38,334 bases of DNA from an uncultured Reyranella sp. Its GTDB lineage: Bacteria; Pseudomonadota; Alphaproteobacteria; Reyranellales; Reyranellaceae. Position numbers and translations under genes: made by a program. The stretch is from the NCBI GenBank assembly GCA_937919085.1, contig CALFRN010000050.1, positions 1 to 38,334 on the forward strand. Reading direction: 5' to 3'. A model generated the notes under the pieces. The model worked only from the letters and a program-made list of their open reading frames with translations. It was not told the DNA's origin and searched no databases. Shown here piece after piece: positions 1-38,334 of the stretch; position 1 is the stretch's first letter; every line of letters begins with the position of its first letter.

Positions 1-716
1 TGGCCGTTCATCGTGCATGACGGCAGCGCCAGCCGGATCAGGCCCTCGGCATGGGCTTCCAGCGGCGGCAGCGTCGCCTGGTCCTCGCCGGGGAAGGCCT
101 GGCCGCGCATGCCGGTGGGCATCGGCCCCGGATTGTAGAGATTGACGCGCACCCTGGTGTGGGCGCTTTCGGCGGCATAGACGCCCACCATCATGTCGAG
201 GGCGGCCTTGCTGGCGGCGTAGGCGCTCCAGTAGGCCACAACGCGGCGCGAGACGCCCGAGGTCACGAAAATGGCGCGGCCGGCGTCGGAGGCGCGCAGC
301 AGCGGATCGAGCGAGCGGATCAGCCGCCAGTTGGCGGTGACGTTCACCGCCATCACCTGCTCGAAGAGTTTCGGCTCGATGTGGCCGATCGGCGAGAGCG
401 CGCCGAGCACGCCGGCGTTGCCCAGCAGCACGTCGAGCCGGCCGAAGCGTTCATGCAGCGCCGCACCCAGCCGGTCGATGCCGGGCCCGTCGGTGACGTC
501 GAGCGGCACCAGGGTGGCGGTGCCGCCGAGCGCCTTGATCTTGTCGTCGAGGGCCTCGAGCCCGCCTACGGTCCGCGCCACCAGCACGCAATGAGCGCCT
601 TCGCCGGCGTAGGCCAGCGCCGCGGCGGCGCCCAGACCGCGCGAGGCGCCGGTGATCAGGGCAATGCGGCCGGCGAGACGGCCGGCGGCGGTCCTGCCGT
701 TGGGAGCACCGGTCAT
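1..716 (-). CDS. SDR-family oxidoreductase, C-terminus cut by window edge
   Basis: A short-chain dehydrogenase/reductase that probably uses NAD(P)H; its substrate cannot be told. Read on the minus strand, the protein begins MTGAPNGRTAAGRLAGRIAL. It carries the Rossmann glycine motif TGASRGLG near residue 20, the LGNAGV motif, and the catalytic Ser (VTSGVS) with YAASK. Later comes the NPGPMPTGM segment that follows the active site in this family. The visible part is 238 codons and still open at base 1, so only the C-terminal tail is missing. The ATG at 714-716 lies 7 bases after the purF stop, so it is probably the last gene of the purF operon. SDR genes behind purF are common in alphaproteobacteria (family knowledge). 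The SDR assignment is secure and the specific reaction is unknown. Confidence 0.88.
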   Translation of the reverse strand, partial: MTGAPNGRTAAGRLAGRIALITGASRGLGAAAALAYAGEGAHCVLVARTVGGLEALDDKIKALGGTATLVPLDVTDGPGIDRLGAALHERFGRLDVLLGNAGVLGALSPIGHIEPKLFEQVMAVNVTANWRLIRSLDPLLRASDAGRAIFVTSGVSRRVVAYWSAYAASKAALDMMVGVYAAESAHTRVRVNLYNPGPMPTGMRGQAFPGEDQATLPPLEAHAEGLIRLALPSCTMNG

Positions 717-723
717 GATGGCG

Positions 724-2184
724 TCAGACGACTTCGGCCAGGAAGGAGAGCTGGCGATCCTCGATGCCAATCTGGTCGTCGAGTGCGATCGGGTAGTCGC
801 CGGTGAAGCAGGCGTCGCAGAAGGCAGGCTGCGCGGGATCGCGGCCGGGCTGGCCCATCGCCCGGTAAAGCCCGTCGATCGACACGAAGGCCAGCGAATC
901 GACACCGATGAACTTGGCCATGCCGGCGACGTCGTAGCGCGAGGCCAGCAGCTTGTCGCGTTCCGGCGTGTCGATGCCGTAGAAGCATGGGTTGGTGGTC
1001 GGCGGGGCGGCGATGCGCATGTGGACTTCGCGGGCGCCGGCCTGTTTCACCATTTCGACGATCTTCTTCGACGTGGTGCCGCGCACGATCGAATCGTCGA
1101 CCAGGATCACGCGCTTGCCCTCGATCAGGGCGCGGTTGGCGTTGTGCTTGAGGCGCACGCCGAGATGGCGGATGTGGTCGGCGGGCTCAATGAAGGTGCG
1201 GCCGACATAGTGGTTGCGGATGATGCCGAGTTCGAACGGCAGGCCCGAGCCATGGGCGTAGCCGATCGCCGCCGGCACGCCGGAATCGGGGACCGGCACC
1301 ACGACATCGGCCGGCACCGGGCTTTCCGCGGCGAGTTCCATGCCGATGCGCTTGCGGGCCTCGTAGACGCCGATGCCCTCGAGCCGGGAGTCGGGGCGGG
1401 CGAAATAGATGTGCTCGAAGACGCAGAAGCGCCGCGGCTGCTGGGTGAAGGGCTTGATCGACCGCGGACCGTTGCCGTCGATGATGACGATTTCGCCGGG
1501 ATCGACGTCGCGCTCGAAGCGCGCGCCGATGATGTCGAGGGCACAGGTTTCGGAAGTCAGGATCCACGCGTCGTCGAGCTTGCCGATAACCAGCGGCCGC
1601 ACGCCCAGCGGGTCGCGCACGCCGATCAGCGCCTCGTTGGTCAGCAGCAGCAGAGAATAGGCGCCCTTGACCTTGCCCAGAGCGTCGATCAGGCGATCCT
1701 GCACCGTCGAATAGTCGGAGCGGGCGATCAGGTGGTTGATGACTTCGGTGTCGGTCGTCGACTGGAACAGGCAGCCCATGCGCACCAGCTCCTTGCGAAG
1801 CAGATATGCATTGGTCAGGTTGCCGTTGTGGGCGAGCGCCAGGCCGCCGAAGTCGAAATCGGCGAAGATCGGCTGGATATTGCGATCCGAGGCGCCGCCG
1901 GTGGTGGCATAGCGATTGTGGCCAATCGCCGAGTAACCTTTGAGGCGGGCCATGACCGGCTGTTCGCCGAAAATGTCGCCTACCAGACCGGCCGCACGGT
2001 GATCGTGGAAATGCCGGCCATCGAAAGTGACGATGCCGGAGGCCTCCTGGCCGCGGTGCTGCAGGGCGTGCAGGCCCAGTGCGGCATGGGCGGCGGCGTC
2101 CGCCGTGCCGTAGATGCCGAACAACGCACATTCCTCGTGAAACTTGTCGAGGTCGTGGTCGGGGCGCTTCGATGTATCGGGCAC
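724..2184 (-). CDS. purF: Amidophosphoribosyltransferase (first step of de novo purine synthesis)
   Basis: Makes 5-phosphoribosylamine from PRPP and glutamine in the cytoplasm. The protein has 486 residues. An 18-residue propeptide (ending HEE) precedes the nucleophile Cys19 in ECALFGIYG, which propeptide cleavage would expose as an N-terminal nucleophile. The PRPP loop VILVDDSIVRGTT covers residues 359-371. Four cysteines sit where Bacillus-type PurF binds a 4Fe-4S cluster: Cys254 (RRFCVFEH), Cys400 (PCFYGID), and Cys456 and Cys459 (FCDACFTGDYP). It is therefore the propeptide and Fe-S class, unlike the E. coli enzyme. cvpA lies 46 bases upstream and the SDR gene 7 bases downstream, so they are probably co-transcribed. 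Confidence 0.97.
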   Translation of the reverse strand: MPDTSKRPDHDLDKFHEECALFGIYGTADAAAHAALGLHALQHRGQEASGIVTFDGRHFHDHRAAGLVGDIFGEQPVMARLKGYSAIGHNRYATTGGASDRNIQPIFADFDFGGLALAHNGNLTNAYLLRKELVRMGCLFQSTTDTEVINHLIARSDYSTVQDRLIDALGKVKGAYSLLLLTNEALIGVRDPLGVRPLVIGKLDDAWILTSETCALDIIGARFERDVDPGEIVIIDGNGPRSIKPFTQQPRRFCVFEHIYFARPDSRLEGIGVYEARKRIGMELAAESPVPADVVVPVPDSGVPAAIGYAHGSGLPFELGIIRNHYVGRTFIEPADHIRHLGVRLKHNANRALIEGKRVILVDDSIVRGTTSKKIVEMVKQAGAREVHMRIAAPPTTNPCFYGIDTPERDKLLASRYDVAGMAKFIGVDSLAFVSIDGLYRAMGQPGRDPAQPAFCDACFTGDYPIALDDQIGIEDRQLSFLAEVV

Positions 2185-2230
2185 GGCGGCGTTATATCCG
2201 GGTCCCGCCGGTTATGCCATCGCGGAAAAC

Positions 2231-2878
2231 TCACTGCGGCGGTTTGGTATCACCCGTTGCCGGTTTGGTGTCCTCTGCCGCCGGTTTGGTCTCTTCCACC
2301 GCTGGTTTGGTGTCCTCTGCCGCCGGCGTGGACGCCGGCGAAGGTGAGGTAATCGCCCCGGTGTCCATGCCCGGGCGCTGGAGGCGGGTCCGGAAGCCTG
2401 TCGGCAGGTGCGGTTCGACGAAATTCGCCATTTCCTTGATCATGGGAAAGGTCGCCGCCGCCTCGACGGCGGGCGGCAGCGTGCGCGGGCCGAGATAGCC
2501 GTAGAACAGAAAGGCGAAGCCGATCGCCACCCACGCACACAGGACGCCGAATCCGGCTCCCAGGATGCGGTCCGGTTTGCCAAGCGGACTGGCCCTCACC
2601 GAGCGGGACAGGGCATTGGTCAGCATGATCAGCACAACCAGGGCGGCGACGAAAACCGCCAGCATGGAGATGAAATAGGCAAGTTCGGTGCTGCCGACGA
2701 TTTGCTCGACCTCAGGCTGCACCACGTTGGAGAACCGCCAGGAGACCCAGCCGGCGCCAATCCACGAGGCAATGAACAGGATCGAGTGGGCAAATCCGCT
2801 CGACATGCCGATGACCGCGCCAAAAATCGCGACGGCGATGACGGCAACGTCAAAAACGGTGATTCCAAGCTGTTCCAT
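2231..2878 (-). CDS. cvpA: CvpA-family inner-membrane protein with repeat tail
   Basis: CvpA family (colicin V production protein), an integral inner-membrane protein linked in other bacteria to envelope stress tolerance; the biochemical role is not settled. The protein has 215 residues. Hydrophobic segments lie near residues 5-25, 30-47, 65-87 and 105-128, consistent with about four membrane spans. The conserved GxxxGxxSGFA-type stretch lies near residues 20-30. The last 45 residues are hydrophilic and end in four heptads of the type EDTKPAV, which is not part of the family core. It lies directly upstream of purF, the classic cvpA-purF arrangement, and 21 bases after the radA start region. 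The family call is firm; the tail is likely lineage-specific. Confidence 0.9.
   Translation of the reverse strand: MEQLGITVFDVAVIAVAIFGAVIGMSSGFAHSILFIASWIGAGWVSWRFSNVVQPEVEQIVGSTELAYFISMLAVFVAALVVLIMLTNALSRSVRASPLGKPDRILGAGFGVLCAWVAIGFAFLFYGYLGPRTLPPAVEAAATFPMIKEMANFVEPHLPTGFRTRLQRPGMDTGAITSPSPASTPAAEDTKPAVEETKPAAEDTKPATGDTKPPQ
2241..2324. repeat. Four tandem 21-bp units in the 3' end of cvpA
   Basis: Four in-frame copies of a 21-bp unit start with ggtttggt on the plus strand, at 2241, 2262, 2283 and 2304. Units 2 and 4 are identical; units 1 and 3 differ at several positions. They encode the heptads EDTKPAV, EETKPAA, EDTKPAT and GDTKPPQ of the CvpA tail. The copy number is likely to vary between strains because the unit keeps frame. 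Confidence 0.9.
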
Positions 2879-2899
2879 CGACCCCCAACGCCCTGCTGA

Positions 2900-4339
2900 C
2901 TATTCGCGCCGGCGGTCCGGCGCACCCTCGCGCCGCGGGCGCTTGGGGGGCCGGTCGGCCGGTTGAAACCGAGCCACAAGGTCGGTCAGATGCTCTATTT
3001 CGTCAATGGCGATGCCCGCGGGCGGGCGCGGCGCGGGAGCGGAGCCGGCGCGGCCACGCGGCACCAGGGCGCTGCGGAATCCGAGTTTGGCCGCCTCGCG
3101 CAGGCGGGATTCGCGCTGACCGACCGGGCGAACCTCGCCGCCCAGGCCGATCTCGCCGAAAACCACCATTTCCGGCGGCACCGGCTCGTCGGCCAGCGAC
3201 GAAACGACCGCCGCGGCCACGGCGAGATCCGCGGCAGGCTCGCCGATCTTCAGGCCGCCGGCCACGTTGAGATAGACATCGTTGGCGCCGACCGCGACAC
3301 CGCAGCGCGCCTCGAGCACGGCCAGCACCATGGCCAGCCGGTTCGAATCCCAACCGACCACGGCATGGCGCGGCGTGCCGAAGGAGGAGGGCGACACCAG
3401 CGCCTGGATCTCGACCAGCAGCGGCCGCGTGCCCTCGATACCGGCGAAGACGCAGGCGCCCGAGACATTGCCCCGGCGCTCGCCCAGGAACAGCGCCGAT
3501 GGGTTGGCGACATCCGACAGGCCGCGGTCGGACATCTCGAACACGCCGATCTCGTCGGTCGGTCCGAAGCGGTTCTTGACCGTGCGCAGGATGCGGAATT
3601 GGTGGCCGCGTTCGCCTTCGAAGTAGAGCACCGTGTCGACCATGTGTTCGAGCACGCGCGGGCCGGCGATGGCGCCATCCTTGGTGACATGACCGACCAG
3701 CAGAACCGCGATGCCGCGGCGCTTGGCCAGCTCGACCAGCGCCTGCGACGAGGCCCGGACCTGGGTGACGGTGCCTGGCGTGCTGTCGACCGTGTCGAGC
3801 CACATCGTCTGGATCGAATCGATCACCGCGACCTTGGGCGCGTCAGGTCGCTCCATCGTGGCCACGATGTCGCGCACCGACGTGGCCGACGTGAGTTGCA
3901 CCGGCGCGTCGCCCAGGCCCAGCCGCTCGGCGCGCAGCCGCACCTGGTCAAGCGCCTCTTCGCCGGAAATGTAGGCGCAGGCGGTGTTCTGGCGGGCCAG
4001 TGCGGCCGCGATCTGCAGCATCAGGGTCGACTTGCCGATGCCGGGATCGCCACCGATCAGCAGGGCGGAGCCCACGACCAGGCCGCCGCCGCAGACGCGG
4101 TCGAACTCGGCGATGCCGCTCTTGTAGCGCGGCGGCTGCGGCGTCGATCCGGTGAGGCCGGCGAACTCGAGCGTGCGGCCGCGGCCGCCTCTGGCCAATC
4201 CTCCGCCCGCGGGCCCGGGCGCGGGGGCTGCTTCCTCGGTGATGGTGTTCCATTCGCCGCAGGATTCACAGCGGCCGCTCCACTTGTTCGCGACGGCGCC
4301 GCAGGACTGGCAGACGAAACGCTTCAGCGGGCGGGCCAT
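2900..4339 (-). CDS. radA: DNA repair protein RadA (Sms)
   Basis: RadA/Sms is a DnaB-like ATPase that processes branched recombination intermediates alongside RecA. From the chosen ATG the protein has 479 residues. An N-terminal zinc finger has Cys10, Cys13, Cys24 and Cys27 (CQSC and CESC). The Walker A motif GGDPGIGKST covers residues 96-105. The RadA-specific KNRFG motif is at 255-259, and the C-terminal Lon-protease-like domain (GGLKIGEPAADLAVAAA region) lacks a protease role. The frame is open 22 codons further upstream, but that stretch overlaps mlaF and is unlike RadA, so the ATG at 4337-4339 is preferred. It sits one base after the mlaF stop, which implies translational coupling. Confidence 0.97.
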   Translation of the reverse strand: MARPLKRFVCQSCGAVANKWSGRCESCGEWNTITEEAAPAPGPAGGGLARGGRGRTLEFAGLTGSTPQPPRYKSGIAEFDRVCGGGLVVGSALLIGGDPGIGKSTLMLQIAAALARQNTACAYISGEEALDQVRLRAERLGLGDAPVQLTSATSVRDIVATMERPDAPKVAVIDSIQTMWLDTVDSTPGTVTQVRASSQALVELAKRRGIAVLLVGHVTKDGAIAGPRVLEHMVDTVLYFEGERGHQFRILRTVKNRFGPTDEIGVFEMSDRGLSDVANPSALFLGERRGNVSGACVFAGIEGTRPLLVEIQALVSPSSFGTPRHAVVGWDSNRLAMVLAVLEARCGVAVGANDVYLNVAGGLKIGEPAADLAVAAAVVSSLADEPVPPEMVVFGEIGLGGEVRPVGQRESRLREAAKLGFRSALVPRGRAGSAPAPRPPAGIAIDEIEHLTDLVARFQPADRPPKRPRREGAPDRRRE

Positions 4340-4340
4340 G

Positions 4341-5114
4341 TCAGAGCCGCCTGACCTGCATCTGGATCGGCCCCTCGGCGCGGCCGTGGATGAACTGGTC
4401 GACATGGGCGTTGCCGGAACGGTCGATCTCGGCCACCGGTCCCTGCCAGATCAGCTTGCCGTCGTAGAGCATGCCGATGCGATGGCCGATCTTGCGCGCG
4501 CTTGCCATGTCGTGGGTGATCGAAATCGCCGTGGCGCCGAGATCGCTGACGCATTTGACGATCAGGTCGTTGATGACGTCGGCCATGATGGGGTCGAGGC
4601 CGGTGGTGGGCTCGTCGAAGAAGATGATCTCCGGTTCGCGGGCGATGGCGCGGGCCAGTGCCACGCGCTTCTGCATGCCGCCGGAAAGTTCGGAAGGAAA
4701 CAGCTCGCCGATCTCCGGCCCGAGGCCGACGGCGCCGAGCTTGGCGATCGCGACCTCGCGCGCCGGGCCGGGCTTCATGCCGTCACTCTGGATCGGGCCG
4801 AAGGCGACGTTTTCCCAGACCCGCAGCGAATCGAACAGGGCGCCGCCCTGAAACAGCATGCCGAACTTACGCATCACCCGCGTGCGGTCGCGGTCGTTGA
4901 AGTCGACGGTTTCCTCGCCATCGACGCGGATCGAGCCGCTGTCGGGCGCCATCAGTCCAAGAATGCATTTCAGCAACACCGACTTGCCGCTGCCCGAGCC
5001 GCCGATCACGACCAGCGATTCGCCCGGTGCCACATCGAAGTCGATGCCCTGCAGTACCTTCTTGGTGCCGAAGGCCTTGGTGACGCCGCGCAGGGCGATC
5101 TTGGAAGAGGACAT
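4341..5114 (-). CDS. mlaF: Phospholipid-transport ABC ATPase, MlaF type
   Basis: ATPase of an Mla-type ABC system that moves phospholipids between the inner and outer membranes. The protein has 257 residues. Walker A GGSGSGKS is at 38-45, the Q-loop is in MLFQGGALFDSL, the signature LSGGM is at 143-147, Walker B IIFFDEP is at 164-170, and the switch His201 is in ITHDM. The QGGALFDSL wording and the preceding permease distinguish it from amino-acid importers of similar size. The open frame extends 49 codons upstream, but that part overlaps mlaE; the ATG at 5112-5114 begins MSSSKIALRG like its family. No mlaD or mlaC homologue is adjacent, so the substrate-binding MCE component must be encoded elsewhere. 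Confidence 0.93.
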   Translation of the reverse strand: MSSSKIALRGVTKAFGTKKVLQGIDFDVAPGESLVVIGGSGSGKSVLLKCILGLMAPDSGSIRVDGEETVDFNDRDRTRVMRKFGMLFQGGALFDSLRVWENVAFGPIQSDGMKPGPAREVAIAKLGAVGLGPEIGELFPSELSGGMQKRVALARAIAREPEIIFFDEPTTGLDPIMADVINDLIVKCVSDLGATAISITHDMASARKIGHRIGMLYDGKLIWQGPVAEIDRSGNAHVDQFIHGRAEGPIQMQVRRL

Positions 5115-5128
5115 GTGCGAGACGCCGT

Positions 5129-5908
5129 TCAGCGGGCGAAAAAAGCTTCGGTGAGGAAGTAGTTGAAGGTGAGGATCAGCATCGAGGCCGAGACCACCGC
5201 GTTGGTCGTCGCCATGCCGACACCCTGGGCGCCGCCCTTCGATGTATAGCCGTGGTAGCACCCCATCAGGCTGATCAGGAAGCCGAACACCGCAGCCTTC
5301 ACGAGGCCGGAGAATACATCCTGGAACTGCAGGAAATCGATGGTGTTGCGCAGGTAGGCGGTGTCATTGAAGTCGAGCTTGTAGACACCGACGAGGAACC
5401 CGCCGAGCACACCGATGATATCGGCCACCAGAACGAGAATTGGCAGGGTGACGATGCCCGCGATCAGGCGCGGCACCACAAGATATTTGAACGGGTTGGT
5501 CGAGAGGGTGGTCAGCGCATCGATCTGTTCGGTAACCCGCATGGTCCCGATTTCGGCCGCCATCGCCGCGCCGACCCGGCCGGCAACCATCAGCGCGGCC
5601 AGAACCGGGCCCAGCTCGCGGGTCAGCGACACAACCACGACGTTGGGAATGGCGCTTTCGGCCGAGAAGCGGGCGAAGCCGGTATAACTCTGCAATGCGA
5701 GCACCATGCCGGTGAAGATTGCCGTCAGCCCGACAACGGGCAGCGAGTAGTAACCGATCTCCAGAATCTGGCGAACCATCTGCCGGCGATAGTAGGGCGG
5801 CTGCACCGAAAGGCGCACGGCCTGGAAGGCGAATGCCGTGACCGCCCCCGTGGCCCTGAGGAAGGCCAGAGTCATGCGGCCTAGAACCGTCAGCAGCGGA
5901 ACGGTCAA
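5129..5908 (-). CDS. mlaE: Phospholipid-transport ABC permease, MlaE type
   Basis: Inner-membrane permease partner of MlaF. The protein has 259 residues with five or six hydrophobic segments. It contains the family hallmarks: the EIGYYSLPVVGLTA entry helix, SLTRELGPVLAALMVAGRVG, AAEIGTMRVTEQIDAL, and MGCYHGYTSKGGAQGVG near the C-terminus. The first codon appears to be TTG (5906-5908), overlapping the alr stop as TTGA, which suggests coupled translation. An ATG at 5873-5875 would shorten the protein by 11 residues. I keep the TTG because the extra residues resemble the usual N-terminus of this family as I recall it. mlaF follows after 14 bases. Confidence 0.93.
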   Translation of the reverse strand: MTVPLLTVLGRMTLAFLRATGAVTAFAFQAVRLSVQPPYYRRQMVRQILEIGYYSLPVVGLTAIFTGMVLALQSYTGFARFSAESAIPNVVVVSLTRELGPVLAALMVAGRVGAAMAAEIGTMRVTEQIDALTTLSTNPFKYLVVPRLIAGIVTLPILVLVADIIGVLGGFLVGVYKLDFNDTAYLRNTIDFLQFQDVFSGLVKAAVFGFLISLMGCYHGYTSKGGAQGVGMATTNAVVSASMLILTFNYFLTEAFFAR

Positions 5909-7086
5909 GCCGCGTCCCCTGGCACATCGTCTTCCACTACGTCGTCGGCGTCGTCGTGGCGACCATCGACATAGACGCGGTGATGGCGCCGACCGAGGGA
6001 CGTCATGATTTCGTAGCCATTGGTATGTGCCTGAGCGGCAATATCGTCCGGCGTCAGGCGCTGCCCCAAGACCTCGACCAGCGCTCCCGGCTGCGAGTCG
6101 TCTTCCGCAACGTCCGTCACGTCAATTGTCACGAGGTCCATCGAGATGCGGCCGATCACCGGCGCGGGCTGTTGGGCAATGTACACGACGCTGCGGTTGA
6201 CCAGTGCTCGGAAATACCCGTCGGCGTAGCCCAGACCGATGGTGGCGACGCGTGTGGGCCTCGCCGCTCGCCAAGCTCCACCGTATCCAACGGTCTGCAG
6301 AGCGTCAACGCGACGGGTCTGCAGAATGCGGGCCTGCAGGGTAACGGTCGGCAACATGGGGTTGGCCTGGCCGGGCAGGGGATTGATGCCATATAGGGCC
6401 GCGCCCGGCCGCATGAGGTCGAAATGGTAGTCGGGCCCGAGAAAGATACCGGAGGAATTCGCCAACGAGGCCGGCGCGCCCGGCATCGCCTTGACGAAGG
6501 TCCGGAACCGGGAAAGCTGTTCGCCATTGATCGGATTGGCGGGCTCTTCGGAAGCCACCAGGTGGCTCATGAACAACGCCAGGCGAAGGCCGCGCAGCCT
6601 GCCACGTTCGTTGATGAGCACCTGCGCGTCGTCTGGCCCGAAACCGAGGCGGTTCATTCCGGTGTCGAGATGGATGACGGCGTCGAGCGGCCGGTTGAAG
6701 CGCTGCGCCGCGGCGCGCCAGGCATTGAGCTGGCCAAGATGATTCAGCACGGGCGTGAGGTCGTGCTCGACGAAGTCGCCCTCGGTGCCGGCGAGCAGGC
6801 CGTTCAGCACGTAGATCGGATGCTCGGGCAGAACGCGCCGCAGCGCGATCGCTTCATCGATGTGAGCGACAAAAAACTGCCGGCAGCCCTCGGCTGCCAG
6901 GCGTGGTCCGACGGCGGCGGCACCTGTGCCATAAGCATCTGCCTTGAGGACGGCAGCGCAATCGACCGGCCGGCCGCTGGCGCGTCCGGCATCGCGCAGG
7001 CCACGCCAGTTGGCGGCGATCGCCCCTACGTCGATGGTAAGGATCGCGCCGGCCCGGCGTGCCGCGTCGTCGTCGGAAGAGGGCAC
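5905..7086 (-). CDS. alr: Alanine racemase (PLP enzyme for D-alanine)
   Basis: Converts L-alanine to D-alanine for peptidoglycan in the cytoplasm. The protein has 393 residues. The PLP-binding lysine is Lys48 in AAVLKADAYGTG, and the second catalytic base is Tyr268 in VGYGGAW. The PLP-phosphate region RPGAALYG (226-233) and the C-terminal SMDLVTIDVTD segment are also present. The first codon is GTG (7084-7086), only 8 bases after the dnaB stop. The last 25 residues are acidic (VDGRHDDADDVVEDD) and look like a local extension. Position behind dnaB is typical for alphaproteobacteria. I cannot distinguish a biosynthetic from a catabolic paralogue by sequence; the housekeeping neighbourhood favours the biosynthetic one. 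Confidence 0.95.
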   Translation of the reverse strand: MPSSDDDAARRAGAILTIDVGAIAANWRGLRDAGRASGRPVDCAAVLKADAYGTGAAAVGPRLAAEGCRQFFVAHIDEAIALRRVLPEHPIYVLNGLLAGTEGDFVEHDLTPVLNHLGQLNAWRAAAQRFNRPLDAVIHLDTGMNRLGFGPDDAQVLINERGRLRGLRLALFMSHLVASEEPANPINGEQLSRFRTFVKAMPGAPASLANSSGIFLGPDYHFDLMRPGAALYGINPLPGQANPMLPTVTLQARILQTRRVDALQTVGYGGAWRAARPTRVATIGLGYADGYFRALVNRSVVYIAQQPAPVIGRISMDLVTIDVTDVAEDDSQPGALVEVLGQRLTPDDIAAQAHTNGYEIMTSLGRRHHRVYVDGRHDDADDVVEDDVPGDAA

Positions 7087-7094
7087 CGGCAGGC

Positions 7095-8627
7095 CTAGAA
7101 CGCCGGCCCGTCCGGCTGACCGTCGTCGGCCGGAAGGTTGTCGAACTTGGTGATCGCGCCCTCGAAAGCCAGCCTTACGATGCCGGTCGGGCCATGGCGC
7201 TGCTTTGCGACGATGACCTCGGCCTTGCCGTAGGTCTGCTCGCAGCGCTGCTTCCAGGCGTCGTGGCGCTCATTGAAGCGCTGGTCGTTCTCTTCGGCGC
7301 GCCGCGTCGGCTCGGAGCGCGTGAGGTAATATTCCTCACGATAGACGAACATGACGACGTCGGCGTCCTGCTCGATCGACCCGGATTCACGCAGATCGGA
7401 AAGTTGCGGGCGCTTGTCCTCCCGCTGTTCGACGGCGCGGCTCAACTGGGACAGTGCCAGCACCGGCACGTCGAGTTCCTTGGCCAGGGTCTTCAGGCCA
7501 CGCGTTATCTCGGATACCTCCTGCACGCGGTTCTCCTGACGCGAACGACCGGAGGGGCTGAGGAGCTGCAGATAGTCGACGATCAGCATGCCAAGCCCGT
7601 GCGTGCGCTTCAGGCGGCGGGCGCGGGTGCGCAAGGCGGCAATCGAGAGCGCCGGCGTATCGTCGATGAACAGATTCAAGTGCTCCAGCTGCTGGCTCAC
7701 GGACAGGACCTTGTCGAAGTCGCTGCTGATCAATTCGCCACGACGGATCTTCTCCGAGGAAATTTCCGACTGTTCCGACAAGATGCGGTTGGCGAGCTGC
7801 TCGGCCGACATTTCAAGCGAAAAGAAGCCGACCACGGCACCGTCCACGGCTTTGGGCTTGCCGTCCTCTCCGTGTTCCTCGCGATAGGCCTTCACCGCGT
7901 TGAACGCGATATTGGTTGCCAGAGCGGTTTTGCCCATCGAGGGGCGGCCGGCCAGAATAAGCAGGTCCGACCGGTGCAGGCCGCCCAGCAGATTGTCCAA
8001 TTGAACGAGGCCGGTCGAGACGCCGGTAAGCTGTCCGGCGCGGCTGTAGGCTGCCTCTGCTGCAACCATCGCCTCGGTCAGGGCGGCTCGAAATGGCTTA
8101 AAGCCGCCGTCGGTCTGTCCCACGCTCGCGAGATCGTAGAGTTTCTTCTCGGCGATCTCGATCTGCTCGATCGCGGTTTCCTCGAGAGTCGGCTTGAAGG
8201 CGCTGTTGACGACATCCTGGCCCAGGTCGACGAGCTGCCTCAGGAGGTAGAGGTCGTGAACCAGCCGGCCGAAGCCGCCGGCATCGATGACATGCACCGA
8301 CGCCGCGGCAAGTTTTGCGATATAGGCGGCACCACCGGCCTCCTTCATCGCCTCATCCTGTTCGACATAGGTCTTCAGCGTGATGGCGCTCACGACCTGG
8401 CCGCGCTCGATCAGGCGGGCGAGGGAATCGAACAATTTGCCATGAAGGGGATCGGCGAAATGTTCGCCCTTGAGAAACTCCGCCACCCGATGGTAGGCGG
8501 CGTTGTTGACGAGAATCGACCCGAGCAGAGCCTGCTCCGCCTCGAAGTTATGAGGCGGTTCGCGGACGAGCGCCGGATCTATGCCAGGCAGTGCATAGAC
8601 GTTTGATTCGTCTTTCTTCGGTTCCAT
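7095..8627 (-). CDS. dnaB: Replicative DNA helicase DnaB
   Basis: Hexameric 5'-3' helicase of the replication fork, and the binding platform for primase. The protein has 510 residues. The N-terminal helical domain starts PHNFEAEQALLGSIL (residues 25-39). A linker helix leads to the RecA-like motor, with Walker A GRPSMGKT at 227-234, the SLEMS motif near 269, Walker B LIVDYLQLL at 347-355, and the DLRESGSIEQDAD segment that carries the arginine-finger neighbourhood. No intein interrupts the motifs. The C-terminus is somewhat long, with a charged insert (RRAEENDQRFNERHDAW). The ATG at 8625-8627 follows about 100 bases of non-coding DNA after the cfa stop (minus strand). Confidence 0.97.
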   Translation of the reverse strand: MEPKKDESNVYALPGIDPALVREPPHNFEAEQALLGSILVNNAAYHRVAEFLKGEHFADPLHGKLFDSLARLIERGQVVSAITLKTYVEQDEAMKEAGGAAYIAKLAAASVHVIDAGGFGRLVHDLYLLRQLVDLGQDVVNSAFKPTLEETAIEQIEIAEKKLYDLASVGQTDGGFKPFRAALTEAMVAAEAAYSRAGQLTGVSTGLVQLDNLLGGLHRSDLLILAGRPSMGKTALATNIAFNAVKAYREEHGEDGKPKAVDGAVVGFFSLEMSAEQLANRILSEQSEISSEKIRRGELISSDFDKVLSVSQQLEHLNLFIDDTPALSIAALRTRARRLKRTHGLGMLIVDYLQLLSPSGRSRQENRVQEVSEITRGLKTLAKELDVPVLALSQLSRAVEQREDKRPQLSDLRESGSIEQDADVVMFVYREEYYLTRSEPTRRAEENDQRFNERHDAWKQRCEQTYGKAEVIVAKQRHGPTGIVRLAFEGAITKFDNLPADDGQPDGPAF

Positions 8628-8727
8628 GGCCCAACTCTTTGCGTTGGATGCGAGAGGGAGTCATCACGGCAAAGGCGGCGAGTGACGTCTTAAATTTCTT
8701 AATCCCGAGGCTAGCGAGGATATGTGC

Positions 8728-9966
8728 CTATTCTGCGGCAATCGACTTTGACAGGTTCTCGGAGCGTTCTTCCTCGACCATGTATTCCCGGGTCGGCGGC
8801 ACCGCGTCCTGACGCTTGGCGATCTGCATCTGAAAGACCATCTGATTCATGTACCGGAACGAGACCTCGCAGCCGGCGAGATAAAACTCCCACATGCGGC
8901 AGAAGCGTTCGTCATAGCCCGCCGTCTGCTTGACCTTCTCCCGATTGGCCGCGAAACGCTGGCGCCAGTGGCGGATCGTTTCGGCGTAATGCAGGCGCAG
9001 CACCTCGATGTCGGTTATCCACAGCCCGGCCTTCTCGATCGCGGAAAGGACCTCGGACATGGCGGGGGAATAGCCGCCAGGGAAGATGTACTTGCGCAGC
9101 CAGGTATTGGTGCCGCCCGGAGGCTCCATGCGCCCGATCGAATGCAGGAGCATTACGCCGTCGTCGGCCAGCAGGTCCTTAACCCTGGTGAAATATTCGA
9201 CGTAGTGGGTAGCGCCGACGTGCTCGAACATGCCGACCGAGACGATGCGGTCGTATCGGCCGGATTCCTGCCGGTAATCGAGCAATTTGAAGCGGACCCG
9301 GTCGGCGATGCCGCTCTCGAGCGCGCGCCGGCTCGAAACCGCGTGCTGTTCCGTGGAGAGGGTGACGCCAGTGACTTCGACACCGAACTGCTGGGCGAGA
9401 AATAGGCCCATGCCGCCCCAGCCCGAGCCGATATCGAGCACACGGTGGCCTGGCTTCAGCAGCAATTTGGCGGCGATATGGCGCTTCTTGTCGATCTGGG
9501 CCTGTTCCAGGGTCGCTTCCGGCGACCTGAAGTAAGCGCAAGAATATTGGCGGTCGCGGTCGAGGAAAAAGTCGTAGAGCTGATCGTTCAGGTCGTAGTG
9601 GTGGGCAACGTTGCGTTGCGCGCGTCCGACCGGATTGTATTGCTCGACGAAGCGCAAGAGTCGCTGCAGCGCGAATGACCAGCGCACGACAGGCGTCGAG
9701 TCGATCGCCGCGATGTTGCGGCCCAGAAGATCGAGCAGGTCATAGATATCGCCATTTTCGACAGTGAGTGTGCCGTCCATATAGGATTCACCGAACGCCA
9801 GGCGCGGCCGAAGGACCAGGCGAATGCCAGTCCACCACGTGTGAATCCGTAGGGTGACGGCGGGCCCTGGCCGGGCACCGGTGATGTGGTGAGATCGTCC
9901 GGCCGCGTCGACTATCGTCAGGCGGCCTTCGCCCAGCAAGCGGGCGAGCACTCTAGCGAGCAGCAT
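8728..9966 (-). CDS. cfa: Cyclopropane-fatty-acyl-phospholipid synthase family methyltransferase
   Basis: SAM-dependent enzyme that methylates unsaturated acyl chains of membrane phospholipids, usually to cyclopropane fatty acids. From the chosen ATG (9964-9966) the protein has 412 residues. Family signatures are AHHYDLNDQLYDFFLD (121-136), the SAM-binding LDIGSGWGG (177-185), VTLSTEQ, and MFEHVG (246-251). The C-terminal half has the FPGGYSPAMSEV and HYAETIRHWRQRF motifs of the family. The open frame continues 65 codons upstream, but that stretch holds the promoter region and lacks family similarity. The enzyme may instead make another branched or cyclic lipid, since several alphaproteobacterial paralogues do. 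It lies alone between dnaB and the iron-binding-protein gene. Confidence 0.93.
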   Translation of the reverse strand: MLLARVLARLLGEGRLTIVDAAGRSHHITGARPGPAVTLRIHTWWTGIRLVLRPRLAFGESYMDGTLTVENGDIYDLLDLLGRNIAAIDSTPVVRWSFALQRLLRFVEQYNPVGRAQRNVAHHYDLNDQLYDFFLDRDRQYSCAYFRSPEATLEQAQIDKKRHIAAKLLLKPGHRVLDIGSGWGGMGLFLAQQFGVEVTGVTLSTEQHAVSSRRALESGIADRVRFKLLDYRQESGRYDRIVSVGMFEHVGATHYVEYFTRVKDLLADDGVMLLHSIGRMEPPGGTNTWLRKYIFPGGYSPAMSEVLSAIEKAGLWITDIEVLRLHYAETIRHWRQRFAANREKVKQTAGYDERFCRMWEFYLAGCEVSFRYMNQMVFQMQIAKRQDAVPPTREYMVEEERSENLSKSIAAE

Positions 9967-10039
9967 CGTCGTATCCCGAGGCAAAAGTCGTTCGGGCGGG
10001 GCATGAACTCCGCCCGGTAGTCGATTGCTTGGCGGTGAG

Positions 10040-10069
10040 ATTTTAATCCCAATGGCGATTTGATGGCAA
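10040..10069 (-). promoter_or_regulatory. Candidate promoter of cfa
   Basis: On the minus strand TTGCCA (10064-10069) and TAAAAT (10040-10045) are separated by 18 bases; each hexamer matches five of six consensus positions. The predicted start, near 10033, would give a leader of about 65 bases before the ATG at 9966. Based on sequence match only. Confidence 0.45.
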
Positions 10070-10110
10070 AGGGCCACGGCAAAATAAACAATGAAAGCAT
10101 GTGAAAAAAT

Positions 10111-10125
10111 TGCAAACGATTTGCA
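10111..10125. promoter_or_regulatory. Perfect palindrome TGCAAA-CGA-TTTGCA, candidate iron-regulator operator
   Basis: Six-base arms TGCAAA and TTTGCA flank CGA. The palindrome overlaps the -35 element of the iron-binding-protein promoter, a position suited to repression. From memory, short GCAAA/TTTGC palindromes are typical of the Fur/Mur group in alphaproteobacteria, which fits the iron-uptake gene downstream. The identity of the regulator is inference. Confidence 0.5.
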
Positions 10126-10149
10126 GTTGCGTTGAACGGATGCTAAAAA
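10121..10149 (+). promoter_or_regulatory. Candidate promoter of the ferric-iron binding-protein gene
   Basis: TTGCAG (10121-10126) and TAAAAA (10144-10149) are separated by 17 bases. Transcription would start near 10156, leaving a leader of about 28 bases before the GTG at 10184. The palindrome at 10111-10125 covers most of the -35. Confidence 0.45.
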
Positions 10150-10183
10150 TGTGACTGACACTTACTCGCACCTGGAGATCGAT

Positions 10184-11215
10184 GTGAAGCGACGCATTCT
10201 CATGGCTGCCGGACTGACGACCGGCCTCGGTTTGTTCATTCCGAAGCGCTCGCAGGCACAGGCCACACTCAATCTCTATTCAGCCCGGCACTACAACACC
10301 GACGAGGCGTTGTACGGGAACTTCGCTGACCTCACCGGCATCAAGATCAATCGCGTCGACGCTGAGCCCGATCCCCTGGTCGAGCGGCTGCGGGCGGAAG
10401 GCGACAAGAGCCCGTGCGATGTCCTGATCACCACCGACGCCGGCCGGATCGAGCGCGCTCGCCAGATGGGCCTGCTCCAGCCGGTGAATTCCGCGGTGCT
10501 GAGCAAGGCGGTGCCGGCGCATCTGCGCGATCCTGGCAACAGCTGGTTCGGCTTCTCCAAGCGCGCCCGGGTCATCTTCTTCAACAAGGAGAAGCTCCAG
10601 GCGTCGACCGCGCCCCAGAACTACGAAGACCTCGCGGACCCGAAATGGAAGGGCAAGCTCCTGATCCGCTCCTCGGGCCACATCTACAATCAGTCGCTGG
10701 TGGGTTCTCTGATTGCGGCGCTGGGACCGGAAAAGACCGAGGCGTGGGCCAAGGGCGTCGCCGCCAATCTGGCGCGTCCGTCGCGCGGTGGTGACACCGA
10801 CCAGATCAAGGGCGTCGCGGCGGGCGAGGCGGAAATCTGTGTGGCGAACACCTATTACTACGTCAACCTCATGCGCTCGAAGAAGCCCGAGGACCGGGAG
10901 GTCGCGGCAAAGGTAGGGGTAGTGTTCCCAAATCAGGCGAATCGCGGCACCCACGTCAATATCAGCGGCGGTGCCGTGGCCAAGTACGCACCGAACAAGG
11001 AAGCAGCGGTGAAGTTCCTGGAGTACCTGGTGTCGCCGGCCGCTCAGAAATATTTTGCCGAGGGCAACTCCGAGTATCCCGTGGTGGCCGGCATCGAACT
11101 GTCGCCTCAGCTGAAGTCGCTCGGACCCTTCAAGGAAGATCAGCTCAACGCCCAGGTCTACGCGCAGAACAACGCGGAAGCGCTCAAGATCATGGACCGG
11201 GCGGGCTGGAAGTAG
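10184..11215 (+). CDS. fbpA: Ferric-iron ABC transporter periplasmic binding protein (FbpA-like)
   Basis: Periplasmic Fe(III)-binding protein of the FbpA/FutA/IdiA family. From the chosen GTG it has 343 residues and starts MKRRILMAAGLTTGLGLFIP, an export signal with probable cleavage after SQA (about residue 25). The Arg pair before the hydrophobic stretch could also make it a Tat substrate. The iron-coordinating tyrosine run of the family is seen as VANTYYYVNLM (Tyr224-226). The N-terminal LNLYSARHYNTDEALY and the GVVFPNQANRGTHVNISGGAV segments are typical. The frame is open to 10151, but GGAG at 10174-10177 lies six bases before the GTG at 10184, which decides the start. Its 3' end overlaps the convergent permease gene by 26 bases. 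No ATPase gene is nearby. Confidence 0.9.
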   Translation: MKRRILMAAGLTTGLGLFIPKRSQAQATLNLYSARHYNTDEALYGNFADLTGIKINRVDAEPDPLVERLRAEGDKSPCDVLITTDAGRIERARQMGLLQPVNSAVLSKAVPAHLRDPGNSWFGFSKRARVIFFNKEKLQASTAPQNYEDLADPKWKGKLLIRSSGHIYNQSLVGSLIAALGPEKTEAWAKGVAANLARPSRGGDTDQIKGVAAGEAEICVANTYYYVNLMRSKKPEDREVAAKVGVVFPNQANRGTHVNISGGAVAKYAPNKEAAVKFLEYLVSPAAQKYFAEGNSEYPVVAGIELSPQLKSLGPFKEDQLNAQVYAQNNAEALKIMDRAGWK

Positions 11216-12824
11216 GCCGGCGGGCAGCTATTGCGCGGCTGAGCAGGATCACCGGCGCGAGAGAGACCGCCACGATCACGATGGCGCCGACCGCCGCTTC
11301 GGCGAGGCGTTCATCGGAGGCAAAGCGGTAGACCCCGACCGCAAGGGTGTCAAAATTGAAGGGCCGGATCAGGAGCGTAGCCGGCAGTTCCTTCAGGACT
11401 TCGACGAATGCGATTACGCCTGCGGTCAGCGCCGGGCCGCGCAGCATCGATAGATGGATGTGGCGAAGAACCTGGCTGGGGCGCGCGCCCAGAATCCGCG
11501 CGCTGGCGTCCATTGCAGGGTCTATCGCGACGAGCCCCGGCGCGATGTTGGCCAGCCCGACTGCCAGGAACCGCACGGTGTAGGCCAACAATAGTGCGAC
11601 GGCAGTGCCGCTCAGCAGCAGCCCGGTCGGCATGTCGAACAGCGCCCTTGATATCCGGTCGATCAAATGGTCGGTCCAGGCCAGTGGCAGCAGGACGCCG
11701 ACCGCAATGACTGCTCCGGGAATGGCATAGCCGAGCGAAATGAACTCGATGGTGCGGTTGAGGGCGCGCCGCCTTATCAGCCGTCCCGCATAGCTGAGAA
11801 AAAGCGACAGCACGACGATGATCCCGGCGGCAATGGCGGCGAGGGTCAAACTGTTGACCGCCTCACGCAGAAACCGCTGGTCATCGAACCTCATTCCGGC
11901 ACCCAGGGCGAGTTGTGCCAAGTGCGCGGTCGGAATGATGAACCCCAGCAGAACCGGCAGCAGGCAGGCGATCGCCGCGACTGTCCCGGGCCAAGGCGCA
12001 AGCGGGATGGGTTCGGCCTGCTCATACACGCTGGAGGCAACGTGGAAGCGGGCGCGGCCGCGCGAGCGGCGCTCAATAAGGATCAGCAGCGTGGCTATGG
12101 CGATAAGGACGAGCGAGATCTGGGCGGCGCCCTCGCGATTGCCCAGGCCGTACCATGTCCGATAGATCGCCGTCGTGAAGGTATGGACGCCGTAGTACTG
12201 GACCGTTCCGAAGTCGGCGAGCGCTTCGAGCAGGGCAAGCGCCACGCCGGCGGCAATGGCAGGTCGGGCAAGCGGAAGGCCGACGCGAGCGAAGGTCCGC
12301 CAGGGGCCGTGCCCCAGGATGCGGCTGGCCTCGAGCAGGGGCTGGGATTGTGCGAGGAACGCCGCGCGTGCGGCGAGGTAGGCGTAGGGATAGAGCACGA
12401 GAGTGAACAGCAAGGCGACGCCGCCGGCCGACCCAAGGTCGGGAAACCAGTAGGCATCGCGCGACCAGCCTGTCGCTGCCCGTAGTGCCGATTGTAGGGG
12501 GCCGGCGAACGCCATCAGGTCGGCGTAGGCATAGCCGATGATGTAGGTCGGAAGGACGAGTGGCAGCAGCAACGCCCACTGCATGATCCGGCTGCCGGGG
12601 AAGCGGCACATGGTTACCAGCCACGCCGTTCCAGTGCCGATGATGGTCGTGCCGAACCCGACGCCCACCAGCAGGATGACGGTATTCCCGACAATGTCGG
12701 ACAGCTGGGTTTCGGCGATGTGCTGCCACAACGCGCCCTGCGGCGACAGAAGGCTCGACGCAACGCCAAGTAACGGCATGGCGACCAGCGCGGCGACGAC
12801 CGCGGCACCCAGCCGCCAGATCAC
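11190..12824 (-). CDS. fbpB: Ferric-iron ABC transporter permease (FbpB-like, two fused permease domains)
   Basis: Inner-membrane permease of a binding-protein-dependent iron(III) importer. The protein has about 544 residues with roughly 12 hydrophobic segments. Two binding-protein-dependent transport modules are visible. The first EAA-like loop, EASRILGHGPWRTFARVGLP, lies near residue 175; the second, DASARILGARPSQVLRHIHL, near 455. The open frame extends far upstream, but there it only shadows rplI and the terminator. GTG at 12822-12824 (IWRLGAAVVAALVAMPLLG) keeps the first helix intact; ATG at 12777-12779 is the alternative. Unusually, it converges on its presumed partner binding-protein gene instead of following it, and the cognate ATPase is not in the window. 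Confidence 0.87.
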   Translation of the reverse strand: MIWRLGAAVVAALVAMPLLGVASSLLSPQGALWQHIAETQLSDIVGNTVILLVGVGFGTTIIGTGTAWLVTMCRFPGSRIMQWALLLPLVLPTYIIGYAYADLMAFAGPLQSALRAATGWSRDAYWFPDLGSAGGVALLFTLVLYPYAYLAARAAFLAQSQPLLEASRILGHGPWRTFARVGLPLARPAIAAGVALALLEALADFGTVQYYGVHTFTTAIYRTWYGLGNREGAAQISLVLIAIATLLILIERRSRGRARFHVASSVYEQAEPIPLAPWPGTVAAIACLLPVLLGFIIPTAHLAQLALGAGMRFDDQRFLREAVNSLTLAAIAAGIIVVLSLFLSYAGRLIRRRALNRTIEFISLGYAIPGAVIAVGVLLPLAWTDHLIDRISRALFDMPTGLLLSGTAVALLLAYTVRFLAVGLANIAPGLVAIDPAMDASARILGARPSQVLRHIHLSMLRGPALTAGVIAFVEVLKELPATLLIRPFNFDTLAVGVYRFASDERLAEAAVGAIVIVAVSLAPVILLSRAIAARRPTSSPPGP

Positions 12825-12844
12825 GGCCTGGCCCAGTGAGGTTG

Positions 12845-12888
12845 GCCCAAAAGAAAACGCATGCCACCGCGGGGCGATGGCATGCGTT
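12845..12888 (-). terminator. Intrinsic terminator of rpsF-rpsR-rplI
   Basis: Perfect 11-base arms AACGCATGCCA (12856-12866) and TGGCATGCGTT (12878-12888) enclose an 11-base loop. Read on the minus strand the stem is followed by TTTTCTTTT. It lies 33 bases beyond the rplI stop and ends about 20 bases before the first possible fbpB start codon. Confidence 0.9.
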
Positions 12889-12921
12889 CGATGTTGGACA
12901 CGGTGCCCTGCGGCACGCGGA

Positions 12922-13569
12922 CTACTTCTCTTCGGCCGGCGCTTCCTCGCTGGCGGCGGGGGCATCGGCTGCTTCGCTCTCGGCGGCCGCGGCCGACTTG
13001 GCCTCGAACAACGCCGCCGCCTGATCGGCAGCACGCTGGGCGGCTTCTGCGGCTTCCATGGCAGCCCTCTCGCTTTCGGCGACCAGGGCGCCGCCCTTCG
13101 AGAGGAATTCGGCCTCGTCGGGTGAACGCGCGACCACCGCCGTGATCTCGACCGTGACCTCGGGATGGAGGTGGATCTTGATCTTGTGGGCGCCCAGCAA
13201 CTTGATCGGCTTGTCGAGTTCGACCTGGCCGCGCTCGATGTTGACGCCTGCGGCAACGGCGCCGTCGGCAATGTCACGCGACGTAACCGAACCGTAGAGC
13301 TGCAGGGCTTCGGATGCCTGGCGGATCAGAACGACCTGCAGGTCGCCCATCTTGGCTCCGACGGCCTCGGCTTCCCCGCGGCGCTCGAGGTTCTGGGCCT
13401 CCAGCGTCTTACGCTGCGATTCGAAGTAGGTGATGTTGTCCTTGGTGGCGCGCAGGGCTTTTTTCTGCGGCAGAAGGAAGTTGCGGGCGAAGCCGGGCTT
13501 CACTTTCACAACGTCGCCCATCTGACCGAGTTTGGGCACGCGCTCCAGCAGGATGACGTTCATCGGCAT
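12922..13569 (-). CDS. rplI: 50S ribosomal protein bL9
   Basis: Large-subunit protein bL9, an elongated two-domain protein at the L1 stalk base. The N-terminal domain reads VILLERVPKLGQMGDVVKVK, then PGFARNFLLPQKKALRAT, which is diagnostic. The long connecting helix and the C-terminal rRNA-binding domain follow to about residue 150. The protein has 215 residues, so about 65 residues beyond the family core form an Ala/Glu-rich tail (ESEAADAPAASEEAPAEEK), an extension often seen in alphaproteobacteria. GGAGG eight bases upstream supports the ATG at 13567-13569; a second Met follows two codons later. Last gene of the rpsF operon, followed by a strong terminator. Confidence 0.97.
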   Translation of the reverse strand: MPMNVILLERVPKLGQMGDVVKVKPGFARNFLLPQKKALRATKDNITYFESQRKTLEAQNLERRGEAEAVGAKMGDLQVVLIRQASEALQLYGSVTSRDIADGAVAAGVNIERGQVELDKPIKLLGAHKIKIHLHPEVTVEITAVVARSPDEAEFLSKGGALVAESERAAMEAAEAAQRAADQAAALFEAKSAAAAESEAADAPAASEEAPAEEK

Positions 13570-13584
13570 GATGTGGTCCTCCGG

Positions 13585-13818
13585 CTAGGCGATGAGGTAG
13601 GGCAGGAGTGCCAGAAAACGCGCACGCTTGATCGCCTGGGCGAGTTCGCGCTGCTTCTTCGATGACACCGCCGAAATGCGGCTCGGCACGATCTTGCCGC
13701 GCTCGGAGACGAAGCGCTGCAGGAGGCGCACGTCCTTGTAGTCGATCACGGGCGCATTGGCGCCGGAGAACGGGCAGCTCTTGCGGCGGCGTGTGAAGGG
13801 ACGGCGTTGGGCGCTCAT
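13585..13818 (-). CDS. rpsR: 30S ribosomal protein bS18
   Basis: Small-subunit protein bS18, which binds 16S rRNA as a heterodimer with bS6. The protein has 77 residues, a normal length. The core is readable as [19 protein letters not shown] and RAISAV-like [22 protein letters not shown]. The N-terminal RRKSCPFSG segment holds a single cysteine. The ATG at 13816-13818 overlaps the rpsF stop by four bases, so the bS6 and bS18 partners are translationally coupled. rplI begins 15 bases downstream. Confidence 0.97.
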
Positions 13819-14270
13819 TCTTCGTCTCCCGTGGTGGCAGCAACAGGTGCCGGGCCGCCCTCTTCACCGAAACGCGGACGCTCGCGGCGCGGCGGGCGAT
13901 CCCCCCAGCGGTCGCCACGATCGCCGCCCGGACGGTCGGATTTCTCGGCGCTGCGCTGCATGACGGCCGACGGACCTTCCTCGAGGGCGTCGACACGCAC
14001 GGTCAGGAACCGGATGATGTCTTCGTTGATCGACATCGTGCGTTCCATCTCCTTCACCGCGGCGGAAGGTGCGTCGATGTTGAGCAGGGTGTAGTGACCC
14101 TTGCGGTTCTTCTTGATGCGGTAGGTAAGCGACCGCAGGCCCCAGTACTCCTTCTTGGAGACGGTGCCGCCCAGGCCGGTGACCACTTCGGCGAATTGCT
14201 CGGTCAGTGCCTCCACCTGCGTCGTCGGAACATCCTGACGCGCAATGAAGACGTTTTCGTAGAGTGCCAT
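13815..14270 (-). CDS. rpsF: 30S ribosomal protein bS6
   Basis: Small-subunit protein bS6, partner of bS18. From the ATG at 14268-14270 it has 151 residues starting [14 protein letters not shown]. The ferredoxin-like core includes [22 protein letters not shown] and [14 protein letters not shown]. After about residue 105 comes a charged Arg/Asp/Gly/Pro-rich tail ([19 protein letters not shown]), variable in this family. The open frame extends 63 codons upstream through the leader, but bS6 similarity starts only at this Met. AAGGAG ends 10 bases upstream. First gene of rpsF-rpsR-rplI; no ssb or priB gene is inserted. Confidence 0.96.
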
Positions 14271-14300
14271 GTAGATTCGGCTCCTTATGGCTGTTGGTGA

Positions 14301-14324
14301 CCCGGAGTTCGTCGAACCGCCCGG
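14301..14324 (-). promoter_or_regulatory. Possible S6:S18 leader hairpin of rpsF
   Basis: In the rpsF leader the RNA can pair CCGG...CCGG and GTTC...GAAC around a GAC loop, with unpaired GCG opposite U. It ends about 14 bases upstream of the Shine-Dalgarno. bS6:bS18 leaders are known to carry a hairpin with an unpaired CCG element that binds the protein dimer. The match here is only rough, so this is a candidate. Confidence 0.3.
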
Positions 14325-14366
14325 ATCTAGCTGGCTCTTCGCGGAAGGCTTGGGCCAGCAAGGAGA

Positions 14367-14388
14367 TCGAGGCCGATTTAGGCCTCGA
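14367..14388 (-). promoter_or_regulatory. Stem-loop at the 5' end of the rpsF leader
   Basis: Perfect eight-base arms TCGAGGCC and GGCCTCGA with a six-base loop lie ten bases downstream of the proposed -10. They would form near the start of the rpsF transcript. The function is unknown; it could be a 5' protective stem or part of autoregulation. Confidence 0.45.
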
Positions 14389-14397
14389 AGAGCGGGG

Positions 14398-14425
14398 GTT
14401 ATACAGGCCTGCGTCCTGAAATCAA
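14398..14425 (-). promoter_or_regulatory. Candidate promoter of rpsF-rpsR-rplI
   Basis: Minus strand TTGATT (14420-14425) and TATAAC (14398-14403) are separated by 16 bases. This gives a leader of about 120 bases before rpsF, long enough for the hairpins noted there. Confidence 0.5.
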
Positions 14426-14431
14426 GGCATT

Positions 14432-14456
14432 CCCGGCGCGGCTTGACTGCGCCGGG
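14432..14456. promoter_or_regulatory. Inverted repeat CCCGGCGC-N9-GCGCCGGG between the rpsF and fabD promoters
   Basis: Perfect eight-base arms at 14432-14439 and 14449-14456. The loop contains the TTGACT -35 hexamer of the proposed fabD promoter, and the rpsF -35 lies six bases to the left. It could be a protein-binding site that affects both divergent promoters, or a chance GC-rich repeat. Confidence 0.35.
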
Positions 14457-14470
14457 CACGCCGGTATGAC
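14443..14470 (+). promoter_or_regulatory. Candidate promoter of the fab gene cluster
   Basis: TTGACT (14443-14448) and TATGAC (14465-14470) are separated by 16 bases. Transcription would start near 14477, about 30 bases before the fabD ATG, with GGGGA as ribosome site at 14494-14498. Confidence 0.5.
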
Positions 14471-14506
14471 TGCGCCAATTCGCATCAAATCACGGGGAAA
14501 CTGCGC

Positions 14507-15448
14507 ATGAGTCGGGCTTTCGTCTTTCCGGGCCAGGGATCGCAGGCGGTCGGCATGGGCGTCGACCTTGCTGCGGCCTTTGCCTCGGCTCGGGACGTTT
14601 TTGGTGAAGTCGACGAGGCTCTGAAGCAGAACCTGTCGAAATTGATGCGAGAAGGGCCCGAAAGCGACCTTGTTCTGACGGAAAACGCCCAACCGGCCCT
14701 GATGGCCGTGAGCCTCGCTGTGATGCGCATCCTTGAGAAGGACGGCGGCAAGCCATTGTCGGCAATGGCGTCGCACGTCGCCGGACACTCGCTCGGCGAG
14801 TATTCTGCCCTGGCCGCAGCCGGCACGCTGAAACTCGCAGATGCCTCGCGGCTTCTGAAATTGCGCGGACAGTCGATGCAAAAGGCTGTTCCGGTCGGCG
14901 TCGGTGCCATGGCGGCCTTGCTCGGCATCGAACTGGAGCCGGCAATGGCAGCCTGCGAGGAGGCAGCACTTGGCGAAGTGGTGGCCGTCGCCAATGACAA
15001 TGGCGGTGGTCAGGTCGTCGTGAGCGGCCACAAGGATGCCGTCGAGCGGGCGATCGAAGCGGCGAAGGCGCGCGGCTGCAAGCGCGGCATGCTGCTGCCG
15101 GTGAGCGCGCCCTTCCATTGCGCGCTGATGCAGCCGGCTGCCGACACGATGAAGGCGGCGCTGGAGGAGGTCAGCTTCCTGCCGCCAAGTGTGCCGCTTG
15201 TAGCAAACGTGGTCGCGTCGGAGATCAGCGATCCCGCAGCCATCAAGCAACGGCTGGTGGAACAGGTAACCGGCCTCGTGCGCTGGCGCGAGAGTGTGCA
15301 ATACATGAAGGCGAATGGCGTCGAGATGTTGGTCGAATGCGGCAGCGGCAAGGTGCTGTCCGGACTCGTCAAACGCATCGACAAGGACATGACGGGCCTC
15401 GCGCTGAACACGCCGGGCGATATCGAAGCGTTTCTGAAGACCGCCTGA
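14507..15448 (+). CDS. fabD: Malonyl-CoA:ACP transacylase
   Basis: Loads malonyl groups from CoA onto acyl carrier protein for fatty acid synthesis in the cytoplasm. The protein has 313 residues. The N-terminal FPGQGSQAVGMG motif is followed by the catalytic serine in GHSLGEYSAL (about residue 91). The active-site histidine lies in SAPFHCALM (about residue 203), and LVECGSGKVLSGL closes the fold. First gene of fabD-fabG-acpP-fabF; the stop is 13 bases before fabG. It diverges from the ribosomal rpsF operon across 236 bases. Confidence 0.97.
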   Translation: MSRAFVFPGQGSQAVGMGVDLAAAFASARDVFGEVDEALKQNLSKLMREGPESDLVLTENAQPALMAVSLAVMRILEKDGGKPLSAMASHVAGHSLGEYSALAAAGTLKLADASRLLKLRGQSMQKAVPVGVGAMAALLGIELEPAMAACEEAALGEVVAVANDNGGGQVVVSGHKDAVERAIEAAKARGCKRGMLLPVSAPFHCALMQPAADTMKAALEEVSFLPPSVPLVANVVASEISDPAAIKQRLVEQVTGLVRWRESVQYMKANGVEMLVECGSGKVLSGLVKRIDKDMTGLALNTPGDIEAFLKTA

Positions 15449-15461
15449 CCGGAGGGAAGCC

Positions 15462-16199
15462 ATGTTCGACCTGAGTGGCAAGACGGCCCTCGTTACCGGC
15501 GCGTCCGGCGGTATTGGCGGTGCAATCGCCCGCGCGCTGCACGGCCAGGGTGCCACGGTCACGCTGTCCGGCACGCGTGCCGAGGCGTTGGAGCAACTCA
15601 AGGCTTCACTGGGTGAGCGCACGCACGTCGTGGCCGCGAGGATGGACGACGCGGTCGATATCGATCGTCTCGCCAAGGAAGCCGAGGCCGCGATGGGCAA
15701 GCTCGATATCCTCGTGAACAACGCCGGCATCACGCGCGACAACATCTCGATGCGCATGAAGGACGAGGAGTGGGAGAAGGTGCTGCAGGTGAATCTCACC
15801 GGCACCTTCCGCCTGACCCGGGCTGTCATGCGGGGCATGATGAAAAGAAGGTTCGGTCGGGTCGTGAATATCACCTCGATCGTGGGCGTCACGGGCAACC
15901 CCGGGCAGGCCAACTATGCCGCCGCCAAGGCAGGCCTTATCGGGATGTCCAAGTCGTTGGCCCAGGAACTCGCCTCGCGTGGCATCACGGTCAATTGCGT
16001 GGCACCGGGATTCATCGCGACACCTATGACCGACGGACTGACCGACGACCAGAAGAAGGGCATTCTCTCCCGCGTTCCCGCCGACCGGCTGGGCACGCCC
16101 GACGAGATCGCCGCTGGCGTTGTCTATCTGGCGAGCGAAGAAGCCGCCTACGTCACCGGCCAGACGCTGCATATCAACGGCGGTATGGCGATGATTTGA
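15462..16199 (+). CDS. fabG: 3-oxoacyl-ACP reductase
   Basis: NADPH-dependent reduction of 3-ketoacyl-ACP in fatty acid elongation. The protein has 245 residues, the usual length. The SDR motifs are TGASGGIGG (near residue 12), NNAGITRDN (84-92) and the catalytic serine in NITSIVGVTGNPGQ. YAAAK follows about 13 residues later, then the C-terminal NGGMAMI. The RDN and GNPGQANYAAAKAG wording is typical of true FabG as opposed to general SDRs. GGAGGG lies six bases before the ATG. Second gene of the fab cluster. Confidence 0.97.
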   Translation: MFDLSGKTALVTGASGGIGGAIARALHGQGATVTLSGTRAEALEQLKASLGERTHVVAARMDDAVDIDRLAKEAEAAMGKLDILVNNAGITRDNISMRMKDEEWEKVLQVNLTGTFRLTRAVMRGMMKRRFGRVVNITSIVGVTGNPGQANYAAAKAGLIGMSKSLAQELASRGITVNCVAPGFIATPMTDGLTDDQKKGILSRVPADRLGTPDEIAAGVVYLASEEAAYVTGQTLHINGGMAMI

Positions 16200-16347
16200 T
16201 GGCCGTGGTCTTGGATAAGGGCCACAAGTGTCTGATTTTGTGAGCTTTTCGGGTCTAGCCAATGCCGGGCGAGCTATGTTAGGAGAGCCGGAAATCGCTG
16301 ACCCCCTTCGGCGAAACGGTGTTGGAAGATACGGGAAGGACAAGAGA

Positions 16348-16587
16348 ATGAGCGACATTGCCGAGCGCGTTAAGAAGATCGTGGTGGAGCATCTCGGCGT
16401 CGAAGCGGCGCAGGTGAAGGAAGATGCGAAGTTCATCGATGATCTGGGCGCCGACAGTCTCGATACCGTCGAACTGGTGATGGCCTTCGAGGAAGAATTC
16501 GCCATCGAAATTCCCGACGACGCCGCCGAGAAGATCCAGACCGTCGGCGATGCGATCGGCTTCATTCAGAGCAACGCGAAGTCCTGA
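16348..16587 (+). CDS. acpP: Acyl carrier protein
   Basis: Small acidic carrier of growing acyl chains. The protein has 79 residues starting [20 protein letters not shown]. The phosphopantetheine serine lies in [13 protein letters not shown] (about Ser39). The frame is open 40 codons further upstream, but those residues are not ACP-like, and GGAAGGA lies just before this ATG. A gap of 148 bases after fabG leaves room for an own promoter, as expected for such an abundant protein; I could not identify one convincingly. Confidence 0.97.
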
Positions 16588-16620
16588 TCTTCGCCGGTTC
16601 CTGGGCAGGGAAGGCGGACG

Positions 16621-17877
16621 ATGAGGCGAGTTGTCGTAACTGGCATGGGTATGGTGACGCCGCTCGGTGACGGCGTCGACACCAATTGGCGGCGGCTGCT
16701 TGCCGCAGAGTCGGGAATTCGGTCGATCCAGGCCTTCGACACGTCGGATCTTGCGACCCGGATCGCCGGTGAGGTGCCGCTGGGCGACAAGGCCAACGGC
16801 CACTTCAATGTCGACGCCTACATGGCGCCCAAGGATCAGCGCAAACTCGACAGGTTCATCGTCTTCGGCATGGCGGCCGCCCAGCAGGCGGTTGAGGATT
16901 CGGGCTGGATGCCGGAGGACGACGAGGGGCGCGACCGGACGGGCGTGATGATCGGTGCCGGCATCGGCGGCCTGCAGACCATTTACGAGACCTCGCTGAT
17001 ATTGAAAGAGCGGGGGCCGCGTCGGGTCAGTCCTTTCTTCATTCCGTCGGCGCTGATCAACCTCGCCTCAGGTCAGGTTTCGATCAAATACGGTTTCCGG
17101 GGCCCCAACCACTCCGTGGTGACGGCATGTGCGACCGGGGCGCACGCGCTCGGTGACGCGGCGCGGCTCATTCAGCTCGAGGATGCCGATGTGATGGTGG
17201 CCGGTGGCGCCGAAGCAGCGATCTGCCGCATCGGAATTGCCGGCTTCAACGCGTGCAAGGCACTGTCGACGGATTTCAACGAGACTCCGACCCAGGCATC
17301 GCGTCCGTGGGACCGCAAGCGCGATGGCTTCGTCATGGGTGAAGGTGCGGGCTGTGTCGTGCTCGAGGAATACGAGCACGCCAAGAAGCGTGGCGCCAGG
17401 ATCTATGGCGAGATCATCGGTTACGGACTTTCCGGGGATGCCTATCACATTACCGCGCCGTCCGAGGACGGCAGTGGCGCCCAGCGTGCCATGAAGGCGG
17501 CGCTGAAGCGCGCGCAGCTCAATACCGATCAGATCGACTATGTGAACGCCCATGGCACCTCGACCATGGCCGACGTCATCGAACTCGGCGCGGTCAAGCG
17601 CACCTTCGGCCAGGATGCCTACAAACTGTCGATGTCGTCGACCAAGTCGGCGACCGGCCATCTTCTGGGAGCGGCCGGCGCCATCGAAGCCATCTATGCA
17701 ATCAAGTCGATTGCCGATCAGGTCGTACCGCCGACGCTCAATCTCGAGGAACCCGACGAGGGCTGCGACATCGATCTGGTGCCGAAGCAGGCCAAACAGC
17801 GCAGGGTTCGCTACGCACTCAGCAACTCCTTCGGTTTCGGCGGCACGAATGCGTCGTTGATTTTCGGGCCCGTTTGA
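16621..17877 (+). CDS. fabF: Beta-ketoacyl-ACP synthase II
   Basis: Condensing enzyme that elongates acyl-ACP with malonyl-ACP. The protein has 418 residues. The Cys-His-His triad is visible: Cys in VVTACATGAHAL (near residue 169), His in YVNAHGTST (near 309) and His in KSATGHLLGAAG (near 346). The C-terminal NSFGFGGTNASLIF is typical of the KAS I/II group. GGGAAGG precedes the ATG. It follows acpP by 33 bases and precedes mltG by 17, forming one cluster. Confidence 0.97.
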   Translation: MRRVVVTGMGMVTPLGDGVDTNWRRLLAAESGIRSIQAFDTSDLATRIAGEVPLGDKANGHFNVDAYMAPKDQRKLDRFIVFGMAAAQQAVEDSGWMPEDDEGRDRTGVMIGAGIGGLQTIYETSLILKERGPRRVSPFFIPSALINLASGQVSIKYGFRGPNHSVVTACATGAHALGDAARLIQLEDADVMVAGGAEAAICRIGIAGFNACKALSTDFNETPTQASRPWDRKRDGFVMGEGAGCVVLEEYEHAKKRGARIYGEIIGYGLSGDAYHITAPSEDGSGAQRAMKAALKRAQLNTDQIDYVNAHGTSTMADVIELGAVKRTFGQDAYKLSMSSTKSATGHLLGAAGAIEAIYAIKSIADQVVPPTLNLEEPDEGCDIDLVPKQAKQRRVRYALSNSFGFGGTNASLIFGPV

Positions 17878-17894
17878 GCACCGGAGGCTGAGGG

Positions 17895-18938
17895 GTGCTC
17901 AGCTACTTCCGTTGGGTTCTGTTCTTCATCGCGCTGTTTGCGACTCTGATGGGCGGTGCCCTGTACCTCGGAAACTCGCTGCTCACCGCCGATGGGCCGC
18001 TTCAGGCGACCAAGACGGTGGTGATCCCGCGCGGGGCCGGCCCCATGACGATGGCCAAGGTGTTGCAGCAGGAAGGCATCATTGACCACACGCGCCTGTT
18101 CCGAATCGCCTTGATGATCGATCCGGCACCCAAGCCCATCAAGGCCGGCGAGTATGAAGTTCCGGCGCGCACCTCGATGCAGGGGCTGGTCGAACTGCTG
18201 CAGTCCGGCAAAGTCGTGCAGCGCCGCATGACGATCCCCGAAGGCATGACGACGGCCGAAGTCGTCGAACAGGTCCGCAAGGCCGAGGCGTTAACGGGAG
18301 AGATCACGCTTGATCTCAAGGAGGGCGACCTCCTGCCCGAAACCTACTTCTATTCGCGCGACGACACACGCGATGGCCTGTTGCTGCGCATGAAGGAGGC
18401 GATGGAGAAGACTCTCGATACCGAATGGCGCAAGCGCGCGCCGGGGCTGCCGCTGGCGAACCGGCGCGCCGCCCTGATACTGGCGTCGATCGTCGAAAAA
18501 GAGACCGCCATTCCGGCGGAGCGAGCCAAGGTGGCGGCAGTGTTCATCAATCGCCTGCGGCGCCGGATGAAGCTCGAGAGCGACCCCACCACCATCTATG
18601 GGCTTACGGACGGCAAGGCGCCGCTCAATCGCGAGCTTACGCGCGCCGACCTGCAGTCCAACTCGCCATACAACACCTATTTTGTCCCGGGCCTGCCGGC
18701 TGGGCCGATCTGCAATCCGGGTCGAGCTTCGATTGCAGCCGCGACCCATCCGGCGCGTGACCGCTCCCTGTATTTTGTTGCCGATGGCCAGGGCGGCCAT
18801 GCGTTCTCCCTGACGCTGAACGAACACAATCGCAACGTCGCGCGCTGGCGCGAAATTCAGCGCGAGCGCCAGGAACAGTCTCAGGGGCAGACCCCGGCGC
18901 AGCCGACGCCCCCCGCGGCGCCTACGCCGAGCCGGTAG
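17895..18938 (+). CDS. mltG: Endolytic murein transglycosylase MltG (YceG family)
   Basis: Inner-membrane lytic transglycosylase that cleaves nascent glycan strands and sets their length. The protein has 347 residues. One N-terminal membrane anchor (residues 6-29) is followed by a LysM-like part (VVIPRGAGPMTMAKVLQ) and then the YceG domain. The catalytic glutamate is in ASIVEKETA (Glu201); SDPTTIYG and LPAGPICNPG are family motifs. The C-terminus is a Pro/Gln-rich tail. The start codon is GTG at 17895-17897. Its place behind fabF is a common arrangement in proteobacteria and links envelope growth with lipid synthesis. Confidence 0.95.
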   Translation: MLSYFRWVLFFIALFATLMGGALYLGNSLLTADGPLQATKTVVIPRGAGPMTMAKVLQQEGIIDHTRLFRIALMIDPAPKPIKAGEYEVPARTSMQGLVELLQSGKVVQRRMTIPEGMTTAEVVEQVRKAEALTGEITLDLKEGDLLPETYFYSRDDTRDGLLLRMKEAMEKTLDTEWRKRAPGLPLANRRAALILASIVEKETAIPAERAKVAAVFINRLRRRMKLESDPTTIYGLTDGKAPLNRELTRADLQSNSPYNTYFVPGLPAGPICNPGRASIAAATHPARDRSLYFVADGQGGHAFSLTLNEHNRNVARWREIQRERQEQSQGQTPAQPTPPAAPTPSR

Positions 18939-18944
18939 TGCGCC

Positions 18945-19655
18945 ATGCCCGCGTTCCTACTGGCGCTTGTTCTGCTGGTCGGCGTTGCCTTTGGTGTCGC
19001 CTGGTTCCTGCGTGCCAATCCGTCATCGCTGACTCGCTTGCTACGGCTCATTCTGCTCATTGTGGGCGGCATAGGCGGCGTCGGTCTGCTGATCCTTGCC
19101 GTACGGTTTTTGCCCAGCCTGCTGCCTGAGCTGTTCGGCCTTGCTGGTCTCATTATCGCGACCCTGATTGCGAGGGCTGTGCGCCGCCGTTCGTCTGGCG
19201 GTTTCAGCTCTCCAGGCACGACCCCGCAGCGGACCGAGGTGAGCACCGCCTACCTGCAAGCGTGGATCGATCATGCGACGGGCGATGTTGGCGGTACGGT
19301 GCTTTCGGGACGGTTTGGCGGGCGTGCGCTGGATTCGCTTGCCGACCATGAGCTGGTCGCGCTGCACGGGGAGTGTGCGGCCGATGCGGACTCTCTCAAG
19401 GTTCTTGAAGCTTATCTCGACCGCCGCTTGGGCGCGGACTGGCGTACTGCCCATCATTCATCCCCGGCAGGTTCAGGTACGGACATGACACGCGAGGAGG
19501 CATTGGCCGTGCTGGGGTTGGCCGAAGGCGCGACCCAGGACGAGATCCGCGCCACCTATCGCCGCCTGATCCAGCGCATGCATCCCGATGTTGGCGGAAG
19601 TGCCGATCTGGCCGCCCGCATCAACCGGGCGAAGGACACACTCCTGGGAGCATGA
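18945..19655 (+). CDS. Membrane-anchored J-domain protein (DnaJ/Tim14-like)
   Basis: The protein has 236 residues. Hydrophobic segments lie near residues 3-22, 31-53 and 62-78. A cytoplasmic region with WIDHATGDVGGTVLSGRFGG follows, then a C-terminal J-domain starting MTREEALAVLGL (181). The HPD tripeptide that stimulates DnaK ATPase is at 213-215, in RMHPDVGG. The layout recalls mitochondrial Tim14/Pam18, and similar J-proteins are widespread in alphaproteobacteria (family knowledge). It starts six bases after mltG, so it is probably in the same operon. Its client is unknown; recruiting DnaK to the inner membrane is inference. Confidence 0.85.
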   Translation: MPAFLLALVLLVGVAFGVAWFLRANPSSLTRLLRLILLIVGGIGGVGLLILAVRFLPSLLPELFGLAGLIIATLIARAVRRRSSGGFSSPGTTPQRTEVSTAYLQAWIDHATGDVGGTVLSGRFGGRALDSLADHELVALHGECAADADSLKVLEAYLDRRLGADWRTAHHSSPAGSGTDMTREEALAVLGLAEGATQDEIRATYRRLIQRMHPDVGGSADLAARINRAKDTLLGA

Positions 19656-19719
19656 CCTTGCTACCGCCAACATTGCCATGGCATCTACCGCGACCCTTTT
19701 GTCGGGGTGTCGGGGATGC

Positions 19720-19748
19720 CTGTCATTTCGCTGAATTGATCATACAAT
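19720..19748 (+). promoter_or_regulatory. Candidate promoter of galU-ugd-phosphohexomutase
   Basis: CTGTCA (19720-19725) and TACAAT (19743-19748) are separated by 17 bases, with an AT-rich spacer. Transcription would start near 19755, close to the galU ribosome site GAGG at 19764-19767. Confidence 0.5.
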
Positions 19749-19776
19749 ACTTAACCGCTGAACGAGGTCGATGAGC

Positions 19777-20652
19777 ATGGCACAACGAGTCCGCAAAGCC
19801 GTTCTGCCAGTCGCTGGACTGGGCACCCGCTTTCTGCCCGCCACCAAGGCGATGCCAAAGGAAATGCTCACGGTCGTGGATCGGCCACTCATCCAGTACG
19901 CCGTCGAGGAGTGCCTGGCGGCAGGCATCGAGGAGTTCGTATTCGTCACCGGCCGCAACAAGGGCGCGCTCGAGGATCACTTCGACGTCGCATACGAGCT
20001 CGAGGCGACGCTGGAGCAGCGGAGCAAGGGATCCGAGCTGAAGCAATCCCAGGAGGCAACGCTTAAGGCGGGTAATGCCATCTTCACGCGACAGCAGAAG
20101 CCGCTCGGTCTCGGGCATGCCGTGTGGTGCGCACGGCACTGGATCGGCCGTGAACCGTTTGCCGTCCTGCTGCCCGACGAGCTGATGGTAAGTTCGCCGA
20201 CCTGCACCGCTCAATTGGTCGCCGCCCACGAGGAAACCGGTGGAAACGTCGTTGCGGTAATGGAAGTTCCCCGGGAGCAGACCAAGAGCTACGGCATCGT
20301 GGAGATCAGGAACGAGACGAACGGACTGGCCGAAATGACCGGCATCGTGGAGAAGCCCAAACCTGAAGAAGCGCCGTCGACGCTCGCCTGGGTCGGCCGT
20401 AGCATTGTACTGCCGGAAGTGTTCGACCACCTCGCCAAGCATCAGACTGGTGCCGGAGGCGAAATCCAGCTCACGGACGCCATGGCGAAGATGATCGGGC
20501 ACACGCCGTTTCATGCGCTGCGCTATGCCGGCCAGCGCTACGACTGCGGCAATCGGATCGGCTTTCTCGAAGCCAACATAGCGATCGCGCTGCAACACCC
20601 GGACTCGGGCGCGGACACTCGGGCTCTTCTCACGCGGCTGCTGAAAGGTTGA
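19777..20652 (+). CDS. galU: UTP-glucose-1-phosphate uridylyltransferase
   Basis: Makes UDP-glucose from glucose-1-phosphate and UTP, feeding exopolysaccharide, LPS and UDP-glucuronate synthesis. The nucleotidyltransferase motif AGLGTRFLPATKAMPKEML follows the start. PLGLGHAVWCAR and LLPDELM line the active site, and GVKPK-like EKPKPEEAPS and the DCGNRIGFLEAN motif are present. ATG at 19777 gives 291 residues, sits nine bases after GAGG and aligns with the usual MxxRxRKAV start. An ATG at 19771 is possible but only three bases from that site. ugd begins four bases after the stop. Confidence 0.95.
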   Translation: MAQRVRKAVLPVAGLGTRFLPATKAMPKEMLTVVDRPLIQYAVEECLAAGIEEFVFVTGRNKGALEDHFDVAYELEATLEQRSKGSELKQSQEATLKAGNAIFTRQQKPLGLGHAVWCARHWIGREPFAVLLPDELMVSSPTCTAQLVAAHEETGGNVVAVMEVPREQTKSYGIVEIRNETNGLAEMTGIVEKPKPEEAPSTLAWVGRSIVLPEVFDHLAKHQTGAGGEIQLTDAMAKMIGHTPFHALRYAGQRYDCGNRIGFLEANIAIALQHPDSGADTRALLTRLLKG

Positions 20653-20656
20653 TCGC

Positions 20657-21973
20657 ATGCGCATCGCCATGATCGGCTCAGGCTATGTCGGACTCGTCTC
20701 CGGCGCCTGCTTTGCCCAGTTCGGCCACGACGTCGTTTGCGTCGACAAGGACGCGGGCAAGATCGACCGGCTGCGCAAGGGCGAGATGCCGATCTACGAG
20801 CCAGGTCTCGACAAGCTCGTTGCCGACAATGTGCGCGCTGGTCGGCTGGCCTTCGGCACCGATCTCGGCAGCGCCGTCGGCGGCGCCGATGCGGTGTTCA
20901 TCGCCGTTGGTACGCCGACCCGCCGCGGTGATGGTCACGCCGACCTGAGTTACGTTTACGCCGCAGCCGCCGAGATTGCCGAATCTATCCGCCACTACAC
21001 CGTTGTTGTCACCAAGTCGACGGTGCCGGTCGGCACCGGCCGTGAGGTGGCGCGCATCATCCGCGCGGCGCAGCCAGCAGCCGAATTCGACGTCGCCTCC
21101 AATCCGGAGTTCCTTCGCGAAGGTGCCGCGATCGAGGATTTCATGAAGCCCGATCGGGTCGTGATCGGTGTCGAGAGCCAGCGCGCGCGCGACGTGATGG
21201 CGGCGATCTACCGGCCGCTCAATCTGATCCAGACGCCAATGGTGTTCACAAACACCGAGACGGCAGAAGTGACCAAGTACGCGGGCAACGCCTTCCTGGC
21301 GACCAAGATCACCTTCATCAACGAAATTGCCGACCTTTGCGAGAAGGTTGGCGCCGACGTGCACGACGTGGCGCGGGGGATCGGGCTGGACGGTCGTATC
21401 GGCCGCAAGTTTCTTCACCCCGGTCCCGGGTTCGGCGGGTCGTGCTTTCCCAAGGACACGCTGGCACTCGCCTACACCGCGCGCGAGGTCGGCGCACCAC
21501 AGACGATCGTCGAGCAGGTCATCGACGTAAACACTACGCGCAAGAAGCGGATGGCGCAGAAGGTCATCGACTTTTGTGGCGGGTCGGTGGCAGGCGTTAC
21601 CATCGCCGTGCTCGGCCTCACCTTCAAGGCGAACACCGACGACATGCGCGACGCGCCCTCGCTCGACATCGTGCCGGCGTTGCAGGCGGCCGGGGCGAAG
21701 ATCGTGGCCTTCGATCCCGAAGGCATGGAGGAAGCGGCGCGTGCGCTGTCGGGCGTCACTTTCGCCAAGACCGCCTATGATGCGGTCAGCGGCGCCGACC
21801 TGCTGCTCGTGATCACCGAGTGGCATGAATTCCGCGGCCTCGATCCGCGGCGAATCAAGGAAGCGATGCGCCAGCCGCGCATCGTCGACCTGCGCAACAT
21901 CTTCGACCCCGACGAAATGCGCGGCTTCGGCTTCACCTATGAAGGCATTGGCCGTCCCAAGCCGCGTACTTGA
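20657..21973 (+). CDS. ugd: UDP-glucose 6-dehydrogenase
   Basis: Oxidises UDP-glucose to UDP-glucuronate with two NAD+. The protein has 438 residues. The Rossmann motif GSGYVGLVSGACFAQFGHDV is at 7-26. STVPVGTG (121-128), NPEFLREG (149-156) and the catalytic Cys263 in GGSCFPKD are present. The C-terminal UDP-binding domain begins LTFKANTDDMRDAPS. Directly behind galU, it uses that enzyme's product. Annotations in rhizobia sometimes call this rkpK. UDP-glucuronate would feed polysaccharide or lipid decoration. Confidence 0.96.
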   Translation: MRIAMIGSGYVGLVSGACFAQFGHDVVCVDKDAGKIDRLRKGEMPIYEPGLDKLVADNVRAGRLAFGTDLGSAVGGADAVFIAVGTPTRRGDGHADLSYVYAAAAEIAESIRHYTVVVTKSTVPVGTGREVARIIRAAQPAAEFDVASNPEFLREGAAIEDFMKPDRVVIGVESQRARDVMAAIYRPLNLIQTPMVFTNTETAEVTKYAGNAFLATKITFINEIADLCEKVGADVHDVARGIGLDGRIGRKFLHPGPGFGGSCFPKDTLALAYTAREVGAPQTIVEQVIDVNTTRKKRMAQKVIDFCGGSVAGVTIAVLGLTFKANTDDMRDAPSLDIVPALQAAGAKIVAFDPEGMEEAARALSGVTFAKTAYDAVSGADLLLVITEWHEFRGLDPRRIKEAMRQPRIVDLRNIFDPDEMRGFGFTYEGIGRPKPRT

Positions 21974-22002
21974 TGAATCCACGGTAAACCTGGAGCGATT
22001 GC

Positions 22003-23406
22003 ATGAGCCAGACGGCGCACAAGTTCAATCCAACCATCCTGCGCGAGTATGACATTCGTGGCATCGTTGGGAGCACCGTGCATGCGGCTGATGCCCGGGC
22101 CATCGGGCGAACGCTCGGTACCATGATCCGCCGCAAGGGCGGCAAGCGTGCGGTCCTGGGCTATGACGGCCGCCTCAGTTCGCCGGAGCTTGCCGCAGCC
22201 TGCATCGATGGCCTGACATCTTCCGGAATTGACGTCACGAACATCGGGCTCGCGGCGACGCCGATGCTCTATTTTGGCGTCTACCATCTCGATGCCGATG
22301 GCGGCATCATGATCACAGGCTCGCACAATCCGCCAGACTACAACGGCTTCAAGATGATGATGGGCAAGAAGTCGTTCTTCGGCGCCGATATTCAGAAGCT
22401 TGGCGAGATGGCAGCTGCGGCCGATTGGGAAGGCGGGCAGGGCAAGGCTGAAGATCTAAACATTCTGGCAGATTATGCGGCGCGGCTTTTGAAGGATGTA
22501 AAGCCGGGCAAGAATCTGAAAGTGGCCTGGGATACCGGCAATGGCGCCGTTGGCGTCTCGATCCGTGCCGTCGTCGACAAGCTGGCCGGCGAGCACTTCG
22601 TGTTGAACGAGAAGGTCGACGGCACGTTCCCGGCGCATCATCCCGACCCGACCGTGCCGAAGAATCTCGAGCAGCTCGCGGCCGAAGTCAAAAAGCGTGG
22701 CTGCGACTTAGGCATCGCGTTCGACGGCGACGGTGACCGGATCGGCGCCATAGACGGCAAGGGACGTATTCTCTGGGGCGATCAGCTTCTGGTGCTTTGG
22801 TCGCGCGATGTCCTGAAGACGCATCCCGGCGCCACCATCATCGCCGACGTCAAGGCGAGCCAGGTGCTGTTCGATGAGATTGCCCGCGCGGGCGGCAAGC
22901 CGATGATGTGGAAGACCGGGCACTCTCTGATCAAGAGCAAGATGGCCGAGGTAGGAGCGCCGCTTGCCGGCGAGATGAGCGGCCATATTTTCTTTGCCGA
23001 TACTTTTTACGGCTTTGACGACGCGCTCTATTGCGCGCTGCGACTGCTCAACATAGTGGCCAACTGCGATCAGAGCCTCGCCGACATGCGTGACGGCCTT
23101 CCCCAGCTGGTGAATACGCCGGAATTGCGCTTCGACTGTCCCGACGAGGACAAGTTCCGGATCGTCGAGGAGGTGAAAGCGCGGCTGTTGAAAGCCGGCG
23201 CCAGGCTGTCCGACATCGACGGTGTGCGGGTCAGTACCGGAGACGGCTGGTGGCTTCTGCGAGCCTCGAACACCCAGCCGGTGCTGGTGGCACGTTGCGA
23301 AGCTGCCGACGATGCCGGCCTGGAGCGATTGAAGGTCGATCTCAAGGCGGCGCTGTCGGCCAGCGGCGTCACCCTGCCCGATGAGCCGGCTGTCGGACAT
23401 CACTGA
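22003..23406 (+). CDS. Phosphomannomutase/phosphoglucomutase (AlgC/ManB type)
   Basis: Interconverts hexose 6- and 1-phosphates, supplying glucose-1-phosphate to GalU or mannose-1-phosphate. The protein has 467 residues. The phosphoserine loop [17 protein letters not shown] holds Ser107; the Mg2+ loop DGDGDR is at 241-246. The sugar-binding GEMSGHIFF lies near 325 and the phosphate-binding RASNTQP near 423. It resembles bifunctional PMM/PGM such as AlgC more than the E. coli Pgm. Third gene of the galU-ugd run, 29 bases after ugd. Which sugar it prefers cannot be decided here. Confidence 0.9.
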
Positions 23407-23840
23407 TGCGGTTCTTCTTCTACGGCACGTTGCTCGATCACGACGTGATGGCGCTGGTTCTGGGGCGGCGCCTGCCGCCGTCCGCGTTCGAGTCCGCCAC
23501 GCTTCGAGGTCATTCGCGCCGCCGTGCCAAGGGCGTGAGCTATCCCGTCGCGATGCGCGATCCGTGCGGCGAGATTTCGGGCGTGATCGTTGGTGGGCTC
23601 AGCGTGCGTGACGTGGCACGGCTGTCGGCATACGAAGGACCCGGTTACCGGATCGCGCGTTTGAAGGTCTGGACGGCGGGCATTCTTGCCACTGTATCGG
23701 TGTTCGAGCCGGTGGAGGATCGCTTCCAACCGGTCGCCGGGCCTTGGGATCTGGCGGTGTGGCAGCGCCGCGACAAACGGAAATTTGTCGCCCGATTGAG
23801 GCGCGCCTTCAGCGCGCGCCCGGCGTGTTCCAGGCGGTAA
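23406..23840 (+). CDS. Gamma-glutamylcyclotransferase-fold (AIG2-like) protein
   Basis: The protein has 144 residues. The N-terminal FFFYGTLLDHDVM is the YGTL substrate loop of the GGCT/AIG2 fold, and SAYEGPGYRIARLKV supplies the acidic residue region (YEGxxY) of the family. Members act on gamma-glutamylamines or similar small substrates, but many have unknown roles. The ATG shares its first base with the phosphomutase stop (TGATG), so translation is probably coupled. The C-terminus is basic (RDKRKFVARLRRAFSARP), and its end overlaps the convergent dacA gene by 32 bases. Confidence 0.75.
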   Translation: MRFFFYGTLLDHDVMALVLGRRLPPSAFESATLRGHSRRRAKGVSYPVAMRDPCGEISGVIVGGLSVRDVARLSAYEGPGYRIARLKVWTAGILATVSVFEPVEDRFQPVAGPWDLAVWQRRDKRKFVARLRRAFSARPACSRR

Positions 23841-25221
23841 CCTGCAGCGGAGAACAATAGATCTTCCGCTTCTCGAGGCGCTTGCAGCCGTCGATGGCCT
23901 GCTCCTGTGACAGATTGATGAGTCGCGCGCGATGGAAGACCTTGTTCGCCATCTGAACTTCATCGACGGTCGCGGCAGCGTTCGCGCGTGCCGGGCTGGG
24001 CAGGGCGGCTGTGGCCCGTTCGAGCGCAAGCTGCGCCGCCTGGGGCTCGCTGAAGGCGCCGACCTGGATAACCCAGCTCCCGAGCGACAGGCCGTCGGGT
24101 TCGTTGGGCGTCGGGGCCGACGGCGCATCGGCAGCCTTGGTGGAAGCCAGCTGCGCGGCAGGCGGCAGCGCGGTCTTGGCCGTGACGGTGGGACGCAGGG
24201 TTTCCTGGAGCGAGGCTCCCGGAACGAACTGGGCTGCGGTATAGCGCGCCGATGGCGGCTTGCGAATCGATGTCCAGGGCGAGATTCCCATGGCGTGGGC
24301 GCTGACGAAGCCGCGGTCCATCAGGTCAGCCATCTGGCGATCGCGGCGGCTTGCACTTGCGCCACCCATCACGACACCGATCAGCCGGCGGTTGTCACGC
24401 ACGGCCGACAGGACCAGGTTGAAACCTGACGCGGTCGTGTAGCCGGTTTTCAGTCCGTCGGCGCCGTCGTAGTTTCCGAGCATTCGGTTATGGTTTTCGA
24501 GCGAGCGTCCCCGATAGGGATAGCTCTGAACCGAGAACACCGCATAGTAATGTGGAAAGTTGCGCAGCAGGGCGCTGGCGAGCACGGCCTGGTCGCGTGC
24601 CGTCGTGACCTGCTCGCGATTGGGCAATCCAGAGGCGTTGCGGTACACGGTCGAATTCATGCCGAGTTGGCGGGCCTTCTGGGTCATCACGCGGGCAAAG
24701 TTCGCCTCGTCGCCGCCGAGCGCTTCGGCGACGACGACGGCCGCGTCGTTCGCCGAACGGGTGACAAGGGCCATCGTCGCGTCGCGTACGCTAACCGAGC
24801 CGCCGGGCGGCAGGCCCATTTTCGTCGGCGGTGCATTCAGGGCATTCGCGGAGACGGGCAGTGAATCGCCCAAAGCAAGACGCCCGGAGTCCAGGGCAGA
24901 AAACGCGAGGTAGATGGTCATCAACTTGGTCAGCGACGCCGGATGACGAAGCGCGTCCGCCTGATCCGACATGATCTCGCGGCCGCTGGTGGCATCGAGG
25001 ATGAGATAGGCACCCTTGCCGGTAACGGCCGGATTCGGGGTCCACGCCGACGCACGATGGCCTGCGGCCTTTGCCGCGCGTGCCTTGGCAGTGGGGCCGG
25101 CGCGCTTCTTGTTTGGCGACCGCGCATCGACCTCCGCGGGTGTCGCGATCGCAGCGACGAGAAGAATGGCCGCGCCGATCCGCAACAGGGAAACCGCGAT
25201 ACGCCGAAGTGGATAGGTCAT
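23809..25221 (-). CDS. dacA: D-alanyl-D-alanine carboxypeptidase (PBP5/6 family) with C-terminal SPOR domain
   Basis: Periplasmic enzyme that trims the terminal D-Ala of peptidoglycan stem peptides. From ATG 25221 it has 470 residues. A signal peptide (1-33) is followed by a basic Lys/Ala linker and the penicillin-binding domain, with SLTK (Ser96, Lys99), SAN (156-158) and KTG (258-260). A linker leads to a SPOR domain from about residue 388 (GSWVIQVGAFSEPQAAQLAL) to the end. SPOR domains bind denuded glycan at division sites, so septal targeting is likely. A second ATG at 25234-25236 would add five residues; neither start has a good ribosome site. It has no C-terminal amphipathic anchor as in E. 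coli PBP5. Confidence 0.92.
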   Translation of the reverse strand: MTYPLRRIAVSLLRIGAAILLVAAIATPAEVDARSPNKKRAGPTAKARAAKAAGHRASAWTPNPAVTGKGAYLILDATSGREIMSDQADALRHPASLTKLMTIYLAFSALDSGRLALGDSLPVSANALNAPPTKMGLPPGGSVSVRDATMALVTRSANDAAVVVAEALGGDEANFARVMTQKARQLGMNSTVYRNASGLPNREQVTTARDQAVLASALLRNFPHYYAVFSVQSYPYRGRSLENHNRMLGNYDGADGLKTGYTTASGFNLVLSAVRDNRRLIGVVMGGASASRRDRQMADLMDRGFVSAHAMGISPWTSIRKPPSARYTAAQFVPGASLQETLRPTVTAKTALPPAAQLASTKAADAPSAPTPNEPDGLSLGSWVIQVGAFSEPQAAQLALERATAALPSPARANAAATVDEVQMANKVFHRARLINLSQEQAIDGCKRLEKRKIYCSPLQVTAWNTPGAR

Positions 25222-25259
25222 GATCAAATACGCCATAACACAGTTGTTAATATTCTTTC

Positions 25260-25268
25260 GATATACCA
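25260..25268 (-). promoter_or_regulatory. Possible extended -10 element for dacA
   Basis: Minus strand reads TGGTATATC, that is, TGN followed by TATATC, about 40 bases upstream of the dacA start. No convincing -35 is seen. The shared 166-base gap with the plus-strand secreted-protein gene is AT-rich here compared with its surroundings. Confidence 0.3.
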
Positions 25269-25387
25269 AGGTGTTAGTGGGTGTTCCTCGCAGGTTACTA
25301 AAGTTTGTATGGTTATGCAACTTTTGCCCGCCGCGCTGTTGCCCCAGTTGGTTCGGAATGTGCTTCGAGGGATGTCGGGAGGTTGCG

Positions 25388-26071
25388 ATGAGGCTGTTGT
25401 TCACGGCGACCGTCGGACTTGCAGCGGTCTTTGCCGCCACGGCGTCGGCCCAGCGTGCCGATCGTAAAGTCGATATGCCGATCGTCCGGAATTTCAACTG
25501 GTTTTCGTACGTCGCTGCCGACGACATACGCAGGTCCTGCAGCCCGGGCGGACGCAGCCAGATGCGCCTGGTCTACAACGCTCAGTGGCGCGAGCAGGTG
25601 CGGACCTACGAGATATTCCTGCAGCCCGATGGCACCGCAGGCCTTGCCCTGGGCGTGCTCGGCAAGCGCGGCGTGGTCGCTGATATCACCCTCAACCGGC
25701 CGGCAGACATATTGAGTCCCTGGAACATGATCCGTGGCGAACGGATTCTCGATGCCGGCGAAACCCGCGAGCTCGTCGGGCTGTTCGAGGCCAGCGGGGC
25801 TTTTGGCCCACCGCCAGACGGTCTTCGCCTCCCGGACAACGACTATTGGTGGACAGTCGCATCGTGTCGCGACGGCATCTGGGGCTTTCAAGCCTATCAT
25901 TTCCCGACAGATGCGTTCGCCAACGTGAAGTTCGCGGAAGCGCTCTTCAGGTGGGACAATGTGCCGGTGCCGATCAGCTACCCGCGCAAACTGGAACCGT
26001 CGGAGTTCCGCGGCGGTACTGCCGAACGCTGGATTTTGGTGGTCGGAAAGGATGGACTGCGGCCAAGGTAG
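25388..26071 (+). CDS. Secreted protein of unknown function
   Basis: I do not recognise the family. The protein has 227 residues starting MRLLFTATVGLAAVFAATAS, with a standard signal peptide cleaved after SAQ or TASA (about residue 22). The mature part is mostly soluble, with two cysteines (RRSCSPG, ASCRDG) that could form a disulfide in the periplasm. Aromatic-rich stretches such as NDYWWTVASC and GIWGFQAYHFPTDAF suggest a compact beta-rich domain. GGGAGG lies five bases before the ATG and decides the start; the frame is open upstream to 25220 without signal-like sequence. It is divergent from dacA and lies 63 bases ahead of clpS. Confidence 0.75.
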   Translation: MRLLFTATVGLAAVFAATASAQRADRKVDMPIVRNFNWFSYVAADDIRRSCSPGGRSQMRLVYNAQWREQVRTYEIFLQPDGTAGLALGVLGKRGVVADITLNRPADILSPWNMIRGERILDAGETRELVGLFEASGAFGPPPDGLRLPDNDYWWTVASCRDGIWGFQAYHFPTDAFANVKFAEALFRWDNVPVPISYPRKLEPSEFRGGTAERWILVVGKDGLRPR

Positions 26072-26092
26072 CGTAATCGGCAAGGCTGCCTA

Positions 26093-26098
26093 TATAAT
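26093..26098 (+). promoter_or_regulatory. Candidate -10 element for clpS-clpA
   Basis: A perfect TATAAT lies in the 63-base gap between the secreted-protein gene and clpS. No good -35 is found at 16-18 bases. Transcription would start near 26105, about 30 bases before the ATG at 26135. Confidence 0.35.
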
Positions 26099-26134
26099 TG
26101 GAGGTATTCGCTGGACTGGGGTTTGAACCGAACG

Positions 26135-26557
26135 ATGGATTTTGTGCGTACTGCATGCGATTGGCGCCTTGAGCGCTATCGGCTGGGGGGGCCGAATGAG
26201 CCCCCGGGCGGTCCGCCGCCGCAGCCGCCGCGGCGAGATGACGGGGAGGGGGACGGCAACGATGGCCGCACCGGCGCGCTTACGCTGAGCCGGACGCGGA
26301 CCAAGAAGCCGTCGATGTATAAGGTGCTGATGCTGAATGACGACTACACGCCGATGGAGTTCGTCGTCGACGTCCTGCAGCATATCTTTCAGAAGAATCG
26401 CGAAGAAGCGACGCAGGTGATGTTGCACGTCCATCAGAAGGGCGTCGGCATATGTGGTGTCTATACCTACGAGATCGCTGAAACCAAGGTAACGCAAACA
26501 GTCGACTACGCGCGCAAGAACCAGCATCCTCTCCAGTGCACGTTGGAGAAAGAGTAG
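26135..26557 (+). CDS. clpS: ClpS adaptor (N-recognin) with extended N-terminus
   Basis: Adaptor that delivers N-degron substrates to ClpAP. The core [20 protein letters not shown] binds the N-terminal residue of substrates (the [10 protein letters not shown] pocket is intact). It continues with CHVH-like [24 protein letters not shown]. From ATG 26135 the protein has 140 residues, with about 45 residues before the core that are Gly/Pro/Asp-rich ([20 protein letters not shown]). No in-frame ATG, GTG or TTG lies nearer the core except a GTG at 26144. A TTG at 26123 is another option, and GGAGG at 26100-26104 matches neither well. clpA follows 37 bases downstream, the usual pairing. Confidence 0.93.
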
Positions 26558-26594
26558 TTCGAACAGTAGTCCGTTTTTTTGTCGAGGTGGTTCG

Positions 26595-28916
26595 ATGTCC
26601 ATGTTGTCCAAGAACCTCGAGAAGTCCCTTCATCGCGCATTCGGTCTGGCCGGCGAGCGGCGGCACGAATACGCGACGCTGGAGCATCTGCTTCTGGCGA
26701 TGACGGAGGACGAGGATGCGCTGCCGGTCCTCAAGTCCTGCGGGGTCGATGTCGACCGCCTGCGGCACGATCTCGAGACGTTTGTCGATACCCGCCTCAA
26801 GGGAATCGTCACCCAGACTCCGAACGAGCCGTTGCCGACGGCGGGCTTCCAGCGCGTCGTGCAGCGCGCCGCGGTTCATGTCCAGTCGTCGGGGCGCAAC
26901 GAAGTGACCGGTGCCAATGTCCTGGTCGCGCTGTTCTCCGAACGTGACAGCCATGCCGTGTCGTTCCTCGAGAACCAGGGCATGACCCGCCTTGATGCGG
27001 TCGACTACATCAGCCACGGCAAGGCCAAGGTTCCGGGCCGCACGCGTGCCCGGCGTGTCAGCGGCGCCGAGGAAGAAGGTGGTGGCGAGGCTGCGGCCAA
27101 GCAGGGTAACGAGGCACTGGCCGCCTACTGCGTCGATCTCAATCAGAAGGCACGCGACGGCCGGGTCGATCCGCTGATCGGCCGTGAGCACGAGGTCGAG
27201 CGGACCATTCAGGTCCTGTGCCGGCGCACCAAGAACAACCCGCTCTATGTCGGCGAGCCCGGCGTCGGCAAGACTGCGATCGCCGAAGGCCTGGCGCGGA
27301 AGATCGTCGACGGCGAAGTGCCAGAGGTACTGAAAGAGGCGGTCATATATTCGCTCGACATGGGGGCGCTACTGGCGGGAACGCGCTATCGCGGCGATTT
27401 CGAGGAACGTCTGAAGGCGGTTTTGGGCGAACTCAAGAAGAAGCCGAACTCCGTGCTGTTCATCGACGAGATCCATACGATCATCGGCGCCGGCGCCACG
27501 TCGGGTGGCTCGATGGACGCCTCTAACCTGCTGAAGCCGTCGCTGCAGTCGGGTGAACTGCGCTGTATCGGCTCGACAACCTACAAGGAATACCGCAATC
27601 ACTTCGAGAAGGACCGCGCGCTGGTCCGCCGCTTCCAGAAGATCGACGTCGTGGAGCCGTCGATAGGCGACGCCATCGAGATCATGCGGGGCCTGAAGGC
27701 GGTCTACGAAACGCATCACCATGTCGCCTATACCGACGAAGCCATCAAGGCGGCGGTCGAATTGTCGGCGCGTTACATCCATGATCGCAAGTTGCCCGAC
27801 AAGGCGATCGACGTCATCGACGAGGTCGGTGCTGCCCAGATGCTGCGCGCGCCCGATCAGCGAAAGAAGACGATCGAAGTGGCGGACATCGAAGAGACGG
27901 TGGCCAAGATCGCCCGCATACCCCCCAAGAGCGTCTCTAAGGACGACGCCGAACTGCTGCGCAACATCGACCGCGATCTCAAGACCGTGGTGTTCGGCCA
28001 GGATCGGGCCATCGAACATCTCGCTGCCTCGATCAAGCTCGCCCGTGCCGGCTTGCGGTCGCCGGAGAAGCCGATCGGCAGCTATCTGCTGGCCGGGCCG
28101 ACCGGCGTCGGCAAGACCGAAGTGACGCGTCAGCTCGCGCGCCTGCTCGGGCTTGAGCTGATCCGCTTCGACATGTCGGAGTACATGGAACGTCACAGCG
28201 TCTCACGGCTGATCGGCGCACCGCCGGGCTATGTCGGGTTCGACCAGGGAGGCCTGCTGACCGACAAGGTGAACCAGCATCCGCACTGCGTTGTGCTGTT
28301 CGACGAGATCGAGAAGGCCCATCCCGATGTCTTCAATGTACTGCTGCAGGTGATGGACTACGGCAAGCTCACCGACCACAACGGCCGTACCGTCGATTTC
28401 CGCAATGTCATCCTGTGCATGACCACCAATGCGGGGGCTGCCGATATCGCCAGGCCAGCGCTCGGGTTTGGCCGCGAGGCGCGGCACGACGAGGATGACG
28501 AGGCGATCAACCGCATGTTCTCGCCGGAGTTCCGCAACCGTCTCGACGCCACGATCAAGTTCGCGAGTCTCGGCCCGGAGACGATGGGCCACATCGTCGA
28601 CAAGTTCGTGGCCGAGCTCGAGGTCCAGCTTGCCGATCGCAAGGTCTTCATCGAGCTCAGCGACGGCGCTCGCCGGTGGCTGGCCGAGAAGGGCTTCGAC
28701 AAGACCTTCGGTGCCCGGCCGCTTGGCCGCTTCATCCAGGAGCACATCAAGAAACCGCTGGCCGAAGAGGTCCTGTTCGGCAAGCTCTCGACCGGCGGTA
28801 CTGTGCGGGTAAATGTCGACGGGCCGGGCGATGCCGCCAAGCTTGTCTTCGAATTCCTGCCGCCCGAGCGTGACGCGTTGCCGCCGATGAACCAAGAACC
28901 GGTGCTCGCGCAGTAA
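26595..28916 (+). CDS. clpA: ATP-dependent Clp protease ATP-binding subunit ClpA
   Basis: AAA+ unfoldase that feeds proteins into ClpP. The protein has 773 residues. The N-domain (residues 1-140) is the ClpS docking site. First Walker A GEPGVGKT is at 220-227 and Walker B VLFIDEIH at 287-294. Second Walker A GPTGVGKT is at 501-508, with the pore loop GYVGFDQGG and [15 protein letters not shown]. At the ClpP-docking loop, where E. coli has IGL, the sequence reads ALGFGR (622-627). GAGG precedes the ATG. A tiny membrane-protein gene begins inside the stop codon (TAATG). Confidence 0.97.
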
Positions 28917-29092
28917 TGGTCCGGCCTCTCTGGCTCGCCTTCCGTGCCGCGGCAATCGCTACCGCGGTGTTCTGGGCACTGCTTACCATCGTCGACAAGT
29001 CGGGATGGCAGATTCCGTATGGCCTAGCGGGGCTTACCGAACCGCTTGTATTCTTCGTCGTGTTCTTCTTCGGCGTGATGATGGCCAAGTAG
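28916..29092 (+). CDS. 58-residue membrane micro-protein, translationally coupled to clpA
   Basis: The start codon ATG (28916-28918) overlaps the clpA stop TAA by one base. The protein starts [20 protein letters not shown] and ends FFFGVMMAK. Two hydrophobic stretches (about 5-25 and 42-56) are linked by TIVDKSGWQIPYGLAGLTEP, so two membrane spans are likely. It stops four bases before the convergent acyltransferase gene. No known family is recognised. The exact stop-start overlap and the complete hydrophobic pattern argue for a real gene; conservation cannot be checked here. Confidence 0.6.
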   Translation: MVRPLWLAFRAAAIATAVFWALLTIVDKSGWQIPYGLAGLTEPLVFFVVFFFGVMMAK

Positions 29093-29096
29093 GCCT

Positions 29097-30275
29097 TCAG
29101 CTCTCGTTGTCTTTCTTAAATGGCGAGTATTGCGCCAGCCCTTCGATTTCCTGCTCGACGGCCAGACGCTCTCGCTTGAGATAGTCGTCGACGGCACTGC
29201 GAAAGGCGGGGTCGGGAATCCAGTGCGCAGAGTAGGTCGGCACCGGGAGATAGCCGCGCTGGATCTTGTGGTCCCCCTGGGCGCCGGCTTCGACCCGCTG
29301 CAGGCCATGGGCGATGGCGTAGTCGATGGCCTGATAGTAGCAGGCCTCGAAATGCAGGAAGGCGTGGCTCTCCAGGCAGCCCCAGTAGCGGCCATAGAGT
29401 GTGTCGTCGCCGCGGAGATTGAGTGCACCGCCGACCGGCCGGCCATCCGCTTCGGCCGTCACCAGGACGACCTTGTCGGCCATGGTTGCACCGAGAATGT
29501 CGAAGAACGTCCGTGTCAGGTACGGGGTGCCCCACTTGCGTCCGCCGGTATCCATGTAGAAGGCGAAGAAGGCGTCCCAATGCTCGGGCGTGATTTCGGG
29601 GCCGCTGAGTGCCTTCACCGTCAAGCCCTCGCGCCGGACCGCTTCGCGTTCCTTGCGGATCGCCTTGCGCTTGCGTGAAGACAGCGCGCCCAGAAAATCA
29701 TCGAAGCTTCGGTAGCCTTCATTGCGCCAGTGAAACTGTTGCCCCAACCGCATTAGCCAGCCGCGAGCCCCGAAGCGCTTCCACTCGGCTTCGGTACAGA
29801 AGGTGACGTGGACGGAACTGATGCCGTTGTCTCCCGCGATCTTGGCCAGCATGTCGATCATCGCGTCGCATACGCCGTCAGCCAGCGGGCCCGGCCGGGC
29901 GAATAGGCGGGGCCCGGGAACCGGCGTGAAGGGAATCGCGACCTGAAGCTTGGGGTAATAGCGGCCGCCGGCGCGTTCGAAGGCCTGCGCCCAGCCATGG
30001 TCGAAGACATACTCGCCCTGGGAGTGCCCCTTCACATAGAGCGGTGTCGCGCCCAGCAGCAGGCCCTCGGGGCTTTCAGCCAGTAGATACTGCGGCTGCC
30101 AGCCGGTGCGCCGTCCGACCGACTTCGAATCCTCCAGCGCTTTCAGGAACCGGTAACTCAGGAACGGGTTGCCCCCCGATCCGGGAGCGAGCGCACATGC
30201 GTCCCACTGGGCAGGATCGACCGCACCAAGTGTGTCGACGACGCGGAGACCGAGCGTCGGGGTGTCATCTGGCAT
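29097..30275 (-). CDS. Predicted N-acyltransferase (COG3146/DUF482, FemAB/GNAT-like)
   Basis: The protein has 392 residues, the usual length of this family. Recognisable segments are GNPFLSYRFLKALEDSKSVG near residue 35, the HSQGEYVFDHGWA motif and the YYPKLQVAIPFTPVPGPRLF stretch. Further on are SSRKRKAIRKEREAV, FYMDTGGRKWGTPYLTR and the GNAT-like end TYSAHWIPDPAFR. Members are predicted to transfer acyl or aminoacyl groups, but substrates are not established. The frame is open much further upstream across the pump gene, but that part is out-of-frame shadow; the ATG at 30273-30275 starts MPDDTPTLGLRVVD. It lies 53 bases after the pump gene on the same strand and might be co-transcribed. Confidence 0.85.
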   Translation of the reverse strand: MPDDTPTLGLRVVDTLGAVDPAQWDACALAPGSGGNPFLSYRFLKALEDSKSVGRRTGWQPQYLLAESPEGLLLGATPLYVKGHSQGEYVFDHGWAQAFERAGGRYYPKLQVAIPFTPVPGPRLFARPGPLADGVCDAMIDMLAKIAGDNGISSVHVTFCTEAEWKRFGARGWLMRLGQQFHWRNEGYRSFDDFLGALSSRKRKAIRKEREAVRREGLTVKALSGPEITPEHWDAFFAFYMDTGGRKWGTPYLTRTFFDILGATMADKVVLVTAEADGRPVGGALNLRGDDTLYGRYWGCLESHAFLHFEACYYQAIDYAIAHGLQRVEAGAQGDHKIQRGYLPVPTYSAHWIPDPAFRSAVDDYLKRERLAVEQEIEGLAQYSPFKKDNES

Positions 30276-30328
30276 ATCTGCAGCATAGCGCGATTCGTGC
30301 CAGGACGATCTGAAATCGGAGCCGGGGG

Positions 30329-33300
30329 CTACTCCGCCGGCTTGTGCAGCCGCGCCAGATCGTCGGCCGACCGGCTGAACCGCTTGCGGCTCCAGGCACT
30401 GATACGGTCGATATAGACCAGAACGACCGGCACGACGACGAGAGTGAGCAGCGTCGAACTGATCAGGCCGCCGATCACCGCATGGGCCATCGGCGCACGC
30501 TGGCTGGCGCCTTCTCCCAGCCCCAGTGCCAGCGGCATCATGCCGAAAATCATGGCGAGCGTGGTCATCAGGATCGGTCGGAGTCGGATCGTGCCGGCCT
30601 CGAGCAAGGCCTCGTTCACAGGCGTGCCGCGCGCACGGGACTGGTTGAAGAAATCCACCAGCAGGATGGCATTCTTGGTGACGAGGCCCATCAGCATGAT
30701 GAAGCCGATGGCACTGAAGATGTTGAGCGTCGTGCCGGCGACCAGCAATCCCAAGAATACGCCGATCAGCGACATCGGCAAGGCCATCATGATGGCGACC
30801 GGCTGCAGGAAACTGCCGAACTGCGACGCGAGGATCAGGTAGATCAGGATCACGGCCAGCAGCAGCGCCTGACCGGCGTAGGCAGCGCTTTCCGCCATGT
30901 CCTTGGTCGAGCCGCCGAAGACGAAACGATAGCCGGGAGGCAGTTTGGTATCGGCCAGGATCCCTTGCAGGTCGCTGCTGACCTCGCCGGTCGACCGCCC
31001 CGACACATTCGCGGTAATCTGTACCTCGCGATTGAGATCGCGGCGGTTGATCTGGGAAGCGCCGACGTCGTCGATGATGTCGGCGATCTGGGCGATATGG
31101 ACCATGCGCGGCAGGCCGTTCGCCTCGGTGCCGGCAGTGAACCAGATGCGCTGCAGGTCGGCCACGCCAGTGCGATCGTCGGTCGGCAGCCGGACCATGA
31201 CGGTGTAGTTCTCGCCATCGGGCGCCCGCCACAGACTGGTCTCGTCGCCGGCGAAAAGGGGCCTCAGGGATTGCGCCACCTGGGCAGAGCCGAGGCCGAG
31301 ATCGGATGCCGCGTCGCGCCGCAGCCGCACAGAAAGGATCGGCTTTGCGGCCTTCAGGTTGCGGTCGAGGTCGACAAGGCCGGGAATGCCGGCGGCTTGA
31401 TGCATCACTTTCTGGGACAGCGTGTCGAGGACCGCGGTGTCGGGCCCCTGCAGGGACAGCTGCAGCTGCTTCTGCACGCCACCGCCAGGACCTCCCGGGA
31501 TATTGATCGATGTCAGGATGCCGGGTATTTGCGCCAGACGGTCCCGGATCGGCTGGGCGAGCTGTTCGGGTGAGCGCTTGCGCTGATCGATCGGCTTCAG
31601 GCGAAGATAGAGGCTGGCCTGATTCTTTCCGTTGGCGTAGCCGGTGTTGACCGTGCCGTAAGTGTAGCCGACTTCCGGCAACTCACGTACTGCGGTGTCG
31701 ACCTGGTTGAGCTTGGCCGCGGTATACTCAAGCGAGGAGCCAACCGGCGTCTCGATACTGACGATCTGTTCGCCGAGATCGGCTTGCGGCACGAATTCGA
31801 AGCCGATGTATTTCGGCAGCGCGAAGCTCCCTACGAAGGTGCCGAGCGCGATCAGCAGGGTGAGCTTGGGCCAGCGTAGCGACCAGCCGAGAACCGCCCG
31901 ATAGACACGGCTGGCATGGTCCTGGGCGGTATTCACGATGCGCGCGAACCGTCCAGTGCCGTGCGCCTGCGGGTCGTACCAGATGCTCGACAGCATCGGG
32001 TCGAGGGTGAAGGACACGAACAGCGAGATCAGCACGGCCGCCGACACCATGACGCCGAACTGGAAGAAGAAGCGGCCGATGATGCCGCCCATGAAGGCGA
32101 CCGGCAGGAATACGGCGACGATGCAGAAGGTGGTGGCCAGCACCGCCAGCCCGATTTCGTTGGTGCCGTCGATCGCCGCCTGACGATGGCTCTTGCCGAA
32201 ACCGATGTGGCGCATGATGTTCTCGCGCACCACGATCGCGTCGTCGATCAGGATGCCGATGGCGAGGCTGAGCGCCATCAGCGTGAGCACATTGAGCGTA
32301 AACCCGAATGCCGCCATCACCATGAAGGCGCCGAAGACCGAAATGGGAAGCGCCAGCCCCGTGATCACCGTGCTGCGCCACGAATGCAGGAACAGGAACA
32401 CGATGGCGATGGTGAGGAGACCACCCTCGATCATGGTCTGCTGGACGTTGTTGACCGAGTTCTGAATACCGCGCGAGCTATCGCGGACGATCTCGAGCTT
32501 TACATCAGGCGGGAGCGAGGACTGCAGGTCGGCGATTGCCCTGCGCACGCCCCGCGCAACCTCGATGGTATTGGAACCCTGGGTCTTGACCACGTCGATC
32601 GCCAGCGCTCGCACGCCGTTCAGCGTTGCGACGTTTTCGAACTCCTGCTGGCCGTCGACCACGGTCGCCACCTGGCGCAGATAGACCGGCGCCAGACCGC
32701 GCCGGGCTACGATCAGGTCGGCGAAATGGCCCGGTTCCGCGACACGGCCGGTAACCTCGATGATGCGGTCGTCGTTGCCGCGGGCGACGTTGCCGGCGGG
32801 GAAATTCTGGTTCTCGTCCCGGATGGCCCGCATGATGTCGTTGACGCCGACGCGCAGCGAATGCATTCGCCCGGGATCGAGCTCGATATTGATCTGGCGT
32901 TTGACGCCACCGGCAATGGTCGCGCGGCCGACGTCACGCACGGTCTGCAATCGCTTGATGATGAGCTGGTCTGCCAGCGTCGTCAGATCGCGCACCGAGC
33001 GGATATCGGAGCGGACGGCGATCGAAACGATGGGCTGGTCGTCCGGATTGAAGCGCTGGATCAGGGGTTCCTTGATCTCGGACTTGAATGCGGCACGGAC
33101 CTGCTGGACCTTCTCGCGGACGTCCTGCAGGGCGACCGGCGATTGGACCGATAGCTCGAACTCGGCGATTACGATGGAGCGGCCCTCGAACGAGCGCGAC
33201 GTCAGCGTCTTGATGCCGGCAATCGCATTGACGGCTTCCTCGATCTTGCGGCTGATCTCGCTTTCCACCGTCTCCGGCGAGGCTCCGGGATAGTCGGTGG

Positions 33301-33442
33301 TAACCACGACGATGGGGAAGTCGACATTTGGGAACTGGTCGATGCCGAGCTGACGGTAGGAGAACAATCCCATTACCAGCAACGCCACCATCATCATGGT
33401 AGCGAAAACTGGATTGTCGACCGCGATCTTGGTGAGTTTCAT
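30329..33442 (-). CDS. RND multidrug efflux pump, inner-membrane subunit (HAE1/AcrB superfamily)
   Basis: Proton-driven pump that expels drugs or other compounds through a tripartite complex. The protein has 1037 residues with 12 expected membrane helices and two large periplasmic loops. The first helix follows MKLTKIAVDNPVFATMMMVA; the porter region begins FPNVDFPIVVVTT. The proton-relay aspartates in helix 4 are at 400-401 (GILIDDAIVVREN). The GxFGxxPLALGLGEGA motif is seen near the C-terminus (MIFGMMPLALGLGEGASQRAP). It most resembles MdtB/MdtC/MexF-like pumps by eye; the substrate is unknown. The adaptor gene ends nine bases upstream. No outer-membrane factor gene is present. Confidence 0.93.
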   Translation of the reverse strand: MKLTKIAVDNPVFATMMMVALLVMGLFSYRQLGIDQFPNVDFPIVVVTTDYPGASPETVESEISRKIEEAVNAIAGIKTLTSRSFEGRSIVIAEFELSVQSPVALQDVREKVQQVRAAFKSEIKEPLIQRFNPDDQPIVSIAVRSDIRSVRDLTTLADQLIIKRLQTVRDVGRATIAGGVKRQINIELDPGRMHSLRVGVNDIMRAIRDENQNFPAGNVARGNDDRIIEVTGRVAEPGHFADLIVARRGLAPVYLRQVATVVDGQQEFENVATLNGVRALAIDVVKTQGSNTIEVARGVRRAIADLQSSLPPDVKLEIVRDSSRGIQNSVNNVQQTMIEGGLLTIAIVFLFLHSWRSTVITGLALPISVFGAFMVMAAFGFTLNVLTLMALSLAIGILIDDAIVVRENIMRHIGFGKSHRQAAIDGTNEIGLAVLATTFCIVAVFLPVAFMGGIIGRFFFQFGVMVSAAVLISLFVSFTLDPMLSSIWYDPQAHGTGRFARIVNTAQDHASRVYRAVLGWSLRWPKLTLLIALGTFVGSFALPKYIGFEFVPQADLGEQIVSIETPVGSSLEYTAAKLNQVDTAVRELPEVGYTYGTVNTGYANGKNQASLYLRLKPIDQRKRSPEQLAQPIRDRLAQIPGILTSINIPGGPGGGVQKQLQLSLQGPDTAVLDTLSQKVMHQAAGIPGLVDLDRNLKAAKPILSVRLRRDAASDLGLGSAQVAQSLRPLFAGDETSLWRAPDGENYTVMVRLPTDDRTGVADLQRIWFTAGTEANGLPRMVHIAQIADIIDDVGASQINRRDLNREVQITANVSGRSTGEVSSDLQGILADTKLPPGYRFVFGGSTKDMAESAAYAGQALLLAVILIYLILASQFGSFLQPVAIMMALPMSLIGVFLGLLVAGTTLNIFSAIGFIMLMGLVTKNAILLVDFFNQSRARGTPVNEALLEAGTIRLRPILMTTLAMIFGMMPLALGLGEGASQRAPMAHAVIGGLISSTLLTLVVVPVVLVYIDRISAWSRKRFSRSADDLARLHKPAE

Positions 33443-33451
33443 CGCTGCGTC

Positions 33452-34579
33452 TTACTTTACTTCGACGATTTTCACTCGTTGCCCGGCGCGCAGGCCAGGC
33501 AAGGTCGCCGACACGATCCGCATGCCGGATTCGAGGCCTTTAACCTCGACCAGTTCGCCTCGAGACCATGTGCGAACGGCGCCGACCGGCTTGCGCACCA
33601 GGATTCCGTTCTCGATGGCCAGTATGTAATCGCCCTGATCGTCCTTGCGCATTGCCGATGCCGGCACGGCGAGCGCATGGTCCTTTTCCTTGACGTTGAC
33701 CCCGCCCGTGGCGAACAAGCCGCCACGCAGGCTTTCATGGCGGTCGAGAATTTCGACGAAGACAAGGATGGAGCGCGAACCGGGCAGCGCCGTCGGGCTG
33801 ATGCGGGTAATGCGGCCGTCGAAGACCTTGTCGCCGAATCCCTCGAGGGTGAGGGTGGCGACCTGCCCTGTGCGCATGCGGACGACGTCAGCGGCGGGCA
33901 TCTGGGCCGCGACTTCGACGTGGCTGGTATCGAGCAGGGTCAGGATCTTGCCGTCGATCGGCAGCGATTCGCCCTGGTTGGCGATACGCTCGCCGACCAC
34001 GCCGTCGAACGGCGCGCGAACGACGGCATCCCCCAGGTTCTTTTCGGCAATTTCGAGCTGCGCCTCGGCAACGGCCACCATCGAGTTCTTGTTTTCGGCG
34101 GCGGCCCGGGCCTGGTCGGCGCTAGACCGGGAGACGATGTTCCGATCGACCAGTGCTTCCTTGTTGGCCCGATCGCGTGCCGTCCAGCGAGCATCGGCGC
34201 GCGCGGCGTCGACCGTGGATTTGCGCTCGTCGACCCTGGCCTGCAGCTCACGGGTTTCGAATTGAGCCAGGACCTGGCCTTCCTTCACCCGGTCGCCTTC
34301 GCGGACCATCACGTCGGCGAGGCGGCCGGCAACGCGCGCCTTGACGATGGTCTGTTCTATTGGCTGCGTGGCGCCGGTGAAACGGATGGTATCGACCAGT
34401 CCGCGCGGTTCGATCGTATGCAGCTCGGCGGGAATGAGTTCGAGGGTGCGCTCGGTCGCCGTGGCGCTGCTGGAGGTCGGCGATTGCGGCGCGGTGCCTG
34501 TTCTCCAGGCGAAGGCGCCGCCCGCGATGACGACGACGACGGCGATTGCACCGATCAGTATCTTGCGGTTGGTTGTCAT
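33452..34579 (-). CDS. RND efflux periplasmic adaptor (membrane fusion protein)
   Basis: Periplasmic adaptor linking the RND pump to an outer-membrane channel. The protein has 375 residues. One N-terminal membrane anchor (8-25) is followed by the beta-barrel/lipoyl region (VKARVAGRLADVMVREGDRVKEGQVLAQFET). A short coiled-coil hairpin rich in Ala/Arg/Glu, the second lipoyl half (APFDGVVGERIANQGE) and a C-terminal membrane-proximal domain come after. No lipobox cysteine is visible. The ATG overlaps the tetR stop by four bases and the pump follows after nine bases, so the three genes form one operon. Confidence 0.92.
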   Translation of the reverse strand: MTTNRKILIGAIAVVVVIAGGAFAWRTGTAPQSPTSSSATATERTLELIPAELHTIEPRGLVDTIRFTGATQPIEQTIVKARVAGRLADVMVREGDRVKEGQVLAQFETRELQARVDERKSTVDAARADARWTARDRANKEALVDRNIVSRSSADQARAAAENKNSMVAVAEAQLEIAEKNLGDAVVRAPFDGVVGERIANQGESLPIDGKILTLLDTSHVEVAAQMPAADVVRMRTGQVATLTLEGFGDKVFDGRITRISPTALPGSRSILVFVEILDRHESLRGGLFATGGVNVKEKDHALAVPASAMRKDDQGDYILAIENGILVRKPVGAVRTWSRGELVEVKGLESGMRIVSATLPGLRAGQRVKIVEVK

Positions 34580-35232
34580 GGCCGGAGGCTCTTCAGGACA
34601 AAATCGAGGTGGGCTTCGTAAAACCGGTCGCTGGTGAGATTGTTCGAGGCATCGAAGGGGGCGAGCGACCGTCTCCAGACCGAGAACATTGCCAGCGGTT
34701 GGACGATGACGATCGCCGTCGTTTCGATATCGGCGATCGGGGCGAACTCGCCGCTTTCCGTGCCTCGGCGCAGCACTCGGGCGAAGAGGTGCCGTCCACG
34801 CGCGTCGAAGTGCGTGCAGAAGAATCGCGCGACATCCGGGAAGTTGCCAGCTTCCGCCAGGATCAGCTTGACCACGCCGCCTGCCGGGCTCTCTTCAAAG
34901 GTGCGGAAGCCCGCAATCAGGCCGCGAAGCAGGTCTTCGCTGGAGCCTTCGAAGCGGTCGATCATGTCCGTCGCTTCGGCGAGCGGACCGCCAATGGCTT
35001 CCGTGATGACCGCCTTGAACAGTTCCTCTTTGTTCTTGAAGTACAGATAGGGCAGGCCCTTGCTGACCGCTGCCGCCCTGGCGACATCGGCGAGCTTGGT
35101 GGCCGCGAAGCCCCGGGTGACGAAGAGCTCGAGGGCGGCCATGGCGATTTCCGACGCCCGATCTGCAGGGCGCCGCGTGCGAGGGGTCGCCGCCGTCGCG
35201 GTCTCGGTATTGACTGACTGGTCAGTATCCAT
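34576..35232 (-). CDS. TetR-family transcriptional regulator of the RND operon
   Basis: Probable local repressor of the efflux operon. The protein has 218 residues. The N-terminal helix-turn-helix covers about residues 44-66 (ATKLADVARAAAVSKGLPYLYF), preceded by SEIAMAALELFVTRGF; the C-terminal half is the ligand and dimer domain. The start ATG at 35230-35232 has no Shine-Dalgarno, but a -10 element at 35240-35245 places transcription start on or next to it, so the mRNA may be leaderless. A TetR-type palindrome lies inside codons 3-7. An internal Met at residue 31 would cut into the DNA-binding domain. The adaptor gene overlaps its stop by four bases. Confidence 0.92.
   Translation of the reverse strand: MDTDQSVNTETATAATPRTRRPADRASEIAMAALELFVTRGFAATKLADVARAAAVSKGLPYLYFKNKEELFKAVITEAIGGPLAEATDMIDRFEGSSEDLLRGLIAGFRTFEESPAGGVVKLILAEAGNFPDVARFFCTHFDARGRHLFARVLRRGTESGEFAPIADIETTAIVIVQPLAMFSVWRRSLAPFDASNNLTSDRFYEAHLDFVLKSLRP
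35213..35226. promoter_or_regulatory. Operator-like palindrome ACTGAC-TG-GTCAGT
   Basis: Six-base arms flank TG. The site falls within codons 3-7 of the TetR gene, at about +7 to +20 of the proposed leaderless transcript, a typical place for an autorepressor. The arm sequence GTCAGT/ACTGAC resembles many operators of TetR proteins that control efflux pumps (from memory). Confidence 0.6.
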
Positions 35233-35233
35233 A

Positions 35234-35253
35234 TTCCGCTATCTAGAGCGGAA
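35234..35253. promoter_or_regulatory. Inverted repeat TTCCGCT-N6-AGCGGAA over the tetR -10
   Basis: Perfect seven-base arms with loop ATCTAG cover the proposed -10 hexamer (35240-35245). It may be a second protein-binding site, or a chance repeat beside the stronger palindrome at 35213-35226. Confidence 0.35.
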
Positions 35254-35268
35254 ATTGGCCGCTTTCAA
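35240..35268 (-). promoter_or_regulatory. Candidate promoter of the tetR-adaptor-pump operon
   Basis: Minus strand TTGAAA (35263-35268) and TAGATA (35240-35245) are separated by exactly 17 bases. The expected start at about 35232-35234 coincides with the tetR start codon. The promoter lies between an upstream terminator (35274-35309) and the gene, so it would act independently of the upstream unit. Confidence 0.5.
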
Positions 35269-35273
35269 GGCGC

Positions 35274-35309
35274 GCAAAAAAAGAGTCCGGCAGACCGAAG
35301 TCGCCGGAC
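35274..35309 (-). terminator. Intrinsic terminator of the AAKKK-peptide/structured-RNA unit
   Basis: Arms GTCCGGC (35285-35291) and GCCGGAC (35303-35309) enclose an inner GAC-CGAA-GTC hairpin with one unpaired A. Read on the minus strand the stem is followed by TCTTTTTTTG. It marks the 3' end of a minus-strand transcript well before tetR begins at 35232. Confidence 0.88.
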
Positions 35310-35330
35310 GCTTATCCAGTTTCGCCTTTC

Positions 35331-35350
35331 CACCTCCGCGAGCGAAGGTG
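35331..35350 (-). ncRNA. Hairpin between the structured RNA and its terminator
   Basis: On the minus strand CACCTTCG-CTCG-CGGAGGTG forms an eight-base stem with one U-G pair and a four-base loop. It is part of the same proposed transcript as the three-way-junction element. Function unknown. Confidence 0.45.
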
Positions 35351-35381
35351 TTGCGTTGGCATATTGATTTACGTCTTCTGA

Positions 35382-35479
35382 AGGTAGCTTCCGGTGGGTA
35401 CCGTGAGGGTACCCACGCGGAAGCCGAAAGGCGTTTGGTTAGAGGGGCCAAAGTAAACTTTGGCCTACGCCCTTTACCT
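35382..35479 (-). ncRNA. Structured RNA element, possible three-way junction, no known family recognised
   Basis: Pairing seen in the sequence: P1, AGGTA (35382-35386) with TACCT (35475-35479). P2, GCTTCC (35387-35392) with GGAAGC (35419-35424), continued by GTGGGTACC (35394-35402) with GGTACCCAC (35408-35416) around a five-base loop. P3, AAAGGCGT (35427-35434) with ACGCCCTTT (35467-35475), one bulged base. P4, GGCCAAAG (35446-35453) with CTTTGGCC (35458-35465) and a four-base loop. Together they make a compact fold of about 98 bases. P1 begins two bases after the stop codon of the AAKKK micro-gene, and a terminator follows 70 bases later, which favours the minus strand. It does not match the tmRNA, RNase P, 6S or SRP signatures I know. 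Confidence 0.55.
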
Positions 35480-35481
35480 GA

Positions 35482-35538
35482 CTACTGCTTCTTCTTCTTA
35501 GCAGCCTTCTTCTTAGCAGCCTTTTTCTTAGCAGCCAT
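35482..35538 (-). CDS. 18-residue Lys/Ala-repeat micro-protein
   Basis: ATG at 35536-35538, stop TAG at 35482-35484, product MAAKKKAAKKKAAKKKKQ. AGGAG lies six bases before the ATG, a near-ideal ribosome site, and an in-frame TAG four codons upstream fixes the start. The coding part is three tandem 15-bp units (gctgctaagaaraag type). Ten of 18 residues are lysine, so the peptide would bind nucleic acid or ribosomes non-specifically, much like the tails of bacterial histone-like proteins. That role is inference. It is followed at once by a structured RNA and a terminator, so it might also be a regulatory leader peptide. No similarity search was possible. Confidence 0.65.
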   Translation of the reverse strand: MAAKKKAAKKKAAKKKKQ

Positions 35539-35616
35539 AACTGTCTCCTATGGTTAGCTGTGAGGTCCCCAACCGCGAGGGCCCCGGCTTACGCGGGTAC
35601 GCTACGCCACACATGC
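35539..35616. other. Gap between nrdJ stop and the AAKKK micro-gene
   Basis: A 78-base GC-rich spacer. On the minus strand CCGCG and CGCGG can pair around a GC-rich loop (about 35572-35596), but no T-run follows, so it is a weak nrdJ terminator candidate at best. A promoter for the micro-gene should lie here or in the nrdJ 3' end; I could not identify convincing hexamers. Confidence 0.4.
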
Positions 35617-38334
35617 TCAACTACAACCGGTGGTGCCGCCGCAGGTCGTGCATTTGAGGCACGTCCCGTTGCGGACCATGGTGAAGTTGCCGCATTCCGG
35701 ACAGGCATCCCCTTCGTAGCCCTTGAGTCTCGCCTGGAAGGCGAGATCGAGTGCGGAAGAGGGTGCCTCTCCGATCGCGACGCCGACGACGGCCGCTTGG
35801 GCGTTTGATGCCAAAGCGACGGCTGGGCCGTCCGTCAGTCCTGTGGGCACGAGGCCGGCGGCGATCGCCTCGGAGGCGATCGCGACATTGCCGGCCGTAC
35901 GGCCATTCAACACGTAAAGATTGCTGCGCACGAAGCCGACGCTGGCGATGCGGCTCACCGCCGCCGCCGCTGCCTTGGCGGCATCGGTACCGGAGTCCGG
36001 CAGTTCGCCCTGCACTTCGCCGCGCCCGACGCCGTCGGGCTGAAGATCGGCCGGCTCGACATGCGAGAGGTCGTTGCGCCCAAGATATGAAATCGCCAGC
36101 TCGCGGAATATGTAGTCGAGCACCGACGTCGACATCTTGATCGCATCGTTGCCAATGACCGGTCCGGACGGCTCGAAGCGCGTGAAGGTGTAGGCTTCGA
36201 CGAACTCTTCCAGCGGCACGCCGTACTGCAGGCCGATCGAAATCGCGATGGCGAAGTTGTTCATGAGGCTGCGGAACGCCGCGCCTTCCTTGTGCATGTC
36301 GACGAAGATCTCGCCGACACGGCCGTCCTCGTACTCGCCGGTGCGAAGATAGACCTTATGGCCGCCGACATTGGCCTTCTGCGTATAACCCTTGCGGCGT
36401 TGCGGCAGCCGTTCGCGGCCAGCGCGCACTTCCCGCTCCACGATCCGTTCTACAATGCGTTCAGCGATGATCGGAGCCCGGGCTGCAGGGGACAGCTCCG
36501 CGAGATCGTCGTTGGCGGCCTTGTCATCGCCAATCGCCATTGCCGATAGCGGCTGCGAGAGTTTCGAGCCGTCTCGATACAGTGCATTGGCTTTCAGGCC
36601 GAGTCGCCACGACATTTCATAGGCCTTGCGGCAATCCTCGACCGTAGCTTCGTTGGGCATGTTGATGGTCTTGGAGATGGCGCCCGATACGAACGGCTGG
36701 GCTGCAGCCATCATGCGTATATGACTCTCCGCAGACAAGCTGCGTGTGCCTTCTCGTCCACAGGGATTTGCACAATCGAACACCGCGAGGTGCTCACGCT
36801 TGAGTCCGGGGGCGCCCTCGACCGTCATCGTCCCGCAGGCATGGATGTTCGCCTGTGCAATGTCGCCCGTGGAGAACCCGAGGCATGCCAGCACGTCGAG
36901 CTTGGGATCCGCGAGCACGGCATCGTCAAGGCCCAGCACATCCCGGCAGAAAGCCTCGCCCAGCGTGTAGCGTGAAAACGCGAAGCGGATATCGAAGGCG
37001 GTGACGATCGCTTTTTCGACGCGCGCAAGCGTTCCGGCATCGAAGCCGCGCACGGCCAGGGTCTCGTGGTTGATCGCCGGCGCACCGGCGAGCGAACCGT
37101 GCCCGACGGCGTAGTCGACGATACGGGTGATGGCCGCGGAGTCATAGCCCAGGGTCTGCAAGGCCAGCGTGACGGTCTGGTTGATGATCTTGAAGTAGCC
37201 GCCGCCCGCCAGCTTCTTGAATTTGACCAGCGAGAAATCGGGCTCGATGCCGGTGGTGTCGCAATCCATGACCAGGCCGATCGTCCCGGTGGGAGCGATG
37301 ACGGAGACCTGGGCGTTGCGGAAGCCGTGCCGTTCGCCGAGTTCGAGAGCCTGGTTCCATACGCGCCTGGCGGCATCCACCAGCCGGCCGTCGGGGCAAT
37401 TGGCGGCGTCCAGCGTCACAGGCGCGATCGAGAGGGCTTCATAGCCCGCCACTTCGCCGTGAGCGGCGCGGCGATGGTTGCGGATGACGCGAAGCATGGC
37501 GTCGCGATTGGCGGTGAAACCGGGGAAGGGGCCCATGAGGCCGGCCAGTTCGGCGGAGGTGGCGTAGGCGGCGCCGGTCATTACCGCCGTCACGGCACCG
37601 GCGATAGCCCGGCCCCTGACGCTGTCGTATCCCAGGCCGGACGCCATCAGCAGAGCGCCCAGGTTGGCGTAGCCAAGGCCCAGCGTTCGATATCGATAGG
37701 AGAGTTCGGCAATCGTGCGCGAAGGATACTGCGCCATCATCACGGAAATCTCTAGCACGACGGTCCACAGCCGCGAGGCGTGTTCCAGCGCCTCGACGTC
37801 GAGCGACCCATCGGCCTGACGGAACTTCATCAGGTTCAAAGAGGCCAGATTGCACGCCGTATCGTCGAGAAACATGTACTCCGAACACGGATTTGAGGCG
37901 TTGATCCGCCCCGACTCCGGGCAAGTGTGCCAATCGTTGATCGTGGTGTCGTACTGCACGCCGGGATCCGCCGAGTGCCACGCCGCCTCGGCAATGCCAT
38001 CCCACAACGCCCGCGCGTTGACCGTCTTGGCCACCTTGCCGGTCGTACGCTCGGTGAGCGACCATTGGCGGTCGGCTTCGACGGCGCGCAGGAACTCGTC
38101 GGTGACCCGGACCGAGTTGTTGGCATTCTGGCCGGCGACCGACACATAGGCTTCCGACTGCCAGTCGGTGTCGAAAGCCGGGAATTCGATGTGGCGATAG
38201 CCCTGCCGGGCAAACTGGATGACCCGCTGGATATAGTTTTCGGGCAGTTCCGCCCGGCGGGCCGCGACGATCTCGCGGCGCAGTTTCGGATTCCGCCGCG
38301 GATCGAACGCCGCATCGCCGGCCGTGTCGCCGTC
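35617..38334 (-). CDS. nrdJ: Adenosylcobalamin-dependent (class II) ribonucleotide reductase, N-terminus beyond window
   Basis: Reduces ribonucleotides to deoxyribonucleotides with a cobalamin-generated thiyl radical. The 905 C-terminal residues are visible; the frame is open at 38334. The catalytic NPCSE (thiyl Cys, codon 37885-37887) and the redox Cys 11 residues later in [11 protein letters not shown] are present. [19 protein letters not shown] and [14 protein letters not shown] are typical of the large alphaproteobacterial NrdJ. After the barrel comes a linker, a [20 protein letters not shown] domain, and a Cys-rich tail, CPECGNF...CLKCTTCGG...GCS, with seven cysteines. The tail holds a zinc-ribbon-like pair and the redox shuttle that re-reduces the active site. 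The B12 requirement implies cobalamin synthesis or uptake elsewhere. Confidence 0.95.

What the first reader, a model, noticed from the sequence alone, without database searches (positions are those of the whole stretch)
35274..35538. Free-standing AAKKK micro-gene with structured 3' RNA and its own terminator
Between nrdJ and tetR the minus strand holds, in order, an ideal Shine-Dalgarno, an 18-codon ORF of three AAKKK repeats, a dense set of stem-loops and a strong intrinsic terminator. All parts sit in about 265 bases and none belongs to the neighbours, since tetR has its own promoter after the terminator. It could be a tiny basic nucleic-acid-binding protein, a dual-function small RNA, or a lysine-codon leader peptide whose translation is sensed by the RNA fold next to the efflux operon. 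The sequence layout is directly visible; each of the roles is inference.
Basis: partly seen in the sequence, partly recalled or inferred. Interest (0 to 1): 0.75.

Follow-up and report, generated by a model that had tools for sequence, protein, structure and literature searches.

The report
Reyranella AAKKK microgene with structured RNA
Behind the vitamin-B12-dependent ribonucleotide reductase gene, essentially every bacterium of the Reyranella order carries an unannotated 18-22 amino-acid lysine-rich micro-protein gene, followed in nearly all of them by a conserved folded RNA, so one short transcript probably makes both a nucleic-acid-binding peptide and a functional RNA.

Summary
In detail: minus-strand SD, 18-codon ORF (MAAKKKAAKKKAAKKKKQ), dense stem-loops and an intrinsic terminator lie at 35276-35549. 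It is far more than chance. SD plus MAAKKK[AV]AKK occurs in 73/76 genomes of the order (51/51 good ones, 6/6 genera); the genus is Reyranella. In 57 distinct 18-codon ORFs no lysine is ever replaced; 10/17 third positions vary against 4/34 first and second positions. The 3' RNA shows strong compensatory change (119 double changes against 36 in shuffles) and is found only in Reyranellaceae. The unit always follows nrdJ (76-115 nt) in the loci read; 108 of 110 alphaproteobacterial nrdJ ends lack it. The neighbour tetR is not constant (37/67 loci), so an efflux leader peptide is unlikely. No sigma-70 promoter was found before it, so "free-standing" is unproven: it may be the last gene of an nrdJ operon. 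Best reading: one transcript yields a histone-H1-tail-like peptide and a 3'-UTR regulatory RNA, an arrangement like the DUF1127-CcsR (CIN1) loci but without their defining motifs. Freestanding AAKKK microgenes also occur in other phyla. Expression and function are untested.

The parts
35617..38334 (-). 3' part of nrdJ (vitamin B12-dependent ribonucleotide reductase); stop codon 35619-35617; N-terminus beyond the contig end
   Evidence: NCBIfam NF005736 / TIGR02504; open to the contig end; invariant upstream neighbour
35539..35616 (-). conserved leader with three GCGTA boxes, between the nrdJ stop and the start codon
   Evidence: alignment A3, 57 sequences; GCGTA boxes also seen in leaders of other genera
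35562..35585 (-). leader hairpin GGGG..CTCG-CGGT-TGGG..CCTC
   Evidence: 95.6 and 98.2 % of cells paired, mostly one-sided changes
35545..35549 (-). Shine-Dalgarno AGGAG, 6 nt before ATG
   Evidence: invariant in the 57 aligned Reyranella-type sequences
35482..35538 (-). 18-codon micro-ORF MAAKKKAAKKKAAKKKKQ
   Evidence: conserved with SD in 73/76 genomes of the order; codon-position pattern
35467..35475 (-). P1 5' strand AAAGGGCGT, can pair with 35434-35427
   Evidence: near-invariant pairs
35446..35465 (-). hairpin P2 GGCCAAAG/CTTTGGCC
   Evidence: 6 of 8 pairs with double compensatory changes
35435..35447 (-). C-rich, mostly unpaired stretch CCCCTCTAACCAA, conserved in most Reyranellaceae genomes read
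   Evidence: variants CCCCTCGAAC, CCCTCTGAC, CCCCTTCTGAC, CCCCTTTTAAC, CGCCTATCC
35426..35433 (-). CGCCTTTC, shared strand: pairs with P1 upstream or P1' downstream (mutually exclusive)
35386..35425 (-). hairpin P3 GGCTTCCG...CGGAAGC
   Evidence: 6 of 17 pairs with double changes
35331..35350 (-). hairpin P4 CACCTTCG-CTCG-CGGAGGTG
   Evidence: 8 of 8 pairs with double changes
35323..35330 (-). P1' 3' strand GAAAGGCG
   Evidence: 98.7 % of cells paired
35276..35309 (-). intrinsic terminator: GC-rich hairpin with UUCG loop and T run
   Evidence: hairpin paired in 96 % of cells

Best explanation
A single short transcript, made alone or as the tail of an nrdJ transcript, has two products. First, an 18-22 aa lysine/alanine peptide (ten lysines here), a minimal version of bacterial histone-H1-like tails, that binds nucleic acid electrostatically. 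Second, in Reyranellaceae, a folded 3' RNA with an exposed C-rich CCCCUCUAAC segment and a strong terminator, acting as a 3'-UTR regulatory RNA, most simply by pairing with purine-rich ribosome-binding sites. Shown (by comparative sequence): ORF under protein-level selection, RNA structure under selection, linkage to nrdJ, lineage range. Inferred: translation in vivo, nucleic-acid binding, sRNA action and targets, co-transcription with nrdJ.
For: ORF: 73/76 genomes of the order, 51/51 good ones, 6/6 genera; 9 synonymous against 7 amino-acid variants where 24 % synonymous is expected (p 0.006), no lysine ever replaced, variable sites 1/3/10 of 17 at codon positions 1/2/3. Other genera change the repeat (MAAKKKAAKKAPAKKKAAKKKK, MAAKKKAAKKAVKKKAAKKK) but keep A/K composition. 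H1-like longer relatives: in genus g278 a second gene beginning MAAKKKAAKKAVKKAVKK lies about 230 nt downstream with the same SD/start context; 44-68 aa relatives occur elsewhere in some Reyranella genomes. RNA: 119 cells with double changes against 36 in shuffles and 48 or fewer when slid; C-rich segment kept in the other Reyranellaceae genera although the flanking stem sequence differs; module unknown to Rfam and single-copy in the genome. Precedents: DUF1127 protein CcaF1 binds RNA and is co-transcribed with the CcsR sRNAs at its 3' end (PMC10253847); alphaproteobacterial sRNAs silence mRNAs through CCUCCUCCC loops (PMC10746234); AlgP's H1-like tail peptides bind DNA (PMC9239181).
Against: No transcript, term-seq or ribosome-profiling data. 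No target was tested. CCCCUCUAAC is not the CCUCCUCCC seed and varies in a few genomes (CCCUCUGAC, CGCCUAUCC). The one genome of the second family (G037) keeps the ORF but not the RNA module, so the two parts need not work together. The binomial test counts distinct variants, not independent events on a tree.
Confidence: 0.45

Rival explanations
1. Plain micro-protein gene. The peptide is the only product; the 3' structure acts in cis, as a stability or RNase-protection element or as a site where the peptide binds its own mRNA and limits its synthesis.
For: An AAKKK microgene outside the order has an ordinary short 3' end: L039 has a plain terminator-like hairpin directly after the ORF. The ORF is more widely conserved than the RNA. 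A polybasic peptide would be expected to bind a highly structured RNA (inference).
Against: A cis stability element does not explain why an unpaired C-rich segment is kept while stems drift.
Confidence: 0.33
2. It is the last cistron and 3' UTR of an nrdJ operon: nrdJ, microgene and RNA are one transcript, and the unit serves ribonucleotide reductase expression or function.
For: Always 76-115 nt behind nrdJ in the loci read across the order, while tetR downstream is present in only 37/67; no terminator and no sigma-70-like promoter between.
Against: 108 of 110 alphaproteobacterial nrdJ ends have no such gene, so NrdJ does not need it; AAKKK genes elsewhere sit next to other genes. Alphaproteobacterial promoters may escape the scan. 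On the transcription question it is compatible with the best explanation, so the two confidences overlap.
Confidence: 0.4
3. Lysine-codon leader peptide: ribosome stalling on the AAG run switches P1 against P1' and so controls the RNA or the downstream efflux regulator.
For: CGCCUUUC can pair with AAAGGGCG just after the stop or with GAAAGGCG further down; the first lies where a ribosome at the stop codon would cover it (inference).
Against: The terminator folds independently of both pairings; P1' is preferred by energy in 47/47 sequences, on average by 5.3 kcal/mol; tetR is not a constant neighbour; other genera replace the P1/P1' sequences.
Confidence: 0.06
4. Non-coding RNA only; the ORF is a chance reading frame in a repeat.
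For: AAKKK-coding repeats are low-complexity DNA.
Against: Third-position variability, constant lysines, SD and frame kept in all six genera, changed repeat length between genera.
Confidence: 0.03

Closest known systems
CIN1 loci: DUF1127 small protein (CcaF1) with CcsR / cuckoo sRNAs in alphaproteobacteria
   Same: Small RNA-binding protein gene followed on the same transcript by hairpin RNAs and a Rho-independent terminator (PMC10253847); C-rich unpaired motifs.
   Different: No DUF1127 domain (18 aa, no Pfam/NCBIfam match), no CCUCCUCCC motif, one module instead of several repeats; true DUF1127 genes lie elsewhere in this genome, without a CCTCCTC motif nearby.
Bacterial histone-H1-like proteins (AlgP/PhaF C-terminal repeats; Chlamydia Hc2)
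   Same: Low-complexity lysine/alanine repeats; H1-like longer relatives occur next to or elsewhere in genomes of the same order.
   Different: Only 18-22 residues, no folded domain, no proline in Reyranella; binding not tested.
Dual-function sRNAs (SgrS/SgrT, VcdRP/VcdP)
   Same: Short ORF and structured RNA with terminator in one short transcript (family features from general knowledge and PMC8672173's abstract).
   Different: No base-pairing target known here; peptide is polybasic; fixed behind nrdJ.
alpha-r14 / NfeR1 sRNAs with anti-Shine-Dalgarno loops
   Same: C-rich unpaired stretch that could pair with ribosome-binding sites (PMC10746234).
   Different: Segment is CCCCUCUAAC, not CCUCCUCCC; RNA carries an ORF.

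Membership tests
CIN1 / CcsR (cuckoo) locus | DUF1127 protein upstream | tested here: not met
   No Pfam/NCBIfam match for the peptide; DUF1127 genes are elsewhere in the genome
CIN1 / CcsR (cuckoo) locus | CCUCCUCCC in hairpin loops | tested here: not met
   Aligned sequences show CCCCUCUAAC and variants instead
CIN1 / CcsR (cuckoo) locus | protein and sRNA processed from one transcript | not testable with these tools
   needs RNA-seq
Dual-function sRNA | translated ORF | tested here: inconclusive
   comparative evidence favours it (codon-position pattern, constant SD); translation itself not observed
Dual-function sRNA | conserved RNA structure outside the ORF | tested here: met
   covariation in P2, P3, P4
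Dual-function sRNA | base-pairing regulation of targets | not tested
   no target search was run
Histone-H1-like protein | K/A-rich repeat sequence | tested here: met
   10 K and 6 A of 18 residues
Histone-H1-like protein | nucleic-acid binding | not testable with these tools
   needs binding assay
Any Rfam family | score above gathering threshold | tested here: not met
   0 matches at gathering; best sub-threshold E 0.07 on the other strand
Attenuation leader peptide | constant downstream gene controlled by an alternative terminator | tested here: not met
   tetR in 37/67 loci; terminator folds independently of the alternative pairings

The most novel reading that the evidence does not exclude
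Free-standing AAKKK microgenes (13-40 aa) are a widespread, unannotated class of minimal H1-tail-like proteins in bacteria and some archaeal genomes, below usual gene-caller length limits; in Reyranellaceae the class has acquired a 3' regulatory RNA whose folding or processing is assisted by the peptide made from the same transcript.
Probability: 0.2. Interest if true: 0.85.

Novelty: new variant of a known kind. Interest (0 to 1): 0.6.

Why it matters
It is a gene fixed in an entire bacterial order that family libraries miss (no Pfam, NCBIfam or Rfam match; the repeat string is in no paper of the searched library). It offers a small test case for whether 13-40 aa polybasic peptides act as nucleoid or RNA-binding proteins, and for a recurring plan of small basic protein plus sRNA on one transcript that would have arisen independently of the DUF1127-CcsR loci.

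Tried and rejected
Rfam at gathering and relaxed thresholds: nothing. tRNA/tmRNA: none. Plasmid collection by distant blastn: none. Leader peptide for tetR/efflux: rejected on neighbour turnover. General nrdJ companion across Alphaproteobacteria: rejected, 2/110 nrdJ ends, both Reyranellaceae. A first NrdJ C-terminal protein search was too strict and found only the genus. Canonical cuckoo RNA: no CCUCCUCCC, and none near this genome's DUF1127 genes. Leader GGUUGGGG pairing with CUCUAACC was inspected by eye; it fails in some genomes with changed loops, so it is not claimed. GCGTA triplet as a genome-wide regulon: only 3 clusters in the own genome, near the control count of 2. Structure prediction was not attempted, as the peptide is below the tool's 30-aa minimum. 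One literature lead (PMC8034643) was not held.

Full report
The sequence. On the minus strand, 78 nt after the nrdJ stop codon, AGGAG stands 6 nt before an ATG that opens an 18-codon ORF, MAAKKKAAKKKAAKKKKQ (35538-35482). About 170 nt of strongly folded RNA follows, then a GC-rich hairpin with a UUCG loop and a T run (35309-35276). The fold energy is 3.8 standard deviations below dinucleotide shuffles. tetR starts after the terminator at 35232.

Where it occurs. A 311-base query hit all 36 same-genus genomes examined besides the window's own (in one, G033, only the RNA part matched). A pattern scan of named genomes identifies the genus as Reyranella. Over 76 genomes of the order, SD plus MAAKKK[AV]AKK is found in 73, in all 51 of good quality, and in all six genera. 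The three misses are incomplete or contaminated assemblies; in one (G033) the contig joins the nrdJ tail directly to the 3' hairpin, which looks like an assembly fault. In every locus of the order where both could be read, the ORF lies 76-115 nt behind nrdJ. Among 110 nrdJ 3' ends read across Alphaproteobacteria, only two, both Reyranellaceae, have a lysine-rich small ORF within 600 nt.

The ORF is selected as protein. In 57 distinct loci with 18-codon ORFs the ten lysines never change; amino-acid changes are only A7V, A13V/D and Q18S/I. Variable sites at codon positions 1, 2 and 3 are 1, 3 and 10 of 17; 9 synonymous and 7 non-synonymous variants stand against an expected synonymous fraction of 0.24 (p = 0.006; variants counted once, not corrected for phylogeny). 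Other genera carry 20-22 aa versions with altered repeats. Longer H1-like relatives exist: in genus g278 a second gene beginning MAAKKKAAKKAVKKAVKK follows about 230 nt downstream with the same SD/start context, and some Reyranella have 44-68 aa relatives elsewhere.

The RNA is selected as structure. On 57 aligned sequences, 93 % of cells of the proposed structure pair; 119 cells have double changes against 36 in column shuffles and at most 48 when slid; helices P2, P3 and P4 carry double changes in 6, 6 and 8 pairs. The strand CGCCUUUC is nearly constant and can pair upstream (P1) or downstream (P1'); P1' is favoured by energy in 47/47 sequences tested, P1 could form first during transcription (inference). 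The mostly unpaired CCCCUCUAAC is kept in other Reyranellaceae genera although the stem around it reads GATTGGC/GCCAATC there; a few genomes vary it. A covariance model finds the module once in the genome and, in 289 genomes of the class, only in Reyranellaceae plus one hit at E 0.006, the level expected by chance over that many genomes; it is absent from the one genome of the second family, which keeps the ORF. No Rfam, Pfam or NCBIfam family matches.

What it is not. A leader peptide of the efflux operon would need a constant downstream gene; tetR is found in 37 of 67 loci (several flanks are short). The terminator pairs with neither alternative helix.

How it probably works. The arrangement resembles the DUF1127-CcsR (CIN1) loci, in which a small RNA-binding protein is co-transcribed with hairpin sRNAs at its 3' end (PMC10253847), and the C-rich segment resembles anti-Shine-Dalgarno loops of alpha-r14 sRNAs (PMC10746234). 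Neither family's defining motif is present, so this is an analogy, not membership. The peptide resembles H1-like tails such as that of AlgP, whose repeat peptides bind DNA (PMC9239181). Translation, binding, sRNA action and co-transcription with nrdJ are inferred and untested.

Wider setting. The pattern selects for such ORFs and low-complexity similarity is weak evidence of common descent, so they are a lead rather than a family.

Noticed in passing
L049, L086, L119, L061, L048 (rpiA); L087, L155 (gmk); L100, L115 (pyrD-like): Several AAKKK microgenes in other phyla sit beside genes that look by eye like nucleotide-pathway genes (rpiA, gmk, pyrD), as the Reyranella one sits beside nrdJ. Not tested statistically; gene names assigned from recognisable sequence only.
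   Followed up: partly
L304 (genus g278), about 96 and 389 nt after the nrdJ stop: Two AAKKK genes in a row, a 20-aa microgene and a longer H1-like gene cut by the contig end, both preceded by GCGTA repeats and GGAGCAAGACCATGGCTGC: a possible duplication.
   Followed up: partly
window 35590-35607; L345 1501-1516; L344 1501-1516: Clusters of GCGTA (GCGTAGCGTAAGCGTA) also stand right after the stop codon of a gene matching DUF1127 in the own genome, and of its look-alike in another Reyranella, before a terminator-like hairpin. Too few in the genome for a regulon; meaning unknown.
   Followed up: partly
L328 (G033:C51): Contig joins NrdJ at GTCLK directly to the 3' hairpin, deleting the zinc-ribbon tail, leader and ORF; probably an assembly fault, otherwise a natural loss.
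   Followed up: partly
L193, L315-L317 (genus g26), downstream of P3: A second long hairpin with a C-rich stretch (CCCCCTTCCCC) follows instead of an obvious T-run terminator.
   Followed up: no
window 30329-35232 (-): tetR, HlyD-family adaptor and AcrB-type RND permease genes in a row, an ordinary efflux operon.
   Followed up: no
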